Positions 1-64,000 of a stretch of DNA of 64,000 nt are shown here, in pieces (the stretch's first letter is position 1; the number at the start of each line of letters is the position of its first letter). The notes under the pieces were generated by a model that did not search any database, was not told where the DNA came from, and saw only the letters and a list, made by a program, of their open reading frames with translations. The translations under genes were made by a program, and so were the position numbers. The stretch is from the NCBI RefSeq assembly GCF_024584515.1, contig NZ_CP102173.1, positions 2,852,001-2,916,000 on the forward strand. The letters run 5' to 3'. Source of the DNA: Aeromicrobium wangtongii. GTDB lineage: Bacteria > Actinomycetota > Actinomycetes > Propionibacteriales > Nocardioidaceae.

Positions 1-402
1 GGCCACGTCGACGGACTCGACCGACGGCGCGGCCAGCCGCACCAGGCGCAGCGCGAGATTGCGCTCCCGGGCCCGCATCGCCATCCGATCGGCGATCGCG
101 TGCCGGGTCACGCCGGTCAGCCAGGCCGGCAGGGGACGGATCGCGGCGTCATAGCTGCCGCGACTTCGCCAGGCCTGCACGAAGACCTGCTGGGTCACGT
201 CATCGGCGTCCGCCGCGTGCCCCAGGCTGCGCAGTGCGATCGTGTGCACCAGCGGCGCCCAGCGGCGGAACGCCTCGGCCAGCGCCCAGTCGAGGCCGGC
301 CGCGAAGGCCGACGCGATGTGCTCGTCGGGAGCCTCGGTCGGGTTGTCCGCCGCGGCCCGAGCCGGATGTCCGTCGTCGTCCAGCGATGAGCCGACGCCC
401 AT
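1..402 (-). CDS. ECF-type RNA polymerase sigma factor (N-terminal part, runs off the window)
   Basis: The reading frame begins at ATG 402 and is still open at base 1, giving 134 codons. After an acidic N-terminus come sigma region 2 features: a helix around FRRWAPLVHTIALRSLG, then DADDVTQQVFVQAWRS, which resembles the core-binding and -10 recognition helices of ECF sigma factors (the [10 protein letters not shown] type). The segment LPAWLTGVTRHAIADRMAMR matches the end of region 2. Region 4 must lie outside the window. Such proteins direct RNA polymerase to stress or envelope promoters, usually under an anti-sigma factor that would be encoded further upstream of base 1. The divergent neighbour at 531 encodes a secreted protein and could be a target, which is inference only. 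Confidence 0.85.
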   Translation of the reverse strand, partial: MGVGSSLDDDGHPARAAADNPTEAPDEHIASAFAAGLDWALAEAFRRWAPLVHTIALRSLGHAADADDVTQQVFVQAWRSRGSYDAAIRPLPAWLTGVTRHAIADRMAMRARERNLALRLVRLAAPSVESVDVA

Positions 403-530
403 GACACCCTCCTTCGCTCGACCCTTGTCAGCATCTCAGAACCCTGCGGTTCCCGCGCATCCAAATCGGGCCCCCGGGCCGAAAGGAGTGAGGACCGGAA
501 TCTGCTGGTCCGCAACGAAAGGGAACACCC

Positions 531-1085
531 ATGAGAACCAGGTCATGGCGAGTACTCGTCGCAGCCGTTGCCGGCTTCGCACTGGTCGGAGCGGGAACCA
601 CGACCGCTCAGGCCGCCACTCACTCGAGCTTTGAGAACGGTGACACCCGCGTCGTCGTCGCTCCCGAGGTCTACAAGCTCGTCGCCGGGGCCGGCATCAA
701 GCCGAGCGCGATCAAGCCGGCCACCGCGGGCCCGGCGGGCAGCACCTTGGCTGCCCGCTTCCCGATCAGCTCGATCAACGTCTCGAAGCTCCAGATCAGC
801 CACACGGGCGGCATCAAGCTGGCGGCCGGAAAGGCGAAGATCTCGCTGCGCAACTTCAAGATCGACGTCAACAAGCTGCGCGTCTACGGCAAGGTCAGCG
901 GATCCAAGGCCAATGCCAAGTCCGCTCTCCTGTTCACCCTCGAGAGCAGCGACCGGACCAAGTACGGCCCGCTCAAGCTCGTGCTGACCAAGACGTCGGC
1001 CGGCGCGCTCAACGCGACCTTCGGCGTGGACGCCTTCGCCAAGGGTGCGACCTTCGGTTACGCCAAGGTCCGCCCGAAGGGCTGA
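531..1085 (+). CDS. Secreted protein of unknown function
   Basis: 184 residues. A classical signal peptide is visible (MRTRSWR, hydrophobic VLVAAVAGFALVGA, then a probable cleavage after AQA near residue 29). The mature part is rich in short beta-type segments (GGIKLAAGKAKISLRNFKIDV, LRVYGKVSG, PLKLVLTKTSAGALNATFGV) and has no cysteine. It looks like a small all-beta exported protein found in actinobacteria. I do not recognise a named family, although the alternation of polar and hydrophobic strands recalls HtaA-like or adhesin-like folds. An AAAGGGA Shine-Dalgarno lies 8 bases before ATG. It is divergent from the ECF sigma gene and is followed by a strong hairpin. Confidence 0.8.
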   Translation: MRTRSWRVLVAAVAGFALVGAGTTTAQAATHSSFENGDTRVVVAPEVYKLVAGAGIKPSAIKPATAGPAGSTLAARFPISSINVSKLQISHTGGIKLAAGKAKISLRNFKIDVNKLRVYGKVSGSKANAKSALLFTLESSDRTKYGPLKLVLTKTSAGALNATFGVDAFAKGATFGYAKVRPKG

Positions 1086-1093
1086 CCCACTCA

Positions 1094-1138
1094 CGAGACC
1101 TGATGCATCGTGGCCGCAGGCCGATGCATCAGGTCTCG
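1094..1138. terminator. Perfect 17-bp inverted repeat between convergent genes
   Basis: Arms 1094-1110 and 1122-1138 are exact reverse complements, with an 11-base loop. Each arm contains the self-complementary hexamer ATGCAT. It sits 8 bases after the stop of the secreted-protein gene and 7 bases before the stop of the convergent methyltransferase gene, so it most likely terminates both. There is no T-run on either side, as is usual in high-GC actinobacteria. Confidence 0.75.
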
Positions 1139-1145
1139 CTGTGTC

Positions 1146-1751
1146 TCAGGCGCGTGTCGCCTGGACGATCCCGTCGTGCATCGTCCCCGAGTGGCCCTGC
1201 CTGCGGACCGTGGCCGTCTCGATCGAGGTCCAGTCGTCCGCATCGAGCCACTCCACGGCCTCCTCGGGCGTCCAGCGGATGTCGGGGAAGTCGTGGTCGC
1301 CGGGCCGCTCGTCGATCGGATGGTGACCCACCAGCAGCAACGTCCCACCGGGGGCGACCCCGTCACCCAGCTGCCTGTACAGCGTCGGCAGCGCCGGCGG
1401 CGGCAGGTACATGAACTGCGCCGACACCAGGTCGTAGGCGCCCGGCTCCCCCGCCCACGCGCTGAGATCGACCCGGTGCCAGGTGATGGCGTCCGCCACC
1501 CCGGCATCGGCCGCGTGGCGCGCGGCCCGGTCCAGCGCGACCTGCGAGACGTCCAGCGCCGTGACGGTCCAGCCCTGCTGGGCCAGCCAGATCGCGTCCG
1601 CCCCCTCCCCGCAGCCGACGTCCAGGGCACGGCCGGGCGCCATTGCGGCGATCCGGTCGACGAGCTGCGGATTGGGCTGCCCGCTCCAGATGCGGTCCTC
1701 CGATGCGTACCGATCGTCCCAGTAGTCCTCGGTGAACAAGTCCTGGCTCAT
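1146..1751 (-). CDS. Class I SAM-dependent methyltransferase
   Basis: 201 residues from ATG 1751. Motif I is clear (ALDVGCGEGADAIWLA, residues 42-57), followed by VTALDVSQVALDRA (motif II acidic residue) and DLVSAQFMYLPPPALPTLY (motif IV/post-I region). The N-terminal FTEDYWDDRYASEDRIWSG is typical of the small methyltransferases often annotated near tellurite or thiol resistance proteins; the substrate cannot be told from sequence. The start codon overlaps the stop of the upstream ABC-F gene as ATGA, so the two are probably translationally coupled. A longer frame begins at 1799, but it would overlap the ABC-F gene by 50 bases and lacks family similarity there. Confidence 0.88.
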   Translation of the reverse strand: MSQDLFTEDYWDDRYASEDRIWSGQPNPQLVDRIAAMAPGRALDVGCGEGADAIWLAQQGWTVTALDVSQVALDRAARHAADAGVADAITWHRVDLSAWAGEPGAYDLVSAQFMYLPPPALPTLYRQLGDGVAPGGTLLLVGHHPIDERPGDHDFPDIRWTPEEAVEWLDADDWTSIETATVRRQGHSGTMHDGIVQATRA

Positions 1752-3448
1752 ACGTTCCTCACTGCTCCGGATCGACCTGCGACCCTCTGCTCGTCCCACA
1801 CCGGTTCGTCCGACTCATACAGCCTGCCATCGGCACCGAAGACCACGAAGCGGTCGAATCCGCGGGCGAACCACCGGTCGTGCGTCACCGCCACGACGGT
1901 GCCCTCGAATGTCGCCAGCGCCGACTCCAGCGCCTCGGCCGACTCCAGGTCGAGGTTGTCGGTCGGCTCGTCCAGCAGCAGGACCGTCGCGTGCGCCAGC
2001 TCCAGCAGCAGGATCTGGAACCGCGCCTGCTGTCCACCGGAGAGCTGCTCGAAGACCTGGTCGCCGGCCTTGGCGAGGCCGTAGCGGTCCAGCGCCTTGG
2101 CCGATCCCTCGTGGCCCATGCCGCGGCGGTGCCCGTCCCCGTGGTGCAGGATCTCCAGCAGCGTCCGCCCCATCAGCGACGGATGCTCATGGGTCTGCGC
2201 GAACCAGCCCGGACGCACCCGCGAGCCCAGCCGGACCATGCCGGTGTGCTCGACCGGCGGCGGGACGATGTCGCCCACCGGCTCGTGCTCGGTGTCCGGC
2301 CGGGAGCCGCCCGCGGCCAGCAGCCGCAGGAAGTGCGACTTGCCCGAGCCATTGCTGCCCAGCACGGCCACCCGCTCCCCGAACCAGATCTCCAGGTCGA
2401 ACGGCTTCATCAGCCCGGTCAGCTCGACCTGCTCGGCGACGACGGCGCGCTTGGCGGTGCGTCCGCCGTCCAGCCTCATCCGCAGGGTCTGGGCGATCGG
2501 GACGGCCTCGGGCGGGCCCTCACGCTCGAACCGATCCAGGCGCGTCTCCGCGGCATGCAGGCGGGACGCCATGTCGGAGTTGAAGGTCGACTTCTGCCGG
2601 TACATGATCACCAGCGCCTTCAGCTTGGCGCGCTCCTCGTCCCAGCGCAGCCGCCGCTCCTCCAGCTTGGCGTTGCGGTCGATCCTCGCCTGCAGATAGG
2701 TCGAGAAACGTCCCGGGTGCACCCACAGGGTGCTGCCGCCGGGGCCCGGCTCGAGCGTCGCGATCCGGTCGGCCACCCGCTCGATCAGCTCGCGGTCGTG
2801 ACTCACGAACAGGACGGTCTTGGGACTGTCGACCAGCTGCTGCTCCAGCCAGCGCTTGGCCGGGACGTCGAGGTAGTTGTCCGGCTCGTCCAGCAGGAGC
2901 ACCTGCTCGGGCCCGCGCAGCAGGGCCTCCAGCACGAGCCTTTTCTGCTCGCCGCCGGACAGTGTCGAGACCTGCCGGTACTGCGCCTGCTGGAACGGCA
3001 GGCCCAGGGCCGCCATCGTGCAGACGTCCCACATCGCCTCGTGCTCGTATCCCCCGGCGTCACCCCAGTCGACGATGGCCTGCGCATAGGCCATCTGGTC
3101 CTGCTCCTCGTCGCGCTCGATCATCATCAGCTCGGTGCGGTCGACCTCGAGCGCGGCCAGGCGGACCGTGGCGGGAGCGACCGAGACGAGCAGGTCGCGG
3201 ACCGTGGTGTCGTCGCGGACCGACCCGATGAACTGGCGCATGACGCCGAGCCCGCCGGTCACCGTCACGGCGCCCGAGTGCGGGGCCAGGTCGCCGGTCG
3301 CGATGCGGGTCAGCGTCGTCTTGCCCGCGCCGTTGGGGCCGATCAGGGCCACCTTGGCGCCCTCCCCCACCCGCAGGCTGACCTCGTCCAGCAGCGGTCG
3401 CCCGTCGGACAGGGTGAAGTCGATCGAGCTCAGGTCCAGGTGTGCCAC
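1748..3448 (-). CDS. ABC-F family ATP-binding protein
   Basis: 566 residues with two nucleotide-binding domains and no membrane segments, the ABC-F layout. Domain 1 has Walker A GPNGAGKTT (37-45), signature LSGGEQKRLVLEAL and Walker B VLLLDEPDNYLD. Domain 2 has Walker A GSNGSGKSH, signature LSGGQQARFQILLLEL and VLLLDEPTDNLDL. The charged linker between them (around LEERRLRWDEERAKLK) corresponds to the P-site tRNA interaction motif. Members bind the ribosomal E site and act in translation or in resistance to ribosome-targeting drugs; which applies here is not clear. The gene heads a two-gene unit with the methyltransferase, and its start faces mrp across a 78-base divergent region. Confidence 0.9.
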   Translation of the reverse strand: MAHLDLSSIDFTLSDGRPLLDEVSLRVGEGAKVALIGPNGAGKTTLTRIATGDLAPHSGAVTVTGGLGVMRQFIGSVRDDTTVRDLLVSVAPATVRLAALEVDRTELMMIERDEEQDQMAYAQAIVDWGDAGGYEHEAMWDVCTMAALGLPFQQAQYRQVSTLSGGEQKRLVLEALLRGPEQVLLLDEPDNYLDVPAKRWLEQQLVDSPKTVLFVSHDRELIERVADRIATLEPGPGGSTLWVHPGRFSTYLQARIDRNAKLEERRLRWDEERAKLKALVIMYRQKSTFNSDMASRLHAAETRLDRFEREGPPEAVPIAQTLRMRLDGGRTAKRAVVAEQVELTGLMKPFDLEIWFGERVAVLGSNGSGKSHFLRLLAAGGSRPDTEHEPVGDIVPPPVEHTGMVRLGSRVRPGWFAQTHEHPSLMGRTLLEILHHGDGHRRGMGHEGSAKALDRYGLAKAGDQVFEQLSGGQQARFQILLLELAHATVLLLDEPTDNLDLESAEALESALATFEGTVVAVTHDRWFARGFDRFVVFGADGRLYESDEPVWDEQRVAGRSGAVRNV

Positions 3449-3514
3449 CGCACCATCCTCGCAGCCGCCTCCGCGGTTAGGTCACACTCAGCCTGATCGG
3501 CCACCAGCCCCACG

Positions 3515-3520
3515 TACCAT
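3515..3520 (+). promoter_or_regulatory. Probable -10 element for a leaderless mrp transcript
   Basis: TACCAT fits the actinobacterial TANNNT -10 consensus and lies 6 bases before the ATG of mrp at 3527. This places the transcription start on or next to the start codon. A GGAG directly before the ATG is too close to serve well as a Shine-Dalgarno. Confidence 0.45.
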
Positions 3521-3526
3521 GGAGCA

Positions 3527-4666
3527 ATGGCTGCAGTCACCGAAGAACAGATCCGCACGGCCCTTGCAGGAGTCAACGACCCCGAGATCAAGCGTCCCAT
3601 CACCGAGCTCGGGATGGTCGACACGATCACGATCGAGGACACGCAGATCACCGTGCGCATCCTGCTGACGGTCTCGGGCTGCCCCCTCAAGGAGACGCTG
3701 ACGCGCGACGTCACCGCAGCGGTCGTGACGGTGGCCCCCGCCGCCGCGGTGGTCGTCGAGATGGGCGTCATGACCGACGAGCAGCGCAAGGACATGCAGA
3801 CGATGCTGCGCGGCGGCCGCGCCGACCGTGAGGTGCCCTTCGCCCAGCCCGGCTCACTGACCAAGGTCTACGCGATCGCGTCGGGCAAGGGCGGCGTCGG
3901 CAAGTCGACCGTCACGGTCAACCTCGCGCTCGCGATGGTCAAGCGCGGGCTCAAGGTCGGCATCGTCGACGCCGACATCTACGGCCACTCGATCCCCGAC
4001 ATGCTCGGTGTGGGCGACGTCCGCCCCACCCAGGTCGAGGACATGATCATGCCGGTCCCGATCAAGGGCCTGAAGGTCATCAGCATCGGCATGCTCAAGC
4101 CGCGCAAGGACCAGGTCGTCGCATGGCGCGGCCCGATGCTCGACCGCGCGCTCGTCCAGATGCTCAGCGATGTCTACTGGGGAGATCTGGACGCGCTGCT
4201 GCTCGACCTCCCGCCGGGCACCGGCGACATGGCCATCAGCCTGGGCCAGCACCTGCCCAATGCCGAGGTCATCGTCGTGACCACGCCGCAGCCTGCTGCC
4301 GCAGAGATCGCCGAGCGGGCCGGCACGATGGCCTCGATGATGCACCAGCGCGTCGTCGGTGTCGTCGAGAACATGTCGTACCTGCAGATCCCCGGTGGCG
4401 AGCGGATGGAGATCTTCGGATCCGGCGGCGCGGCCAAGGTCGCCGAGACCCTGAGCGCACGCTTCGGCTACGACGTGCCCCTGCTCGGGCAGATCCCGCT
4501 CGACCAGACGCTGCGCGAGGGCGGTGACGCCGGTGACCCGATCGTCCTGGCCGATCCCGACTCGGAGTCCGCCAAGGTCCTGCAGGGCGTCGCCGATCAG
4601 CTCAGCGGACGCTCGCGGGGCCTCGCCGGCATGCAGCTGGGGCTCGCCCCCGCCGGCCGCCTGTAG
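3527..4666 (+). CDS. mrp: Iron-sulfur cluster carrier Mrp/ApbC (MIP18 domain plus P-loop ATPase)
   Basis: 379 residues. Residues 1-90 form a MIP18/DUF59 domain (VNDPEIKRPITELGMVD, with Cys52 in VSGCPL). The rest is a Mrp/NBP35 ATPase with a deviant Walker A GKGGVGKST (120-128), DADIYGHSIPDMLG, and LLLDLPPGTGDMAISL. The protein is expected to bind and deliver [4Fe-4S] clusters in the cytosol. Oddly, the CxxC pair that many Mrp proteins carry after VENMS is absent; the region reads ENMSYLQIPGGERMEIFG. It is followed after 9 bases by tatB. The mrp-tatB neighbourhood facing sigE-rseA matches the mycobacterial sigE locus. Confidence 0.92.
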   Translation: MAAVTEEQIRTALAGVNDPEIKRPITELGMVDTITIEDTQITVRILLTVSGCPLKETLTRDVTAAVVTVAPAAAVVVEMGVMTDEQRKDMQTMLRGGRADREVPFAQPGSLTKVYAIASGKGGVGKSTVTVNLALAMVKRGLKVGIVDADIYGHSIPDMLGVGDVRPTQVEDMIMPVPIKGLKVISIGMLKPRKDQVVAWRGPMLDRALVQMLSDVYWGDLDALLLDLPPGTGDMAISLGQHLPNAEVIVVTTPQPAAAEIAERAGTMASMMHQRVVGVVENMSYLQIPGGERMEIFGSGGAAKVAETLSARFGYDVPLLGQIPLDQTLREGGDAGDPIVLADPDSESAKVLQGVADQLSGRSRGLAGMQLGLAPAGRL

Positions 4667-4669
4667 GGT
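4664..4669 (+). promoter_or_regulatory. Probable -10 element for tatB overlapping the mrp stop codon
   Basis: TAGGGT (TANNNT type) includes the TAG stop of mrp and is followed by exactly 6 bases and the ATG of tatB at 4676. No Shine-Dalgarno is visible, so tatB may have its own leaderless transcript in addition to any read-through from mrp. Confidence 0.4.
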
Positions 4670-4675
4670 CGCACC

Positions 4676-4993
4676 ATGTTCGGCATGGGCATGCCCGAGA
4701 TCGCGGTGATCATGGTGCTCGCCCTGCTGCTGTTCGGTCCCGAGAAGCTGCCCGAGCTGGCCAAGCAGGCGGCCGGCTTCGTCCGGACCGTGCGCAAGAT
4801 GGCCGACAACGCCAAGAACGATCTCAGCCGCGAGCTCGGCGAGGACTTCTCGGACCTCGACCTGAGCAGCCTGGACCCGCGCGAGATCGTGCGCCGCAAC
4901 ATCCTGGACGACGACACGACGCCCGCGGCGGTCAGGGAGACCCGCATCCTGCGCCCGGGTGAGTCAGCACCCTTCGATCCCGAGGCGACCTGA
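4676..4993 (+). CDS. tatB: Sec-independent protein translocase subunit TatB
   Basis: 105 residues. The N-terminal MFGMGMPEIAVIMVLALLLFG is the short transmembrane helix. It runs into the conserved FGPEKLPELAKQ hinge and an amphipathic helix (AAGFVRTVRKMADNAKNDL). An acidic tail follows (ELGEDFSDLDLSSLDPREIV) that distinguishes TatB from TatA. With TatC it forms the twin-arginine receptor complex in the membrane; tatC is not in this window. The gene is convergent with rseA, with stops 2 bases apart. In mycobacteria tatB likewise lies in the sigE-rseA neighbourhood. Confidence 0.88.
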   Translation: MFGMGMPEIAVIMVLALLLFGPEKLPELAKQAAGFVRTVRKMADNAKNDLSRELGEDFSDLDLSSLDPREIVRRNILDDDTTPAAVRETRILRPGESAPFDPEAT

Positions 4994-4995
4994 CC

Positions 4996-5838
4996 TCAGG
5001 CGGCACCGATCCACGCCGACATGCGGTCCAAGCCGTCGCTGACGCGTTCGCCCATCCCCCGCTCCTGCGAGCCGCCGGGCAGCTCGTCCACCGCCCGCTC
5101 GACGCGGTCGACCGGCAGATCCGTCACGATCGTGAAGACCGTCCCGTCGTCGTCCCAGGTCACGACCATCGGCTCGCTGTGACGCACCCACACCTGCGAG
5201 CGGCCCAGCTGCTCGGGCCGGAAGCCGTCGAGCCGGTCGGTGTCCAGGGCGCCAGCCTGCTCGAACAGGTTCAGCCGGGAGACGCCGTCGGAGTAGCTCA
5301 GCGCGATGACCTCGGTGCCGTCGGCGAACGCGCCCGAGACGCGGCGCAGATCGCCGGCCAGCACGTCGTGGCAGGCCCAGCCGTACTCGCTCAGGTCGTC
5401 CATCGCGGCCGCAGTGATCACGTCGCCGGGACGCGCGGACGAGCGCCCTTCGAAGTCCTCGACGTACCGGTTGTACGGCGGGGCGACCTCGTCGCCCATG
5501 CGCTCGGCGCCCCCACCGACCACGTACGCGGCCCCGATGACGGCCAGCGAGGCGCTGACCAGCACGACGCCGGCTCGGAACGGCGCGGAACGGGCGAGGC
5601 GGGTCCACCATCCCTCGCGCTGCGGCGGGACGCTGGCCAGCTCGGTGAGGGACGCCAGCAGGGCCGGCGGCGGCCCGGGGGTGGTCACGGTCGACATCCG
5701 CGACTTCAGCAGCCTCTGCTGCCGGACGGCCTTCTCGCACTCGTCGCAGGTCTGCAGATGGGTCACCGCATCGCGCATCGCGGAATCGGACAGCTGTCCG
5801 TCCACGTATGCGGCGACATCGGCACCCAGATGCGGCAT
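4996..5838 (-). CDS. rseA: Membrane anti-sigma factor for SigE (RseA type)
   Basis: 280 residues from ATG 5838, placed 2 bases after the sigE stop. The N-terminal MPHLGADVAAYVDGQLSDS and H...CDEC (HLQTCDECEKAV) form a zinc-finger anti-sigma domain (zf-HC2 type; H3xxxC2xxC arrangement). A membrane segment follows (FRAGVVLVSASLAVIGAAYVV, about residues 95-115), then an extracytoplasmic domain with no recognisable enzyme motif. The protein should hold SigE inactive at the membrane until envelope stress releases it. An upstream in-frame extension to 6009 overlaps sigE and is not used. Unlike mycobacteria, no htrA protease gene follows. Confidence 0.87.
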   Translation of the reverse strand: MPHLGADVAAYVDGQLSDSAMRDAVTHLQTCDECEKAVRQQRLLKSRMSTVTTPGPPPALLASLTELASVPPQREGWWTRLARSAPFRAGVVLVSASLAVIGAAYVVGGGAERMGDEVAPPYNRYVEDFEGRSSARPGDVITAAAMDDLSEYGWACHDVLAGDLRRVSGAFADGTEVIALSYSDGVSRLNLFEQAGALDTDRLDGFRPEQLGRSQVWVRHSEPMVVTWDDDGTVFTIVTDLPVDRVERAVDELPGGSQERGMGERVSDGLDRMSAWIGAA

Positions 5839-5840
5839 GA

Positions 5841-6422
5841 CTACGCCCCGACCGGGCCCGCGAACCTGGTGCGTCCCTTGCTGGGCGCGCGGTGGGCCAG
5901 CGTCTCGCGCAGCTGCGTGCGGCCGCGGTGGATCCGCGACCGGACGGTGCCGAGCTTGATGCCCAGTACGTCGGCGATCTCCTCGTAGGACAGACCCTCG
6001 ATGTCGCACAGGACCACCGCGACGCGGAACTCATCGGACAACGACGCCAGGGCCTTCTCGATGTCCGGATCGAAGTTCGCGTCGTGCACGGCCGACTCCG
6101 GCAGCACCTCGTGGCTCAGCAGCCGGTCCTCGGCGCCGTCGCCGAAGCCATCCATCCGGAGCCGCGACTTGCGACGCACCCGGTCCAGGAACAGATTGGT
6201 CGTGATGCGGTGCAGCCAGCCGGGGAAGTTGCCCGGCTCGTAGGAGTCCAGCGACCGGAACACCCGGATGAACACGTCCTGCGTGAGGTCTTCGGCGTCC
6301 TGCCGATTGCCGCTGAGACGGTAGGCCAACCGGTAGACGCGTGCCGAGTGCTCCGCGACGATTCCCTCCCAGTCCATGGGAGTCCCGTCGAGGGTCGTCG
6401 TGGTCACTTCATCCGCCTTCAT
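5841..6422 (-). CDS. sigE: ECF RNA polymerase sigma factor SigE
   Basis: 193 residues. Region 2 is complete ([40 protein letters not shown]), with [23 protein letters not shown] for -10 recognition. Region 4 has a helix-turn-helix ([30 protein letters not shown]). It is likely an envelope-stress sigma factor. It is translated immediately ahead of rseA (TAG, two bases, ATG) and preceded by a promoter resembling its own consensus, so autoregulation is likely. The divergent O-methyltransferase and the convergent mrp-tatB pair give the same order as mycobacterial Rv1220c to Rv1229c. Confidence 0.92.
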
Positions 6423-6451
6423 GCGTCGATCGTTGTGCCTTCACCTGAGAG

Positions 6452-6477
6452 AACGCACAGAACGCCCTGACTGTTCC
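6452..6477 (-). promoter_or_regulatory. SigE-type ECF promoter upstream of sigE
   Basis: On the minus strand GGAAC (6477-6473) is separated by 17 bases from CGTT (6455-6452). This is the GGAAC-N17-CGTT pattern of SigE/SigH-class ECF promoters. The predicted start would fall about 20-25 bases before the sigE ATG at 6422, supporting positive autoregulation. Confidence 0.6.
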
Positions 6478-6558
6478 GCAATTTCGCGTCGCGGCCTCCC
6501 CCGTCTGGCGGCTCCGCGCCGATAGGCTGGGGCCACACCATCGAACGAGGAGTCTGAC

Positions 6559-7188
6559 ATCACCACCGCAGCGAGCCTGGCATTTGCCGAGGACCACCAG
6601 AGCGAGGACGAGCATCTCGTTGCTGCACGACGACGCGCCGACGAGGTGGAGGTCACCCCGATCGGACCCGGGGCCGGCGCCGCACTGTCCTTCCTCGCCT
6701 CCGCGATCGGCGCCAAGTCGGTCGCCGAGATCGGCACCGGTACCGGTGTCTCGGGGCTGTGGCTGCTGCGCGGCATGCAGCCCGACGGCACGCTGACCTC
6801 GGTCGATCTCGAGGCCGAGCACCAGCGTCTCGCACGCGAGACGTTCACCGCGGCGGGGTACGCCCCGCAGCGCTTCCGGCTGATCGCCGGTGCAGGTCTG
6901 GACGTCATGCCGCGGCTGACCGATGCCGGCTACGACATGGTGTTCCTGGACGGCGACAAGGTCGAGTACGGCGAGTACCTCGACCAGGCGCTGCGCCTGG
7001 TCCGTCCCGGCGGCCTGATCGCCTTCGACAACGCCCTGTGGCACGACCGCGTCGCCGATCCGGCCCAGCGCGATGCCGAGACCACGGCCATCCGCGAGGT
7101 CATCCAGCGAGTCGCCGACGACGACCGCCTGCGCAGCATGCTCGTCCCCCTCGGCGACGGCCTCCTGGTCGCCCAGCTCCTCCCCTGA
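6559..7188 (+). CDS. O-methyltransferase (Rv1220c-like), apparent ATC start
   Basis: Motif I VAEIGTGTGVSGLWLL and the cation/acidic motif MVFLDGDKVEYGEYLD mark a class I O-methyltransferase of the type divergent from sigE in mycobacteria. The frame is open from 6526, but no ATG, GTG or TTG occurs before GTG 6646, which would leave only 180 residues and remove the conserved N-terminal helices (AFAEDHQSEDEHLVAARRRADEVE). GAGGAG (6547-6552) is ideally placed 6 bases before an ATC codon at 6559. Translation from there gives 209 residues, close to family length. The ATC start is therefore my choice, but a mutated ATG or a sequencing error cannot be excluded. The substrate is unknown. Confidence 0.8.
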   Translation: MTTAASLAFAEDHQSEDEHLVAARRRADEVEVTPIGPGAGAALSFLASAIGAKSVAEIGTGTGVSGLWLLRGMQPDGTLTSVDLEAEHQRLARETFTAAGYAPQRFRLIAGAGLDVMPRLTDAGYDMVFLDGDKVEYGEYLDQALRLVRPGGLIAFDNALWHDRVADPAQRDAETTAIREVIQRVADDDRLRSMLVPLGDGLLVAQLLP

Positions 7189-7189
7189 C

Positions 7190-7420
7190 GCTGACGCGTG
7201 GGTTACGCACGCTGACGCGTGGGTTATAGACGCCGACGCGTGGGTTGCGCACGCCGACGCGTGGGTTCTAGACGCCGACGCGTGGGTTGCGCACGCTGAC
7301 GCGGGGGTTACGCACGTGCGCAAGCCACGCCTCACCGTACGCAAGCCACGCGTCACCGTACGGAAGGCACGCGTCACCGTGCGCAAGGCACGCGTCAGCG
7401 TGCGCAAGCCACGCGTCAGC
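7190..7420. repeat. Array of eleven 21-bp units: six direct, five inverted
   Basis: Six tandem copies of a 21-bp unit begin at 7190, 7211, 7232, 7253, 7274 and 7295 (core GACGCGTGGGTT followed by a variable base and CGCAC or TAGAC). They are followed without a gap by five copies in inverse orientation beginning at 7316, 7337, 7358, 7379 and 7400 (core CACGCGTCA). The junction at 7315/7316 is the palindrome CGCACGTGCG. Inverted units differ from direct units mainly at two positions. Each unit carries an ACGCGT palindrome except the sixth direct unit (GCGGGG) and the first inverted unit (GCCTCA). The array fills the space between two convergent genes and has no spacers, so it is not CRISPR. It could fold as a giant hairpin or present sites at two-helical-turn spacing. 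Confidence 0.95.
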
Positions 7421-7431
7421 GACGGGGGTGG

Positions 7432-7791
7432 TCAGTCTTCTTGGGGCTCGTGCTCGAAGTGGCTGGACGAGCGGAAGCCCGCAGGACCGCGGACGACGGC
7501 CACGATCTCGCACGGCTCGATCAGGATCGGCGCAGAGCCGATGAGCTTCGAGCCGGGCGCGTCCGCAGCGCCCGGCTCGAAGGATGCCTGGAACGCCGCA
7601 CGCGCCTCGTCGGACACGAAGACATAGCTGCCCTCGAACCACTCGCCCTTGCGGACCCGCCAGGTCTTGAACCGCAGACCGTCCAGGCCGGCGAACTTGG
7701 CGTACGACTCGTCCTCGACATAGGCCCTCAAGGCCTTCAAGGTCCCCTTCGGTGCGTCGGCCAACGACCAGCGCACGGTCAGGCCGTACAT
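7432..7791 (-). CDS. Small dimeric alpha/beta-barrel (YdhR-like) protein
   Basis: 119 residues. The pattern KTWRVRKGEWFEGSYVFVSDEARAAFQASF (strand, loop, strand, helix) followed by IGSAPILIEPCEIVAVVRG suggests a ferredoxin-like dimeric alpha/beta barrel as in putative monooxygenases of the YdhR type. No catalytic residue can be assigned, and the enzyme role is a guess from fold class. Its ATG follows directly after the TAG stop of the DUF3117 gene without a gap, so the two are translated as a unit. Its 3' end lies 11 bases from the 21-bp repeat array. Confidence 0.65.
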   Translation of the reverse strand: MYGLTVRWSLADAPKGTLKALRAYVEDESYAKFAGLDGLRFKTWRVRKGEWFEGSYVFVSDEARAAFQASFEPGAADAPGSKLIGSAPILIEPCEIVAVVRGPAGFRSSSHFEHEPQED

Positions 7792-7953
7792 CTACACGGC
7801 TTTGAGTGCGTCGCCGAGAGTGGCCGCTTCCTCGTTGTTGAGCTCGACGACCAGACGTCCACCACCCTCGAGCGGGACGCGCATGACAATGCAGCGTCCC
7901 TCCTTGGTGACCTCCATCGGTCCGTCTCCGGTCCGTGGCTTCATGGCGGCCAT
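7792..7953 (-). CDS. DUF3117 family protein
   Basis: 53 residues beginning MAAMKPRTGDGPMEVTKEGR and continuing IVMRVPLEGGGRLVVELNNEEAATLGDAL. This is the full length and highly conserved sequence of the DUF3117 family, which is nearly universal in actinobacteria and of unknown function. A GAGGGGAA Shine-Dalgarno precedes ATG 7953; a longer frame from 8007 adds residues that are not part of the family. It is cotranscribed with the YdhR-like gene and divergent from the enoyl-CoA hydratase gene. Confidence 0.9.
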   Translation of the reverse strand: MAAMKPRTGDGPMEVTKEGRCIVMRVPLEGGGRLVVELNNEEAATLGDALKAV

Positions 7954-8059
7954 CAGTTCCCCTCTCGTCCTGGTGCTCAACCGCAACGGTCGAAGCGTGC
8001 CTACCATTATCGCCTATGCTCGGACCGCTGACGACCGCAGTCCCCCGCAGGAGCCCTCC

Positions 8060-8863
8060 ATGAGCGATCCAGACGTCCAACCTGTCTCGTATGACGTCGC
8101 CGACGGGATCGCCACCGTGCGACTGCGCCGGCCCGATGCTATGAACAGCCTGACACTTGAGACGAAGGTTGCGCTGCGCGATGCGCTGCACGCCGCCGCG
8201 GCCGACAGCGCCGTCCGCTGCGTCGTCCTGACCGGTTCAGGGCGCGCCTTCTGCGTCGGCCAGGACCTCCAGGAGCACGTGGCCTGGCTGGCTGGTGACG
8301 AGGAGCTCGGCGGCGCCACGACCGTCGTCGATCACTACAACCCCATCGTCACGGCGATAGCCACGATGCCCAAGCCGGTCATCGCCGCGGTCAACGGCAT
8401 CGCCGCCGGAGCCGGGTCGTCGATGGCCTTCGCAGCCGACTTCCGCGTCCTGGGCCGCTCCGCCGGATTCAACACGGCCTTCGCCGCGATCGCCTTCTCG
8501 TGCGACACCGGCGCGTCGTGGACGCTGCCGCGGCTGATCGGCCACGCCCGGGCCACCGACCTGCTGATGCGGCCCCGCACCGTCGGCGCCGACGAGGCGC
8601 TCAGCCTCGGGCTGGCCACCTCGGTCGTGGACGACGAGCAGCTCGACGCCGCGGTCGCCGAGCTGGCCCGGGAGCTGGCCGACGGGCCGACGCTCGCCTA
8701 TGGCGCGATCAAGCGGGTGCTGGTCCACTCGGCCAGCCACGACCTGGCGTCGTCGCTGGAGCAGGAAGGGCAGAAGATGGCGATCACCGGCGCGTCCTCG
8801 GATCACCGGGTGGCCGTCGAGGCCTTCCTGGCCAAGCAGAAGCCGGTGTTCACCGGCCGGTGA
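8060..8863 (+). CDS. Enoyl-CoA hydratase/isomerase family protein
   Basis: 267 residues from ATG 8060, with GCAGGAG 7 bases upstream. Crotonase-fold signatures are present: GIATVRLRRPDAMNSLTLE, the first oxyanion-hole segment GSGRAFCVGQDL, and the second AVNGIAAGAGSSMAFAADFRV. The catalytic acid position of true hydratases, usually a Glu after the second glycine-rich segment, is not obvious: the region reads AFAAIAFSCDTGASWTLPRLIG. This resembles the PaaG/isomerase branch, which uses an Asp. It probably acts in fatty-acid or phenylacetate-type CoA catabolism. It is convergent with the next gene, stops 9 bases apart. Confidence 0.85.
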   Translation: MSDPDVQPVSYDVADGIATVRLRRPDAMNSLTLETKVALRDALHAAAADSAVRCVVLTGSGRAFCVGQDLQEHVAWLAGDEELGGATTVVDHYNPIVTAIATMPKPVIAAVNGIAAGAGSSMAFAADFRVLGRSAGFNTAFAAIAFSCDTGASWTLPRLIGHARATDLLMRPRTVGADEALSLGLATSVVDDEQLDAAVAELARELADGPTLAYGAIKRVLVHSASHDLASSLEQEGQKMAITGASSDHRVAVEAFLAKQKPVFTGR

Positions 8864-8872
8864 GGCGCCGGG

Positions 8873-9454
8873 TCAGGCGAACTTGCGCCGGCTCTCCTCG
8901 GAGGCGGCTTCCTGCCAGGCGAGCAGCTCGGCACGGACCTGCAGCTCGGCGCTCTCGCTGGCCGCAAGCGCATCGCTGGCGCGGCGCAGGTCGATGCGGG
9001 CGGACTCCAGGTCCGACTGCGCCGAGTTGGCATCGGACTCGAGGGCAGCGCTGCGGGCACGCTCGGCCGACACCCGCTCGCGGGCCTGGGCGAGCTCGAT
9101 CTCGGCGGTGACCATGGCATCGCGCAGGCTCGCGATCTGCTCGTCCCGCACACGGACGCGCTGCCCCATCTCGTCGGCGAAGGCGATGTGCTCGCGCGAA
9201 CGCGCGACGGACGCATTGCGGTTGCTGTCGGCGAGCTGGGCGCGGTCGGCGGCCCAGTCGCGGCGCAGCTGGGCGACCTCGTCGGTCAGCAGGCGCGCGG
9301 CGACGCCACCGGCGACCACGGCGTACAACGTGGAGACGATGAGGACGGGAACGGTCGAGACGATGATCCCGACCAAGGCCACGAGCACGGCGCTCAGCAG
9401 CAGGACGACGGCGCCGATCGCGCGGCGGGAGCGAGGAATTCTCCGGTTCGACAT
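8873..9454 (-). CDS. Membrane-anchored coiled-coil protein of unknown function
   Basis: 193 residues from ATG 9454 (an in-frame ATG at 9484 is possible). Two adjacent hydrophobic segments lie between residues 9 and 55 (AIGAVVLLLSAVLVALVGII and VPVLIVSTLYAVVAGGVAARLL). A long Ala/Glu/Arg-rich helix follows, with heptad character to about residue 185 (LRDAMVTAEIELAQARERVSAERARSAALESD). It should be anchored in the membrane with a cytoplasmic coiled coil. I do not recognise a named family. Confidence 0.75.
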   Translation of the reverse strand: MSNRRIPRSRRAIGAVVLLLSAVLVALVGIIVSTVPVLIVSTLYAVVAGGVAARLLTDEVAQLRRDWAADRAQLADSNRNASVARSREHIAFADEMGQRVRVRDEQIASLRDAMVTAEIELAQARERVSAERARSAALESDANSAQSDLESARIDLRRASDALAASESAELQVRAELLAWQEAASEESRRKFA

Positions 9455-9531
9455 GACCGGATCGTAAGCCGCCGGGGCCGCCATCTCGCGGCGCCACGCC
9501 TGGCCACGGCGCGACGGATGTGGCACGGGTG

Positions 9532-10101
9532 TCAGGCGGGCACCCGTCCTGTGCGGACGATGCAGTCGGCGAGGTGGTCGTTGACCATGCCGGTGGCCTG
9601 CATCAGCGCATAGGCCGTGGTCGGTCCGACGAACCGGAAGCCGCGCCTCTTGAGCTCCGCGGCCATCGCCACCGACTCCGGCGTCGTGGCCGGCACGTCG
9701 GCCGCCGACCGCGGAGCCGGACGCGGACCGGGGGCGAATGACCACAACAGGTCGCTCAGCGGCTGGTCGAGGTCGAGCACGGCACGGGCGTTGCTGATCG
9801 TCGCCTCGATCTTTCGGCGATTGCGCACGATGCCGGGATCGGTCAGCAACCGCTCGACGTCGGGCTCCCCGAAGGCGGCAACGGCCTGCGGGTCGAAACG
9901 GCCGAACACCTCGCGGAACCGCTCGCGCTTGCGCAGGATGACCGCCCAGGACAGGCCGGACTGGAAGGCCTCCAGCGACAGCCGCTCGAACAGCTCGCGG
10001 TCGCCGCGCAGCTCACGGCCCCACTCGGTGTCGTGATAGGCCGTCATCGCCGGGTCGTCGCCCCAGGGGCACCGGACGATCACCTCGCGACTGTCGTTCA
10101 C
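9532..10101 (-). CDS. tag: DNA-3-methyladenine glycosylase I
   Basis: 189 residues, the usual Tag length. The N-terminus RCPWGDDPAMTAYHDTEWG and the C-terminal VNDHLADCIVR supply the Cys/His zinc ligands of the Tag family. FERLSLEAFQSGLSWAVILRKRERFREVFGRFDP and RNRRKIEATISNARAVL are further family blocks. It removes 3-methyladenine from alkylated DNA in base-excision repair. It lies 6 bases downstream of the LOG-type gene and is probably cotranscribed with it and dapE. Confidence 0.93.
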   Translation of the reverse strand: MNDSREVIVRCPWGDDPAMTAYHDTEWGRELRGDRELFERLSLEAFQSGLSWAVILRKRERFREVFGRFDPQAVAAFGEPDVERLLTDPGIVRNRRKIEATISNARAVLDLDQPLSDLLWSFAPGPRPAPRSAADVPATTPESVAMAAELKRRGFRFVGPTTAYALMQATGMVNDHLADCIVRTGRVPA

Positions 10102-10107
10102 CGCCGG

Positions 10108-10836
10108 TCAGGTGTCCTTGCCGACGAAGTAGGACACGGCCTCCTGGACGTCATCGGTGACGTGCAGCATCCCGATGTCGTCGGGTCCGATCTTGCCGTC
10201 GACCGCCATCGTGTCGCGCAGCCAGTCCACCAGCCCACCCCAGTAGGCGCTGCCGAACAGGACGATCGGGAACGACGTGACCTTGCGTGTCTGGGCCAGC
10301 GTCAGCGCCTCGAACAGCTCGTCCATCGTGCCGAAGCCGCCCGGCAGGACGATGAAGCCCTGCGCGTACTTGACGAACATCGTCTTGCGGACGAAGAAGT
10401 ACCGGAAGTGGATGCCGAGGTCGACCCACTCGTTCATCCCCTGCTCGTGCGGCAGCTCGATGCCGAGACCGACCGAGACCCCTCCGCACTGGCTGGCGCC
10501 CTTGTTGGCGGCCTCCATCGCGCCCGGTCCACCGCCGGTGATGATCGCGTAGCCCTCGCCGCACAGGGTCCGGGCGATCTCTTGGGCCGCGGCGTACATC
10601 GGGTCCTCGGGCTGGGTGCGGGCGGAGCCGAAGATGCTCACCGCGGGCCCCAGCTCGGCGAGGGAGCCGAATCCCTCGACGAACTCGGCCTGGATGCGCA
10701 GGACCCGCCACGGGTCGGTGTGCACCCAGCCGGCGTCGCCGCGCGAGTCGAGCAGCCGCTGGTCGGTGGTGCTGTCGGGGAGCCTGCCACGTCGCAGCTC
10801 CACGGGGCCCATCCGGTGGGCGCGGGAATCGGTCAT
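10108..10836 (-). CDS. LOG family (TIGR00730) nucleoside-5'-monophosphate phosphoribohydrolase
   Basis: 242 residues from ATG 10836, which overlaps the dapE stop as ATGA. The two signature motifs are GGGPGAMEAANKGA and PGGFGTMDELFEAL. VSIFGSARTQPEDPMY begins the Rossmann-like fold. LOG proteins cleave nucleotide base-ribose bonds (in plants, cytokinin ribotides); the bacterial substrate is not certain. In actinobacteria a LOG gene next to dapE is common. A longer N-terminus from 10848 is possible but would lose the neat coupling. Confidence 0.88.
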   Translation of the reverse strand: MTDSRAHRMGPVELRRGRLPDSTTDQRLLDSRGDAGWVHTDPWRVLRIQAEFVEGFGSLAELGPAVSIFGSARTQPEDPMYAAAQEIARTLCGEGYAIITGGGPGAMEAANKGASQCGGVSVGLGIELPHEQGMNEWVDLGIHFRYFFVRKTMFVKYAQGFIVLPGGFGTMDELFEALTLAQTRKVTSFPIVLFGSAYWGGLVDWLRDTMAVDGKIGPDDIGMLHVTDDVQEAVSYFVGKDT

Positions 10837-11894
10837 GTCTGCAGCCATCTCGTGAGGGTCTCGTGCACCCGGTGCAGGTGCTCGACGGGTACCTGTTCAT
10901 CCGCCTTGTGGGCGTAGATCGGGTCGCCCGGGCCGTAGTTGACGGCCGGGATGCCCAGCTGGGTGAACTGGGCGACGTCGGTCCAGCCGAACTTGGGCCG
11001 CGGCTGCGCACCGACGGCCGTCACGAACGCTGCGGCTGCCGGTCGCGACAACCCGGGCAGGGCGCCGGGGGCCGAGTCGGTGATGGTCAGCTCGAAGCCG
11101 GCGAACACGTCCTGCAGGTGCTGGTGGGCCTGCTCCTCGGAGCGGTCGGGGGCGAACCGGTAGTTCACGGTCACGACGGCCTCGTCGGGCACGACGTTGC
11201 CGGCCACGCCGCCGCGGATGCCCACGGCGTTCAGCCCCTCGCGGTAGACCAGCCCGTCGATCTCGACCTCGCGTGCGGTGTAGGTGGTGAGAGTTTCCAG
11301 CACCGGGGACAGCGCGTGGATCGCGTTGCTGCCCATCCACGACCGGGCCGAGTGCGCCCGCTCCCCCGTCGTACGGATCTCCACGCGCATCGTGCCCTGG
11401 CAGCCGGCCTCGACACCGGCGTCGGACGGCTCCATCAGGATCGCGAAGTCACCGGCGAGCAGCTCGGGGCGTTCGCGGGCGAGCCGTCCCAGACCGTTGT
11501 GCTCCGCGGCGATCTCCTCGCCGTCGTAGAACACGTAGGTCACGTCGCGGACCGGGTCGGGCACGGTCGCGGCGAGCAGCAGCGCCACGGCGACGCCGCC
11601 CTTCATGTCACACGAGCCGAGGCCGAACAACACGTCGCCGTCCAGGCGCGAGGGGAAGTTGTCGTTGGCCGGGACGGTGTCGAGGTGGCCGGCGATGACG
11701 ACCCGCTCGGGTCGTCCCAGGGCGGTGCGCGCGACGATCGTGTTGCCGTCGCGCACGACCTCGAGGTGGTCCAGCGGCTGCAGCGCGGACTCGACCGCAT
11801 CGGCGATCTCCTGCTCCTGCAGGCTCTCGGACGCGATGTCGATCAGTGCCGCGGTGAGCGTCACGATGTCTGAGGTCAGGTCGATGGTGGCCAC
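10833..11894 (-). CDS. dapE: Succinyl-diaminopimelate desuccinylase
   Basis: 353 residues from GTG 11894 (VATIDLTSDIVTLTAALIDI). The M20 metallopeptidase-fold motifs are all present: AGHLDTVP (first metal His), GLGSCDMKGGVA (bridging Asp), FYDGEEIAAEHNG (catalytic Glu pair), MEPSD, and a C-terminal YGPGDPIYAHKADEQV with the last metal His. It converts N-succinyl-LL-DAP to LL-DAP in lysine and peptidoglycan precursor synthesis. The frame stays open upstream to 12500, but that part is antisense-like and overlaps the VOC gene. Confidence 0.92.
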   Translation of the reverse strand: MATIDLTSDIVTLTAALIDIASESLQEQEIADAVESALQPLDHLEVVRDGNTIVARTALGRPERVVIAGHLDTVPANDNFPSRLDGDVLFGLGSCDMKGGVAVALLLAATVPDPVRDVTYVFYDGEEIAAEHNGLGRLARERPELLAGDFAILMEPSDAGVEAGCQGTMRVEIRTTGERAHSARSWMGSNAIHALSPVLETLTTYTAREVEIDGLVYREGLNAVGIRGGVAGNVVPDEAVVTVNYRFAPDRSEEQAHQHLQDVFAGFELTITDSAPGALPGLSRPAAAAFVTAVGAQPRPKFGWTDVAQFTQLGIPAVNYGPGDPIYAHKADEQVPVEHLHRVHETLTRWLQT

Positions 11895-11931
11895 GTCGTC
11901 ACTCTGCCACGCGCCGCGCGAGCCCATTTGC

Positions 11932-12606
11932 TCAACGGTGCTCGAAGACGCAGAACTCGTTGCCCTCGGGGTCGGCCATGACGGTCCACTGCTCGTCCTC
12001 GGTCGGTTCCGCGAGCACCGTCGCGCCCTTGGCGACGAGATCGTCGACGCTCGCGCCCGGCTCCAGGACGACATCCCAGTGGATGCGGTTCTTGACCGTC
12101 TTGGGCTCGGGCACCGGGACGAAGTCGAAGGACTCGACCGGGGCGCCCGGGATGTCGTCCAGGTAGGTGTACTCGTCGTCCTCGCCCAGCGTCCCGCCCC
12201 ACACCTCGGCCCACCAGGCACCGATCGCGCGATGATCGACCGAGTCGACCACGACGTCCTTGAGGCCGGGCGGTCGCCGGTCGCCGACGAACACGCAGAA
12301 CTCGTTGCCCTCCGGGTCGGTGAAGGTCGTCCAGGGGAACTCGCCGTCCTCGGTGACCTGGGGGACGCCGGCGAAGTCGTCCAGGGACTCGGCACACAGG
12401 TCGAGGTGGACGCGGTCCTTGACCGCCTTCGCCTCCGGGACGAGATTGATCCAGACCGTCTGCGACTGGCGGGTGCCACGCAGCACCGCCGAACCGTCAT
12501 CCTCGAAGAACTCGCTGTCCAGGTGCAGCGCCCTGGACCAGAATCCCTCCATCGCGGACACGTCGTTGGCGTCGATGATCAGGTCCTTGAAGGTCACGAT
12601 CGGCAT
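11932..12606 (-). CDS. VOC superfamily protein with two glyoxalase-like domains
   Basis: 224 residues made of two similar halves. Each half ends in the same signature: DPEGNEFCVF at the end of the first (about residues 97-106) and of the second (about 213-222). Each half also has a histidine-bearing strand (DRVHLDLCAE, NRIHWDVVLE). This is the duplicated beta-alpha-beta-beta-beta fold of the Glo_EDI_BRP/glyoxalase_6 type. The substrate is unknown; members range from antibiotic-binding proteins to dioxygenases. It stands 37 bases upstream of dapE. Confidence 0.85.
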   Translation of the reverse strand: MPIVTFKDLIIDANDVSAMEGFWSRALHLDSEFFEDDGSAVLRGTRQSQTVWINLVPEAKAVKDRVHLDLCAESLDDFAGVPQVTEDGEFPWTTFTDPEGNEFCVFVGDRRPPGLKDVVVDSVDHRAIGAWWAEVWGGTLGEDDEYTYLDDIPGAPVESFDFVPVPEPKTVKNRIHWDVVLEPGASVDDLVAKGATVLAEPTEDEQWTVMADPEGNEFCVFEHR

Positions 12607-12654
12607 GTCGTCACGGTAGTGGTCCCGACCGACGGTTGCGAGCGATCGAGGCTG

Positions 12655-13554
12655 CTATTCCTGGACGGCCTTGATGATCGTGATCGCCGCGGTGACGCCG
12701 TCCGGCTCGCCGTCCTGGATCGCCCACATCGCCCGGTGCGCCTCCCGGACGACGACCCAGTCGCGCGCCCGGTCCTCGTCCAGCCCCGCGTCGTCGACCA
12801 CCGTGTGGAAGCGTCGTCTGATCGCGGTCCGCAGGTCCCCGGACGCCACGGCCTCGGCCCAGCGGTTCCACAGCAGGGGCGCCACCTCGTAGTGCGGGTC
12901 CCCGGACACCGGCTTCGGGTCGATCGCCAGCCACGGGGCACGGTCGCCGGCCAGCACGTTGCCGTAGTGCAGGTCGCCGTGGACGAGCCGCCCGGTGCTG
13001 TCGTCGTCGGACACCAGGGCCCGGCCCAGGTGCACGGCCTGCTCGACGACACGGCGCGGCAGCGAGGCGTCGCGGGGCAGCACGGCCAGCTCCTCGGTCC
13101 ACCGCGAGACGTAGGCGGTGAGCGGGACGAGCTGCGGTGGCGCCGGGACGTGGAGCCGCCCGAGCAGGCCCGCGACGACCGAGCAGGCCTCGAGCACCGG
13201 CACCTCGCCCAGGTCGCGCCCGTGCAGGCGTTCCAGGAGCAGCGCATCGCGTCGCGGATCGGCCCGCACCAGGCGCACGGCGCCGCGTCCGTGCCAGTGC
13301 TGCAGCGCGAGCGCCTCGTGCCGGGCCTCCTCGTGCGGCATGACGACCTTGAGCACCAGCCGCTCCCCCGCTGCGGTGACCGGCACGACCAGCGCGGTGT
13401 GACCGTGGACGGGCTCGCCATCGACCGCGAGCTCCCAGTCGTCCAGCAGGTCGCGCACGAGCCGCGGCAGCCCGGCGATCCACCGCGCCCAGTCGTCGCC
13501 CCGTCCGGCGTACGCCTGGAGGGCCTGCGGCAGGTCGAACGGCAGGAGGGCCAT
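12655..13554 (-). CDS. Aminoglycoside 6-phosphotransferase-like (APH_6_hur) kinase
   Basis: 299 residues. The kinase motifs are GERLVLKVVMPHEEARHEALAL (ATP-site Lys and Glu), catalytic loop LVHGDLHYGNVLAG (Asp base), and metal motif LAIDPKPVSGDP in place of DFG. The HGDLHYGNVL plus AIDPKP combination is typical of the streptomycin 6-kinase/hydroxyurea phosphotransferase family. These often occur in actinobacteria as chromosomal genes of unclear natural substrate, so a resistance function should not be assumed. It is divergent from the 13614 gene. Confidence 0.87.
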   Translation of the reverse strand: MALLPFDLPQALQAYAGRGDDWARWIAGLPRLVRDLLDDWELAVDGEPVHGHTALVVPVTAAGERLVLKVVMPHEEARHEALALQHWHGRGAVRLVRADPRRDALLLERLHGRDLGEVPVLEACSVVAGLLGRLHVPAPPQLVPLTAYVSRWTEELAVLPRDASLPRRVVEQAVHLGRALVSDDDSTGRLVHGDLHYGNVLAGDRAPWLAIDPKPVSGDPHYEVAPLLWNRWAEAVASGDLRTAIRRRFHTVVDDAGLDEDRARDWVVVREAHRAMWAIQDGEPDGVTAAITIIKAVQE

Positions 13555-13613
13555 GGGAGCCAGCCTGCCATCGTGGCGGCCGCGTCTGTGGTGCGGTGGG
13601 ACACACTGAAGAC

Positions 13614-14210
13614 ATGACGAGCGCGTTCGCGGGTCACATCGCCGGACTGGGCACCTCGTCGGGCACCCGCATCGTCGTCGGCATCTGGGACACCAGCCCG
13701 TTCGGGCCGTTCGCGGACGTCATGCTCGAGCAGCCATCCGGTCATCGCATCCTGCTGGCGCCGCGCCAGGACATCGCCGACTTCGTGGCGTCGACGTACG
13801 CCTTCGACGAGGTGCGGATCGAGCCGGTCTCCGTCGCCCGTGGTGAGGAGTGGTCGGTGCACACCCGCTCCCTGCAGGCCCGGTTCACCCCCGGGCGACG
13901 GCTGTGGGTCTCCCCCGTCCTGCGCCTGGTGCCCTCGACGATCCGCCGCAGGTCCGCGTGGGCCAGAGCGTGCAACCCGGTGGCCCGGCGCATCATGCCC
14001 GGCGTCCAGACCTTCGGGACGGCCGGCGGGGGGCGCACCGAGTGGTACGCCGCGACCCAGGTGCGCCGACTCACGTGCGCCCGCGCGACGTGGGAGGGCG
14101 AGGAGCTCGGCGAGCTGGCCCCCGTCACGCCGCCGGTCCACTTCGGTTTCGCGTCCTCGCCCGCCCGACCAACCGTGACGGCCCTGACCTCGTACGTCCG
14201 CGAGGCGTAG
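13614..14210 (+). CDS. Conserved hypothetical protein
   Basis: 198 residues from ATG 13614. CACACT lies 6 bases upstream, resembling a -10 element for a leaderless transcript; an in-frame GTG at 13596 is the alternative. The sequence has no signal peptide or membrane segment. The N-terminal [34 protein letters not shown] alternates strands and turns and looks like a small beta-rich cytosolic domain. It includes [11 protein letters not shown] and [18 protein letters not shown] do not recognise a characterised family. Confidence 0.7.
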
Positions 14211-14250
14211 CCAGGCCCGTCCAGGCCCGTCGAGACCGATATCACACCCC

Positions 14251-14274
14251 GATTCGACTAGATCACATCGAATC
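14251..14274. promoter_or_regulatory. Inverted repeat upstream of mqo, possible operator
   Basis: GATTCGA (14251-14257) and TCGAATC (14268-14274) are exact inverted arms around 10 bases, about 105 bases upstream of the mqo start in the only sizeable non-coding gap nearby. An operator role is inference from position and symmetry. Confidence 0.35.
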
Positions 14275-14377
14275 GATGGGGCATTCTGCCCTCTCGCGCG
14301 CGAGGCTTGTGCGTGGCTTCACAAGAGCCACTGCATGTGCACCAGACCTACGACCCGAAATTCTTGGTGATCCTCGC

Positions 14378-15907
14378 GTGACTGACAGCTCTTCCCTCGT
14401 CATCCGGAACGGCAGCAGCCCGGCGGTCGTCCACACGGACGTCCTGCTCGTCGGCGGCGGCATCATGAGCGCCACGCTCGGGGCCCTGGTCAAGAACCTC
14501 GAGCCGAGCTGGAGCATCAGCCTGTTCGAGCGGCTGGCCGAGCCGGCCAAGGAGAGCTCGGACCCCTGGAACAACGCGGGCACCGGCCACTCGGCTCTGT
14601 GCGAGCTGAACTACACGCCTCAGCGTCCCGACGGCACCATCGACGTCTCCAAGGCGATCAAGGTCAACCAGCAGTTCCAGCTGTCGCGGCAGTTCTGGTC
14701 CCACGGCGTCACGCAGGGCTTCCTCGGCGACCCGCGCACGTTCATCAACGCGGTGCCGCACGTGAGCTTCGCCCGCGGCGAGGCCGATGCGGCCTATCTC
14801 AAGGCCCGTCACGAGGCCCTCGTCGACAACCCGCTGTTCGAGGGCATCCAGTACATCGACGACCGCGACGACATCGCCCGTCGCCTCCCGCTGATGTCCG
14901 CCGGACGCTCCGACGACGAGAAGCTGGCGCTCAACTGGAGCGAGGGCGGCACCGATGTCGACTTCGGCTCGCTGACCCGCCAGCTGCTGGATCACCTGGG
15001 GCAGTCCGGCGCCGAGCTCCACTACAACCACGAGGTCCGCAACCTCAAGCAGAACTCCGACTCGACCTGGACCGTCCTGGTCAAGGACACCACCACCGGC
15101 AAGAAGACCCGCGTCAACGCGCGGTTCGTCTTCGTCGGCGCCGGTGGCGGCGCTCTGCACCTGCTGCAGAAGTCCGGCATCCCGGAGATCCGCGGCTTCG
15201 GCGGCTTCCCGGTCAGCGGCCAGTTCCTCAAGACCACCAACCCCGACCTGGCCAAGGGCCACCACGCCAAGGTGTACGGCAAGCCGCCGGTGGGCGCTCC
15301 CCCGATGTCGGTGCCGCACCTGGACACCCGTGTCGTCAACGGCCAGCTGAGCCTGATGTTCGGCCCGTACGCCGGCTTCTCACCGCGCTTCCTGAAGGCC
15401 GGCAACCTGACCGACCTGCCCCGCTCGATCCGGCCGAACAACCTGTTCTCGATGCTCGGCGTCGGCATGAACTCGATGCCCTTGACGGTCTACCTGATCA
15501 AGGAGCTGCTGAAGTCACGCAGCCAGCGGGTCGAGAGCCTGCTGGAGTTCGCCCCCAGCATCGACGGCGACGACTTCGAGCTCATCACAGCCGGCCAGCG
15601 GGTCCAGACCATCCGCCGCAACGGTGCGTCCGGCACGCTGGAGTTCGGCACCTGCACGGTCAGCCACTCCGATGGCACCATCGCAGGCCTGCTGGGTGCG
15701 TCCCCGGGCGCGTCCACCGCGGTCGCCGCGATGGTCGACGTGCTGGAGAGCTGCTTCCCCGACCGGCTCGCCGCCTGGCGTCCGCGCCTGGTCGACATGA
15801 TGCCGTCCTACGGCACCGACCTGATGCAGGACACCACGCTGCTGTCAGACCTGCGCCGCTGGTCCGACAAGACCCTGCGCCTCACCGAGGAGCGCGAGCT
15901 CTCCTGA
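14378..15907 (+). CDS. mqo: Malate:quinone oxidoreductase
   Basis: 509 residues from GTG 14378 ([12 protein letters not shown]). The FAD-binding motif is [17 protein letters not shown] (about 21-37). Family blocks follow: [62 protein letters not shown] and [10 protein letters not shown] late block is [13 protein letters not shown]. Mqo is a membrane-associated flavoprotein that oxidises malate and reduces quinone, replacing or complementing malate dehydrogenase in the TCA cycle. The gene is monocistronic, with a dyad upstream and an 90-bp inverted repeat just after the stop. Confidence 0.95.
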
Positions 15908-15925
15908 CCTGAGCCCCGGGGGTTG

Positions 15926-16015
15926 CGGTTTACCACGGTCCCTCCGCAAACGTCGTCCGCCCCAGGGAGATTTCCCTGGGGCGGACGCTGTTTGCGGAGG
16001 GACCGTGGTAAACCG
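15926..16015. terminator. 90-bp near-perfect inverted repeat between convergent mqo and purE
   Basis: Arms 15926-15968 and 15973-16015 are 43 bases each around a 4-base loop. They differ at only two adjacent positions (the CGTCGTCC / GGACGCTG step). It occupies almost all of the space between the mqo stop and the purE stop. It must act as a bidirectional terminator if transcribed. Its length and fidelity exceed what termination needs, so it could also be a mobile palindromic repeat that took over the role. Confidence 0.85.
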
Positions 16016-16024
16016 TCGGCTGGG

Positions 16025-16549
16025 TCAGCGGAAGCCGGCTCCGCCGGTCGGGGGGTTGCGGACCTTCTCGCCCTTGGCGCGGGCGGCGTCGGCGAGATCG
16101 GCCTGGAAGGCGATCATCCGCTCGGTCAGCGCGGCGTCGCCGGCGGCCAGGATGCGGACGGCCAGCAGCCCGGCGTTGCGGGCGTTGCCGATCGAGACCG
16201 TGGCCACGGGCACCCCTGCCGGCATCTGGACGATCGACAGCAGCGAGTCCATGCCGTCGAGGTGCTTGAGCGGCACCGGGACGCCGATGACCGGCAGCGG
16301 CGTGACGGCCGCGAGCATGCCCGGCAGGTGGGCTGCGCCGCCGGCGCCGGCGATGATGACCTCGAGGCCGCGGCCGTGCGCGTCACGCCCGTAGGCCAGC
16401 ATCTCGTCGGGCATCCGGTGCGCCGAGACGACATCGGCCTCGTAGGCGATGTCGAACTCCTTGAGCGCCGTCGCCGCCGCCTCCATCGTGGGCCAGTCGG
16501 AGTCCGAGCCCATCACGATGCCGACGCGGGGCGAAGCTGCTGAGGTCAT
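16025..16549 (-). CDS. purE: N5-carboxyaminoimidazole ribonucleotide mutase
   Basis: 174 residues from ATG 16549, overlapping the purK stop as ATGA. The class I PurE signatures are [27 protein letters not shown] (catalytic His) and [37 protein letters not shown] closes the fold. It interconverts N5-CAIR and CAIR in purine synthesis. The purK-purE pair and the PH-protein and birA genes behind it follow the mycobacterial Rv3275c-Rv3279c order. A longer frame to 16792 is spurious overlap with purK. Confidence 0.95.
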
Positions 16550-17670
16550 GAGTCGACTCCTGAGGTGAAGAGCTGGGCGGCGCGACGGGCCCGGGCGAGC
16601 ACGTCGTCGAGATCGTCGCCGTACGCGGTGACGTGACCGACCTTGCGGCCGGCCTTGACCGCCTTGCCGTACAGGTGCACCTTGACGTCCGGCTCGGCGG
16701 CGAGCACGACGGCCCGCTGCGCCTCGAGGTCGTCCACGGAGCCGCCCAGCACGTTGACCATGACCGCCCACGGGGCTCGGGCGTGGGTGCACCCCAGCGG
16801 CAGGTCGAGGACGCCCCGCAGGTGGTTCTCGAACTGGCTGGTCTCGGCGCCGTCGATCGACCAGTGGCCGGTGTTGTGCGGACGCATCGCGAGCTCGTTG
16901 ACCAGGAGGCGGCCGTCGGTGGTCTCGAACAGCTCGACCGCCAGGATGCCGGTGACGTCGAGCTCGGTCGCGATCTGCTCGGCCAGCGCCTTCGCGGAGG
17001 CGGCCAGATCAGCGTCCAGACCGGGCGCGGGGGCGACGACCTCGGCGCACACGCCACCGACCTGCCGCGACTCCACGACGGGGTACGAGCGCACCTCACC
17101 GGACGGGCTGCGGGCCACGAGCGCCGACAGCTCACGGCGGAAGTCCACGAGCTCCTCGGCCAGGAGCGGACGATCGGCGGCGAACGCCTCGTCGGCATCG
17201 GCGGCCGAGCGGACGACCCACACGCCCTTGCCGTCATAGCCGCCGCGGGTCGTCTTCAGCACCGCGGGGAAGCCGAACGCTTCCAGATCGGCGACCGACG
17301 AGATCGGGGCGTTGCGCGGGCAGGGGGCGCCGAGCTCGGCGAGGCGGACCCGCATCTGGGCCTTGTCCTGCGCGTAGAGCAGGGCGTGCGGGCCGGGCCG
17401 GCAGGCGTGGCCCTCCGCCTGCAGCGCCTGCAGGTGCTCGGAGGGCACGTGCTCGTGATCGAAGGTCACGACCGGGGCATCGGCCACGACGGCCCGCAAC
17501 GTGTCGAGGTCGGTGTAGTCGCCGACGACGTGATCGGGGACGACCTGTGCGGCCGAGACGCCGGGCGCCTCGGCCAGGAGGCGGATGCGCAGCCCCAAGG
17601 CGATCGCGGGCTGCTGCATCATGCGGGCGAGCTGTCCACCGCCGATGACGGCGAGGTCTGGTGTGGGCAC
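16546..17670 (-). CDS. purK: N5-carboxyaminoimidazole ribonucleotide synthase
   Basis: 374 residues with ATP-grasp architecture. The N-terminal Rossmann-like motif is [23 protein letters not shown]-binding blocks include [20 protein letters not shown] and [19 protein letters not shown]. The metal/catalytic block is [28 protein letters not shown]. It carboxylates AIR with ATP and bicarbonate to N5-CAIR for PurE. It is coupled to purE by a 4-base overlap and lies 9 bases downstream of the cyclase gene. Confidence 0.95.
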
Positions 17671-17679
17671 GGCACGAGC

Positions 17680-18669
17680 CTATCGGGAGCGGAACCCACG
17701 ACGTTCGCTCACCGTGATCGGCGAGATGTTGCCGAATCCACGCAACGGGCGCGGCGGCAGCGTCCGGGTGTCGAACTCGTCGCCGATCGCGGCGGCGGTC
17801 GCACTGTCGACCAGCACCCGGTTGCTGCGCGCGACGTGCGAGAGCCGCGCCGCCAGGTTGACCGGCGGTCCGTACACGTCGCCGAGCCGGCTGACGACCG
17901 AGCCGGTCGCCAGACCCACGCAGATGTTCGGCAGCTCGGAGCGCTTCGCGATCTGCTTGACCATGTCCAGCGCGGTGCGGGTGCCCTCCGCCGGGTCGTC
18001 GCTCACGAACAGCACGGCGTCCCCGAGCGTCTTGATGACCCGGCCACCGTGTGCCGTGACGATGTCGGACGCGCGGATCTCGAAGTTCTCGACCAGGGCG
18101 CCCAGGCTGTTGTCGTCGAGGTCGTTGGACAGCGACGTGAACCGCGACAGATCGGCGAAGCCCACCGTCATGACGGTCGACAAGAGCTCCTCGTCGGCGG
18201 CTCCGAGAGCTTCCATGCGGGCCGTCGCGGCGGCCAGGTGGCGCCGCCACGCGTAGATCATCAGGTGCTCGAGGTTCGGCGCTGCCTCCTCGGCCAGCAC
18301 GACCGCCGCGTCCAGCCGGGTCTCGGCGCGGCCGGCCTGGACGTCGCGCTCGATCTGCTCGACGAGGGTCGTCACCTGCCAGTCGGCCAGGCGCGACATC
18401 GTCGTGCCGAGTGCCCGGGTCATCTGGAAGATGGTCTGCTCGTCCAGGACGTCGCCGTCGAGCGCCGCGGCCACCGTCGCGAGCGCGTCGACATCGGCGT
18501 CCCCGTAGGCGACGCCGTCACCGGTGTCGGCGAAGCCCAGCGCGCGCCACAGCCGCTGCCCGTCCTCGACCGACAGCCCGCCCTTGTCGGCGGCCTCGGC
18601 GCTGGTCAGGTTCAGCTCGCCGCCCAGGATCAGCTGGACGAGCCTCTCGCGCAGCTCAGACCGGTTCAT
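17680..18669 (-). CDS. Class III adenylate cyclase with Rv1264-like regulatory domain
   Basis: 329 residues. The N-terminal half (about 1-155) is helical and has the LWRALGF...FTDADV-like pattern (RLWRALGFADTGDGVAYGDADVDALA, ARALGTTMSRLADWQV), resembling the regulatory half of mycobacterial Rv1264, which is known as a pH-responsive inhibitor domain. The catalytic domain has VGFADLSRFTSLSNDL (metal Asp), GGRVIKTLGDAVLFVS (substrate Lys and second metal Asp) and YGPPVNLAARLSHVAR (transition-state Asn/Arg). It should make cAMP in the cytosol. Its first 14 bases overlap the PH-protein gene. In the otherwise matching mycobacterial locus this position holds a GtrA-like gene instead. Confidence 0.88.
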   Translation of the reverse strand: MNRSELRERLVQLILGGELNLTSAEAADKGGLSVEDGQRLWRALGFADTGDGVAYGDADVDALATVAAALDGDVLDEQTIFQMTRALGTTMSRLADWQVTTLVEQIERDVQAGRAETRLDAAVVLAEEAAPNLEHLMIYAWRRHLAAATARMEALGAADEELLSTVMTVGFADLSRFTSLSNDLDDNSLGALVENFEIRASDIVTAHGGRVIKTLGDAVLFVSDDPAEGTRTALDMVKQIAKRSELPNICVGLATGSVVSRLGDVYGPPVNLAARLSHVARSNRVLVDSATAAAIGDEFDTRTLPPRPLRGFGNISPITVSERRGFRSR

Positions 18670-19168
18670 CGTTCCTCTGCTGGTCGTGCATCTCGAACAC
18701 CAGGTTGGTGACGGTGCGGTGGAACGCCTCGACGCGCGGGATGTCGTCCAGCTCGAGCCCCGCCTGCTCGCTGGCGTCGTGGATGATCAGCGTGCCGCAG
18801 CCCAGGAGGCGGTCGTTGAGGTTCTTCTCGAAGGCGACGTCGTTGATGCGGCTGAGCGGGATGACCCGGCCCGTGCGGGTCAGGATCCCCTTCTGCTCGA
18901 CCAGCCGCTTGTTGGTCAGCGTGTACGTCCACAGGTACCAGCCCAGGAAGGGCAGGACCGATCCCCACGCGATCAGGATCGCCGCGATCGCGATGACGAC
19001 CCAGCCCGCCTTGCCGTCGCCCTTGTCACCGATGCTGGCGATCAGGAAGCCGGCCGCCACGCACACGGCCAGCAGGACCAGGAACGGCACGAAAAGCTTC
19101 TTGACGTGCGTTCGCGTGGTCTCGACGGTCTGCTCACCGTCGATCATCAGCTTGCGGGGAAGGCTCAT
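18656..19168 (-). CDS. Membrane protein with bacterial PH domain
   Basis: 170 residues. Two membrane segments (LFVPFLVLLAVCVAAGFLIASI, and VVIAIAAILIAWGSVLPFLGW) precede a bPH2/DUF304 domain: YTLTNKRLVEQKGILTRTG, IPLSRINDVAFEKNLNDRLLGCGTLIIHDASE. This is the Rv3278c-type neighbour of birA and purK in mycobacteria. The function is unknown; members are small membrane-anchored PH proteins. It overlaps the cyclase start by 14 bases and sits 13 bases after birA, so birA, PH, cyclase, purK and purE may be one operon. Confidence 0.85.
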   Translation of the reverse strand: MSLPRKLMIDGEQTVETTRTHVKKLFVPFLVLLAVCVAAGFLIASIGDKGDGKAGWVVIAIAAILIAWGSVLPFLGWYLWTYTLTNKRLVEQKGILTRTGRVIPLSRINDVAFEKNLNDRLLGCGTLIIHDASEQAGLELDDIPRVEAFHRTVTNLVFEMHDQQRNDEPV

Positions 19169-19181
19169 GCGCCCAATTCTC

Positions 19182-19991
19182 TCACTTCGCGGGGCGCACG
19201 TGAGTCACGTCGCCCGCGCTGATCGCGCGCCCGTCGACCAGCAGGCGCCCCAGCTCGTCGATGCCGGTCGCGCGGCCCTCGAGCACCTCGTCGCGCGGGA
19301 GCATGACCCGGACCTGCGATCCGAGCGTCACGCAGCGCCGGGCGTAGGAGTCCCGGATGCCGGCCGCCGGGTCTCCGCCGGTCGCCGACCAGGCCCGGTA
19401 GAGCGCCTCCAGGTTGCGCAGCAGCGCCCGCAGGACGACCGTGCGGTCGGTCTTGGTGGCTCCTTCGAGGGCCAGCGAGGTGGCACCCGGCACCGGGAGC
19501 TCGTCGCGGCGCAGGGTGACGTTCAGGCCGATGCCGATGACCGCGGCCGGGCCCTGCGGGGTCTCGACCCGCTCGAGCAGGATGCCGGCGATCTTGCGCC
19601 CGTCGACCAGGACGTCATTGGGCCACTTCAGCCCGGACTCGACCCCGCACTCGTGCACCGTGGCGTCGACGGCCAGGCCCACGAGCAACGGCAGCCACAC
19701 CCAGCGCGCGGCCGGAACCGCATCGGGGCGCAGCAGCACCGAGACGATGGCACCGGACCCGGCCGGCGAGCTCCACGTCCGGTCGAGCCGGCCGCGGCCC
19801 GCCGTCTGCTGATCCGTGGTGTGGATCGTGCCCTCGGGCGCCCCGGCGCGGGCGGCGGCCGCGACATCGGCATTCGTGCTGCCGGTCCGGTCCGTCACGA
19901 CCACCTCGGTCCAGAAGCGCCCCGGGCCGGTGAGCGCCGCACGCAGGGCCGCGACGTCGAGCGGCGGACGGTCGAGGTCGCGGTATGACAT
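19182..19991 (-). CDS. birA: Biotin--[acetyl-CoA-carboxylase] ligase
   Basis: 269 residues from ATG 19991. Biotin protein ligase motifs: DRTGSTNADVAA, the biotin/AMP loop TTDQQTAGRGRLDRTWSSPAGSG, LKWPNDVLVDGRKIAGILLE and IGIGLNVT. The SH3-like C-domain ends with GRLLVDGRAISAGDVTHVRP. There is no N-terminal helix-turn-helix, so it is a monofunctional class I ligase, not a repressor. It should biotinylate the BCCP lysine of the carboxylase subunit at 44202. It is divergent from accD across a 51-base control region. A frame extending upstream over accD is a shadow. Confidence 0.93.
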   Translation of the reverse strand: MSYRDLDRPPLDVAALRAALTGPGRFWTEVVVTDRTGSTNADVAAAARAGAPEGTIHTTDQQTAGRGRLDRTWSSPAGSGAIVSVLLRPDAVPAARWVWLPLLVGLAVDATVHECGVESGLKWPNDVLVDGRKIAGILLERVETPQGPAAVIGIGLNVTLRRDELPVPGATSLALEGATKTDRTVVLRALLRNLEALYRAWSATGGDPAAGIRDSYARRCVTLGSQVRVMLPRDEVLEGRATGIDELGRLLVDGRAISAGDVTHVRPAK

Positions 19992-20029
19992 GAGAACAGC
20001 CTCACATATCGGTGACCGCCGACGATGGC

Positions 20030-20035
20030 TACGCT
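20030..20035 (+). promoter_or_regulatory. Probable -10 element for a leaderless accD transcript
   Basis: TACGCT is followed by 7 bases and the GTG at 20043. This supports GTG 20043 as the start and leaderless translation, rather than ATG 20025, which lies upstream of the element. Confidence 0.5.
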
Positions 20036-20042
20036 GACCCCC

Positions 20043-21635
20043 GTGACTGAACACGAGATCGAAGTGAAGCCCGAGCTGCACACGACTGCCGGCAAGCTGG
20101 CCGACTTCATCGAGCGTCGCGACACGGCGCTCGTGGAGATGGCGGAGCGTGCGCACGAGAAGCAGTCCGCGCGAGGACGCCAGAGCGCCCGCGACCGCAT
20201 CGACCAGCTGCTCGACGAGGGCTCCTTCGTCGAGCTCGACGCGCTGGCCCGCCACCGCGCGACCGACTTCGGACTGGACAAGAACCGTCCCCTCGGCGAC
20301 GGCGTCATCACCGGCTACGGCACGATCGACGGCCGCCAGGTGTGCGTGTTCAGCCAGGACTTCAGCGTCTTCGGCGGCAGCCTGGGCCAGGTCTACGGCG
20401 AGAAGATCACCAAGGTCATGGACCTGGCGATCAAGTCCGGCTGCCCCATCATCGGCATCAACGAGGGCTCCGGCGCCCGCATCCAGGAGGGCGTCGTCTC
20501 GCTCGGCCTGTACGGCGAGATCTTCAAGCGCAACGTCCACGCCTCGGGCGTCATCCCGCAGATCTCGCTGATCATGGGCGCCAACGCCGGCGGCCACGTC
20601 TACTCCCCCGCCGTCACCGACTTCGTGATCATGGTCGACAAGACGTCCAACATGTTCATCACCGGGCCGGACATCATCAAGACCGTCACCGGCGAAGAGG
20701 TGACGATGGAGGACCTCGGCGGCGCCCGCGCGCACAACACCAAGAGCGGCAACGCCCACTACATGGGAGCCGACGAGCAGGACGCCATCGAGTACGCCAA
20801 GGCGCTCATTTCGTTCCTGCCGCAGAACAACATGGAGGAGCCCGAGGTCTACCCCGAGGTCGCCGATCTGGAGCGCACCGAGACCGACCTCGCCCTCGAC
20901 ACGCTGATCCCCGACTCGGCCAACCAGCCGTACGACATCAAGACCGTCATCGAGGCGGTGCTGGACGACGGCGACTTCCTCGAGGTCATGCCGCTGTTCG
21001 CGCAGAACATCGTGATCGGCTACGGACGCGTCGAGGGCCGCAGCGTCGGCGTCGTGGCGAACCAGCCGATGCAGCTGGCCGGCTGCCTGGACATCGACGC
21101 GTCCGAGAAGGCCGCCCGGTTCGTCCGCACCTGCGATGCGTTCAACATCCCCGTCCTGACGTTCGTGGACGTGCCCGGCTTCCTGCCCGGCACCGACCAG
21201 GAGTGGGACGGCATCATCCGCCGCGGCGCGAAGCTGATCTACGCGTACGCCGAGGCGACCGTCCCGCTCATCACGGTCATCACGCGCAAGGCGTACGGCG
21301 GTGCGTACGACGTCATGGGCTCCAAGCACCTCGGCGCCGATCTGAACATCTCGTGGCCCACCGGCCAGATCGCGGTCGTCGGCGCGACGGGCGCCGTCGG
21401 CATCCTGTACCGCAAGGAGCTCGCGGCCTCGGACGACCCCGACGCCCTGCGCGCCCAGCTCATCACCGAGTACGAGGACACGCTGTGCAACCCGTACCTG
21501 GCGGCCGAGCGCGGCTACGTCGACGCGGTCATCGAGCCGAGCCAGACCCGCGCGGAGATCGTCAAGGGACTGCGGCTGCTGCGCACCAAGCGCGAGACGC
21601 TGCCCCCCAAGAAGCACGGGAACATCCCGCTGTGA
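20043..21635 (+). CDS. accD5: Acyl-CoA carboxylase carboxyltransferase (beta) subunit
   Basis: 530 residues from GTG 20043 (ATG 20025 would add six). The carboxyltransferase fold is evident: the N-domain [25 protein letters not shown] and [18 protein letters not shown] give the first oxyanion site. The C-domain [36 protein letters not shown] and [20 protein letters not shown] supply acyl-CoA and biotin contacts. These features match AccD5/PccB, the propionyl/acetyl-CoA carboxylase type. It is followed by the epsilon subunit with a GTGA overlap. It pairs with the biotin carboxylase/BCCP protein at 44202. The accD5-like paralogue assignment rests on locus order. Confidence 0.9.
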
Positions 21636-21973
21636 GCGACGAGACGGGCGTTTCGACAGGCTCAACGGACGCTTCGACAGGCTCAGCGGGCGAAAGCGGC
21701 TCAACGGGCGAAAGCGGCTCAACGGGCGATAGCGGTTCAACGGGCGCAGAGGGGCACACGCCGATCCTGCGCGTCGTCAAGGGCGACCTGACCCCCGAGG
21801 AGGTGGCGGCGCTGGTGGCCGTCGTCGCGGCCCGCAACGCCGCCGCGGCGAACGCCGCAGCGCGCAGCGCGAAGCCGCAGCCCCGCTCGGAGTGGGGCCA
21901 CCCGGCCCGTCAGGTGCGTCCGGCGCACGCCTTCGGCCCCGACCAGTGGCGCCGCTCGGCCTTCGGCCGCTGA
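21632..21973 (+). CDS. accE5: Acyl-CoA carboxylase epsilon subunit
   Basis: 113 residues from GTG 21632, overlapping the accD stop as GTGA. The C-terminal half carries the epsilon family core [28 protein letters not shown] and a Trp/Arg-rich tail ending WRRSAFGR. Epsilon proteins stabilise the AccA3-AccD5 holoenzyme. The N-terminal 40 residues are unusual: repeated STGS/ESGSTG units encoded by tandem 18- and 21-bp DNA repeats containing TTCGACAGGCTCA. They look like repeat expansion in a disordered leader rather than a conserved domain. Confidence 0.88.
21652..21743 (+). repeat. Tandem TTCGACAGGCTCA-type repeats within accE
   Basis: Two copies of TTCGACAGGCTCA (21652 and 21673, 21 bp apart) are followed by three 18-bp degenerate units with core AGCGGCTCAACGGGCGA (starting 21690, 21708 and 21726). 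All keep frame and encode STGS-type residues. The same core occurs in inverse orientation inside the dehydrogenase gene at 41691-41719, so this is a dispersed genomic repeat. Confidence 0.85.
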
Positions 21974-22034
21974 GATCCGGCGAGCACCCGGGCTTCATCC
22001 GGCCGCCGTGCCGGGCGTCTGGGACGATGGAGCC

Positions 22035-22598
22035 ATGTCCCTGACCCCGCTGACCGACGTGTCTGCGGCCGACTGGTTCGTCGACGCGCCGGCCGACCAG
22101 TGGACCAAGATCTGCCTCGGACCCCCTGGGTACGCGGCCTATGCCCGCCTGCACCTCGTCCCGGCCGATGACGAGGACGCCGACGACGGCGACATCGACC
22201 TCACCCGGTTCACCGCCGAGGCGCTGCGTCGCATCCTGCCCCGCTACACCGCCACCCCGGACGACTGCTTCTTCGGCCAGTGGGAGGGCAGCGGGTGGGA
22301 GCCCCCGACGCCGCCTGCGCTCCAGACGTTCCCGAGCGCCCCGGAGACCCCCGGTGAGCTGCCGTGGCGCCGGTACCACCTGTACTCGGGCAGCCTGCAG
22401 GACAGCGCCGGCTGGGACGGCGGGGACCCCGCCCACCTCATGTGGCCGGCCGACCGCGCCTGGTTCGTCGCCAAGGACGTCGACCCCGACTGGGTCGCCG
22501 TCGCCGGCAGCCACGAGCTGATCGACCAGATCCTGGCCGAACCGACCCTGGCCGCGGCCCCGTCGGCCTACCAGGCCCTCGACTGGGATCAACGATGA
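22035..22598 (+). CDS. Conserved hypothetical protein, WPADRAWFV family (copy 1)
   Basis: 187 residues. There is no signal peptide or membrane segment. Distinct blocks shared with the next gene are GYAAYARL, the acidic-aromatic DDCFFGQWEGSGW, YHLYSGSL and HLMWPADRAWFVAKDVDPDWVAVAGS. The Trp-Pro-Ala-Asp-Arg-Ala-Trp motif is near the C-terminus. I know such proteins only as actinobacterial hypotheticals. The start ATG has only a GGAG two bases away; GACGAT 6 bases upstream could be a -10 for a leaderless transcript. Its stop overlaps the next start as ATGA. Confidence 0.78.
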   Translation: MSLTPLTDVSAADWFVDAPADQWTKICLGPPGYAAYARLHLVPADDEDADDGDIDLTRFTAEALRRILPRYTATPDDCFFGQWEGSGWEPPTPPALQTFPSAPETPGELPWRRYHLYSGSLQDSAGWDGGDPAHLMWPADRAWFVAKDVDPDWVAVAGSHELIDQILAEPTLAAAPSAYQALDWDQR

Positions 22599-23260
22599 AC
22601 CTCACTCCCTGTGCCGATCTGTCGGTGGCTCAGTGGCTGACCGAGGATCCGGCTCCCGCGACCCTGCGTGCGCACGTCGGCCCGTCCGGCTTCGCGGCGT
22701 ACGCGCGGGTGCTGCACTCGCCCACCGGTCAGGGCGACCGCTTCGAGGGCCACCTGGACGCGCCGCTGCTGTCGGCGCTGGTCGAGGACCTGGCCGGTCA
22801 CACCTCGAGCCCGGACGAGTGCTTCTTCGCCCTGTGGGAGGGCTACGGGGACATCCACGGCGGCGAGGCCGCCCGGTTCCTGACCGCCTTCGCCGGCCCG
22901 CCCCTGTGGCCGGCCCGGTTGTTCACCAAGGACCGGCCGAAGGCTCCCCCACCGCCGGCGTTCCCCGTGCACGTGATGAATGGTCCGCTGCTGGAGGTCA
23001 ACGGCGAGAAGCATTTCTTGTTCACCGGACCACTGACCGCGGCGGGACGGTGGGGCGCAGCCGGCTGGGGCAACGGCGCACCCCGCGACATCAACAGCCC
23101 CAACCTGATGTGGCCCGCCGACCGGGCCTGGTTCGTCACGACCAGCATCGAGGGCACCTGGACCGGCGTCGGCGGGTCCGCGGCCCTGATCGCCACCCTG
23201 CTGGGCGACCCCCGCCTCGAGGTCGTCCGCCAACGCTACGACGAAGGAGCCCTGCGGTGA
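22595..23260 (+). CDS. Conserved hypothetical protein, WPADRAWFV family (copy 2)
   Basis: 221 residues. It is clearly paralogous to the preceding protein: GFAAYARVL, SPDECFFALWEGYG, HFLFTGPL and NLMWPADRAWFVTTSIEGTWTGVGGSAALI align in the same order, with about 30 extra residues in the middle (LTAFAGPPLWPARLFTKDRPKAPPPPAF). Function is unknown. The pair is inserted between accE and maf, which are adjacent in mycobacteria. Translation is coupled on both sides (ATGA with copy 1, GTGA with maf), so all four genes from accD form one operon. Confidence 0.78.
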   Translation: MNLTPCADLSVAQWLTEDPAPATLRAHVGPSGFAAYARVLHSPTGQGDRFEGHLDAPLLSALVEDLAGHTSSPDECFFALWEGYGDIHGGEAARFLTAFAGPPLWPARLFTKDRPKAPPPPAFPVHVMNGPLLEVNGEKHFLFTGPLTAAGRWGAAGWGNGAPRDINSPNLMWPADRAWFVTTSIEGTWTGVGGSAALIATLLGDPRLEVVRQRYDEGALR

Positions 23261-23847
23261 GGATCGTCCTCGCATCCCAGTCCCCGGCCCGCCTCGCGAC
23301 CCTGCGCGCCGCGGGCATCGAGCCGGAGGTCGTCGTCTCCGGCGTCGACGAGGACCAGATCACCACGACCGATGCGGCGAACCTGGCCACGGCGCTGGCC
23401 CAGCTGAAGTGTCGCGCCGTCGCCGCCCAGGTCGAGCCCGACGCCCTGGTCATCGGCTGTGACTCCGTCCTCGCCTTCGAGGGCGAGATCTTCGGCAAGC
23501 CCTCCGGACCGGCCGAGGCCACCGCCCGCTGGCGCCGCATGCGCGGCAGGAGCGGCGTCCTGCACACGGGGCACTGCGTCCGTCGCGGCGGCGAGGAGTT
23601 CCTCGAGGCCGCATCGACGATCGTGCACTTCGCGGCGATCACCGATGCCGAGATCGACGCCTACGTCGCCACCGGCGAGCCGCTGCACGTCGCCGGCGCC
23701 TTCACGCTCGACGGCCTCGGCGGTGCGTTCATCACCGGCATCGAGGGCGACCACCACAACGTCGTGGGACTGTCGCTCCCGCTGCTGCGCGAGCTGGTCG
23801 GCGACCTGGGAATCAGCTGGCCTGACCTGTGGAACCGTAGTTCCTGA
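23257..23847 (+). CDS. maf: Maf-like nucleoside triphosphate pyrophosphatase
   Basis: 196 residues from GTG 23257 (VRIVLASQSPARLATLRAAGI). Maf signatures: the Ser/Arg phosphate-binding N-terminus ASQSPAR, VIGCDSVLAFEGEIFGKPSG (catalytic Asp and Lys), TGHCVRRGGEEF and YVATGEPLHVAGAFTLDGLGG. GDHHNVVGLSLPLLRELV closes the fold. Maf proteins hydrolyse modified or canonical (d)NTPs to limit misincorporation. It is the last gene of the accD-accE operon, as in the mycobacterial Rv3280-Rv3282 order. Confidence 0.92.
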   Translation: MRIVLASQSPARLATLRAAGIEPEVVVSGVDEDQITTTDAANLATALAQLKCRAVAAQVEPDALVIGCDSVLAFEGEIFGKPSGPAEATARWRRMRGRSGVLHTGHCVRRGGEEFLEAASTIVHFAAITDAEIDAYVATGEPLHVAGAFTLDGLGGAFITGIEGDHHNVVGLSLPLLRELVGDLGISWPDLWNRSS

Positions 23848-23895
23848 TCACTTTCGTTGGTCATGCGCTCCCAGAAGTGGGAGAATGGAATCACG

Positions 23896-24117
23896 ATGGC
23901 AACCACACCGCGCAAACGTAGATACCACGCATCCAGTCCCTTCCAGGCCGGTCCGGAGGTCGTGCACGAGGTGTACGAGGTCGGAGCCCGCGTCTCGCAC
24001 GACACCTACGGCATGGGAACGATCGTGAGCCTCCAGGGCACCACATCGGCCCAGGTCGACTTCGGGGACGGGCCCAAGCACATCCCGCTTCCCTGCTCCA
24101 AGATGTCTGCCCTGTAG
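23896..24117 (+). CDS. Small Tudor/SH3-like domain protein
   Basis: 73 residues. After a basic N-terminus (MATTPRKRRYH), the segment VYEVGARVSHDTYGMGTIVSLQGTTSAQVDFGDGPKHIPLPCSKM has the strand pattern of the Tudor-like domain seen at the C-terminus of PcrA/UvrD helicases and in CarD-like proteins (V.H..YG.GTVV....A.V.FG...K). Such stand-alone proteins are common in actinobacteria without a known function; interaction with RNA polymerase or nucleic acid is speculation. It is convergent with the aminotransferase gene, stops 28 bases apart. Confidence 0.72.
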   Translation: MATTPRKRRYHASSPFQAGPEVVHEVYEVGARVSHDTYGMGTIVSLQGTTSAQVDFGDGPKHIPLPCSKMSAL

Positions 24118-24145
24118 TCCTCCAGCCCCACCGCAGCACCCGGCT

Positions 24146-25477
24146 TCACGGCAGCCGACGAGGAGCCGCGGTGCGACGGACCGCGGGTGCGACCGGACGA
24201 CCCCTCAGCAGGCCCTCGACCGATCCCGCCTCCGCCGCCTTGCGGTAGACCGCGCAGGCATCGGCGACGACGTCGATCGTGTGGTCGACGTCGGCTGCGG
24301 TGTGCGCCGCCGAGGTCACGAAGGACTGACCCAGGACGCCGCCGGCGATCAGTTCCTGCAGGAACAGGGTGCGCCAGGCCTGGCTGGGCCGACCGTCGGG
24401 ATCCCGCGTGCCGAACACCAGGCAGGACGGACGTCCGCTGACCGTGACGAGCTCGCCGACGCCGGCGTCCTGCGCGGCGGCGCGCACCCCGTCGGCGAGG
24501 CGGCGCCCGGCGTCCTCCATGCGAGCGACCGGATCGCCGGTCGTGTACGCCTCGGCCACCGCCAGGAACGCCGCGAGCCCCGTCGTCTCGGCCCCGTGGG
24601 TCGTCGACAGCAGGAACACCCGGTCGTCGTCGGTGCGCAGGCCGCCCAGCTCCATCAGGTCGCGGCGCCCGGCCAGTGCTGAGACCGCGAACCCGTTGCC
24701 CATCGCCTTGCCCCAGCACGACAGGTCCGGCCGGATGCCGTAGACGTGCTGCGCCCCGTGCGGCGACCACCGGAAGCCGGTGATCATCTCGTCGAGGACC
24801 AGGAGCGTCCCGTGCCGGTCGCACGCCGCCCGGACGCCCTCGAGGAATCCGGGCTGCGGCTCGGCGGAGCCCGTGGCCGCCTCGAGGAACACGCAGGCCA
24901 CGTCGTCGCCGGCCAGCGCCGCCTCGACCGAGTCCAGGTCGTTGTAGGCGAACCGGGTCGTCAACGAGCGGGCGGCCGCGTCGACGCCGGCGTTCATCGC
25001 GGTCGTGCCGATGAACCAGTCGTCGACGGAGAAGAAGGGCTGGTCGCAGACCGCGATCCTCTCCCGCCCGGTGGCCGCCCGGGCCAGCCGGACCGCGGCC
25101 GTCGTGGTGTCCGACCCGTTCTTGGCGAACTTGACCATGTCGGCCGTGGGGACGAGGCGCAGGAACGTCTCGGCGGCCTCGAGCTCCAGCGTGGTGGGGC
25201 GGCTGAAGCTCGTCCCGCGTCCGATCGCAGCCGTGACGGCCTCGACCACGGGCCGGTACCCGTGGCCCAGGGTCACCGAGCGCAGGCCCATCCCGTACTC
25301 CACGTACTCGCGCCCGTCCACATCCCACACGCGCGCCCCCGAGCCGCCGGTCAGGATCGGCGCCATGCCCTCGGGATACTGGTCGGACCCCCGCGCATAC
25401 GTGTGCGCACCGCCCGGGACGAGCTGGTGGAGCCGCTCCTGCAGCTGTGCCGACCGCGGCATCGACGGTTCAGTCAT
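24146..25477 (-). CDS. Class III PLP-dependent aminotransferase (glutamate-1-semialdehyde mutase-like)
   Basis: 443 residues. PLP-fold blocks: GARVWDVDGREYVEYGMGL, KFAKNGSDTTTAAVRLARA, LLVLDEMITGFRWSPHGAQ (PLP-ring Asp) and DLSCWGKAMGNGFAVSAL, with the Schiff-base Lys in WGKAMGNG. These resemble glutamate-1-semialdehyde aminomutases and the related enzymes in surface-polysaccharide clusters. Because it is fused in expression to a polymerase-like gene (8-base overlap), a role in amino-sugar or substituent synthesis fits better than tetrapyrrole synthesis. This is inference from context. It is the last gene of the leftmost minus-strand polysaccharide unit. Confidence 0.82.
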   Translation of the reverse strand: MTEPSMPRSAQLQERLHQLVPGGAHTYARGSDQYPEGMAPILTGGSGARVWDVDGREYVEYGMGLRSVTLGHGYRPVVEAVTAAIGRGTSFSRPTTLELEAAETFLRLVPTADMVKFAKNGSDTTTAAVRLARAATGRERIAVCDQPFFSVDDWFIGTTAMNAGVDAAARSLTTRFAYNDLDSVEAALAGDDVACVFLEAATGSAEPQPGFLEGVRAACDRHGTLLVLDEMITGFRWSPHGAQHVYGIRPDLSCWGKAMGNGFAVSALAGRRDLMELGGLRTDDDRVFLLSTTHGAETTGLAAFLAVAEAYTTGDPVARMEDAGRRLADGVRAAAQDAGVGELVTVSGRPSCLVFGTRDPDGRPSQAWRTLFLQELIAGGVLGQSFVTSAAHTAADVDHTIDVVADACAVYRKAAEAGSVEGLLRGRPVAPAVRRTAAPRRLP

Positions 25478-26804
25478 GGAGGGCTCCGTCCGATGGGCTG
25501 GTCGCGACGGCCGACGCTCCCGCCAGGGCGACCAGCACGTACAGCAGGTTCGAGATCTGGGCGAATCCCCCGATGTCCAGGATCAGCGCGATCACGATCA
25601 CCGCGCTGAGCGCTCCGAGCACGCCGTTGACCAGCTCGAACGTGCCGGCATCGGCCGAGCTGACCGCGCGGCGGGATGCCCGCACGCAGATGAGCCAGGC
25701 GCCGGCGAGCATCAGCAGCAGGCAGCCGAGCCCGAACAGGCCGGTCTCCACGAGCCGCGTCAGGTAGTGGTTGTCGAGCACCGGCTGCCGGGCCACGTCG
25801 TAGGTGCCCGCCCCCTGCCCGAACAGCCAGTGCTCGGGCAGGATGCCGAGCGCATAGGACAGGCCCGAGGATCGCGATCCCAGCGATCCGTCCTCCGATC
25901 CGTTGAGCACGACCCCGGCCAGCCGGGTCGCGATCGGGACGCCACCGATGACGGCGACGGCCACCGCGCCGACGACTCCCACGCCCCCGAGGACGACCCG
26001 CCGGACCGGCCAGCGCCACGCCATGACGACCAGTGCCGCGGCGACGCCGACGACCGCGGAGCGGGAGATCGTGGCGACCGCACCCAGGCCGATGACCGTC
26101 GCCAGCACTGCCCACACGGCGTGCGGCAGGCCCCGCGCGCGCTGTGCGAGGGCCAGGCCGAGTGCCAGCGGGAAGCACACGGTCAGGATGGCGCTGAGCT
26201 CCAGCGGATGTGCCGCGCTGCCCTGCGGACGCAGCGCGCCCGCGCGCAACAGGTCGACCGGGCTGCCGTCATCACCGTGCTGGACCAGGCCGGGCAGCAC
26301 CAGGTGCTGCGCCGCGTCGAAGCCGGTCAGCACCTGCCCGAGGGCCAGGACGGCACTGACGGACGCGCCGATCACCAGGCCCTGCACGACACGGGTCAGC
26401 GCAGCCGGGGTCCTCACCACGACGAGGACGAAGATCGCGGCGGCGAGCAGGCAGGCCTCGCGGCTGACCAGCGTGAGGGACTGGCCGGACCACTCCGCCG
26501 CCGGACCGCGCAGCATCAGCGCGGCACTGGAGACCAGCGTGCTGAGCATCGTGCCCATCACCAGCAGGGCCGTCGCGCGGTGCGGCGGTGCGATCCGTTG
26601 GCCCGCCGACCAGCACAGGATCAGCAGCGCTCCGGCCACGTACCAGGCGATGACGACCGGGGTCAGACCCAGCGTGAACGGCACGACGGCCGACTGCCGG
26701 GTCGCCAGCAGCCACCCACACGCCACCGCCACGGTCGTCGCGCCCACCCCGACCCGGTGGTCGACCACGACGACGGGGCGCATCATCGGCGCCGGGTCAG
26801 GCAC
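25470..26804 (-). CDS. O-antigen ligase/Wzy-like polysaccharide polymerase
   Basis: 444 residues with about ten hydrophobic segments spread along the whole length. A large loop before the C-terminal helices contains GSRSSGLSYALGILPEHWLFGQGAGTYDVA followed by DNHYLTRLVETGLFGLG. This loop type (W.FG.G.G...N.YL....E.GL.G) marks Wzy_C/O-antigen ligase-like membrane proteins, which join polysaccharide repeat units outside the membrane. Start GTG 26804 overlaps the upstream Wzz-like gene by 8 bases; ATG 26786 is an alternative. Confidence 0.78.
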   Translation of the reverse strand: MPDPAPMMRPVVVVDHRVGVGATTVAVACGWLLATRQSAVVPFTLGLTPVVIAWYVAGALLILCWSAGQRIAPPHRATALLVMGTMLSTLVSSAALMLRGPAAEWSGQSLTLVSREACLLAAAIFVLVVVRTPAALTRVVQGLVIGASVSAVLALGQVLTGFDAAQHLVLPGLVQHGDDGSPVDLLRAGALRPQGSAAHPLELSAILTVCFPLALGLALAQRARGLPHAVWAVLATVIGLGAVATISRSAVVGVAAALVVMAWRWPVRRVVLGGVGVVGAVAVAVIGGVPIATRLAGVVLNGSEDGSLGSRSSGLSYALGILPEHWLFGQGAGTYDVARQPVLDNHYLTRLVETGLFGLGCLLLMLAGAWLICVRASRRAVSSADAGTFELVNGVLGALSAVIVIALILDIGGFAQISNLLYVLVALAGASAVATSPSDGALHD

Positions 26805-27618
26805 GGCGCGAGCGCCGCTGGGCGGTCGCCTCGAGCGCGCGCACGTCCGTCCCTCGTTCGGCCGCGAGCAGGGCCTCCGTCCGGCGCCAGGCCTCTCGTG
26901 CCTCGGCCCGGCTCAGGGCGACGTTGCGGCCGCTGCGCTCCCACTCCTCCTGCAGACGCGCACGGATCGCCGCCTTGGGGACGCCGCTGCGCGACCGCCC
27001 CCCTCCCCGCGCGGAGGGCTGCAGCGCGACGAGCCCGAGCAGCGCGGCGAAACCGCACGCCAGCCCGAGCACACCGGCGGCGCGGAGCCGGGCGCTGCCG
27101 ACGGCCGATCCTGCGCCGGGCGGCGTGGAGATCACGGCCGTCGCCCGCGCGGCTCCGGGGACGTTCGCCGACTCCTGGATCTCCGCGAGCTGGACGGACA
27201 CCTGGTCGACGAGCGCGGCGGCGGCGCTGCGCGCGCCCTCGGCGGTCGACGCCGACGCGACCAGCGCGACCATCGGGGTCAGCTGGGCGATGGCGGAGTT
27301 CTCGCTGCTGAGGGTGTCCGCGCTGTAGGCCCCGTCGCCGCCCGCGTCGGCGACAGCCTCCTGGACCTGGTCACTCTGCAGCTGCGAGCTCACCGTCAGG
27401 GCGAGCTGGGACATGTTGTAGTCCAGGTTGACCAGGGGGTTGCTGCTGGCGGTGCCGTCCGAGCCGGCCGGCGGGAGGATCAGCACGCTCGCGGTGCTCT
27501 CGTACGTCGTCGAGGCCGATCGCCACCCGTACCCGGCTCCGCCGAGAGCGATGAGCACGACCAGGACAAGCCCCATCGGTCGCCGCAGCAGCGATCGCAC
27601 CAGCTCGTCAACCCGCAC
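26797..27618 (-). CDS. Wzz-like polysaccharide chain-length/co-polymerase protein
   Basis: 273 residues from GTG 27618, which has a good GGGGGAG ribosome-binding site 7 bases upstream (the open frame to 27696 lacks one). Layout: a short basic N-terminus (VRVDELVRSLLRRP), TM1 (MGLVLVVLIALGGAGYGW), an extracellular segment of about 150 residues with YESTASVLILPPAGS, TM2 (AGVLGLACGFAALLGLVAL), and a basic cytoplasmic tail. This is the Wzz/PCP architecture. No Walker motifs are present, so it is not a BY-kinase, and no separate kinase gene is seen nearby. Confidence 0.75.
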   Translation of the reverse strand: MRVDELVRSLLRRPMGLVLVVLIALGGAGYGWRSASTTYESTASVLILPPAGSDGTASSNPLVNLDYNMSQLALTVSSQLQSDQVQEAVADAGGDGAYSADTLSSENSAIAQLTPMVALVASASTAEGARSAAAALVDQVSVQLAEIQESANVPGAARATAVISTPPGAGSAVGSARLRAAGVLGLACGFAALLGLVALQPSARGGGRSRSGVPKAAIRARLQEEWERSGRNVALSRAEAREAWRRTEALLAAERGTDVRALEATAQRRSRRA

Positions 27619-27661
27619 CGTGAGACTCCCCCGTCTGGTTCGCCACCCGGACCGTGCGGCC

Positions 27662-27675
27662 CGGACGATCGTCCG
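27662..27675. promoter_or_regulatory. 14-bp perfect palindrome upstream of the Wzz-like gene
   Basis: CGGACGATCGTCCG lies 44 bases before the GTG start of the Wzz-like gene, in the 148-base gap after the glycosyltransferase gene at 27767. It could be an operator or a short hairpin. Nothing else is recognisable in this gap. Confidence 0.3.
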
Positions 27676-27766
27676 TCTCCCATGAAGAGAGGGCACGGGC
27701 CGAACAATGACGGCCGGTCGCGCGGGTTCAGGCGATCGGCCGTGTGTCTCCGGTCACGGCGGGCAG

Positions 27767-28834
27767 CTACACGCTCGACGCGAGGATGCCCGCCAGGACG
27801 GCCGACATCCCGGCGGAGGTGAACTCCGCCCGGGCCCGTGCGGCGGCGGCGCGGCCCATCTCGGCGCACCGCTGCGGATCGGCCAGCAGCTCACGCAGCG
27901 CCGCGGCGAAGGCATCGACGTCGTCCGGGGGCACCAGCAGGCCGTCGACGCCGTGCTCCACGTAGTCCGACATCCCCGGGTTCGCGGTCACGACGACGGG
28001 CCGTCCGCTCGCCATCGCCTCCAGCACGACCGTCAGCCCCGAGCCGGTGCTCGTGCGCTTCAGCGCGACGGCCACGACGGACGAGCGGGCGTAGAGACCG
28101 CGCATCGCACCGTCCATGCGCCGCGTGTGCAGCGTCCCGAGGTCGTCGGGCAGCTCGATCGGATGGCTCGTCGCGAGCTCCAGCCGGACCGCCGGGACGT
28201 GCCGGCTGACCCGGCGGACCGCCTCGACGAGCAGCGCGTGGTCGCGGAACACGTCCTCGCCCGCGCTCACGACGGTCGCGGTCGCCTGCTCCCACGGCTG
28301 CTCGGCGTAGAAGTCCGTGTCGATGCCCAGCGGGACGTAGTGCAGGCGCTCCGCCGGGACCTGCCACTCGCGGCCCAGCATGGGCAGCATCGCGCTGCAC
28401 TGCGTCCACACCGCGGCCGCCCGTGGCAGGGCCCGCGCGGCCAGTCGCCGCTGCAACGGCGCTGCGGCGGCGCGTGAGGTCAGCCACCCCACCCCGGTCA
28501 CCACGGGGGCGAACCGGCTGCGCGGCACCGCGAGCGCGGCGGGAACTCCCGTGCGCTCGTCATAACCGAGCACGACGTCACTCTCCGTACGAGACATGCG
28601 CCGCAGATCTGCCCCGACCTCGACGAGCTCCAGCCCGGAGGTCCGGTACCGGACGGACCGCGCGATGCGGGCCACCGGCCCGGTCAGCTCCCGACCACCG
28701 AAGGTGACGTCCCACCCATGATCCTGCAGGTGGTGAAGTCCATATGGTGAGGCATCGGGGACCTCGCCGCGCTCGTGACGGTGAGCCCATCGGGACGCCG
28801 ACGTCCCCACCGGCAGTGGAATGTGGACCCGCAC
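27767..28834 (-). CDS. GT4-type glycosyltransferase
   Basis: 355 residues, GTG start. The C-terminal half shows the GT-B family 4 features: VPLGIDTDFYAEQP (the substrate-side loop), SAGEDVFRDHALLVEAVRRV, and the retaining GT4 motif with E-x7-E spacing (TGSGLTVVLEAMASGRPVVVTANPGMSDYVEHGVDGLLVPPDD). The N-terminal acceptor half is less conserved. It transfers a sugar from a nucleotide donor on the cytoplasmic side in polysaccharide assembly. It is divergent from the flippase gene at 28906. Confidence 0.87.
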   Translation of the reverse strand: MRVHIPLPVGTSASRWAHRHERGEVPDASPYGLHHLQDHGWDVTFGGRELTGPVARIARSVRYRTSGLELVEVGADLRRMSRTESDVVLGYDERTGVPAALAVPRSRFAPVVTGVGWLTSRAAAAPLQRRLAARALPRAAAVWTQCSAMLPMLGREWQVPAERLHYVPLGIDTDFYAEQPWEQATATVVSAGEDVFRDHALLVEAVRRVSRHVPAVRLELATSHPIELPDDLGTLHTRRMDGAMRGLYARSSVVAVALKRTSTGSGLTVVLEAMASGRPVVVTANPGMSDYVEHGVDGLLVPPDDVDAFAAALRELLADPQRCAEMGRAAAARARAEFTSAGMSAVLAGILASSV

Positions 28835-28905
28835 AGCACGACCTCCCCTCGGCGACAGACGGTGCAGACACTACGGTGTCCGCCGGGCCACCGACGGTGA
28901 AACGC

Positions 28906-30330
28906 ATGGCTGTCGCCTTCGGCTACCAGCTGGTGTTCCGGATCCTGGGCATGATCGCCTCGATCGTGACGGTGGCCCTGACCGTGCGGCACCTGGGCGG
29001 TGAGTCGTACGGGCACCTGACCACCGCGATCGTGTTCGTGAGCCTGTGGACGAGCTTCAGCGAGCTGGGCATCGGGGCCGTCGTGGTGCGCCGCGCGACC
29101 TCCGGCAACGGCGACCTGCAGCGGCTCGTGCAGGTCAACACCGGTCTGTCGATCCTCTACTGCGTCCCGCTGGCACTGGTGACGACCGTGACGGGCCTGC
29201 TGGTCTACCACGACGATCCGGAGGTCCGCACGGTCCTGCCGGTCATCACGCTCGGGCTGGCGCTGACGACGATCGCCTCGTGCGTCGCGCCCGTCTTCTT
29301 GGTCACGGTGCGGTTCCGGGCCGTCGCCTGGTCCGATCTCCTCAGCCGGGGGCTGTCGCTGGCGCTGACCGTCGTCCTGCTGCAGACCGGCGCCGGCCTC
29401 ATGTGGTTCGCGGTCGTGCAGGTCGTCCCGCCCGCGGTCGTGCTGATCATCCAGGGGGCCGCCGCCTCCCGGGTCATGCGGTGGCGTCCGGTCTTCGACC
29501 GGCGCGAGAGCTGGGCGCTGCTGCGCGAGAGCCTGCCGCAGACCGCGGTGCTGATCATCGGTGTCCTGTACTGGCGCCTCGACGGGGTGCTGCTGAGCGT
29601 GCTGGACTCCCCCGTCGAGGTGGGCACCTACTACCTCGCCACGACGCTGGCGTTCACCCTGTCGGTCGTGGCCACGTTCTTCGAGTCCTCGACGCTGTCC
29701 ACCATGACCGGCCTGTGGGCCGCCGACCGGCGCCGGTTCAGCGACTTCACCGCCCGCAGCATCGAGACGATGCTGTTCATCGGGCTGCCGGTCGCCGCCA
29801 CCGGCGTGGTGCTGGCCGAGCCGGTCATGCGGGCCATCGGCTCCGAGACGTTCCTCGGCCACGGCGCACCGGCCCTCGCCCTGCTGTTCGTCGCCGTCGG
29901 CATCACCTTCTTGAATGGCACGCTGAGCCAGGCCCTGTTCGCCGCCCACCAGCAAGGCTTCCTGGTGCGGATCAACGTGATCAACCTGGTCATCAACATC
30001 GCGCTGAACCTCGCACTCATCCCGCTCTGGGGGGCCGTCGGCGCGGCCCTGGCCCTGGCGGTCACCGAGCTGATCGGGCTGGTCGTGGTGTCGGTGCGGC
30101 TCTCCCAGCTCAGCGAGTACCGGACGCCGTGGGTGTTCGTGCTGCGGCTCCTGGTGCCACTGGCCGCGTCGACCGCGGTCGCCCTGCTGCTGCGACCCGC
30201 GCCGTTGCCCGTCTCGCTGGCAGCAGCGGCGGCGACCTATCTGGCGGTGAACGCCGCGCTCGGCCCGGTACGCGTCTCGACGGTGCGCGCGATGCTGGCC
30301 CAGGACACCGCCGACGGGGAGGACGCATGA
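28906..30330 (+). CDS. Wzx-type polysaccharide flippase (MOP superfamily)
   Basis: 474 residues from ATG 28906 (GTG 28897 is an alternative). About 12-14 hydrophobic helices with the polysaccharide-biosynthesis-protein pattern: GYQLVFRILGMIASIVTVALTVRHLGGESYGHLTTAIVFVSL at the N-terminus and INLVINIALNLALIPLWGAVGAALALAVTELIGLVVV in the second half. It should flip lipid-linked repeat units across the membrane. It starts the plus-strand group and is coupled by ATGA to the glycosyltransferase fusion. Confidence 0.87.
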   Translation: MAVAFGYQLVFRILGMIASIVTVALTVRHLGGESYGHLTTAIVFVSLWTSFSELGIGAVVVRRATSGNGDLQRLVQVNTGLSILYCVPLALVTTVTGLLVYHDDPEVRTVLPVITLGLALTTIASCVAPVFLVTVRFRAVAWSDLLSRGLSLALTVVLLQTGAGLMWFAVVQVVPPAVVLIIQGAAASRVMRWRPVFDRRESWALLRESLPQTAVLIIGVLYWRLDGVLLSVLDSPVEVGTYYLATTLAFTLSVVATFFESSTLSTMTGLWAADRRRFSDFTARSIETMLFIGLPVAATGVVLAEPVMRAIGSETFLGHGAPALALLFVAVGITFLNGTLSQALFAAHQQGFLVRINVINLVINIALNLALIPLWGAVGAALALAVTELIGLVVVSVRLSQLSEYRTPWVFVLRLLVPLAASTAVALLLRPAPLPVSLAAAAATYLAVNAALGPVRVSTVRAMLAQDTADGEDA

Positions 30331-32237
30331 CGACGCCACGCCCGCTCGCGGTGCTGTGCGTCGCCTATCGGACGCCCGAGCTCCTGGAGTCGTGCCTGAC
30401 GAGCATCTCGGCGCACCTGCCGGGGGTCCCGGTCCACGTGCACGACAACTCCGCCGAGCACGCAGCACAGCTCGACCCCGTCGTCGGCCGGCACCCCGAC
30501 GTCCACTGGCACCGGGGAGGGCCGAACATCGGCTTCGCCGCCGCCGTCAACGCACTGGCCGCGCAGGTGCCCGGGCACGACCTGCTGCTGATCAACCCGG
30601 ACGCCGTCCTGCAGGGGCCACTCACCGCGACCCTGGCCGCCGTCCGCACCCCCGGCGTCGCGGCGGCCGCGCCGCTCGACGTCCTGACCCGGTCCGCCAC
30701 GTCCCGGCCGTGGGACGTCGCCCATCGGCCGCGCGGCCTGGCGCGTGCCCTGGTCTCGGCCTCCGGCTACGCCGAGCGGCTGCGCGGCACCCCGCTGTCG
30801 GACCTGTACCCGGCGCGGCCCCGCGAGGTCGGCGGCTACCTGACCGGCGCCTGTCTCGCGGTCAGCCGGGCGGCCTGGGACGAGATCGGGCCGTTCGACG
30901 AGGAGTACTTCCTGTACGGCGAGGAGTCCCAGTGGCAGGAGCGCGCCCGCGCCGCCGGGTGGCGACTGGTGCTGGCCGACGAGCCGGGCGTCGTCCACGA
31001 GGCCGCCGGGACGGTCGCCGCCGATCCCGCGGCGTCCCGGCGATCGCACGACCTGCTGCGCGCCAATGTCGCCCTGCAGATCGAGCAGGGCACCTCGGCC
31101 CGGCGAGCCGACCTGTACCTGGCCGGGACGTCGGTGCTCGACCGGGTCCAGCGCTCGAAGCGCGCCGCCCGCGTCCCCGTCCGGAGGTCCGGACGTCCTC
31201 CGGTGCTCCTGACGATCAACCGCCTCGACTACGGCGGCGCGGAGCGGCACCACGTCGTGCTGGCCACCGAGCTCGCCCGCCGCGGCCACGACGTCACGAT
31301 CGTCGCGATGCAACGACTCGGACCCCTGGTCGCCGAGATCCCCCACACCGTGCGGGTCGTGCGACAGCCCTGGTGGGCCCCGGCGATCGACGTGCCGCCG
31401 GGCCCGGCCGTCCTGGTCACCGGCGACACCAACACCGAGACGGGCTTCGGCACGCTGTGGCGGGCCGGACGGCGCGATCGGCACTGGCTGGTCGGTGCGC
31501 ACGTCCCGCCTGATCCGCTGGCGCCCACCTACTCGGCCGGGCTGGCCCGTGCGATGAGCCGGGCCGATGGCTTCGTCGCGCTCTCGCCCCGGCACCGCGA
31601 CGAGGTCTCGGCCCATCAGCGGGTCGCGCGGCGCTGGTTCGTCGCCCCCAACGGCGTCGCCCACGCCGACGGGCTCCTGGACGTCCCGGAACGGACGGTG
31701 CCCGACGGCCCGCTGCGGCTGGTGATGCTCTCGCGCATCGTCGAGCTGAAGAACCCGCACCTGCTCGTCGAGGCGCTCGACGGGCTCCGCGAGCTCCCGT
31801 GGACGCTCGACATCTTCGGCGACGGGCCCGACCGCGCACGGCTCGAGGCGCTGACCCCGGCGCACCTGCGCGATCGGGTGCGGTGGCGCGGCTGGTCCCC
31901 GGGACCGGATCATGCCTTCGCGGGGGCCGACCTGGTGTGCCTGCCGAGCCGTTCCGAGGCGTTCCCGTTGACCATCCTGGAGGCGATGGCCCGGCGCCTG
32001 CCGGTCATCGCCTCGGCGACCTGCGCCGTCCCCGACATGCTCGACCACGGCAAGGCCGGCATCGTCGTCGACGATGTCACGGTCGAGGGGTGGCGGCGGG
32101 CACTGGCCGAGGTGCTGTCCGCGCGCGAGGACCTTCCCGCGATCGCCGCGCGCGGTCTGGAGCGGATGAGGGACCACTACACGATCGAGGCGATGGCCGA
32201 TGCCTATCAGGACGCCTTCGCCCAGGTGATGGCATGA
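30327..32237 (+). CDS. Bifunctional glycosyltransferase: GT2 domain fused to GT4 domain
   Basis: 636 residues. Residues 1 to about 270 are a GT2 domain: LAVLCVAYRTPELLESCLTSI, the donor-binding LLLINPDAVLQGPL (in place of DxD), GGYLTGACLAVSRAAWDEIGPFDEEYFLYGEE and a C-terminal helical end. From about residue 290 a GT4 domain follows: VLLTINRLDYGGAERHHVVLATELARRGH, SRIVELKNPHLLVEALDGL, FGDGPDRARLEAL and LPSRSEAFPLTILEAMARRLPVIAS (E-x7-E). The two activities probably add consecutive sugars. The start overlaps the flippase stop as ATGA. Confidence 0.88.
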   Translation: MTTPRPLAVLCVAYRTPELLESCLTSISAHLPGVPVHVHDNSAEHAAQLDPVVGRHPDVHWHRGGPNIGFAAAVNALAAQVPGHDLLLINPDAVLQGPLTATLAAVRTPGVAAAAPLDVLTRSATSRPWDVAHRPRGLARALVSASGYAERLRGTPLSDLYPARPREVGGYLTGACLAVSRAAWDEIGPFDEEYFLYGEESQWQERARAAGWRLVLADEPGVVHEAAGTVAADPAASRRSHDLLRANVALQIEQGTSARRADLYLAGTSVLDRVQRSKRAARVPVRRSGRPPVLLTINRLDYGGAERHHVVLATELARRGHDVTIVAMQRLGPLVAEIPHTVRVVRQPWWAPAIDVPPGPAVLVTGDTNTETGFGTLWRAGRRDRHWLVGAHVPPDPLAPTYSAGLARAMSRADGFVALSPRHRDEVSAHQRVARRWFVAPNGVAHADGLLDVPERTVPDGPLRLVMLSRIVELKNPHLLVEALDGLRELPWTLDIFGDGPDRARLEALTPAHLRDRVRWRGWSPGPDHAFAGADLVCLPSRSEAFPLTILEAMARRLPVIASATCAVPDMLDHGKAGIVVDDVTVEGWRRALAEVLSAREDLPAIAARGLERMRDHYTIEAMADAYQDAFAQVMA

Positions 32238-33280
32238 GGGTCCTGTGGCTGTCGCCGTGGCTGCGACCCCTGGCGCGGGTGCACGCCGATGCCCTGCGCT
32301 CGGCCGGCCACGAGGTGCGGATCGTGACATCGGACCAGCACCCGGAGTCCGGGCCGGCACGCCCCGACGAGTGGGTGCTGGACCCCCGGCCCAAGCAGCC
32401 GTCCACGTACCGGCCGTTCCTGCGGGTCCGCAGCGAGGTCGCGGCCTTCGGCGCCGAGGTCGTGGTCACCGAGCTGGTGCGCGATCCCCGGTGGCTGACG
32501 CTGGGGCGCGGCCTGCCGCGCATCGACGTCGTCCACGACGACCGTCCCCATGACGCCGCGGAGCAACGGCCACGCTGGGAGCGGGCGGTCTTCGACCGCT
32601 GGCAGTCGCGCTCTGACCTGACGATCTTCTTCAGCCGGTTCGTCGCCGATGCCGTCGGCCGCGAGCCGCGGGTCGTCGTCCCGCTCAGCAGCGATGTCGC
32701 GGACGCCGCGGTCCCGCCGTTCGTCGAGGCCGACGGCCGGCGTGACTTCGTGCTCAGCGGACGGCTCAACGACTACAAGAACATCCCGGTCGCGCTGGCG
32801 GCCTGGCGCCTGCACCGGTCCGGTCCGCACCACCGGGGCGACCGGCTCGTGCTGATCGGCGACGGCGACGTGCCGCACGACCTCCCCGAGGGCGTCCGGT
32901 GGCAGCGGGGGCCGTTCCGGTACGCCGACGAGCTGACGACCCTGGCGCGGGCCAAGGGCTCCTTGGTGCACTACCGGCGGGCCACCCAAAGTGGCGTCCA
33001 GATGCTCGCGATGCAGCTGGGCGTCATGCCGGTCGTGTCACCCGAGGGCGCGCTGCCCGAGCTGCAGCCGTCCGGTGGACCGGTCGTGGGCGTGGACGAC
33101 CCGCGCGGCCTGGCCGACGCCCTCGACACGCTGGCCGATCCGCACGAGGCGGTCCGGGCCGGCCGGGTGGCGCGCCGGGCCTATCTGGACCGGCATGCCC
33201 AGAGCCGGGTCGCAGCAGCCCTCAGCGATGCGGTCGCGCAGGCCGCCGCCGGCCGGCGAGGTCGATCCACAGCCCGGTGA
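32234..33280 (+). CDS. GT4-like glycosyltransferase
   Basis: 348 residues, ATGA-coupled to the fusion gene. MRVLWLSPWLRPLARVHADALRSAGHEVRIVT is a typical GT-B N-terminus; FVLSGRLNDYKNIPVALAAWRLH and LIGDGDVPHDLPEGVRWQRG match the donor half. The usual E-x7-E region is weakened (VHYRRATQSGVQMLAMQLGVMPVVSPEGALPEL), so the family assignment is less firm than for its neighbours. Its last 59 bases overlap the convergent glycosyltransferase gene at 33222. Confidence 0.75.
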   Translation: MRVLWLSPWLRPLARVHADALRSAGHEVRIVTSDQHPESGPARPDEWVLDPRPKQPSTYRPFLRVRSEVAAFGAEVVVTELVRDPRWLTLGRGLPRIDVVHDDRPHDAAEQRPRWERAVFDRWQSRSDLTIFFSRFVADAVGREPRVVVPLSSDVADAAVPPFVEADGRRDFVLSGRLNDYKNIPVALAAWRLHRSGPHHRGDRLVLIGDGDVPHDLPEGVRWQRGPFRYADELTTLARAKGSLVHYRRATQSGVQMLAMQLGVMPVVSPEGALPELQPSGGPVVGVDDPRGLADALDTLADPHEAVRAGRVARRAYLDRHAQSRVAAALSDAVAQAAAGRRGRSTAR

Positions 33281-34340
33281 GCCGGTCGTGCCAGCGCCGC
33301 ACGTCGAAGCCCGCCGAACGGGCCTCGGCTGCCCCGGCGATCCGGGTGCGCAGGTCATCGTCCTCGACGAGGCGGCGCAGCGCCTTGCCCAGGCCCTCGA
33401 TGTCCCCGGCGGGCACCAGGAGGCCCTCGACGCCGTCACCGACGACGTCCGGAATGCCACCGACCGGGCTGACGAGGGGCGCGAGCCCGTGCGCCATGGC
33501 CTCCAGCAGTGCCATCGGCAGCCCTTCCTCGTGACTGGGCAGCAGGAACACCTGCGAGACGCGCATGAGCTCGTCGCGCTCGGCCGGTCCCTGCCAGCCG
33601 CGGACCTCGACGACGCCGGCCACGTCCGCGTCGGCGACCGCCCGGCGCACCTGCTCGATCTCGCCGTCGCCGGCCAGCACGATCCGCAGCCGGCTGCGGA
33701 CCTCCGCCGGGAGCGTCGCCACCGCCGCCACGACGTCATAGCTGCCCTTGCGGTGGCCCAGACGGCCCAGGCTCACCGCATGGACCACCCCACCCGGGGC
33801 CGCGGCGCGTGCCATCTTCTCGCGGTCAGGCAGGACGACCGGGTTGTGCAGCACCTCCAGGCGTTCGGCGGGCAGGTGCAGGCGGGTCCCGAGCTCGTCG
33901 ACGTGCTGCGTGGCCAGCACGAGCCACCGGTCGGCGGCGACGCCGCGACGGACCAGCGTCCGTCCCCACGCGGGGAGACGGTCGAACCAGCCGGCGAAGT
34001 CATAGCTGTGCGCGTGGACGACGGTCGCGGTCCCACGCAGCCGGGCCGCGGCCAGCGGCAGCGACTTGCGCACGACGCTGCCCCCGTGCGACAGGTGCAC
34101 GTGCAGCACGTCGACCCGGCCCGCCACGATCAGCGCGGTCGACCAGAGCATCCCGCGCACGCCGATCCACACCCGCCACGGCAGCGAACGGTCGACATAC
34201 GTCGCGACGACCCGAACCGCCACGCGCGGATCGGGATGGGCCGCCATCAGGGTCAGCACCGAGGCCATGCCTCCCCGGCTGTCCGGGCCCGACGGCGCCG
34301 GCCCGATCGTCAGGACCCGCACGCTGCGAAGTTCACCCAT
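33222..34340 (-). CDS. GT4-type glycosyltransferase
   Basis: 372 residues. N-terminal VRVLTIGPAPSGPDSRGGMASVL and DVLHVHLSHGGSVVRKSLPLAAARLRG (acceptor half). C-terminal VHAVSLGRLGHRKGSYDVVAAVATL, IVLAGDGEIEQVRRAV and FLLPSHEEGLPMALLEAMAHGLAPLVSPVGGIPDVV carry the retaining GT4 E-x7-E motif. It is convergent with the previous gene over a 59-base 3' overlap and divergent from the GH6 gene, with 41 bases between the two starts. It belongs to the same polysaccharide pathway by location. Confidence 0.88.
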   Translation of the reverse strand: MGELRSVRVLTIGPAPSGPDSRGGMASVLTLMAAHPDPRVAVRVVATYVDRSLPWRVWIGVRGMLWSTALIVAGRVDVLHVHLSHGGSVVRKSLPLAAARLRGTATVVHAHSYDFAGWFDRLPAWGRTLVRRGVAADRWLVLATQHVDELGTRLHLPAERLEVLHNPVVLPDREKMARAAAPGGVVHAVSLGRLGHRKGSYDVVAAVATLPAEVRSRLRIVLAGDGEIEQVRRAVADADVAGVVEVRGWQGPAERDELMRVSQVFLLPSHEEGLPMALLEAMAHGLAPLVSPVGGIPDVVGDGVEGLLVPAGDIEGLGKALRRLVEDDDLRTRIAGAAEARSAGFDVRRWHDRLTGLWIDLAGRRRPARPHR

Positions 34341-34368
34341 TGACCCGGCCCCGTCCCGCTCGCGCCCC

Positions 34369-34374
34369 TACAGT
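34369..34374 (+). promoter_or_regulatory. Probable -10 element for a leaderless leader-peptide/GH6 transcript
   Basis: TACAGT is followed by 7 bases and an ATG at 34382 that opens an 11-codon frame ending on the GH6 start. TTGACC at 34340 is too far away (23 bases) to be a normal -35. Confidence 0.45.
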
Positions 34375-34381
34375 GGCAACC

Positions 34382-34417
34382 ATGTGCGTGGACGTGGTCA
34401 GACAGGTCAGGGCGTGA
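34382..34417 (+). CDS. Candidate leader peptide overlapping the GH6 start
   Basis: A short frame encodes MCVDVVRQVRA. It begins 7 bases after a TACAGT element and stops with the TGA of GTGA, whose GTG is the GH6 start codon. If the transcript is leaderless, ribosomes would read this 11-residue peptide first and re-initiate on GH6. The single Cys at position 2 and the coupling suggest a possible regulatory uORF. Conservation in relatives has not been checked, so this is a candidate only. Confidence 0.4.
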   Translation: MCVDVVRQVRA

Positions 34418-35472
34418 GGCGCGGTGGCGCCCTCGCCGCCTTCGCGCTGGCCGTGGCTGCGGTGCTGGTCACGGCCGTCCTGATCGGCCGGGACGGTGGC
34501 GACGGCGCCAGTGCCGGCAACGGCCGCGCCGAGGCCACGGACGACGCCCCGGCGGCCGTCCAGATCGAGCGTCCTCCGATCGATCTGGGCAAGGGGCTGC
34601 TCAGGGTCCCGAACGAGACCGCTGCCTGGTTGGACCGCCAAGGGCGCAAGGCCGATCCGGCCGTGCGGAAGCGGATCGGCGCCCAGCCCGATGCGTTCTG
34701 GCTGGTCGGCGATCCCAAGCCGGACCGGCTGCTGGGACGCCTGATCAAGCTCGCCCGCACGAAGGACCGCACGCTGCAGCTGGTGCTGTACAACATCCCG
34801 GAGCGCAACGATCCGGCCGGCGGCGGCGGTGCCTCCGATGCGGCGGCCTACGCCAAGTGGGTCGAGAAGATCTCGGCCGATCTCGGCGACACCCGCGCGA
34901 TCGTCGTGATCGAGCCGGACGCCTTGCGGTTCACCGATCGCCTGGCCCCCAAGGACCCGGCCCGCGCGGAGCGGATGGACTCCCTGCGCCTGGCCGTCGC
35001 GACGCTCGTCGAGCGCAATCCGCGCGCCCGCGTCTACGTCGATGCCGGCACCGCGTCCGGGCCCGGGTCCGTCGTGCCGGCCCGGATGGCCGAGCTGTTG
35101 ACCGATGTCGGCGTGTCGGACTCGGTCGGGTTCGCCGTCAACGTCGCCGGCTACTCGCCCGATCCCGAGGCCACCGCCTATGCGCGCAAGATCCGCAATG
35201 CGCTGATCGACCGGCACGGGCTCAGCGATCCGCGCTACGTCGTCGACACCGGCCGCAACGGCAACCCGGTGTGGGACTACGAGCGGTGCAACCCGCCCGG
35301 TCGGCTGCTGGGCCGCCCACCGGAGCTCGTCGAGGACCCGGACGGGCTCGACCTGCTGCTGTGGATCAAGCCCCCGGCGACGTCCGACGGCGACTGCGGC
35401 ATCGCGCCGGGCAGTCGCGGGGGCGAGTTCCTGCCCGACGAGGCGATCAGGATGAGTCACGATCGCCCCTGA
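34414..35472 (+). CDS. Glycoside hydrolase family 6 (endoglucanase-like), membrane-anchored or secreted
   Basis: 352 residues from GTG 34414. A signal anchor (GALAAFALAVAAVLVTAVLIG) precedes a spacer and a GH6 catalytic domain: LQLVLYNIPERNDPAGGGGAS, AIVVIEPDAL (catalytic acid region), VYVDAGTAS, FAVNVAGYSP, YVVDTGRNGNPVWDYERCNPPGRLLG and LLLWIKPPATSDGDCG. The usual RDC of the first block is RND here, and the GESDG of the last reads ATSDG with Asp kept. GH6 enzymes cut beta-1,4-glucans. In this setting, inside a polysaccharide cluster, trimming or release of the polymer is more likely than cellulose degradation (inference). The 3' end overlaps the convergent gene by 26 bases. Confidence 0.85.
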   Translation: MRRGGALAAFALAVAAVLVTAVLIGRDGGDGASAGNGRAEATDDAPAAVQIERPPIDLGKGLLRVPNETAAWLDRQGRKADPAVRKRIGAQPDAFWLVGDPKPDRLLGRLIKLARTKDRTLQLVLYNIPERNDPAGGGGASDAAAYAKWVEKISADLGDTRAIVVIEPDALRFTDRLAPKDPARAERMDSLRLAVATLVERNPRARVYVDAGTASGPGSVVPARMAELLTDVGVSDSVGFAVNVAGYSPDPEATAYARKIRNALIDRHGLSDPRYVVDTGRNGNPVWDYERCNPPGRLLGRPPELVEDPDGLDLLLWIKPPATSDGDCGIAPGSRGGEFLPDEAIRMSHDRP

Positions 35473-36538
35473 CCACCCAACGGCCGGCGAGCTCCGGGTA
35501 CGACGCCTCCAGCTCGGGCAGCAGGTCGGGCAGCGTCAGCAGCACCAGGTCCGGCGAGGCGGCGACCAGCTCGGCGGGCGAGATGATCGCGATGTCGGTG
35601 CCGGGCATCCGGCGGCCCTGCTTGGCCGGTGACGCATCCGCCACGGACGCCACGAGGGAGCGGTCCAGGCCGGCCAGCCCGAACTGCGCGACGGCGACGG
35701 ACGCCGCCCCGTACGCGTGCACCCGCAGACCAGCGTCGCGGCGGTCCTGCAGCCACCGGCGCAACCCGGCCACGTCGGAGTCGACCGTCGTCTGCAGCGC
35801 CGCCACCGCCACCGGATCGGTCACGCCGAGGCGGGTCTCGTCGGCCAGCACCTCGGTCGTCCGTGCATCCGGCTCGTGATCGCCGTGACGGGCCGCCACC
35901 AGCACGGTGCCGCCGTACAGATCGAAGGTCTCGACGCCGACCACGCTCATGCCGACATCGGCCAGCAGCCGCGTCAGGGCGGTCAGCGAGTAGTAGGCGG
36001 CGTGGCCGTGGCGCAGGGACGTCCACTGGCCGTGCCGCACGATCGCGGCCAGGGAGTGGAACTGGACCAGCAGGACCCCGTCCGGGTCGGTCGCGGCGGC
36101 CCGGGACCGCCAGGCGGCCCGCTGGTCGGCCTCGTGCATGATGCCGAAGCTGTCCAGCACGACCGCGGCCCGCCCCGTCGCCCGGACGTGCCCCCGCTCC
36201 TGCAGCATCGGCAGCCACGTCCCGCCGTGCGGGCTGGGGAACTCCCGCACGGTCGTGCCGGCGAGCCAGCCCCGGTCGGCGGCAAGGGCGATCGCGGCCT
36301 CCGCCTGCTCGACCAGCGCCCGTGGCTCGATGCCCAAGGGCTGCTCGGGGGCGGTGTCGTCGTGGGCGATCTGCGCCAGCCCGCACGCGGTGCACAGCAC
36401 CATCGCCAACGGGTGCCGCGGGTCGGTCGCCGGCCCTCCCCCGGACGGGAACACGTCCGCTGCGGGGACCTCCCCCAGGTCGAGCACCGGCGTGGTCTCG
36501 GCAGCACCGCAGGCGCAGCACGGCGTGCGCCCGCTCAT
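35447..36538 (-). CDS. Sugar C-methyltransferase-like protein (zinc-binding N-domain)
   Basis: 363 residues. The N-terminus PCCACGAAETTPVLDLGEVPAAD and MVLCTACGLAQIAHDD carry the four-cysteine zinc site of the Methyltransf_13 domain. The middle part VVLDSFGIMHEADQRAAW and YYSLTALTRLLADVGMSVVGVETFDLYGGTVLVAA, and the C-terminal VHAYGAASVAVAQFGLAGL with a second Rossmann-like half, match NDP-sugar C-methyltransferases. A classical SAM motif I (DxGxGxG) is not evident, so it may be catalytically altered. Probably it adds a branch methyl to a keto-deoxysugar. It overlaps the GH6 gene tail. Confidence 0.75.
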   Translation of the reverse strand: MSGRTPCCACGAAETTPVLDLGEVPAADVFPSGGGPATDPRHPLAMVLCTACGLAQIAHDDTAPEQPLGIEPRALVEQAEAAIALAADRGWLAGTTVREFPSPHGGTWLPMLQERGHVRATGRAAVVLDSFGIMHEADQRAAWRSRAAATDPDGVLLVQFHSLAAIVRHGQWTSLRHGHAAYYSLTALTRLLADVGMSVVGVETFDLYGGTVLVAARHGDHEPDARTTEVLADETRLGVTDPVAVAALQTTVDSDVAGLRRWLQDRRDAGLRVHAYGAASVAVAQFGLAGLDRSLVASVADASPAKQGRRMPGTDIAIISPAELVAASPDLVLLTLPDLLPELEASYPELAGRWVVRGDRDSS

Positions 36539-36591
36539 CCGCGCCCCGTCTCGACGTGCCCGTGCCCCCGTCGACCGGGCATCATGACCCC

Positions 36592-37143
36592 ATGCGCGTC
36601 GAGACCACGTCCCTGCACGACGTCCTGCTGTTCGTGCCCGAGCCCTTCCAGGACGAGCGCGGCTGGTTCTCCCGGACCTTCGACACCGCGATCTTCGACG
36701 CCGCGGTGACGGGGGTGCGCGCGGCCGACTTCACCCAGGACTCGCAGTCCCGGTCGCACCGCGGCGTCGTCCGCGGGATGCACGGGCGCGGCGGCCGGGG
36801 CGAGGCCAAGCTGGTGCGCTGCGCCCACGGATCGGTGCTCGACGTGCTGGTCGACATCCGCCCGGACTCCCCCACGTTCGGCCAGCAGGCAGCCTTCGAG
36901 CTGGACGACGTGCGCCTGGCGCATTTGTACGTCCCGCCAGGGCTGCTGCACGGCTACCAGGTCACCAGCGATGCAGCCGATGTCTGCTACCGGATCGACC
37001 GCCCGCACGCCCCGGGAGAGGACATCGGGGTCGCCTTCGACGACCCCGACCTGGCGATCGCGTGGCCGGAGCCGATCACGGTCGTCTCGGCGCGCGACCG
37101 GGCGGCCGGGTCGTGGGCCGCGCTGCGGTCGTCGCTGGGCTGA
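36592..37143 (+). CDS. dTDP-4-dehydrorhamnose 3,5-epimerase family protein
   Basis: 183 residues from ATG 36592. RmlC cupin features: LLFVPEPFQDERGWFSRTFD, DFTQDSQSRSHRGVVRGMHGRGG (catalytic His in RGMH), VLDVLVDIRPDSPTFGQQ and LYVPPGLLHGYQVTSDAADVCYRI. The catalytic Tyr equivalent lies in the YRIDRPHAPGEDIGVAFDDPDLAI region. It should epimerise a 4-keto-6-deoxy sugar nucleotide. It may act on the CDP- or dTDP-sugar made by the neighbouring minus-strand genes. The 2-base gap to the convergent SDR gene leaves no room for a terminator. Confidence 0.85.
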   Translation: MRVETTSLHDVLLFVPEPFQDERGWFSRTFDTAIFDAAVTGVRAADFTQDSQSRSHRGVVRGMHGRGGRGEAKLVRCAHGSVLDVLVDIRPDSPTFGQQAAFELDDVRLAHLYVPPGLLHGYQVTSDAADVCYRIDRPHAPGEDIGVAFDDPDLAIAWPEPITVVSARDRAAGSWAALRSSLG

Positions 37144-37145
37144 CG

Positions 37146-38171
37146 TCACGGCGATGACGGCCGCATCGCGTCATCGAGCGTCCCCTCGGCCTGCCGGCGC
37201 TTCAGCACCGCCAGCCGGGTGAAGCGCTCGTCGAACGAGTGCTGCGTCAGGCCGTGGCGGGTGTAGTTCTCGTACAGCTCCGCGGCGCCGTCGGGGATCG
37301 ACCAGGTGGCCTCGTAGCCGGGCAGGATCTTGCGGATCAACGAGAAGTCGACCCGGTACGAACGGGGGTCGGAACCGGTCTCCCCGGTGATCGACAGGCG
37401 TGATCCGGGCACCGTGTCGGCGACCGCCCGGGCGATCTCGGCGACCGTGACGTTGTTGGCCTCCGTGCCGACGTTGAAGGCCCGGTCGTGGATGGCCTCG
37501 GTCGGTGCCTCCAGGGTCTGGATGAAGGCCGCGGCGATGTCGCGGGCGTGCACCAGCGGACGCCACGGCGTCCCGTCCGAGAGCACCTTGACCTCCCCCG
37601 TGAGCACGGCATGCCCCACCAGGTTGTTCAGCACGATGTCGGCGCGCAGCCGCGGCGAGAACCCGAACGCCGTCGCATTGCGCAGGTACGACGGGCTGAA
37701 CGAGTCATCGGCCAGCGCACTGACATCGGCCTCGACCCGGACCTTGCTCTCGGCGTACGGCGTCAGCGGGCGCAGCGGCGCGTCCTCGGTGACCAGGTCC
37801 TCACCGGCCGAGCCGTAGACCGAGCACGTGGAGGCGTACAGGAAGCGGGAGACACCGGCGTCCTTGGCGGCGCGCGCGAGCCGGACCGAGGCGGCGTGGT
37901 TGATGTCGTAGGTGATCTGCGGGGCCAGCGACCCGATCGGGTCGTTCGAGAGAGCGGCGAGGTGGATGACCGCGTCGAAGCCCGCCAGGTGCTGGGGCGT
38001 GACGTCGCGCAGGTCGACCGCCAGGGTCGTCGGGTCCTGCGGCTGCGGGCCCAGGACGCAGTCGGCGAACAGGCCCGTGTCCAGGCCCACGACCTCATGG
38101 CCGCGCGCCGCGAGCAGCGGGGCCATGACGGTGCCCAGGTAGCCCTGGTGGCCGGTGAGGACGATCTTCAT
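37146..38171 (-). CDS. NAD-dependent sugar-nucleotide epimerase/dehydratase (extended SDR)
   Basis: 341 residues. The Rossmann motif GHQGYLGTVMAPLLAARGHEVVGLD (TGxxGxxG type), VIHLAALSNDPIG, catalytic Ser in YASTCSVYGSA, YAESK (YxxxK), and LRNATAFGFSPRLRADIVLNN mark an extended SDR acting on NDP-sugars. WRPLVHARDIAAAFI and NVGTEANNVTV are downstream family blocks. It could act as a 4-reductase/epimerase in the branched-sugar pathway here. It is the last of a minus-strand operon 38835-40861 plus itself: 1-base gap to the PIG-L gene. Confidence 0.87.
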   Translation of the reverse strand: MKIVLTGHQGYLGTVMAPLLAARGHEVVGLDTGLFADCVLGPQPQDPTTLAVDLRDVTPQHLAGFDAVIHLAALSNDPIGSLAPQITYDINHAASVRLARAAKDAGVSRFLYASTCSVYGSAGEDLVTEDAPLRPLTPYAESKVRVEADVSALADDSFSPSYLRNATAFGFSPRLRADIVLNNLVGHAVLTGEVKVLSDGTPWRPLVHARDIAAAFIQTLEAPTEAIHDRAFNVGTEANNVTVAEIARAVADTVPGSRLSITGETGSDPRSYRVDFSLIRKILPGYEATWSIPDGAAELYENYTRHGLTQHSFDERFTRLAVLKRRQAEGTLDDAMRPSSP

Positions 38172-38172
38172 G

Positions 38173-38835
38173 TCAGCGAGCTCCTGTGCGGTGCGGAGTG
38201 GTGAGGGTCAGGACGGCCTTCTCGAGCACGAAGGCCTCGGCGTGCTCGTGGTGGCACTGCACGCCCCGCAGACGCAGCAGGGCCCGGAAGGCGCCCTCGT
38301 CGTACCAGTCCTTGGACTGCTGCGACGGGTACGAGCCCATCAGGATGCGCAGCTTCTCGTCGGCCACGGCAGGATCCAGCGGGTGCAGGACGGTGGGCTG
38401 CGGGGTGTCGGTCTCCCACTTGAGGATCTCGTAGCCCAGGATCAGGTGATCGCGGAACTCCGTGGGCGCGAGCTCGGCGACGAGCCGGTGGTCCTGGTGG
38501 GCGTCCCCGCGGTGCGGCGCGAAGACCAGGTCGGCGTCGCCGCCGCGGGCGAACTGGCCCATCGCGTCCTTGATGCGGTCCCAGTGCGCGGGAGCCCGCC
38601 CGTCCGGGACGTCCAGGATCGTCAGGTCGACCTCACCGGCCAGGGCCGACAGCGCCTCCCGCTCCTCGGCCTCCCGCGGCGTCCCGGCACCGCCCAGCAC
38701 CAGCGCCCGCACCCGGATGTCCGGGCGGTTCTTGCGCAGCGTCAGCAGCGTCCCACCCAGCCCGATCGCCAGATCGTCGCAGTGCGCCGCCAGCAGGGCG
38801 ACCTCGCGGACGCCCTCCAGCCCCAGCGGGATCAT
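38173..38835 (-). CDS. PIG-L family deacetylase
   Basis: 220 residues from ATG 38835, overlapping the cytidylyltransferase stop as ATGA. The metal site is AAHCDDLAIGLGGTL (the AHxDD motif; the usual Glu after DD is Leu) and APHRGDAHQDHRLVAEL (HxDH). Members deacetylate N-acetyl sugars. In this pathway a deacetylated amino sugar or a lipid-linked sugar would be the substrate. The coupled position between glucose-1-phosphate cytidylyltransferase and SDR genes is a recurring arrangement in surface-sugar clusters, from general knowledge. Confidence 0.87.
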   Translation of the reverse strand: MIPLGLEGVREVALLAAHCDDLAIGLGGTLLTLRKNRPDIRVRALVLGGAGTPREAEEREALSALAGEVDLTILDVPDGRAPAHWDRIKDAMGQFARGGDADLVFAPHRGDAHQDHRLVAELAPTEFRDHLILGYEILKWETDTPQPTVLHPLDPAVADEKLRILMGSYPSQQSKDWYDEGAFRALLRLRGVQCHHEHAEAFVLEKAVLTLTTPHRTGAR

Positions 38836-39620
38836 GCGGGCAGCCCGGGCATCTCCCACACGGCCCACGGACGGGTGCCGTCGTGATAGGCCGCATCGAG
38901 CTCGGCGCGCTCCTTGAAGGTGTCGGCCGGCTTCCAGAACCCGTCGTACCGGTAGCCGTACAGCTTGCCCTGCTCGGCCAGCGCGGCGCACGCATCGGCG
39001 ACCAGGTCGCCGTTCTCGGGCAGGTGGTCGAACACCTCCTGCGACAAGATGAAGTAACCGCCGTTCTCGCCCAGCGGCAGATCGCTGACCGGCGTGATGC
39101 CGGTGATGCCGCCGCCCGGGGCCACGTCGACGACGTGGAACGACGACTGTGGTGGCACCACGATCATCGAGGCCGCGGCACCGAAGTCGTGGAACTCCTT
39201 GATCATCGCGTCCAGCGGGACGTCCGACAGCACGTCGGCGTAGTTGGCCAGGAAGTACTCGTCGCCGTCCAGGTACGGACGCACCCGGCGCAGGCGCTCG
39301 CCGATCGGCGTCTCCAGCCCCGTGTCGACGAAGGTGATCGTCCAGTTGCTGATGTCGCTGGACAACAGCTCGATCTTCCCGTCGCGCAGCACGAAGTCAT
39401 TGGACTCGGTCTCGCAGTACGTCGTGAAGAACTCCTTGATGCGAGCCGCTCCGTAGCCCAGGCACAGCACGAACTCCGTGTGCCCGTAGTACGCGTAGTA
39501 CCGCATCACGTGCCACAGGAGGGGCCGCGGACCGACCATCTGCATGGGCTTGGGGATCAGATCGCCCTCGCCGTTGCGCATGCGCATGCCGTAGCCGCCG
39601 CAGAACAGCACGACCTTCAT
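38832..39620 (-). CDS. rfbF: Glucose-1-phosphate cytidylyltransferase
   Basis: 262 residues from ATG 39620, ATGA-coupled to the methyltransferase gene. MKVVLFCGGYGMRMR is the nucleotidyltransferase start; IPKPMQMVGPRPLLWHVMRYYAYYGHTEFVLCLGY and FLANYADVLSDVPLDAMI (metal Asp) follow. GYFILSQEVFDHLP and YGYRYDGFWKPADTFKERAEL end the domain. These blocks match RfbF/CDP-glucose pyrophosphorylase, which makes CDP-glucose from CTP and glucose-1-phosphate. A CDP-glucose 4,6-dehydratase, needed to use the product for deoxysugars, is not obvious nearby. Confidence 0.88.
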   Translation of the reverse strand: MKVVLFCGGYGMRMRNGEGDLIPKPMQMVGPRPLLWHVMRYYAYYGHTEFVLCLGYGAARIKEFFTTYCETESNDFVLRDGKIELLSSDISNWTITFVDTGLETPIGERLRRVRPYLDGDEYFLANYADVLSDVPLDAMIKEFHDFGAAASMIVVPPQSSFHVVDVAPGGGITGITPVSDLPLGENGGYFILSQEVFDHLPENGDLVADACAALAEQGKLYGYRYDGFWKPADTFKERAELDAAYHDGTRPWAVWEMPGLPA

Positions 39621-40861
39621 GACAGGACCTCCGTGCGGGTGCCGGCCCGGTGGACCGTGGGGAGGGGAACGACGATCTGGCCACCCCACTCGTGGACATG
39701 TGCCAGCTGTTCGGCGATCTCGGTCTCCAGGTTCCACGGCAGCACCAGCACGACATCGGGCCGGTCGGCCGCGATGCGCTCAGGGGCATGGATCGGGATG
39801 CGGGTGCCGGGGGTGAACCGGCCGTGCTTGTACGGATTGCGGTCGACGGTGTACTCCAGCAGGTCCGAGCGGATGCCGCAGTAGTTGAGCAGGGTGTTGC
39901 CCTTGCCGGGGGCCCCGTAGCCGACGACCCGCAAGCCGTCGGCCTTGGCGTCCAGCAGGAAGCGCAACAGCTCCTGGCGCACCGCCTGCGAGCGCGGCTC
40001 GAGATCCAGGTAGCCCTCGACCGTGTGCAGACCCGCCTGCTCCTCCTGCGCCAGTGCGTCGACGACCGCTTGCGTCGGCGGGCCGGCGATCTGGCTGGGC
40101 TGCGCCCAGACGCGGATGGATCCGCCGTGGGTGCTCAACAGGTCGACGTCGACGACCGTCAGGCCGGCCGTCGCGAGGGCACGGCTGATCGACAGGACGG
40201 TGTAGTACTGGAAGTGCTCGTGGTAGACGGTGTCGAACTGCCCCAGCGCCACCAGGTTGAGCGCGTGGTGGACCTCGATGCTGACCCACCCGTCGTCGGC
40301 GGTCAGCGTGCGCAGCGCCCGCGTGAAGCCCAGCAGGTCCGGGACGTGGGCGTAGACGTTGTTGGCGACCACCAGGGACGCCGGCCCGCGCTCGGCGCGC
40401 ACCTGCTCGGCGACCGCCTCGTCCAGGAAGGTCGTCAACGTGGGGACGCCGCGCTCCCGGGCCGCCTCCCCCACGTTGACCGATGGCTCGATGCCCAGGC
40501 ACGGGATCCCGGCGGACACCACGTGCTGCAGGAGGTAGCCGTCGTTGCTGGCGACCTCGACCACCGACGAGCTCTCGTCCAGGCCGAGCCGCTGGATCGC
40601 CGCGTCGACGAACGTCCGCGCGTGCTCGACCCAGGAGTCGGAGAACGAGGAGTAGTAGGCGTAGTCGACGAAGGTCTCCTCCGGCAGGATCAGCGCCGGG
40701 ATCTGCAGCAGCAGGCAGTCCTCGCACAGTCGCAGGTGCAGCGGGTAGGTGACCTCGGGACGGTCGAGGGCGTCCGCGGTCAGGAACAGCTCGCACGGGG
40801 GCGTGGCCCCGAGATCGAGCACGCTGCGCAATCGGCTCGAACCGCACAGGCGACACGACAC
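39617..40861 (-). CDS. NDP-sugar C-methyltransferase
   Basis: 414 residues from GTG 40861, chosen because GGAG lies 5 bases upstream and the family begins with a cysteine motif (VSCRLCGSSRLRSVLDLGATPP). GTG 40876 would add five residues. Cysteines in SCRLCG and LRLCEDCLLLQ form the zinc domain. SSVVEVASNDGYLLQHVVSAGIPCLGIEPS is a SAM motif I region, and VYHEHFQYYTVLSISRALATAGLTVVDVDLLSTHGGSIRVW is the catalytic segment. The C-terminal half (GYGAPGKGNTLLNYCGI) is the Methyltransf_14 domain. It likely methylates C-3 of a 4-keto-deoxysugar nucleotide. It is first in the minus-strand sugar operon. Confidence 0.87.
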   Translation of the reverse strand: MSCRLCGSSRLRSVLDLGATPPCELFLTADALDRPEVTYPLHLRLCEDCLLLQIPALILPEETFVDYAYYSSFSDSWVEHARTFVDAAIQRLGLDESSSVVEVASNDGYLLQHVVSAGIPCLGIEPSVNVGEAARERGVPTLTTFLDEAVAEQVRAERGPASLVVANNVYAHVPDLLGFTRALRTLTADDGWVSIEVHHALNLVALGQFDTVYHEHFQYYTVLSISRALATAGLTVVDVDLLSTHGGSIRVWAQPSQIAGPPTQAVVDALAQEEQAGLHTVEGYLDLEPRSQAVRQELLRFLLDAKADGLRVVGYGAPGKGNTLLNYCGIRSDLLEYTVDRNPYKHGRFTPGTRIPIHAPERIAADRPDVVLVLPWNLETEIAEQLAHVHEWGGQIVVPLPTVHRAGTRTEVLS

Positions 40862-40949
40862 TGGAGCTCCGTCCACTCAGATGGGCGGCCTCTGCCGCAC
40901 ACCGGTGAAGAGAGAGGTTGTCCTCGGCTATGACGCCACCGGCCGGTCT

Positions 40950-40961
40950 CCCCCCGGGGGG
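40950..40961. terminator. Short GC palindrome after the acyl-CoA dehydrogenase gene
   Basis: CCCCCCGGGGGG abuts the stop codon of the minus-strand dehydrogenase gene (40962-40964). It has little loop space, so it would be a weak terminator. The surrounding 100-base gap otherwise holds only the start region of the sugar operon. Confidence 0.35.
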
Positions 40962-42146
40962 CTACTCGACGGGCAGGCCGAGACCGCGGGCGATCAGCAT
41001 GCGCTGGACCTCGGAGGTCCCCTCACCGATCTCCAGGATCTTGGCGTCCCGGTAGAACCGGGCGACGGGGTACTCCTCCATGAAGCCGTACCCGCCGAAG
41101 ACCTGCGTCGCGATGCGCGTCGCGGTGACGGCCGACTCCGAGGTGTACAGCTTGGCGATCGACGCGGCCTGCTTGACGTCCTTGGCCGGCGCCCCGGCGT
41201 CCTTCATGGCCGCTGCCTGGTAGGTCAGCGCGCGACCGGCCTGGGCCATGACGGCCAGGTCCGAGATCTGGAAGGCCACACCCTGCTTGGTCCCGATCGG
41301 GACCCCGAAGGTGGTGCGCTCGCCCGCGTACTCCACGCACAGGTCGAGACAGGCCTGGATGCAGCCGACGGCCAGGGCGGCGATCGCGATGCGCCCGTCG
41401 TCGAGCGTGGCCAGGAACTGGGCGTAGCCGCGCCCGCGCTCACCCAGCAGCGAATCGGCCGGAACCCGGACGTCGGTGAAGGACAGGGGGTGCGTGTCGG
41501 AGATGTGCCAGCCGAGCTTGTCGTAGGGAGCCTCGGCCACGAATCCGGGCGTGCCGGCGGGCAGGATGATCGCCGAGATCTCCGGCGAGCCGTTCTCGCG
41601 CGTCCCGGTGCGCGCGGTGACGGTGACGCACGAGGTGATCGGGCTGCCCGAGTTGGTGATGAACTGCTTCGACCCGTTGACGACCCACTCCGCTTGCCCT
41701 GAGCCTGTCGAAGGGTCGAGCTCGGCGCGGGTCCGCGTCGCCGAGGCATCCGAGCCGGCACCGGGCTCGGTGAGCCCGAAGCCCGCCAGCGTGCGCCCGG
41801 CGACGAGATCGGGCAGCCAGTGCTCCTTCTGCTCCTGCGTGCCGTACGCCAGCAACGGCAGGATGCCCAGGCCCACACCGGCCTCGAGGGTGATGCCGAT
41901 CGACTGGTCGACCCGCCCCAGCTCCTCGATCGCGACGCACAGCGAGGTGAAGTCGCCGTCCGCGCCACCGAACTCCTCCGGCGCGGTGAGCCCGAACAGG
42001 CCCAGATCGCCCATCTTGTGGACGAGGTCCACCGGGAAGTGGTGGTCCTTGTCCCACTGCGCGACGTGCGGAGCGATCTCGGCCTCGGCGAACTCGCGCA
42101 CGCTGCGACGGAAGGTTTCATGTTCACGGGACAGGGCGAAGGTCAT
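40962..42146 (-). CDS. Acyl-CoA dehydrogenase
   Basis: 394 residues. Blocks: FALSREHETFRRSVREFAEAEIAPHVAQWDK, FGLTEPGAGSDASATRTRAEL, WVVNGSKQFITNSGSP, HPLSFTDVRVPADSLLGERGRGY, CVEYAGERTTFGVPI and QVFGGYGFMEEYPVARFYRDAKILEIGEGTSEVQRMLIARGL (catalytic Glu in the last block). It oxidises acyl-CoA esters with FAD and resembles the FadE25-type neighbour of the acc5 locus. An in-frame insertion PSTGSGQ lies between AELD and AEWVVNG and comes from a dispersed DNA repeat. TAACAT 6 bases before the ATG suggests a leaderless transcript. Confidence 0.92.
   Translation of the reverse strand: MTFALSREHETFRRSVREFAEAEIAPHVAQWDKDHHFPVDLVHKMGDLGLFGLTAPEEFGGADGDFTSLCVAIEELGRVDQSIGITLEAGVGLGILPLLAYGTQEQKEHWLPDLVAGRTLAGFGLTEPGAGSDASATRTRAELDPSTGSGQAEWVVNGSKQFITNSGSPITSCVTVTARTGTRENGSPEISAIILPAGTPGFVAEAPYDKLGWHISDTHPLSFTDVRVPADSLLGERGRGYAQFLATLDDGRIAIAALAVGCIQACLDLCVEYAGERTTFGVPIGTKQGVAFQISDLAVMAQAGRALTYQAAAMKDAGAPAKDVKQAASIAKLYTSESAVTATRIATQVFGGYGFMEEYPVARFYRDAKILEIGEGTSEVQRMLIARGLGLPVE
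41691..41719 (-). repeat. TTCGACAGGCTCA dispersed repeat inserted in frame in the dehydrogenase gene
   Basis: The minus strand reads CCTTCGACAGGCTCAGGGCA within codons for the surface loop before EWVVNG. It adds PSTGSGQ to the protein. The 13-base core is identical to copies at 21652 and 21673 in accE. It looks like spread of a short palindromic-type element tolerated because it keeps frame and encodes small polar residues. Confidence 0.8.
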
Positions 42147-42154
42147 CCAGGCAT

Positions 42155-42170
42155 GTTAACAACCATTAAC
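42155..42170. promoter_or_regulatory. Inverted repeat over the acyl-CoA dehydrogenase -10 region
   Basis: GTTAA (42155-42159) and TTAAC (42166-42170) are inverted arms around 6 bases in an otherwise GC-rich setting. On the minus strand the repeat overlaps TAACAT (42158-42153), the likely -10 element 6 bases from the ATG at 42146. This is a plausible operator for a fatty-acid-type repressor; the regulator is unknown. Confidence 0.45.
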
Positions 42171-42242
42171 CTTCCTCGTCACCCCGCGCACCCCGGTTGC
42201 CGCTACCCTGCTGCCACTTGCACCGACGTCCAGGGGGAGACG

Positions 42243-44126
42243 ATGCGACGCACATCTTCAGCACTCACCGCCGCCGCCATCGCCGTGGCCGGCACGATGA
42301 CGGCCGTCGGCATGACGCAGCCGGCCGCCGCACAGTCGACCAGCTCGGCAGAGATCAACGGCAAGCTGGTGCTGCTGCTCGACGCGTCCGGCTCGATGAA
42401 GGAGACCGCGACCGGCGGGACGACCAAGATCGAGGCGGCCAAGTCGGCGCTGACCGATGTCGTCAAGCGCCTGCCCGACGACGCCCAGGTCGGCGTCCGC
42501 GTCTTTGGTGCCACGGTCGAGAACCGCGGTGACAAGGGCGCCTGCAACGACACCCAGAACGTCGTCCCGGTCGGCCCGCTCGACCGCGACGGCATCGTCG
42601 GCGCGGTGCGCAGCTACAAGCCCTACGGCGAGACCCCCATCGGCAATGCGCTCAAGGGCGCCGCGAAGGACCTCGGACCCACCGGCAAGCGCACCATCGT
42701 GCTGCTGTCGGACGGCGAGCCGACCTGCGACCCCGATCCGTGCAAGGTCGCCAGGGACCTGCGCGCCGGCGGCATCGACCTGACGGTCAACGTCGTGGGT
42801 CTGAACGTCTCCGGCAAGGCCCGGTCCGCGCTGCAGTGCATCGCCGACGCCGGCGGCGGGACGTACTACGGCGTGGACGAGCCGGACGAGCTGGCGTCCA
42901 GCCTCGTCTCGGTGTCGGTGCGGTCCCTCCGGGCGTTCCGGCTGACCGGCACCCCCGTCGTCGGCGGCACCACCACCGCCGCTCCGCTGGACATCGAGCC
43001 GGGCCGGTACACCGACACCACCGAGGGACCGTCGACCAGCCGGTACTACGTGGTGACCAAGCCGAAGGACTCCGATGTCGTCGTGTCCGCCGTGGCCCGG
43101 CCCCCGTACGACTTCAAGACCTACAACAAGCTCGAGGTCGAGCTGCTGACGCGAGACGGCCGGCGCTGCGGATTCGACCAGGACATCCGGATGAACGTCC
43201 TGCAGGACGCCTCGATCCTCACCACCGGCGCCCTGTTCTCGGGCCGCTCGACGGGCGCGAGCAAGGAGCCGTGCCTGGCCGCCACGACCCTGCTGGCGCG
43301 CGTGGCCCTGCAGGCACCTGGCGGGACCGCCTTCGAGCTGCTGGTCAGCACCCGCCCACCCATCGAGGGCGTCACGTCCCTGCCCGAGGCGGTGACCAAC
43401 GACCAGCAGCGCGCCGCCCGGGACGCACCCTTCCCCGATCCCGGTCCACCGACACCCGTCGTCGGCGGAGCGGCCTTCACCGACGCGCCCACGGTCGAGC
43501 CCGGCACGTACTCGGACACCCTGCGCCCCGGCGAGCAGCTGATCTACAAGATCCCGGTGGGGTGGGGTCAACGGGCCCGCGCCAGGGCGACGCTCGAGAG
43601 CGACGTGCAGGGGGCGGCTGAGCTGTCCCAGCCGGGGATCAGCGCCGAGATGACGATGATCTCGCCCACCCTGCACTCCCTGGGGCGCACTGGAGCCAAC
43701 GGCGGCAACTTCTGGTCCGGCGAGCGGCCGGTCACGCTCACGGCGGAGGGCGTCGAGGTGCGCGCCCGCAACATCGAGAGCCACTCCTCGGCCATCACGT
43801 CCCACTCCGCGGCCGGCGACTCCTACATCGTGCTGTCGATGGGCGGGACCCTGGGCGGTGACGGGATGAACTTCGCGGCGCCCGTGACGCTCACGATCGC
43901 GGTGGACGGCCAGGAGAATGGGGAGCCCCGCTTTGCCGGCAAGTCCGCCGGCCCGGAGTCCGGGACGTCCGAGGAGACCAAGGAGAAGACGAAGCAGACG
44001 TCGGCGGCTGCGGAAGACTCCGGCGGCTCCGTGCCGTGGCTGCCGATCGGTCTGGGCGTCCTGGTGGTCGCCCTCGTCGCCGGTGCGTTCGCCCTCGGCC
44101 GCCGACGCCCCGGCGCCGCCGGGTAA
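42243..44126 (+). CDS. Secreted, membrane-anchored von Willebrand factor A domain protein
   Basis: 627 residues. A signal peptide ends near QPAAAQ (residue 31). The VWA domain starts with KLVLLLDASGSMKE (MIDAS DASGS, 47-51). It continues through VGVRVFG, YGETPIGNALKGAAKDL (MIDAS Thr), TIVLLSDGEPTCDPDPC and DLTVNVVGLNVSG. After about residue 230 two beta-rich segments follow, each beginning with an EPG-Y-x-DT signature: DIEPGRYTDTTEGPSTSRYYVV and TVEPGTYSDTLRPGEQLIYKIPV. The C-terminus has a Ser/Glu linker, a TM helix (VPWLPIGLGVLVVALVAGAFALG) and Arg stop. It is displayed outside the membrane; its ligand is unknown. Confidence 0.85.
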   Translation: MRRTSSALTAAAIAVAGTMTAVGMTQPAAAQSTSSAEINGKLVLLLDASGSMKETATGGTTKIEAAKSALTDVVKRLPDDAQVGVRVFGATVENRGDKGACNDTQNVVPVGPLDRDGIVGAVRSYKPYGETPIGNALKGAAKDLGPTGKRTIVLLSDGEPTCDPDPCKVARDLRAGGIDLTVNVVGLNVSGKARSALQCIADAGGGTYYGVDEPDELASSLVSVSVRSLRAFRLTGTPVVGGTTTAAPLDIEPGRYTDTTEGPSTSRYYVVTKPKDSDVVVSAVARPPYDFKTYNKLEVELLTRDGRRCGFDQDIRMNVLQDASILTTGALFSGRSTGASKEPCLAATTLLARVALQAPGGTAFELLVSTRPPIEGVTSLPEAVTNDQQRAARDAPFPDPGPPTPVVGGAAFTDAPTVEPGTYSDTLRPGEQLIYKIPVGWGQRARARATLESDVQGAAELSQPGISAEMTMISPTLHSLGRTGANGGNFWSGERPVTLTAEGVEVRARNIESHSSAITSHSAAGDSYIVLSMGGTLGGDGMNFAAPVTLTIAVDGQENGEPRFAGKSAGPESGTSEETKEKTKQTSAAAEDSGGSVPWLPIGLGVLVVALVAGAFALGRRRPGAAG

Positions 44127-44160
44127 GACACCTCACAGGGATCGCGCCGCCCCCAGGCCC

Positions 44161-44184
44161 TAGACTGCGACGGCAGCCGTCGCA
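44161..44184 (+). promoter_or_regulatory. accA3 promoter with a perfect dyad at the predicted transcription start
   Basis: TAGACT (44161-44166) fits the -10 consensus. Sharing its final T, the 19-base dyad TGCGACGGC-A-GCCGTCGCA spans 44166-44184, centred on the predicted start site. It is followed by GAGGAG (44187-44192) and GTG 44202. It may be an operator, or a 5' hairpin controlling the message. Confidence 0.55.
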
Positions 44185-44201
44185 ATGAGGAGAATATTTC
44201 A

Positions 44202-45977
44202 GTGAGCAAGCCCCTGGCAAAGGTCCTGATCGCCAATCGCGGCGAGATCGCCGTCCGTGTCATCCGAGCCTGCAAGGACTCCGGCATCGAGAGTGTCGCC
44301 GTCTACGCGGAGCCCGATCGGGACGCCCTGTTCGTGCGGCTCGCCGACGAGGCCTACTCGCTCGACGGAGCGACGCCGGCCGACTCGTACCTGTCGATCG
44401 AGAAGATCGTGGCAGTCGCGAAGCGCTCCGGCGCCGACAGCGTGCACCCCGGCTACGGCTTCCTGGCCGAGAACGCCGACTTCGCCCAGGCCGTCATCGA
44501 CGCCGGGCTGATCTGGATCGGTCCCCCGCCGTCGGCGATCGAGAGCCTCGGCGACAAGGCCAAGGCCAAGCAGATCGCCCTCAAGGCCGACGCCCCGCTG
44601 GCGCCCGGCACCAAGGACGCGGTCAAGGACGCCGACGAGGTCGTGGAGTTCGCCAAGGCCAACGGCCTGCCCGTCGCGATCAAGGCCGTCTTCGGCGGCG
44701 GCGGCCGTGGCCTCAAGGTCGCCCGCACCCTCGAGGAGATCCCCGAGCTGTACGAGTCGGCCGTCCGCGAGGCCGTCAGCGCCTTCGGACGCGGCGAGTG
44801 CCTGGTCGAGAAGTTCCTCGACCAGCCCCGCCACGTCGAGACGCAGTGCCTGGCCGACAGCCACGGCAACGTCGTCGTGGTGTCCACCCGCGACTGCTCG
44901 CTGCAGCGCCGTCACCAGAAGCTGGTCGAGGAGGCGCCCGCCCCGTACCTCACCGACGAGCAGATCGAGCGCCTGTACACCTCGTCCAAGGCGATCCTGA
45001 AGGAAGCCGGCTACGTCGGCGCCGGCACCTGCGAGTTCCTGGTGGCCCGTGACGGCACCATCAGCTTCCTGGAGGTCAACACCCGCCTGCAGGTCGAGCA
45101 CTGCGTGTCCGAGGAGGTCACCGGCATCGACCTGGTGCGCGAGATGTTCCGCATCGCGGCCGGCGAGGAGCTCGGCTACGGCGATCCGGAGATCCGCGGC
45201 CACTCGATGGAGTTCCGGATCAACGCCGAGGACGGTGGCCGCGGCTTCCTGCCCGCCCCCGGCACCCTGACCAAGTGGGCTCCCCCGTCGGGCCCCGGCA
45301 TCCGCCTCGACGGCGGCTACGAGGAGGGCGAGACGATCCCCGGATCGTTCGACTCGCTCATCGCCAAGCTCATCGTCACCGGGACCAGCCGCGAGCAGGT
45401 CCTGGCCCGCTCGCGTCGCGCCCTCGACGAGTTCGTCGTCGACGGCATGCCGACGGTCATCCCGTTCCACCGCTCGGTCGTCAGCGACCCGGCGTTCACC
45501 GCCGAGAAGGGCTCGTTCGACGTCTACACGACGTGGATCGAGACCGACTACGTCAACGACCTGGAGCCGTACTCCGGCCCGTCCGTGGACTCCGAGCCGG
45601 ACGAGCGCGAGCGCGTCACGGTCGAGGTCGGCGGCAAGCGCGTCGAGGTCGTCCTGCCCGGCGGGCTGGGCGCATCTGCTGCTCCCGCCGCGGGCGCGAA
45701 GAAGGCCAAGCGCAAGGCCGGCAAGGGCGGTGGCGCCGCAGCATCCGGTGACTCGCTCGTCGCCCCGATGCAGGGCACCGTCGTCAAGGTCGCCGTCGAG
45801 GAGGGCCAGGAGGTCGCCGCCGGCGATCAGGTCATCGTCGTCGAGGCCATGAAGATGGAGCAGCCCATCAACGCCCACAAGGCCGGCGTCATCACCGGCC
45901 TGGTGGTCACCGTCGGCGGCCCGATCGGTTCCGGCGAGATCGTCGCGGAGATCAAGGACGCACCCGCCGCCGAGTAG
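44202..45977 (+). CDS. accA3: Acyl-CoA carboxylase alpha subunit: biotin carboxylase fused to BCCP
   Basis: 591 residues from GTG 44202 with GAGGAG. The biotin carboxylase part (about 1-450) has [20 protein letters not shown], the glycine-rich ATP loop [36 protein letters not shown] and [22 protein letters not shown] linker rich in Ala and Lys ([19 protein letters not shown]) leads to the biotinyl domain with EAMKMEQ (biotinylated Lys near 551). It is the AccA3-type subunit. It partners with AccD/AccE at 20043-21973 and is biotinylated by BirA at 19182. In mycobacteria these genes are close together; here about 22 kb separates them. Confidence 0.95.
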
Positions 45978-45989
45978 TCCCCAGCATCG

Positions 45990-46030
45990 ACAGAAGGGCC
46001 CGTCCTCCAGTGGAGGACGGGCCCTTCTGT
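45990..46030. terminator. Strong bidirectional hairpin terminator
   Basis: Perfect 19-bp arms 45990-46008 and 46012-46030 surround a 3-base loop (AGT). The hairpin lies between the convergent stops of accA3 (45977) and the holin-like gene (46042). Confidence 0.9.
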
Positions 46031-46041
46031 CGTGTCGTTGC

Positions 46042-46419
46042 CTACCGGGTGCGCTGCTGTGGGGCGGCGTTGTCGACCTCGCCATAGGCGACGCCGGCGG
46101 CCCAGACGATCAGGGTGACTCCCAGCCAGGTGCCCCAGCCGTCGATCGAGAAACCGGCGGTGGGCACCAGCAGATCGGTCACCTCCAGCCCGAGCAGGGT
46201 CAGCACCAGACCGCCGACGATCGTGTACCCGCGCATGAACCTGTTGACCGAGCTGATGACCACGCCGCGCAGCGCGACCGTCAGCACCGTGAAGATCACG
46301 ACCGCGAGGACGAACCAGCCCAGCTCGATGGTGAACCCCTCGAAGATCCACGCTGCCAGGGCCAGCGAGACCGTGTTGGCCGCAGCCGAGATGAGGATGG
46401 ACTTGAGAACTGCGGGCAT
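46042..46419 (-). CDS. Four-TM holin-like membrane protein (phage holin superfamily IV)
   Basis: 125 residues from ATG 46419. Four hydrophobic helices are visible: ILISAAANTVSLALAAWIF, LGWFVLAVVIFTVLTVALRG, YTIVGGLVLTLLGLEVTDLLV and WLGVTLIVWAAGVAYG. The spacing matches the small membrane proteins of the mycobacterial 4-TMS holin superfamily. These are ordinary chromosomal genes in actinobacteria and not by themselves evidence of prophage; no phage genes are nearby. Function is unknown. Confidence 0.75.
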   Translation of the reverse strand: MPAVLKSILISAAANTVSLALAAWIFEGFTIELGWFVLAVVIFTVLTVALRGVVISSVNRFMRGYTIVGGLVLTLLGLEVTDLLVPTAGFSIDGWGTWLGVTLIVWAAGVAYGEVDNAAPQQRTR

Positions 46420-46460
46420 GTCCCGATTCTCCCAGAAGCCGCTGCGCTCCCCCGGGCGGC

Positions 46461-48092
46461 TCACTTCTTGACGGACACCGTCACGCGTCCGTTCTTCTCC
46501 AGGGTCAGCGTGCCCTTGGTGAACCAGGCCCGCTCGCGTCCGCCGCTGAGCTTCTTGTGCGTCTTGGTGGGCACTCCGAGCTTGCCGCTGGCCTCGTTGA
46601 GGGACCGGTACTTGTTCTCGAGCCGGCCGTACAGCGCGAACGCCGCGAGCTTCTTGTTCTTGCGCTTGACCCGGTAGATCGTGCCGTGGTGGAAGCGCTG
46701 GTGCCGCACCTGCGACCGCTTGGTCGTGGTGATGATGCCCGTGGGCACGCCCAGGGCGCCGGACTGGGCGCTGAGCGAGTTGTAGCGCGAGCGGACCACG
46801 TCGCCGATCGAGTAGGTGCCCATCGGCGAGGAGATGATGTCGATCTTCTTGTACCGCGCCTTCGTGCCGCCCGGTGCGCTGTAGAACGGGTACTCCGGCG
46901 CCACGACGGCACCGGTGGCGCCCACGCCGAGCTTGGCGGCGCGGACCGAGATCTCGGTCGTGTAGCTGCCGACGTACGAGCTGACGCTCTGTCGCAGCCC
47001 ACCGGGCGCGCTGAGCCAGGCATAGGCCGCGGCCCCCGGGCACTCGGTGCCGACGACGTCACGGTGACCCGAGATGCGGTTGAGCGTCTTGCCGCCCAGC
47101 GAGTAGGTGCCGGTGGCGGGGACGCCGCCGATGCCGAAGCGCCACGCGATGAGCTTGACCACCGCGGCCTTGTTGGCGGACGTGGGTGCCGATGTCTGGA
47201 ACGAGCCCATCATCGAGATGCCCATCGCATAGGTGTTGACCGACGCGTTGCCGGAGTGGGCGGCACGGACCTGCTTGTCGACGCCGCCGTTGCGACCCTC
47301 GAAGATCTGGCCGTACTTGTCGACCAGGAAGTTGTAGCCGATGTCGCACCACTTGCGCGACTTCATGTGATAGGCCTGCGTGGCCCGCACGATCGAGGCC
47401 GACTGCTCCCGGGTGTACGAGTTGGTGCCGGCGGTGTGGTGCACCACGGCGCCGAGGGTCTTGTCGACCACCGTCGGGCTGTCGCACTTGGTGTTCTTGG
47501 TGGCGCCCCAGCCGGACCGGTAGATGATGGCCGGACGGGGTGTGGCGGCCGCGGAGCTGGCCGTCATCGTGACGTCCGCGGTGCTGCTGTACATCGCGGG
47601 GCTCGTCGTGGCGGCGGGCGTCGCGCCCGGATCGATCGTGGAGACCTGCAGGCCGGCGGGACGCTGACCGGTGGGACTCGCGACGCGGACGGCGACGCCG
47701 TCGGCCGATCCGACCCACAGCGGCTCGGTGCCTGGACGACCGCCCTCGTCGTCGGACTCGACGTGCAGGTGCTGCCACGCGCCCCACACGCCCTCGCTGC
47801 GCAGCCGGACCTCGACGTCGATGCCCGTGGCGTCGAATCCCTCGTCCCAGGTGACGCCGACCATGCCGAACTCGTCCGTGCCGCGCGGGGGCAGCTCCGC
47901 CACGAGGTCGTCCTCGTGCGCGGCGCTCTGCACCGCCGCCGTGTCGGCCGGGGCCGGGACGGCCGTCGTCGAGACGGCAGCCGGTTCCGCCGCGGGCGCC
48001 ACGACCTCGTCTGCTTGGGCACTGGACGATGACATGAAGGTCACGGACGTGGCCAGCACGGCCCCCGCGATCGCCCCCGAGAGATAACGCAT
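46461..48092 (-). CDS. Secreted PGRP-type N-acetylmuramoyl-L-alanine amidase with LGFP-like repeats
   Basis: 543 residues. A signal peptide is visible (SGAIAGAVLATSVTFMSSSSAQA). A beta-rich N-module follows (about 60-160: DEFGMVGVTWDEGFDATGIDVEVRLRSEG...PLWVGSADGVAVRV), then a PGRP amidase domain (about 185-355). Zinc ligands lie in GAVVHHTAGTN, SGHRDVVGTECPG (His and Cys); YNFLVDKYGQIFEGR is the family core. The C-terminal 180 residues contain LGFP-type units (SLSAQSGALGVPTGII, YRSLNEASGKLGVPTKTH). It should bind and cut peptidoglycan at the surface. It is paralogous to the next protein. No lytic role has been shown; sensing is possible. Confidence 0.9.
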   Translation of the reverse strand: MRYLSGAIAGAVLATSVTFMSSSSAQADEVVAPAAEPAAVSTTAVPAPADTAAVQSAAHEDDLVAELPPRGTDEFGMVGVTWDEGFDATGIDVEVRLRSEGVWGAWQHLHVESDDEGGRPGTEPLWVGSADGVAVRVASPTGQRPAGLQVSTIDPGATPAATTSPAMYSSTADVTMTASSAAATPRPAIIYRSGWGATKNTKCDSPTVVDKTLGAVVHHTAGTNSYTREQSASIVRATQAYHMKSRKWCDIGYNFLVDKYGQIFEGRNGGVDKQVRAAHSGNASVNTYAMGISMMGSFQTSAPTSANKAAVVKLIAWRFGIGGVPATGTYSLGGKTLNRISGHRDVVGTECPGAAAYAWLSAPGGLRQSVSSYVGSYTTEISVRAAKLGVGATGAVVAPEYPFYSAPGGTKARYKKIDIISSPMGTYSIGDVVRSRYNSLSAQSGALGVPTGIITTTKRSQVRHQRFHHGTIYRVKRKNKKLAAFALYGRLENKYRSLNEASGKLGVPTKTHKKLSGGRERAWFTKGTLTLEKNGRVTVSVKK

Positions 48093-48141
48093 GATGTAAA
48101 CCCTAACCGCCGAACTGGTGTGACTGAAAACCTGTCTGAAA

Positions 48142-51100
48142 CTACTGGAACCCGAACCAGTGGGACTTCAGACCGAACGCCCAGCGGGCGTCCGTGCCTG
48201 AGATCGTCTTGCTCGTGCGCGACCCCACGAGGGTCATGCTGCTGACCCGGCCGCCCCACGAGCCCCCGCCGGTGCGCCGCGTGATCGTGATCGACCGCAG
48301 CTTCCCGATCGTCGGGTACGCCTTCTGGATCTTGCTGGCCGTGACCGTCGTGGCCCACGTGTGGTTGGGGTTGCCGGCCCAGCCGTCGTACGGATCGGCG
48401 GCGGCCGACAGGTACGGCTGCGAGCCGGCGGCCGTGCGCCCGCCTGACGACGACGAGAACTGCGTCAGCGCCGGGGCGCCGCGGTAGCTCACGTACTGGC
48501 CGCTCGTGGCGCGTGCCGCGGCGTCGGTGGTCGCGGTCTCCCGCGACGCTCCGCCGTACACCTGGCACGCGGTGGTGCTGCAGATGTCGTAGTAGCGCGC
48601 CGGCGACATGCTGCGGACGCCGAAGGTCCGCGCGGCAACCGCCTGCGCCTTCAGCGCCTCCGGCGCCCAGGTCGCGGGCATCTCGGCCGCGATCACGCCG
48701 CGGACGTAGTGCTCGATCGGCAGCACGTTGACCGTGTCGCGGGCCGTGGATCCCTTCGACGGCACCGCCGACCGGATGGCGCCGCGGTACTTGACCACGG
48801 AGCCGCCGGGCAGCATCAGGCTGATCTTCGAGGGCCCCTCGAACTGCCCGTCACCGGTCCACTTGATGTTCTTGTAGCCGCGGTACCCGCCGGTCGTGCG
48901 GTACTGCAGGGCCGATTGCGTCTTGCGCGACGACACCCGCACGATGCGCCAGTTCTTGACCTTGGCGCCACCGATCTTCGTCGGCAGGGACTTCTTGTAC
49001 GAGCTGGTGAGCTTGCGGAACACCAGGCCGGAGGCCGGCTTGACGTCCACGGCGTCGGAGGTGTCCTGCGAGATCAGCACACGGATGTTGCCCGAGCGCT
49101 TCGCGAGCGACGTCCCGGGGTAGTACGTGGCCAGGATCTGGTCGTACGGGACTCCGGCCTTCGCCGCGCCCTGGGCGCCGTACTGGCTCATCCCGATGCC
49201 GTGTCCGTAGCCATGCCCGTTGAACGTGATCCGGCCCGAGGCGGGCACCGTCACGGTGTTGGCAGATCCGGTGGGAGCAGCGGGTTCGGGCATGAGGGCG
49301 GCAGGCGCCGTGGACGTCTTCTTGACCGCACCCGTGGCCAGGTTGAAGCCCTTGAGCGCGGAGTAGCTGCCCTTCAGCGAGCCGTTGACCGCGCGGATCT
49401 TGGCGTAGTAGTCGGTGTCCTTGGTCGGCTTCAGCTTCGGGACCAGCGCCGTGGTGGCTGCGACCCCGGTGACCGAGCGCGCGCAGGACTTGGAGGTCTT
49501 CGACGCGTACAGGCAGATGTCGTAGCTCGTCGCGCCCGCGACACCGCCCCAGGTCAGGCGGGCGGAGTGCTTTCCGGCCTTGACCGTGATCTTGCCGACC
49601 TTCGCGGGCTTCTTGGTGGCGCCGGTGGTGCCGCTCTCGCTGATGACACCGCCGGCGCTGGTGTAGGCCCTGGTCTGGCCGGTCGCCGCATTCGACGTGA
49701 TGTACCCGGTCGCGAAGTTCGCCCGGGAGATGCCCGCGGCGTCCGTCATGGTCGACGACGTCGGCACGCCCAGCGCGCTCGCGGTCTCGCCGAGATTGGC
49801 GTAGGCCGTCGCGATCGCACCCTGCAGCGTGTGCACCGAGCTGCCCACCTGGTAGATGCGACCCGCGGCGAACACCTGGCGGGTGGCGCCGGCGATCGTG
49901 GCCGGATCGCTCGCCGGGTAGCCGAGCACACCGGTGCGCGACTTGAGCCGGTCGTACTCGGCACGGATGGGGCCGGAGACGTAGAACGCCGCAGCGCTGT
50001 TGCCCTGGGAGTAGATGTCGACGAGCTTGGCCCGCAGCCGGCTGCCGGCCGAGGACTTCGCCTCGCCGACGAAGATCGCGCCGGTGACGCCGGTGCCGAG
50101 GGCGGTGTACTTGGCCTTGACCGGCGTCGAGTACGCCGCCAGGTAGGCCGCGACGCGGTCACGCAGGCCGCCGGACTCCGAGAGCCATGCATATCCGTGC
50201 GTGCCCGGGCAGCCGGTGCTGACGACGTTGCGGTGCCCCGCGATCATGTTGAGCTTCTTGCCGCCCAGCGAGTAGGTGCCCTTGGCCGGCAGGTACGTCG
50301 TGCCCATGCGCCAGCCGATGAGCTTGACCATCGCATCCTTCAGCGCGGCCTGGGGCTTGGTCTTGTCGTAGTTGCCCATCATCGAGACACCCATGGTGTA
50401 GGTGTTGACGGCGGCATTGCCCGAGTGGGCGGCACGGATGGCGCGGTCGATGCCCCCGCGGCGGCCCTCGAAGATCTGGCCGTACTTGTCGACCAGGAAG
50501 TTGTAGCCGACGTCGCACCACTTGCGCGACTTCACGTGGTACGCCTGCACCGCGCGGACGATCGAGGCGGACTGCGCCTTGGTGTAGCTGTTGGAGCCCG
50601 CCGTGTGGTGCACGACGACGCCGCGCGTGGTGTCGCCGGCTGCAGGGGTGTCGCACGGCGTCCCGGCCGATGCGCCCCAGGCGCTGCGGCTGATGATCGC
50701 CGGCTGCGGGGTGTAGGCCGGAGCCCCGTCGCTGGTCGCGGTCGTCGTCGCGCGGGCCACGCCGTCCAGCGGGGCGGCGTAGGAGGCGCCGGAGACGCCC
50801 GAGGCGGTGTCGGCGCTGCCCGGGTCGATCGTGGCGATGCGGACGTCCTGCGGGGTGCCGGACACGCTGGTGACGCGGGCCGCGACGCCGTCGGCGTCAT
50901 CGACCCACAGCGGCTCGGTGCCGGGCACGCCACCCTCGTCATCGTCCTCGACCTCCAGCGGCGTCCACTCCGACCACGTGCCGGCGGTGCGGGTGCGGAC
51001 CTCGACCTGGACGCCCGTCGCCGGGCCGTCGGCCCACGTCACGCCGATCATCCGGAATCCAGACGTGGGCGTCTTCGGCAGCTCGGCCACGAGAGTGCCG

Positions 51101-51336
51101 GCCGAGGGTGCCTCGGCAGCTGCGGGGGCGCTGGTCCGCGCCTGCGGCACGACCGGCACCGCGGTGGACGTGACATCGACCGGCGGCGCCGTCACCGCGG
51201 GTGCGACGGCGCCGGGACCGGCACCGGTCACCTCGGTGCCGGCGGCGTGGGCAGAGGAGGGCATGAGCGTGCCCACGCCCACCACGACAGCGATCGTGAG
51301 GGTGGACGTACGTCGTGCCGCGCGCCAGGAAAGCAT
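48142..51336 (-). CDS. Secreted multidomain PGRP amidase - LGFP - Fn3-like - SpoIID/LytB protein
   Basis: 1064 residues from ATG 51336 (frame open to 51405). A signal peptide ends at SSAHAAG (about residue 32). Domains in order: the same beta module as the neighbour (FRMIGVTWADGPATGVQVEVR...PLWVDDADGVAARV); PGRP amidase with VVVHHTAGSN and IAGHRNVVSTGCPG; LGFP units (LKSRTGVLGYPASDPATI, LGETASALGVPTSSTM). Next is an Fn3-like segment (KPAKVGKITVKAGKHSARLTW...YDICLYAS...YYAKIRAVNGSLKG). From about residue 700 comes a SpoIID domain starting FNGHGYGHGIGMSQYGAQGAA and including VLPIEHYVRGVIAAEMPATW. SpoIID proteins are lytic transglycosylases on denuded glycans, so amidase and transglycosylase activities could work in series. 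Confidence 0.88.
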   Translation of the reverse strand: MLSWRAARRTSTLTIAVVVGVGTLMPSSAHAAGTEVTGAGPGAVAPAVTAPPVDVTSTAVPVVPQARTSAPAAAEAPSAGTLVAELPKTPTSGFRMIGVTWADGPATGVQVEVRTRTAGTWSEWTPLEVEDDDEGGVPGTEPLWVDDADGVAARVTSVSGTPQDVRIATIDPGSADTASGVSGASYAAPLDGVARATTTATSDGAPAYTPQPAIISRSAWGASAGTPCDTPAAGDTTRGVVVHHTAGSNSYTKAQSASIVRAVQAYHVKSRKWCDVGYNFLVDKYGQIFEGRRGGIDRAIRAAHSGNAAVNTYTMGVSMMGNYDKTKPQAALKDAMVKLIGWRMGTTYLPAKGTYSLGGKKLNMIAGHRNVVSTGCPGTHGYAWLSESGGLRDRVAAYLAAYSTPVKAKYTALGTGVTGAIFVGEAKSSAGSRLRAKLVDIYSQGNSAAAFYVSGPIRAEYDRLKSRTGVLGYPASDPATIAGATRQVFAAGRIYQVGSSVHTLQGAIATAYANLGETASALGVPTSSTMTDAAGISRANFATGYITSNAATGQTRAYTSAGGVISESGTTGATKKPAKVGKITVKAGKHSARLTWGGVAGATSYDICLYASKTSKSCARSVTGVAATTALVPKLKPTKDTDYYAKIRAVNGSLKGSYSALKGFNLATGAVKKTSTAPAALMPEPAAPTGSANTVTVPASGRITFNGHGYGHGIGMSQYGAQGAAKAGVPYDQILATYYPGTSLAKRSGNIRVLISQDTSDAVDVKPASGLVFRKLTSSYKKSLPTKIGGAKVKNWRIVRVSSRKTQSALQYRTTGGYRGYKNIKWTGDGQFEGPSKISLMLPGGSVVKYRGAIRSAVPSKGSTARDTVNVLPIEHYVRGVIAAEMPATWAPEALKAQAVAARTFGVRSMSPARYYDICSTTACQVYGGASRETATTDAAARATSGQYVSYRGAPALTQFSSSSGGRTAAGSQPYLSAAADPYDGWAGNPNHTWATTVTASKIQKAYPTIGKLRSITITRRTGGGSWGGRVSSMTLVGSRTSKTISGTDARWAFGLKSHWFGFQ

Positions 51337-51505
51337 GGGGGAAGTCCATTCCTGTGACTGATGTTTCTGGTGTGACCAGAGTGGTCGCCGGATGATTATG
51401 CTCACACAATTTGCCGAAATGCGACCGAAAATCGGAGTTGCTCGGAACTACAACGGTGTCATTCCTGCGGTTGCAGGGGTGGACGCCGAGACGATGTCGG
51501 AGGCG

Positions 51506-52876
51506 TCAGTCGAGCCGGTGCAACCGGCGGGCCGCCTCGGCCACCGAGCCGGACATCGAGGGGTAGACCGTGAAGGCGTCCGCCACCTGGTCGACGGTCA
51601 ACGAGGAGGACACCGCCAGCGACAGCGCGTGGATCAGCTCGCTGGCGCGCGGAGCGACCACCACTCCCCCGACCACGATGCCCACGCCGCGCCGGCAGAA
51701 GATCTTGACGAAGCCGTCGTGGACTCCCTGCATCTTGGCGCGGGGGTTCGAGGCCAGCGGCAGCATCGCGACATCGATCTGCAGATCACTGCCCTCGACC
51801 TGCTGCTGCGACATGCCGACCGTCGCGATCTCCGGTGAGGTGAAGACATTGCTGGAGACCTTGGTCAGGTCGAGCGGGCGCACGGCGTCACCGAGCAGGT
51901 GCGACATGGCGATCCGACCCTGCTGGGCGGCGACGGAGGCCAGCATCAGGACGCCCGTGCAGTCACCGGCGGCGTAGATCCCGCGCACGCTGGTGCGGGA
52001 CACCCGGTCGACCTTGATGAACCCGCCGTCGTCGAGCACGACGCCCACGTCCTCCAGGCCGAGGCCCGCGGTGTTGGGGATCGAGCCGAGCGCCAGCAGG
52101 CAGTGCGAGCCCTCGACGGTCCGCCCGTCGGTCAGCGTCACGAGGACGCCGGTCTCCGTGCGCGCGACCGAGGCCATGCGGGAGTTGCCCATCACCGTCA
52201 TGCCGCGCCGCGTGAAGACGTCCTCGATGACATTGGCGGCGTCGACGTCCTCGCCGGGCAGCACCCGGTCGCGGCTCGACACGAGGGTGACCGCGGCACC
52301 GAGGCCGTTGTAGGCACTGGCGAACTCCGCGCCCGTGACACCCGAGCCGACCACGATCATGTGCTCGGGCAGCTCCTGCAGTCCGTAGACCTGCTCCCAG
52401 GTGAGGATGCGCTCCCCATCGGGCTGCGCATCGGCGCTGACCCGGGGATGCGCGCCCGTCGCGACGAGGATGGCATCGCTCTCGATGCGGCGCGGGCCGT
52501 CCGCGGTCTCGGCGACGACGACGCCGGGGGCCTCGATCATCGCGGTGCCGGAGATCATCGTGACCCCGCTGGCGGTGAGGCGGTGGGCGATGTCGGCCGA
52601 CTGGGCCTGGGCCAGGGAGAGCACGCGGGCGTCGACGGACGCCAGATCGGCGCGGATCGATGCGGGCACCTGCACGCCCAGCTCGCCGGCGGTGCTGACG
52701 TCGGTCAGCAGGTCAGAGGTCGCGATGAGGGTCTTGCTGGGCACGCAGTCGGTCAGGACCGTGGACCCGCCGATGCCGTCACGCTCGACGAGCGTGACCT
52801 CTGCACCCAGCCTTGCGGCGACCAGCGCCGCCTCGTATCCACCAGGTCCGCCGCCGACGATCGTTACATGAGCCAC
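51506..52876 (-). CDS. lpdA: LpdA-type NAD(P)H-quinone reductase (flavoprotein disulfide reductase family)
   Basis: 456 residues from GTG 52876, placed 6 bases after GACAAT (a possible -10); GTG 52894 would add six residues. FAD motif VTIVGGGPGGYEAALVAARLGAEVTLVE, the active-site segment GGSTVLTDCVPSKTLIA, NAD motif MIVVGSGVTGAEFASAYNGLGA, and GIYAAGDCTGVLMLASVAAQQGRIA. The redox-active CxxxxC of lipoamide dehydrogenases is incomplete: only one Cys is present, as in mycobacterial LpdA (Rv3303c). It therefore should not reduce lipoamide but may reduce quinones. The sequence separates from heme oxygenase by 51 bases. Confidence 0.88.
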   Translation of the reverse strand: MAHVTIVGGGPGGYEAALVAARLGAEVTLVERDGIGGSTVLTDCVPSKTLIATSDLLTDVSTAGELGVQVPASIRADLASVDARVLSLAQAQSADIAHRLTASGVTMISGTAMIEAPGVVVAETADGPRRIESDAILVATGAHPRVSADAQPDGERILTWEQVYGLQELPEHMIVVGSGVTGAEFASAYNGLGAAVTLVSSRDRVLPGEDVDAANVIEDVFTRRGMTVMGNSRMASVARTETGVLVTLTDGRTVEGSHCLLALGSIPNTAGLGLEDVGVVLDDGGFIKVDRVSRTSVRGIYAAGDCTGVLMLASVAAQQGRIAMSHLLGDAVRPLDLTKVSSNVFTSPEIATVGMSQQQVEGSDLQIDVAMLPLASNPRAKMQGVHDGFVKIFCRRGVGIVVGGVVVAPRASELIHALSLAVSSSLTVDQVADAFTVYPSMSGSVAEAARRLHRLD

Positions 52877-52927
52877 CTCGCCATTGTCGCTCACCGCACC
52901 AGCCGCGGGCGAATCGCCTGCCGGGCG

Positions 52928-53578
52928 CTAGCGCGCGTACCGGTCCAGGTGCGTCGTCATCTCGGCGAAGATGCCGCCATTGAGGGCGAAGGCGACCTTG
53001 ACCTCGTCGAGGACGCGCTGACGCTCGGCCTCGTCGAGCGGCAGGCCGTCCAGCCGGGCCCGGTAGTCGTCCTTGTAGACCTTGGGCTTGGTGATGGCGT
53101 CGAACTCGTAGAAGGCGACCCCGGCCCCGTCGAGGCCGAACTCGCGGCTGATGATGCGCCCGATCGCCTGGCCGCCGGACAGGTCGCCGAGGTAGCGCGT
53201 GTAGTGGTGCGCCACGAACAGTCCGCCCCACTCGGCCGACGCCCGGATGCGCGCGACATAGGCATCCGTGGCCGGGCTCTGGACGTCGACGCGTCCCCAG
53301 TGGTCGAGATCGGCATCGATCGTGCCGAGCCGCTCGATCGCGGGATCGATCACCGCCGAGGCCAGCGGGTCGTCGGCCAGCTCGGCCGCCGTGGTCTCGA
53401 GGGCCTCGTACACCCGGCGCAGGAGGGTCAGGAAGTGCGTGTATCCGGCCTCGTTGATGCGTCCGGCCATCAGCTCGGACATGAAGTCCGAACCCTCGGC
53501 CGCGGTGTGCTCCGACCGCGAACCCGTGCGCAGCAGGGCCGACAGGGAGATCGCCTGGTTCTCGGCGGTGACGGTCAT
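52928..53578 (-). CDS. hmuO: Heme oxygenase (biliverdin-producing)
   Basis: 216 residues from ATG 53578. HO signatures: SLSALLRTGSRSEHTAAEGSDFM (proximal heme His in SEH), FLTLLRRVYEALETT, FVAHHYTRYLGDLSGGQAIGRI (distal helix with GDLSGG) and FYEFDAITKPKVYKDDYRARLDGL. It opens heme to release iron, biliverdin and CO in the cytosol. It diverges from the hmuTUV heme-import operon, and the 174-base control region carries iron-box-like sites and a tandem palindromic repeat. The frame extends to 53659 through that repeat, but ATG 53578 fits the family start. Confidence 0.93.
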   Translation of the reverse strand: MTVTAENQAISLSALLRTGSRSEHTAAEGSDFMSELMAGRINEAGYTHFLTLLRRVYEALETTAAELADDPLASAVIDPAIERLGTIDADLDHWGRVDVQSPATDAYVARIRASAEWGGLFVAHHYTRYLGDLSGGQAIGRIISREFGLDGAGVAFYEFDAITKPKVYKDDYRARLDGLPLDEAERQRVLDEVKVAFALNGGIFAEMTTHLDRYAR

Positions 53579-53617
53579 GGATGGCTCCTGGCTGTGGGGA
53601 AAACGGATGTCCGAAGG

Positions 53618-53659
53618 ATTATGACACAAAGTCAGCATGTTCTGACAGAGTGTCAGCAC
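53618..53659 (-). promoter_or_regulatory. Two tandem 21-bp palindrome-bearing repeats in the hmuO promoter
   Basis: On the minus strand two 21-bp copies follow each other (53659-53639 and 53638-53618), both containing TGCTGAC and TGTCA. The first holds the dyad CTGACA-CTC-TGTCAG, the second TGAC-TTTGT-GTCA. The second copy ends in CATAAT, which could be the hmuO -10. Tandem dyads over a promoter suggest a specific repressor or activator, distinct from the iron-box sites next to them. Confidence 0.65.
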
Positions 53660-53668
53660 AAAAGCTTC

Positions 53669-53702
53669 TTAGGCGAGCCTTCCTAATGTTAGTCTACCCT
53701 TG
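53669..53702. promoter_or_regulatory. Two overlapping iron-box-like (IdeR/DtxR) sites between hmuO and hmuT
   Basis: TTAGGCGAGCCTTCCTAA (53669-53686) and TAATGTTAGTCTACCCTTG (53684-53702) each resemble the DtxR/IdeR consensus TTAGGTTAGSCTAACCTAA; the second matches at 13 of 19 positions and the first matches both half-sites with one base missing. TAGTCT within the second is a candidate hmuT -10. Iron-dependent repression of both divergent units is expected. This is inference; binding is unproven. Confidence 0.6.
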
Positions 53703-53752
53703 CTTACCGGTCGGGGGGCCGCAAAATCACGCAGAGATGAGGAAACAGAAAC

Positions 53753-54856
53753 GTGCATCGCCTTGCTCGCGCCCTGCCGATCCGAGCCGCGGCCGCCGTT
53801 CTGGCGATGGGTCTCGTGGCGTCCTGCGGAACCGGATCGGACACCGGCAGCGCCTCCGAGGAGGGGAAGGCGGTCGATCTGGCGTCGGCCTCGCTGCTGG
53901 ACGACCCGAAGGGCTACGTGGGCCCTGCGCACGCCCCCATGCCGGAGACCGCGATCGACCCGGTCGCGGACGACCCCACTCCCCGCCTGCCCGCCACGGT
54001 GACCGACAGCCAGGGCACCAAGGTCACCGTGACCGATGCCAGCCGCATCCTCGCGCTCGACATCTACGGCACCATCTCCCAGACGGTCTTCGAGCTCGGC
54101 CTCGGTGACCGCGTCGTCGGACGTGACGTGTCGACCCAGTTCGCCGAGGCCAAGAAGCTGCCACTGGTCACCAGCAGTGGCCACGACCTGAACGCCGAGG
54201 CGATCCTCGAGCTCGACCCGACCGTCATCCTGACGGACACCTCGCTGGGCCCGTGGGACGTCGTCCTGCAGATGCGCGATGCCGGCATCCCCGTCGTCGT
54301 CGTCGACCCCAGCCGCAGCCTCGACAACGTGGGCAGCCTGACCCAGGAGATTGCCGACGCCCTGGGCGTGGGCCCGGAGGGCGAGATCCTGGCCGACCGG
54401 ATCTCCCAGCAGACCGCCAAGACCGCAGCCGCGATCGCCGCGGTCGCGCCGTCGGACGTGAAGGACAAGCTGCGCACGGTCTTCCTGTACGTGCGTGGCC
54501 AGGCCGGCGTCTACTACATGTTCGGGCAGGACTCCGGCGCTGACGGCCTGATCGAGGCACTGGGTGGCTACGACGTCAGCGGCGAGATCGCCTGGAAGGG
54601 CATGAAGCCGGTCAACGACGAGGGCATCATCTCCGCGCAGCCCGATCTGATCCTGATGATGTCCGACGGGCTCAGCTCGGTGGGCGGCGTCGACGGGCTG
54701 CTCGACCGGTTGCCCGCGATCGCGCAGACCCCGGCGGGCAAGAACCGGCGCATCGTCGACATGCGCGACAACGCGATCCTGAGCTTCGGCCCCCGCACCG
54801 CGGACATCCTCAACTCGCTGGCCGTCGCGATCTACGCACCCGAGTCGCTGTCGTGA
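53753..54856 (+). CDS. hmuT: Heme ABC transporter substrate-binding lipoprotein
   Basis: 367 residues from GTG 53753 with GAGGAAA upstream. A lipoprotein signal ends in LVASC (Cys25). The mature protein is a cluster A-II heme/siderophore-binding fold: SRILALDIYGTISQTVFELGLGDRVVGRDVSTQF, GHDLNAEAILELDPTVILTDTSLGPWDVVLQMRDAGIPVVVVD, and MFGQDSGADGLIEALGGYDVSGEIAWKGMKPVNDEGIISAQPDLILMM. It should hand heme to HmuU. It is first in the operon, translationally coupled to hmuU (GTGA overlap). Confidence 0.92.
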   Translation: MHRLARALPIRAAAAVLAMGLVASCGTGSDTGSASEEGKAVDLASASLLDDPKGYVGPAHAPMPETAIDPVADDPTPRLPATVTDSQGTKVTVTDASRILALDIYGTISQTVFELGLGDRVVGRDVSTQFAEAKKLPLVTSSGHDLNAEAILELDPTVILTDTSLGPWDVVLQMRDAGIPVVVVDPSRSLDNVGSLTQEIADALGVGPEGEILADRISQQTAKTAAAIAAVAPSDVKDKLRTVFLYVRGQAGVYYMFGQDSGADGLIEALGGYDVSGEIAWKGMKPVNDEGIISAQPDLILMMSDGLSSVGGVDGLLDRLPAIAQTPAGKNRRIVDMRDNAILSFGPRTADILNSLAVAIYAPESLS

Positions 54857-55953
54857 CGGCCACGATGCCGGAGCGTCGCACGACGCCCGACACCGACCTG
54901 CCGGCGCTGCCGGCCAGCCGGTCACGACTCGTGACCGCGGTGTTCGTGGTGCTGCTCGTCGCCGCGGCCGTCCTGACGGTGTTCGCCGCCGGACGCGGAC
55001 AGCTGGAAATTCCGGCCGGTGAGGTGTGGGGCTCGATCATGCACCGGCTGGGGCTGGACCTCGGGACGATGCCGACCCACCCGCAGGGCGACAACACGCT
55101 GTGGCAGGTGCGGTTCCCACGCATCGCCATGGCGCTGCTGGTGGGCGCAGCCCTCGCGGCGGCCGGGACGATGATGCAAGGCATCTTCGGCAACCCCCTG
55201 GCCGAGCCCAGCGTCGTGGGGGTGTCGACCGGTGCGGCCTTCGCGGCGGCTGTCGTCATCGTCTTCCAGATCCAGTTCCTCGGCAGCTGGACGGTGGCGC
55301 TGTTCGCCTTCGTCGGCGGCCTGGTGACGACCCTGGCGGTCTACTTCTTGTCGCGTGCCGACGGACGCACCGAGGTCGTGACGCTGGTGCTCACCGGCAT
55401 CGCGGTCAACGCGGTGTGCAGCGCCGGCCTGGCGATGATGATCTTCCTCGGCGACACCGCCGCGCGCGAGCAGATCATCTTCTGGCAGCTCGGCAGCCTG
55501 AACGGCACCCGCTGGGACCACGTCTGGGTCGTCGCGCCCCTGGTGGTCCTGGGCATCGTCGGCACGATGCTCATGGCCCGCAAGCTCGACGTCCTGTCCC
55601 TGGGTGATCGTGCCGCGCGCCACGTCGGCATCGACGTCGAACGGCTGCGGCTCGTGGCGATCGTGCTGGTCGCCCTGCTGACCGCGGCCGCCGTGGCCTT
55701 CGCCGGCATCATCGCCTTCGTCGGCCTGGTCGTCCCCCACCTCATGCGGATGATCCTCGGACCGGGCCACCGCGTGCTCGTCCCGGCCAGCGCCCTGGCG
55801 GGAGCGGTGCTGCTGCTCGGTGCCGACCTGATCGCCCGCACCGCGATGGCCTACGCCGATCTGCCGATCGGCATGCTGACCTCGCTCGTCGGCGGTCCGT
55901 TCTTCTTCTGGCTGCTGCGACGCACGCGCAAGAGTGCCGGCGGATGGGCGTGA
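54853..55953 (+). CDS. hmuU: Heme ABC transporter permease
   Basis: 366 residues from GTG 54853. About ten membrane helices of the FecCD/BtuC family: RLVTAVFVVLLVAAAVLTVFAAGRG at the N-terminus, RFPRIAMALLVGAALAAAGTMMQGIFGNPLAEPSVVGVSTGAAF (the conserved substrate-path block), VVLTGIAVNAVCSAGLAMM-type helix, and GIIAFVGLVVPHLMRMILGPGHR (coupling region). It forms the membrane channel with HmuV as ATPase. Confidence 0.93.
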   Translation: MTATMPERRTTPDTDLPALPASRSRLVTAVFVVLLVAAAVLTVFAAGRGQLEIPAGEVWGSIMHRLGLDLGTMPTHPQGDNTLWQVRFPRIAMALLVGAALAAAGTMMQGIFGNPLAEPSVVGVSTGAAFAAAVVIVFQIQFLGSWTVALFAFVGGLVTTLAVYFLSRADGRTEVVTLVLTGIAVNAVCSAGLAMMIFLGDTAAREQIIFWQLGSLNGTRWDHVWVVAPLVVLGIVGTMLMARKLDVLSLGDRAARHVGIDVERLRLVAIVLVALLTAAAVAFAGIIAFVGLVVPHLMRMILGPGHRVLVPASALAGAVLLLGADLIARTAMAYADLPIGMLTSLVGGPFFFWLLRRTRKSAGGWA

Positions 55954-56756
55954 ATGACATGACACTCCAGCTCACCGACGTCTCTGCCGAGCTCGGCGGA
56001 CACCCCGTCCTGCACGACGTGACCCTCGAGGTCCGTCCCGGCGAGCTCGTCGCGCTCGTCGGCCCCAACGGCGCGGGCAAGACGACGCTGCTCAGCGTCA
56101 TGGCCGGCGACATCACCCCCACCTCGGGCACCGCCTGCCTGGACGGGACGGAGCTGCGCCGCTGGAAGATCGCGGACCTGGCGCGCGAGCGGGCGGTGCT
56201 CCCGCAGGAGCAGCGGCTCGCCTTCGGCTTCCGCGTCGTCGACGTCGTCCGGATGGGACGCGCGCCGTGGGCGCGTCGCCCCGAGGAGGATCTGGACGAC
56301 GTCATCGTGGCCGAGTCGATGCGACAGACCGATGTCGACGCCATGGCCGACCGCGCCTTCCCGACGCTGTCCGGCGGCGAGAAGGCCCGCACCTCGTTCG
56401 CGCGGGTCCTGGCCCAGCAGACCTCGCTGGTGCTGCTGGACGAGCCGACCGCCGCCCTGGACATCCGGCACTCCGAGCAGGTCCTGTCACGGGCCCGCCG
56501 GCTGGCCGCCGACGGTCATGCCGTCGTGGCGGTGCTGCACGACCTGACCGTCGCGGCCGCGCACGCCGACCGCATCTGCGTCCTGGCCGACGGGCGCCTG
56601 CGTGCCGACGGACCACCCGCGCAGGTGCTGACGCCCGAGCTCGTCGCGGAGGTCTACGGCCATCCCGTTGACGTCATCACCCATCAAGGACGCACGATTG
56701 TCCTGCCCCACCTCGTCCCCATCGATCAGGAGGCCTCATGCGCACCCGTGCACTAG
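55944..56756 (+). CDS. hmuV: Heme ABC transporter ATP-binding protein
   Basis: 270 residues from ATG 55944; GTG 55950 would give a GTGA overlap with hmuU and is a real alternative. Walker A GPNGAGKTT, Q-loop region LPQEQRLAFGFRVVDVVRMGR, signature LSGGEKARTSFARVLAQQ, Walker B LVLLDEPTAALDIRHSE and switch VVAVLHDLTVAAAHADRI. It powers HmuU. The 3' end overlaps the start of the next surface-protein gene by 19 bases. Confidence 0.93.
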   Translation: MGVNDMTLQLTDVSAELGGHPVLHDVTLEVRPGELVALVGPNGAGKTTLLSVMAGDITPTSGTACLDGTELRRWKIADLARERAVLPQEQRLAFGFRVVDVVRMGRAPWARRPEEDLDDVIVAESMRQTDVDAMADRAFPTLSGGEKARTSFARVLAQQTSLVLLDEPTAALDIRHSEQVLSRARRLAADGHAVVAVLHDLTVAAAHADRICVLADGRLRADGPPAQVLTPELVAEVYGHPVDVITHQGRTIVLPHLVPIDQEASCAPVH

Positions 56757-57862
56757 GCACCGTCCTCGCCTCGGCCGTCGTCGCGACGGCCCTGCTGGCG
56801 CCCACCGCGGCCCACGCCGCCGGCAGCGTGTCCGTCCGCAACGAGCAGGGCAAGGCGGAGGCCGACACGACCTACTCGACCACGATCACGGTCACGGGGT
56901 CGGGCTTCCAGTCCGTCAAGAACGCCCACGGCGGAGTGTACGTCGCCTTCGGCACGGTCTCCGGCACGTGGCGGCCCAGTCAGGGCGGGGTCACCGGCAA
57001 GAACTACCGCTACGTCCCCGACACGGAGGCGAAGGGCAACAAGGGCTACCTGCGCTATGTCGCCTTCCCCGGCAGCGACACCGCGGCCAGCGCCAACGGA
57101 GGGACGCTCAAGAACGGCCGGTTCACGACGACGCTGACGATCCCCGGGCCGAAGTTCCAGACGTACGACCGCAACAACAACGTCACGACGGTCGACTGCC
57201 TGAAGGTGCGCTGCGGTGTCATCACCTTCGGCGCCCACGGCGTCAAGAACGCCAACAACGAGACGTTCACCCCGGTCAAGTTCACCAAGCTCTCCGGTGC
57301 CCAGGCGGTCACGGAGCCCGAGTCCCAGACCGAGGCGGAGTCCCAGACCCAGACCGAGCCCGAGAACGCCGAGGAGCCCTCGCCCGCCGCGGCCACGCTC
57401 GTCACCCCCGCGCCGCCGGCGAGCAGGAAGGCCACCGGGGCGATCACGATCGACCGCCGCACCGCGGTGCAGGGACGGGTGATGGCCTTCACCGCCGTCG
57501 GATTCGCGCCGGGCGAGCAGGTCATCGCCGTGCTCGACGACGGTGTCGCGGCGGTCGGCCCCATCGTCACCGGCGCCAATGGCGAGCTTGCGGCGGCCAT
57601 CCAGGTGCCCGCCGGCACCTCGCCGGGCACGCACACCCTGCGTCTCACGGCCGCGGGCTCGGGCACCGAGCTCCAGCAGAACTTCCCGGTGGCGGCCGAG
57701 GAGGGACCGAGGTCCTCTTCCGCGACGAAGGGTGAGGACCAAGAGTGGTTGCCGTGGGCTGCTGCCGCTGCGGCTGCGGTCCTGTTCCTGCTGGCGGTGG
57801 CATTTGCCGTCGTCCGCACCCGCCGCCTTCGATCCGCGAACGGAGCCGATCATGCGAGCTGA
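56738..57862 (+). CDS. Surface protein with Ig-like domain, membrane-anchored (heme locus)
   Basis: 374 residues from ATG 56738 with AGGAGG. Signal peptide ([23 protein letters not shown]). The N-module (about 30-185) reads [52 protein letters not shown] and [10 protein letters not shown] related module occurs in the protein at 59320. A Glu/Gln/Thr linker follows, then a second Ig-like part ([36 protein letters not shown]...[14 protein letters not shown]). A C-terminal TM ([20 protein letters not shown]) with Arg tail ends it. By position it should help heme capture at the surface; that is inference. Confidence 0.82.
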
Positions 57863-59255
57863 CCCTCGTCCCCTGGTCGCCGCCGTGCTGGCGGCGCTGC
57901 TGATGCTGGGCGCTCCGCTGTCGGCCCAGGGCGAGGAGGCTGCGCCGAGCGCGGCAACGCCGACGTCCGCCACCCCGGACCCGTCCCCGACCGCGACCCC
58001 GGATCCCACTCCCTCGCCCAGCCCGACTCCCTCGCCCAGCCCGACTCCCTCGGCGAGCCCGACGCCGAGCCCTTCGCCGACGCCGAGCCCTTCGCCGAGC
58101 CCGACGCCGACGCCGAGCCCGACGGTCGAGACACCGACCGGCACGACGCTCAAGGACGCCCAGCTGAGGTGGAGCCTGAACTCCCTGCTGCACCAAGCGC
58201 CGCACTTCGGAAAGAACTTCCTCACCGCGGGCCTGCTGGCCGACACCGAGGGCGGTGAGATGCCGTCGAGCCGGTGGAGGCAGTCCGAGGGCGCGGTCCG
58301 CATCGAGCGCGCCTCGGGCGGCTCGTACGTGCCGGCCACCTGGGAGGGCTTCGGCACCGGCGCCGACCACCAGGTCGTGATCAACGGCGGCACCGGGACG
58401 GTCGACGCCGCGGCGGGGTCGGCGCGCATCGCGTGGCGCGGCAGCTTCGGTGTCGCCCGGTACTCCGGCATGACCGGTTTCTCGGTCTCCGATCCGGTGC
58501 TGATCGTCCAGAACGGCACCGGACGGCTCGAGGGCACGATGAGCGGTTTCGGTGTGTCCCGCGACGGCAATGGCTCGGGCGGCGCCAGCGGCCCCCTCGC
58601 CAGCACCACCGTGGTGCTGGCCGAGCTCGGCAAGGTCGACCTGTCGAAGCCGGCCGGCCTGACCGCGACCCCGGTGTTCTACGGCGTCAAGGTGGCGCAC
58701 ACCGAGCAGCGCCAGGACCCCAAGAAGGGGTGGGGATCGTTTCCGGCCGACTTCATCAAGTTCGTCGACCAGGTCGGGCAGGCCCCGTTCTGGATGACCA
58801 GCGGCTCCGATGACGACCTCAAGCCCGGCTTGCCGGTCGCGATCAGCTTCGACGCCGCCGCCCCGCTCGCCGTCACCCCTCCCCCGGTGAAGAAGAAGAC
58901 CAAGAAGCCGACGGTCTCCAACCCCACCAAGAAGGCTCCCGCCGGCGCTCCGGCCACGGGACCCTCCACCGGACCGTCGGCCGGGCTGCCGACGGGGCCG
59001 TCCGCTCCGCTGAGCTCGGCGAGCGTGCCCCCGTTCGTCCCGCTCAGCACTTCCGAGCTGTCCGCGCTGCCGGCGGCCGTCCCCGCCTCGGCGGCATACC
59101 GCAACTCAGCGTCGATGATGTCCGCGCCCACGGTGCTGACCGCCCCGGACGGCCGAGCCTCGGAGCTCGGCTGGTGGGTCGCCGTGACATTCCTGCTGAT
59201 GGCCGCCGCTGCGGTCGCCGGTCCCACCCTGCTCATCCGACCGCGCGTCTCCTGA
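57852..59255 (+). CDS. htaA: HtaA-domain heme-binding surface protein
   Basis: 467 residues. Signal peptide ([19 protein letters not shown]), a Pro/Ser/Thr stalk (44-91), then a single HtaA domain (about 100-333): [82 protein letters not shown] and [27 protein letters not shown] Lys/Pro-rich spacer and a C-terminal TM ([24 protein letters not shown]) anchor it. HtaA domains bind heme in corynebacteria and pass it to HmuT. The final block has FWM where the family usually has an aromatic residue. It overlaps the preceding gene by 11 bases. Confidence 0.87.
57981..58124 (+). repeat. Low-complexity coding repeat (Pro-Ser-Pro-Thr stalk of HtaA)
   Basis: Tandem repeats of CCGACTCCCTCGCCCAGC-type DNA encode residues 44-91 of the HtaA protein, an alternating Pro/Ser/Thr stalk that would hold the heme domain away from the membrane. 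Copy number is likely to vary between strains. Confidence 0.85.
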
Positions 59256-59319
59256 CGTCGCCCCGCCTGAAAGCTCCCTCCCGCAGCGGCACTTCGCCGC
59301 GCCCCTTGAAAGGAAATCA

Positions 59320-60234
59320 ATGAGCAACACCATCACCCGCCCGGGCACCCGACTGCGTCGGACCCTCGCCGGCGTCGCGACGACGGCTCTTGCCGCATCG
59401 ACCCTCGCCCTGGTGCCCACCAGCGCCCAGGCCGCGAGCCAGGCGACCGTCGCCGTCAGCCAGACCTCCTTCGCCGCAGATGGCACGCAAACGGTCACGG
59501 TGACGGGCAGCGGCTTCGCCCTCGCGGACGCGACGGGCGTCCGGCCGCCTCTGGCCGGCAAGCCGGCAGGCGCCTACGTCGGAGTCGGCAAGTTCGCCGC
59601 CCAGTGGCGTCCGTCCGAGAATGCTGCCGCCGGCACGCGCAAGCTCGTCTCCGCCGACAAGGGTGGCCAGAAGTGGGCCGTCCCGGCCGACAGCATGGCC
59701 GCGATCGGTGGCGATGCGGCCGGCGCGATCGAGCTGAAGCCTGACGGCACCTTCTCCACGACGCTGACCGTGTCCAAGGCGGACATCGACAGCATCGCCG
59801 GCCTGGACGGCTCGCACGTCAACTACGGCATCTACACCTACGCGGGCAGCGGCGCCAAGGCGGCCGGCTACGAGACCTACACGCCGATCACGTTCACCGC
59901 AGCACCCCCGGCTGCCGCTCCGGCGAAGCCGTCGAAGGTCTCGGTCAAGCGCGGCTCGACCAAGAAGCCCACGACCAAGAAGACCGGCAAGACCTCGGTC
60001 ACCGTCAAGGCGCGCAGCGGTGCGGTCGTGACCGGCGGCAAGGTCAAGGTCACCTTCAAGAGCAAGGGCAAGAAGACCAAGACCAAGACGGTCACGGTCA
60101 AGAACGGCAAGGCCAACGTCACGATCCCCAAGCTCGCGAAGGGCACGTGGAAGGTCTCGGTCAAGTACCTCGGCACGGCGCAGTTCACCAAGACCGGCAC
60201 GCTCTCGCGCGGCTCGTTCACGGTCAAGAAGTAA
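59320..60234 (+). CDS. Secreted Ig-like protein (heme locus, paralogous module)
   Basis: 304 residues from ATG 59320, with AAAGGAAA upstream. Signal peptide (LAGVATTALAASTLALVPTSAQA). The first module matches the protein at 56738: QTVTVTGSGFALAD, GAYVGVGKFAAQWRPSE, GTFSTTLTVSKADI, NYGIYTYAGSG and ETYTPITFT. The second half is a Lys-rich Ig/Cna-like repeat (KTSVTVKARSGAVVTGGKVKVTFKSKGKKTKT, GKANVTIPKLAKGTWKVSVKYLG). There is no membrane anchor, so it may be released or bound to wall polymers. Its place after htaA suggests a secreted heme-scavenging accessory, by analogy only. Confidence 0.82.
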   Translation: MSNTITRPGTRLRRTLAGVATTALAASTLALVPTSAQAASQATVAVSQTSFAADGTQTVTVTGSGFALADATGVRPPLAGKPAGAYVGVGKFAAQWRPSENAAAGTRKLVSADKGGQKWAVPADSMAAIGGDAAGAIELKPDGTFSTTLTVSKADIDSIAGLDGSHVNYGIYTYAGSGAKAAGYETYTPITFTAAPPAAAPAKPSKVSVKRGSTKKPTTKKTGKTSVTVKARSGAVVTGGKVKVTFKSKGKKTKTKTVTVKNGKANVTIPKLAKGTWKVSVKYLGTAQFTKTGTLSRGSFTVKK

Positions 60235-60251
60235 CCAGCAGCACCATGCGG

Positions 60252-60277
60252 ACGGCGGGCCCCTCGGGGCCCGCCGT
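60252..60277. terminator. Hairpin terminator after the heme operon
   Basis: ACGGCGGGCCCC (60252-60263) and GGGGCCCGCCGT (60266-60277) form a perfect GC-rich stem between convergent stops of the Ig-like gene and the TetR gene. Confidence 0.85.
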
Positions 60278-60294
60278 TCGTGCGTCCGGAGCCG

Positions 60295-60855
60295 TCAGGC
60301 GCCGAGGGCGCGCAGGACGAAGCGTTCGACCGCCTCGGCCGTGACCCGGCGGGTCGACAACGAGGAGTGCACCAGCGCCATCGTCGCGGTGACGTCCTCG
60401 ACGGTGAACACGCCGGCGGCCACGCCGTCGTCGATGATCGTCCGCAGGACCGTCTCGACCGCGACGACGTGCTCGCGGATCTCGGCGATCGAGTCCCGCG
60501 AGAGCATCCCGTACAGCTCGGGACCGAAGCCGAAGTGGAACTCCTCGGAGGAGTCCATGTGCTCGCGGATGTAGATGCGCATCGCATCGGCCGGTCCGGT
60601 GGCGCGCTCGAGGGCCGAGCCCAGGCGGTCCAGGTAGCGATCGGTCTCCGCGCCGGCGAAGGCCACGACGACGGCGTCCTTGTCGGCGAAGTGGTTGTAG
60701 ATCGCGGTGCGCCCGATACCGGCCTCGGAGGCCAGGTCCGCCATCGTCACGGTGTCGAACGAACGCTCGGCCAGCAATGATGAGAGGGCCTCGAACACGC
60801 GGCGACGGGTCTGCTCGCGGTGCTGCTCGAGCGAGCCGCCGATGATCTTGGGCAT
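60295..60855 (-). CDS. TetR/AcrR family transcriptional regulator
   Basis: 186 residues from ATG 60855. The N-terminal DNA-binding domain is clear: [51 protein letters not shown], with the recognition helix [10 protein letters not shown]. The C-terminal ligand half is typical in length but gives no hint of inducer. A 17-base dyad lies directly between its start codon and that of the divergent purine nucleoside phosphorylase gene, so it probably represses both itself and that gene. Whether it also controls the heme genes is unknown. Confidence 0.9.
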
Positions 60856-60872
60856 TGTCGTAATGTACGGCA
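60856..60872. promoter_or_regulatory. 17-base dyad between TetR gene and punA, probable TetR operator
   Basis: TGTCGTA-ATG-TACGGCA has inverted arms matching at six of seven positions (CGTA/TACG core and TG/CA ends). It touches the TetR ATG and overlaps TAATGT (60861-60866), the likely -10 of the leaderless purine nucleoside phosphorylase transcript starting at 60874. Confidence 0.55.
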
Positions 60873-60873
60873 G

Positions 60874-61665
60874 GTGACCACCACCGAACTCGCCCGCCAA
60901 GCCGCCGATGCTCTCCGCGAACGGACCGGCGGTGGTGACCATGACATCGCCCTCGTGATGGGCTCCGGCTGGCTGCCCGCCGCGGACGCCCTGGGCGTCC
61001 CCGATCACGAGGTGCCGCTGGCCGAGCTGCCCGGCTTCAGCGCCCCCGCGGTCGAGGGGCACGGCGGGACCGTGCGCTCCCTGACCATCGGCGACAAGCG
61101 GCTGCTCGTCTTCCTGGGCCGCACCCACTACTACGAGGGCAAGGGCGTCGCCGCCGTCGTGCACGGCGTGCGCACCGCCGCCGCCGCGGGCGTCAATACG
61201 CTGGTGCTGACCAATGGCTGCGGCGGGCTCAACCCCGCGTGGTCGCCCGGCACGCCGGTGCTGATCAGCGATCACATCAACATGACGGCGACGTCCCCGC
61301 TGGAGGGCGCCCACTTCGTCGACCTCACCGATCTGTACTCCAGCCGCCTGCGCGCACTGTGCAAGCAGGCCGATCCGAGCCTCGACGAGGGCGTGTACGT
61401 CCAGCTGCCCGGCCCCCACTACGAGACCCCCGCCGAGATCGGGATGGTCCGCGCGATCGGCGGTGACCTGGTCGGCATGTCGACGACGCTGGAGGCCATC
61501 GCGGCGCGCGCCGAGGGTCTGGAGGTGCTGGGTATCTCCCTGGTCACCAATGCCGCGGCCGGCATGACCGGTGAGCCGCTGAACCACGAGGAGGTGCTGG
61601 CCGCCGGACAGGCAGCCGCCACCCGCATGGGCGCACTGCTGGCGGACGTCCTGCCGCGCATGTGA
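60874..61665 (+). CDS. deoD: Purine nucleoside phosphorylase
   Basis: 263 residues from GTG 60874 ([16 protein letters not shown]), 7 bases after TAATGT. Trimeric PNP motifs: [16 protein letters not shown] (phosphate Ser), [19 protein letters not shown] (His/Tyr), [49 protein letters not shown] (base-binding Glu, Met, Ser) and [19 protein letters not shown]. It phosphorolyses purine nucleosides for salvage. It lies 25 bases before the phosphohexomutase gene, as deoD-pmmB do in mycobacteria. Confidence 0.93.
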
Positions 61666-61690
61666 TCTCGGTGTGCGCGAAACTGTCCTC

Positions 61691-63304
61691 ATGGACTTGA
61701 TCGAGCGCGCCACCGACTGGCTGAGCCAGGATCCCGACCCCGCCACCCGCGAGGAGCTGCAGCAGCTCATCGACGCCGGCGACACCGATGCCCTCCAGGA
61801 CCGCTTCGCCGAGCGGCTCCAGTTCGGCACGGCGGGCCTGCGCGGCGCGCTGGGGGCCGGGCCCAACCGGATGAACCGGGTCATCGTCGCGCAGGCCGCC
61901 GCCGGTCTCGCGGCGTACCTGCTCGAGCACGGGGACGACCCCAGCGTGGTCGTCGGCTACGACGCCCGGCACAACTCGGACGTCTTCGCGCGCGACACCG
62001 CCGAGATCATGCAGGGCGCGGGCGTGCGTGCCTTCCTGCTGCCGACCCACCTGCCGACGCCCGTGCTGGCCTTCGCGATCCGCCACCTGGGCTGCAGCGC
62101 CGGGGTCATGGTGACCGCCTCGCACAACCCGCCGCAGGACAACGGCTACAAGGTCTATCTCGAGGACTCCAGCCAGATCGTCCCGCCCGCCGATGCCGAC
62201 ATCTCCGCAGCGATCGACGCCGTCGGGCGGGTCGACGAGATGCCCCGCAGCGACGACTACGAGACGCTCGGGCCCGAGGTCGCCGAGGCGTACGTCGACG
62301 CCGTCGTCGCGCTCCCCCAGGACGGGCCGCGTGAGATCGTGGCGGTCTACACGCCGATGCACGGCGTCGGCCGCGACACGCTCGTCGAGGCGGTGTCGCG
62401 GGCCGGTTTCCCGCCGATGCACGTCGTGCGCGAGCAGGCCGACCCCGATCCGGACTTCCCGACCGTCGCCTTCCCGAACCCGGAGGAGCCCGGCGCGATG
62501 GACCTCGCGCTGAAGCTGTCGTCGCAGGTCGGCGCGGACCTCATCGTGGCCAACGACCCCGACGCCGACCGTTGCGCCGTGGGCGTCAAGGACGGCGAGT
62601 CGTACCGGATGCTGAGCGGCGACCAGGTCGGCGTGCTGCTGGCGGACTTCCTGCTGCGCCGCGGCATCGAGGGCACCTACGGATCCTCGATCGTGTCCTC
62701 GGACCTGCTCGGCCGCCAGGCCGCAGCCTTCGGTCAGCCGTGGGAGCAGACGCTCACCGGATTCAAGTGGCTCGGCAAGATCCCGACGCTCGTGTTCGGC
62801 TACGAGGAGGCGCTGGGCTACAGCGTCGCCCCCCACATCGCACGCGACAAGGACGGCGTCTCGGCGATCGTCACGGTGCTGGAGATGGCGGCGCAGCTCA
62901 AGGCCGAGGGGCGCACGCTGATCGACCGGCTCGACGACATCTACCGCGAGCACGGCCTGCACGGCACGAGCCAGCTGTCGGTGCGGGTCGACGACCTGAC
63001 GATCATCAGCCGGGCGATGGACGTGCTGCGCACCTCCCCGCCGCAGTCCCTGGGCGGCCTGGACGTGACCTCGGTCGACGACCTCGCCGAGGGCTATCAC
63101 GGCCTGCCGCCCACCGACGGGATCCGGCTGGGCCTGGACGGCGGGGCCCGCATCATCGCGCGTCCGTCCGGCACCGAGCCCAAGCTCAAGTGCTACATCG
63201 AGGTCGTCATCCCGGTCACCGGCTTCGTCGACGCCGCTCGGGAGACCGCCGACACCCAGATCGCCGCGATCAAGGCCGATCTGTCCGACGTCCTCGGGCT
63301 CTAG
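61691..63304 (+). CDS. pmmB: Phospho-sugar mutase (phosphomannomutase/phosphoribomutase type)
   Basis: 537 residues from ATG 61691 (GTG 61673 would add six). FGTAGLRGALGAGPNRMN is the N-terminal substrate block. The phosphoserine loop reads GVMVTASHNPPQDNGYKVY (active Ser in TASHNP). The metal loop is IVANDPDADRCAVGV (DPDADR), the sugar loop FGYEEALGYSVAP (GYEEALGY), and the phosphate loop ARPSGTEPKLKCYIEV. Next to deoD it may convert ribose-1-phosphate to ribose-5-phosphate or interconvert hexose phosphates; the PmmB-type annotation leaves both open. Confidence 0.92.
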   Translation: MDLIERATDWLSQDPDPATREELQQLIDAGDTDALQDRFAERLQFGTAGLRGALGAGPNRMNRVIVAQAAAGLAAYLLEHGDDPSVVVGYDARHNSDVFARDTAEIMQGAGVRAFLLPTHLPTPVLAFAIRHLGCSAGVMVTASHNPPQDNGYKVYLEDSSQIVPPADADISAAIDAVGRVDEMPRSDDYETLGPEVAEAYVDAVVALPQDGPREIVAVYTPMHGVGRDTLVEAVSRAGFPPMHVVREQADPDPDFPTVAFPNPEEPGAMDLALKLSSQVGADLIVANDPDADRCAVGVKDGESYRMLSGDQVGVLLADFLLRRGIEGTYGSSIVSSDLLGRQAAAFGQPWEQTLTGFKWLGKIPTLVFGYEEALGYSVAPHIARDKDGVSAIVTVLEMAAQLKAEGRTLIDRLDDIYREHGLHGTSQLSVRVDDLTIISRAMDVLRTSPPQSLGGLDVTSVDDLAEGYHGLPPTDGIRLGLDGGARIIARPSGTEPKLKCYIEVVIPVTGFVDAARETADTQIAAIKADLSDVLGL

Positions 63305-63307
63305 ACG

Positions 63308-63823
63308 ATGTCGGCTGCGGCCGGTCCCCGTCGCCCCTATGCGGTGGCAGCGGGGCTGGTCGTCGTGGCGGTGGCGCTCGGCGCGCTGTTCGGTGTCATC
63401 GTCGCGAGGGCCATCTCCGGCTACGACATCACCCGGCTCCCCGATCCGAGTGGGTCGACGGTGACCGTGGGCGACCGCTCGGTCGCGGTGTGGGTCTCAC
63501 CGCGGGACGCCGCGGTGTCCTGCGACGCCACCGCGGACGGGACGTCCCGCAAGACGCTCACCAGCACCGGCAGGGGCCTGTCACTGTCCGACGGAGGGCG
63601 GACCTGGCGACGCGTCGGAGTCCTGTCCGGCGAACCGGGCACGACGTTCACCGTGTCGTGCAGCGGCGACGACCTCGCGGGCGTCGGCTACGCCGACAAC
63701 CCCCGGCCGGTCCGGTACATCGTGCTCGGCGTCCTGCTGGCAGGAACCGCCGCGCTGCTGATGCTCAGCGCCTTCGTCCTGGCCCTGGTCACCGCCCTCC
63801 GCAGCAGGGCGGACCGACGATGA
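63308..63823 (+). CDS. Two-TM membrane protein of unknown function
   Basis: 171 residues, beginning 3 bases after pmmB. TM1 (AVAAGLVVVAVALGALFGVIVARA) and TM2 (YIVLGVLLAGTAALLMLSAFVLALVTAL) enclose an extracytoplasmic part of about 95 residues with two cysteines (VSCDATADG, FTVSCSGDD) that could form a disulfide. The extracytoplasmic part is beta-rich (STVTVGDRSVAVWVSPRDAAV). Similar two-TM proteins are widespread in actinobacteria without known function. The stop codon lies inside the following hairpin. Confidence 0.75.
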   Translation: MSAAAGPRRPYAVAAGLVVVAVALGALFGVIVARAISGYDITRLPDPSGSTVTVGDRSVAVWVSPRDAAVSCDATADGTSRKTLTSTGRGLSLSDGGRTWRRVGVLSGEPGTTFTVSCSGDDLAGVGYADNPRPVRYIVLGVLLAGTAALLMLSAFVLALVTALRSRADRR

Positions 63824-63858
63824 GGGTTTCAGGCAGCCATGGCTACCCGAAACCCTCA
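63821..63858. terminator. Long hairpin after the membrane-protein gene
   Basis: TGAGGGTTTC (63821-63830) and GAAACCCTCA (63849-63858) form a perfect outer stem. Two mismatches separate it from an inner self-complementary AGCCATGGCT (63834-63843). The TGA stop of the upstream gene is the first triplet of the hairpin. Confidence 0.8.
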
Positions 63859-63945
63859 AGCCGTACGACAACACGGGCAATGGACCAGACTGGACGGAGA
63901 CCGTACATCACTCGGCCTGTTCATAACCAAGAACGAAGGGCTGCC

Positions 63946-64000
63946 GTGGCGAACTCCCAGCCGGACCTGAGAGACGACCCCGTCGGCCTCGAACGGCCGC
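63946..64000 (+). CDS. Start of an unidentified gene (truncated by the window end)
   Basis: GTG 63946 opens a frame (VANSQPDLRDDPVGLERP) that continues past base 64000. GAAGGG lies 6 bases upstream as a ribosome-binding site. Only 18 residues are visible, too few to identify the product. The 87 bases between the preceding hairpin and this start presumably hold its promoter; CATAAC at 63922 is a weak -10 candidate. Confidence 0.5.
   Translation, partial: MANSQPDLRDDPVGLERP

Follow-up and report, generated by a model that had tools for sequence, protein, structure and literature searches.

Described repeats and transcript ends at gene borders

Among the closest described counterparts of the repeat arrays reported here are the REP, BIME and REPIN elements, which according to the accessible text of PMC3733652 and PMC3116915 are short intergenic repeats dispersed downstream of genes, form inverted pairs able to fold and occur as species-specific types. 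The accessible part of PMC3733652 makes no mention of Actinobacteria. In contrast to REP and REPIN elements, the arrays have tandem units in each arm, a fixed order of direct before inverted units and many sites shared between species, and no Y1 transposase was found in the A. wangtongii genome. A second likeness is with Streptomyces clavuligerus, where, in the accessible text of PMC8269248, 353 of 535 highly structured RNA 3' ends are without a U-tract, G+C-rich stem-loops follow stop codons and bidirectional ends are reported. The arrays differ from such ends in being a repeat family with a sequence common to the whole genome and up to 17 units in the longest arm (L050). The DNA uptake sequences of Neisseriaceae are likewise a short genome-wide motif with lineage dialects, as far as the accessible text of PMC3630211 describes them. 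However, these run to thousands of copies, whereas the array family comprises about 200 units in at least 18 arrays. Outside bacteria, the TTF-I 'Sal box' arrays that follow mammalian rRNA genes are tandem oriented sites past a gene end. The present arrays share this layout, but they are bacterial, adjoin many unrelated genes, and have convergent arms and no known binder. The array family is best classed as a variant of dispersed gene-end repeats, not a REPIN, and no description of such arrays was found in the literature covered, from which most subscription journals are missing.

Architecture of the window array

The window is a stretch of 64,000 nucleotides from the genome of Aeromicrobium wangtongii. 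It carries an array (7189-7421) of six direct and five inverted 21-bp units, flanked by the stop codons of two convergent genes and laid out as follows:

6646..7188, + strand: O-methyltransferase gene (PF01596, E 1.1e-35), whose TGA at 7186-7188 abuts the first unit without a gap
7189..7314, + strand: left arm, six direct 21-bp units, consensus CGCTGACGCGTGGGTTNCGCA
7310..7321, no strand: inner gap, 12 nt between the facing TT and AA, containing the palindrome CGCACGTGCG (7311-7320)
7317..7421, - strand: right arm, five inverted 21-bp units
7432..7791, - strand: convergent gene of 119 aa with no Pfam match, its stop 10 nt from the right arm

Direct units start at 7189, 7210, 7231, 7252, 7273 and 7294 and inverted units at 7317, 7338, 7359, 7380 and 7401, the last ending at 7421. 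A preliminary description had reported this 6-forward/5-reverse arrangement, a palindrome at the switch point and ACGCGT in most units (9 of 11), all of which are confirmed, and had remarked that there are more repeats than a terminator needs, which is supported for this array. Its strict 21-bp register holds within both arms, but is not universal: two related species (G034 and G008) have 22-bp units, with 22 bp in 49 of 49 within-arm spacings, which rules it out as a general rule. Similarly, the proposal that the inverted set differs from the direct set at the same two positions holds for one of them, C standing for the third G of GTGGGTT in all five inverted units, but the second G differs in only two of the five (7359 and 7380).

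The array is not a product of chance, because TRF scores it at 167/213 (direct) and 159 (inverted) and because the A. wangtongii genome has 83 forward and 70 reverse occurrences of the paired-unit pattern, against 0 and 0 when it is read backwards. The 12-mer with up to two mismatches is by itself not enriched in the window (16 matches against a shuffle mean of 12.4), so the 21-bp spacing is the feature that stands out. An assembly artefact is unlikely, since the genome was assembled into a single 3.69-Mb contig and the orthologous site of G064 (L106) has 3+2 units with the same sequence. A coding repeat was also considered and rejected: reading frames are open through the array, but the 22-bp units of relatives would break a repeated frame.

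A dispersed family at gene ends

The genome holds at least 18 array loci (that of the window and 17 others) with at least 194 units, which settles in favour of a dispersed element the choice that had been posed between this and local slippage only. One further stretch (L056) has no array. Two arms are present in 16 of the 18 loci found, the direct arm on the left and the inverted arm on the right in all 16; L041 consists of an inverted arm only and L049 of a direct arm only. Higher-order 63-bp repeats occur in L050 and L047, and one overlapping unit of L052 was dropped from the unit comparison.

Two loci are interrupted. About 1.0 kb separates the arms of L048, where a 315-aa gene with no Pfam match lies between them (L048:3079-4026); inserts of about 1 kb or longer separate the arms at this site in six genomes. 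A 1.1-kb insert breaks the right arm of L045 after its first unit; it carries a nitrilase-like gene (PF00795, L045:3117-4229) and is absent from the orthologous sites L204, L261 and L229.

The arrays mostly adjoin stop codons of unrelated housekeeping genes. Flanking genes in A. wangtongii encode RelA/SpoT, PheT, glycine dehydrogenase, a UvrD/PcrA helicase, undecaprenyl diphosphate synthase, PhoH, PurS and others, including what is presumably a fumarase, a name assigned from its sequence. A scan of 30 flanking proteins showed no shared function, and two of them were without a Pfam match. By crude gene calls in five genomes, the stop codon of a likely gene lies no more than 120 nt away for 98 of 127 arms, at a median of 7.5 nt. 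Both arms are also present at three loci whose flanking genes are codirectional (L039, L042 and L055); at L039 the purS start codon follows about 20 nt past the array, with TAGGAT, possibly its -10 box, between them.

One origin to be weighed is that of REP/BIME-like selfish palindromic repeats which spread between gene ends and were later expanded in tandem. Dispersal, gene-end position, inverted pairs and species-specific sequence all match REP elements as the accessible text of PMC3733652 describes them, and the inner segments of L039 and L053, read by eye, look like copies of one another in opposite orientation. However, the Y1 transposase (RAYT) profile PF01797 has no match in the A. wangtongii genome, having matched in 5 of 14 control genomes, so the family is not a standard REPIN system. 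Moreover, many array sites are common to several species, and plasmids and phages gave no array match at E 1e-5. This origin is considered quite improbable. The inverted hairpin pair of REPIN/GTAG-REP elements does have a counterpart in the two-armed loci, and the GTAG tag is absent from the consensus unit CGCTGACGCGTGGGTTGCGCA. In comparison with CGTC-REPs, the units contain GACG (CGTC on the other strand); the A. wangtongii unit is no clear palindrome, and by eye those of G030 come close to one. Two pattern matches in viral contigs proved to be a coding repeat unrelated to the arrays, and no relatives of the O-methyltransferase were confirmed in viral contigs.

Orthologous sites and unit dialects

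When one genome of each of 84,980 species was searched for the exact own-type pattern, 15 stretches were found, all in two Aeromicrobium metagenome-assembled genomes, records near A. wangtongii possibly having been left out of the set. BLAST and orthology showed arrays in further Aeromicrobium genomes, with units of the following types:

A. wangtongii: consensus unit CGCTGACGCGTGGGTTGCGCA
G012: unit like CGCTGACGCGCGGCTCCTGTC (L107)
G030: unit like CGCTGACGGGAGACTCCCGCC (L208)
G024 and G028: unit GCTGACGGGTCACTT
G069: unit GCTGACGAGAGGGTT
G067: unit GCTGACGAGAGCGTT and variants
G003: unit GCTGAGGGGGTACTT

Most outer unit edges read CGCTGA or a close variant, and the unit middles differ between genomes. 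Flank alignments with manual grouping gave 23 sites with an array in at least two of seven genomes. Other species of Aeromicrobium have arrays at orthologous sites, mostly with a unit dialect of their own and a period of 21 or 22 bp. The preliminary description had envisaged an ordinary hairpin at the site of the window array in relatives. Such hairpins are seen in some, but G064 and G012 have long arrays there and G061 a short one (2+2), those of G012 and G061 using other unit sequences than A. wangtongii.

An unbiased comparison of genome and site was obtained from two sites picked by protein orthology, downstream of fumarase and of PheT. Arrays were present at the fumarase site in 14 of the best 30 of 49 genomes and at the PheT site in 12 of 29 readable loci (30 taken, one unreadable), with none at the latter in G069 and G028. 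All 11 genomes with arrays at both sites were used, array ends being trimmed by pattern and, in G015, by hand. Sharing of 7-mers was 0.386 within a genome, against 0.112 and 0.120 between orthologous arrays and 0.121 between different sites of different genomes; none of 50,000 permutations, which ignore the relatedness of the genomes, reached the within-genome value. An array's partner in its own genome ranked first in 7 of the 11 genomes, second in G061 and third in G034 and G064. The clear exception is G015, with a partner sharing of 0.00 (rank 9 of 11) and two unrelated unit types, of 21 and 22 bp, at the fumarase and PheT sites (L269, L387). Unit sequence is thus tied more to the genome than to the site. 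As relatives have arrays at the same places but mostly with a unit version of their own, some process keeps the units of one genome alike.

Among arrays found by similarity, and in a set biased for that reason, 109 of 131 were nearest to an array of their own genome and 124 of 131 to one of their own dialect group. In five genomes the identity of units between species is independent of site (0.781 at the same site, 0.774 at other sites) because their unit cores are alike. Dialects do not simply follow a two-gene tree, in which G000 stands apart from G064 and G013, and this tree, with its oddly divergent G008 PheT, was not leaned on. The G008 protein (L396) is 77% identical to PheT of A. wangtongii, that of its relative G034 being 87% identical; gene exchange is a possible cause of the divergence.

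Evolution of arms and units

Arms were compared in five genomes (68 loci), with 483 units kept and 4 of 487 dropped as inconsistent. Unit identity is 84-85% within one arm, 77% between opposite arms of one array and 79% between different arrays of one genome. In 34 arrays of three genomes, with inner gaps of no more than 40 and without three loci whose inner units were unclear, units facing each other at matching distances from the centre had an identity of 0.771, compared with 0.789 for arms of different arrays, and 1998 of 2000 permutations were at least as high. The arm identities and this permutation test bear out the earlier suggestion that each half has been homogenised separately. As opposed arms are no closer than arms of other arrays, exchange operates inside each arm, and the two arms of one locus are not kept matched. 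Covariation between arms was looked for by permutation in the 34 arrays and not found, and there was none in the inner segments, where 734 and 2789 of 5000 permutations were at or above the segment's own value.

The gene-proximal unit is closest to the genome consensus (identity 0.929), and identity declines towards the inner units to 0.83. With the same three unclear loci left out, the outer unit scored above the average of the other units in 101 of 117 arms, level with it in 7 and below it in 9. The likeness of units across a genome would come from recombination or gene conversion that copies them from locus to locus, selection being strongest on the unit next to the gene. Bacterial intergenic repeats that stay in place across species while their sequence tracks the genome are a clear instance of concerted evolution among dispersed non-coding sequences.

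A simpler account is purely local slippage of chance hairpins, with neither function nor exchange between loci. Within-arm homogenisation and the 63-bp higher-order repeats do show slippage or unequal exchange inside arms. However, arrays of the same genome are more alike than orthologous arrays, as the 7-mer test established, which contradicts an origin by slippage only, and conservation is highest at the edge next to the gene, which is not what free drift of that edge would give. This account is therefore hardly credible.

Folding, arm spacing and a possible role at 3' ends

The window array folds to -169.4 kcal/mol (z -10.1) on one strand and -183 (z -13.1) on the other, and three other whole arrays fold with z from -7.6 to -12.5. 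Ten lone arms showed no folding beyond chance (z -1.75 to +1.91), and one site has kept arms with no partner close by in six genomes (L048, L209, L221, L247, L264 and L232/L235). A simple scan of 6900-7700 found no terminator consisting of a G+C-rich hairpin and a T-run, and four Rfam matches were all far below the gathering score and all to microRNA models. Among arrayless relatives, some have unrelated plain hairpins at array sites and others no clear hairpin; at the fumarase site of G013, just the outer ends are present, folded back as a short hairpin. A cruciform, like a protein-binding array or a terminator, is a candidate role of the window array.

There is about an even chance that the window array belongs to a dispersed family of convergent, bidirectional 3'-end elements of Aeromicrobium with units that undergo tandem multiplication and concerted evolution. 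In such a family, arms would directly follow stop codons, in many cases with convergent genes on the two sides, and a two-armed array transcribed from either side would give a long G+C-rich stem-loop without a U-tract, which might end transcription or protect the mRNA 3' end in both directions. Units would multiply in tandem and stay alike through copying between loci by recombination or gene conversion. The observed basis of this proposal is the dispersal, position and arm order of the arrays, their orthologous sites, homogenisation per arm and genome-linked unit sequences. Stable folding without a U-tract, the plain hairpins of some relatives, the long hairpins at two other convergent junctions of the window and the U-less ends of S. 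clavuligerus together favour such an element, and the presence of both arms at the codirectional loci L039, L042 and L055 fits the need for a hairpin. Counting against it are arms that are not co-adapted, lone unfolded arms, relatives without a hairpin, the lack of a U-tract and the two dialects of G015. If the arrays are terminators, then terminators can evolve as a genome-wide repeat family.

Arms with no partner close by, the failure of lone arms to fold beyond chance and the absence of co-adaptation between arms speak instead for recognition of the unit itself. A sequence-specific DNA-binding protein could read the unit, so that tandem oriented sites after each gene form a polar roadblock to RNA polymerase coming from that side; sites and reader would then change together, giving one dialect per genome. 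Such a roadblock would act in the manner of the oriented terminator sites behind rRNA genes, without being one of these arrays. This is on balance unlikely, but it is a serious rival because lone, unstructured arms are kept in several genomes. In all two-armed loci of the five genomes (4 of 487 units dropped) the units face the gene on their own side in one sense, and the best-conserved unit is the gene-proximal one, as a roadblock would lead one to expect. On the other hand, a candidate reader protein is so far absent, and the codirectional loci still have two arms.

The spacing of the arms bears on the same question. The distance between the facing TT and AA is 11-12, 21-23 or 32-33 nt in most arrays, and the best period of 38 inner-gap values is 10.5 (R 0.81; reached in 0 of 2000 uniform draws). 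Orthologous sites were merged for this purpose, and gaps above 50 nt, three misread loci and one of two homologous segments were excluded; for L052, one of the three misread loci, a value of 11 read by eye was used. A step near 10.5 bp would suit a roadblock, but this length is half a unit as well as one helical turn, and either may account for it. Moreover, genomes with 22-bp units fit poorly (R 0.52 at 10.5, with 4 of 12 gaps being 4 nt), and a 22-bp period counts against strict helical phasing. A fuller version, in which each species has one trans-acting reader or copying machinery, the arrays are polar roadblocks with arms in helical register, units are added or selected gene-proximally and the dialect shifts jointly, is decidedly unlikely. 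If the arrays are read by a protein, they would represent a new way of marking gene ends. The many parallel loci of each genome make both the 3'-end element and the protein-read site testable.

Other repeats and hairpins in the window

Besides the array junction, ten convergent junctions were called in the window (crude gene calls), and two of these have long perfect hairpins with no T-run. A very long, near-perfect hairpin without a T-run (GGTTTACCACGGTCCCTCCGCAAAC... and its inverse) occupies a convergent junction at 15908-16030 and is outside the array family, and a perfect hairpin (GAGACCTGATGCATC.../...GATGCATCAGGTCTC) lies at 1086-1145 in a convergent junction of 60 nt. Additionally, repeats with TTCGACAGGCTCA are found at 21644-21746, and a similar inverted pair, TTCGACAAGCTCA / TGAGCCTGTCGAA, is present at the G069 orthologue of the array site (L121); repeats of this type are perhaps another dispersed family.
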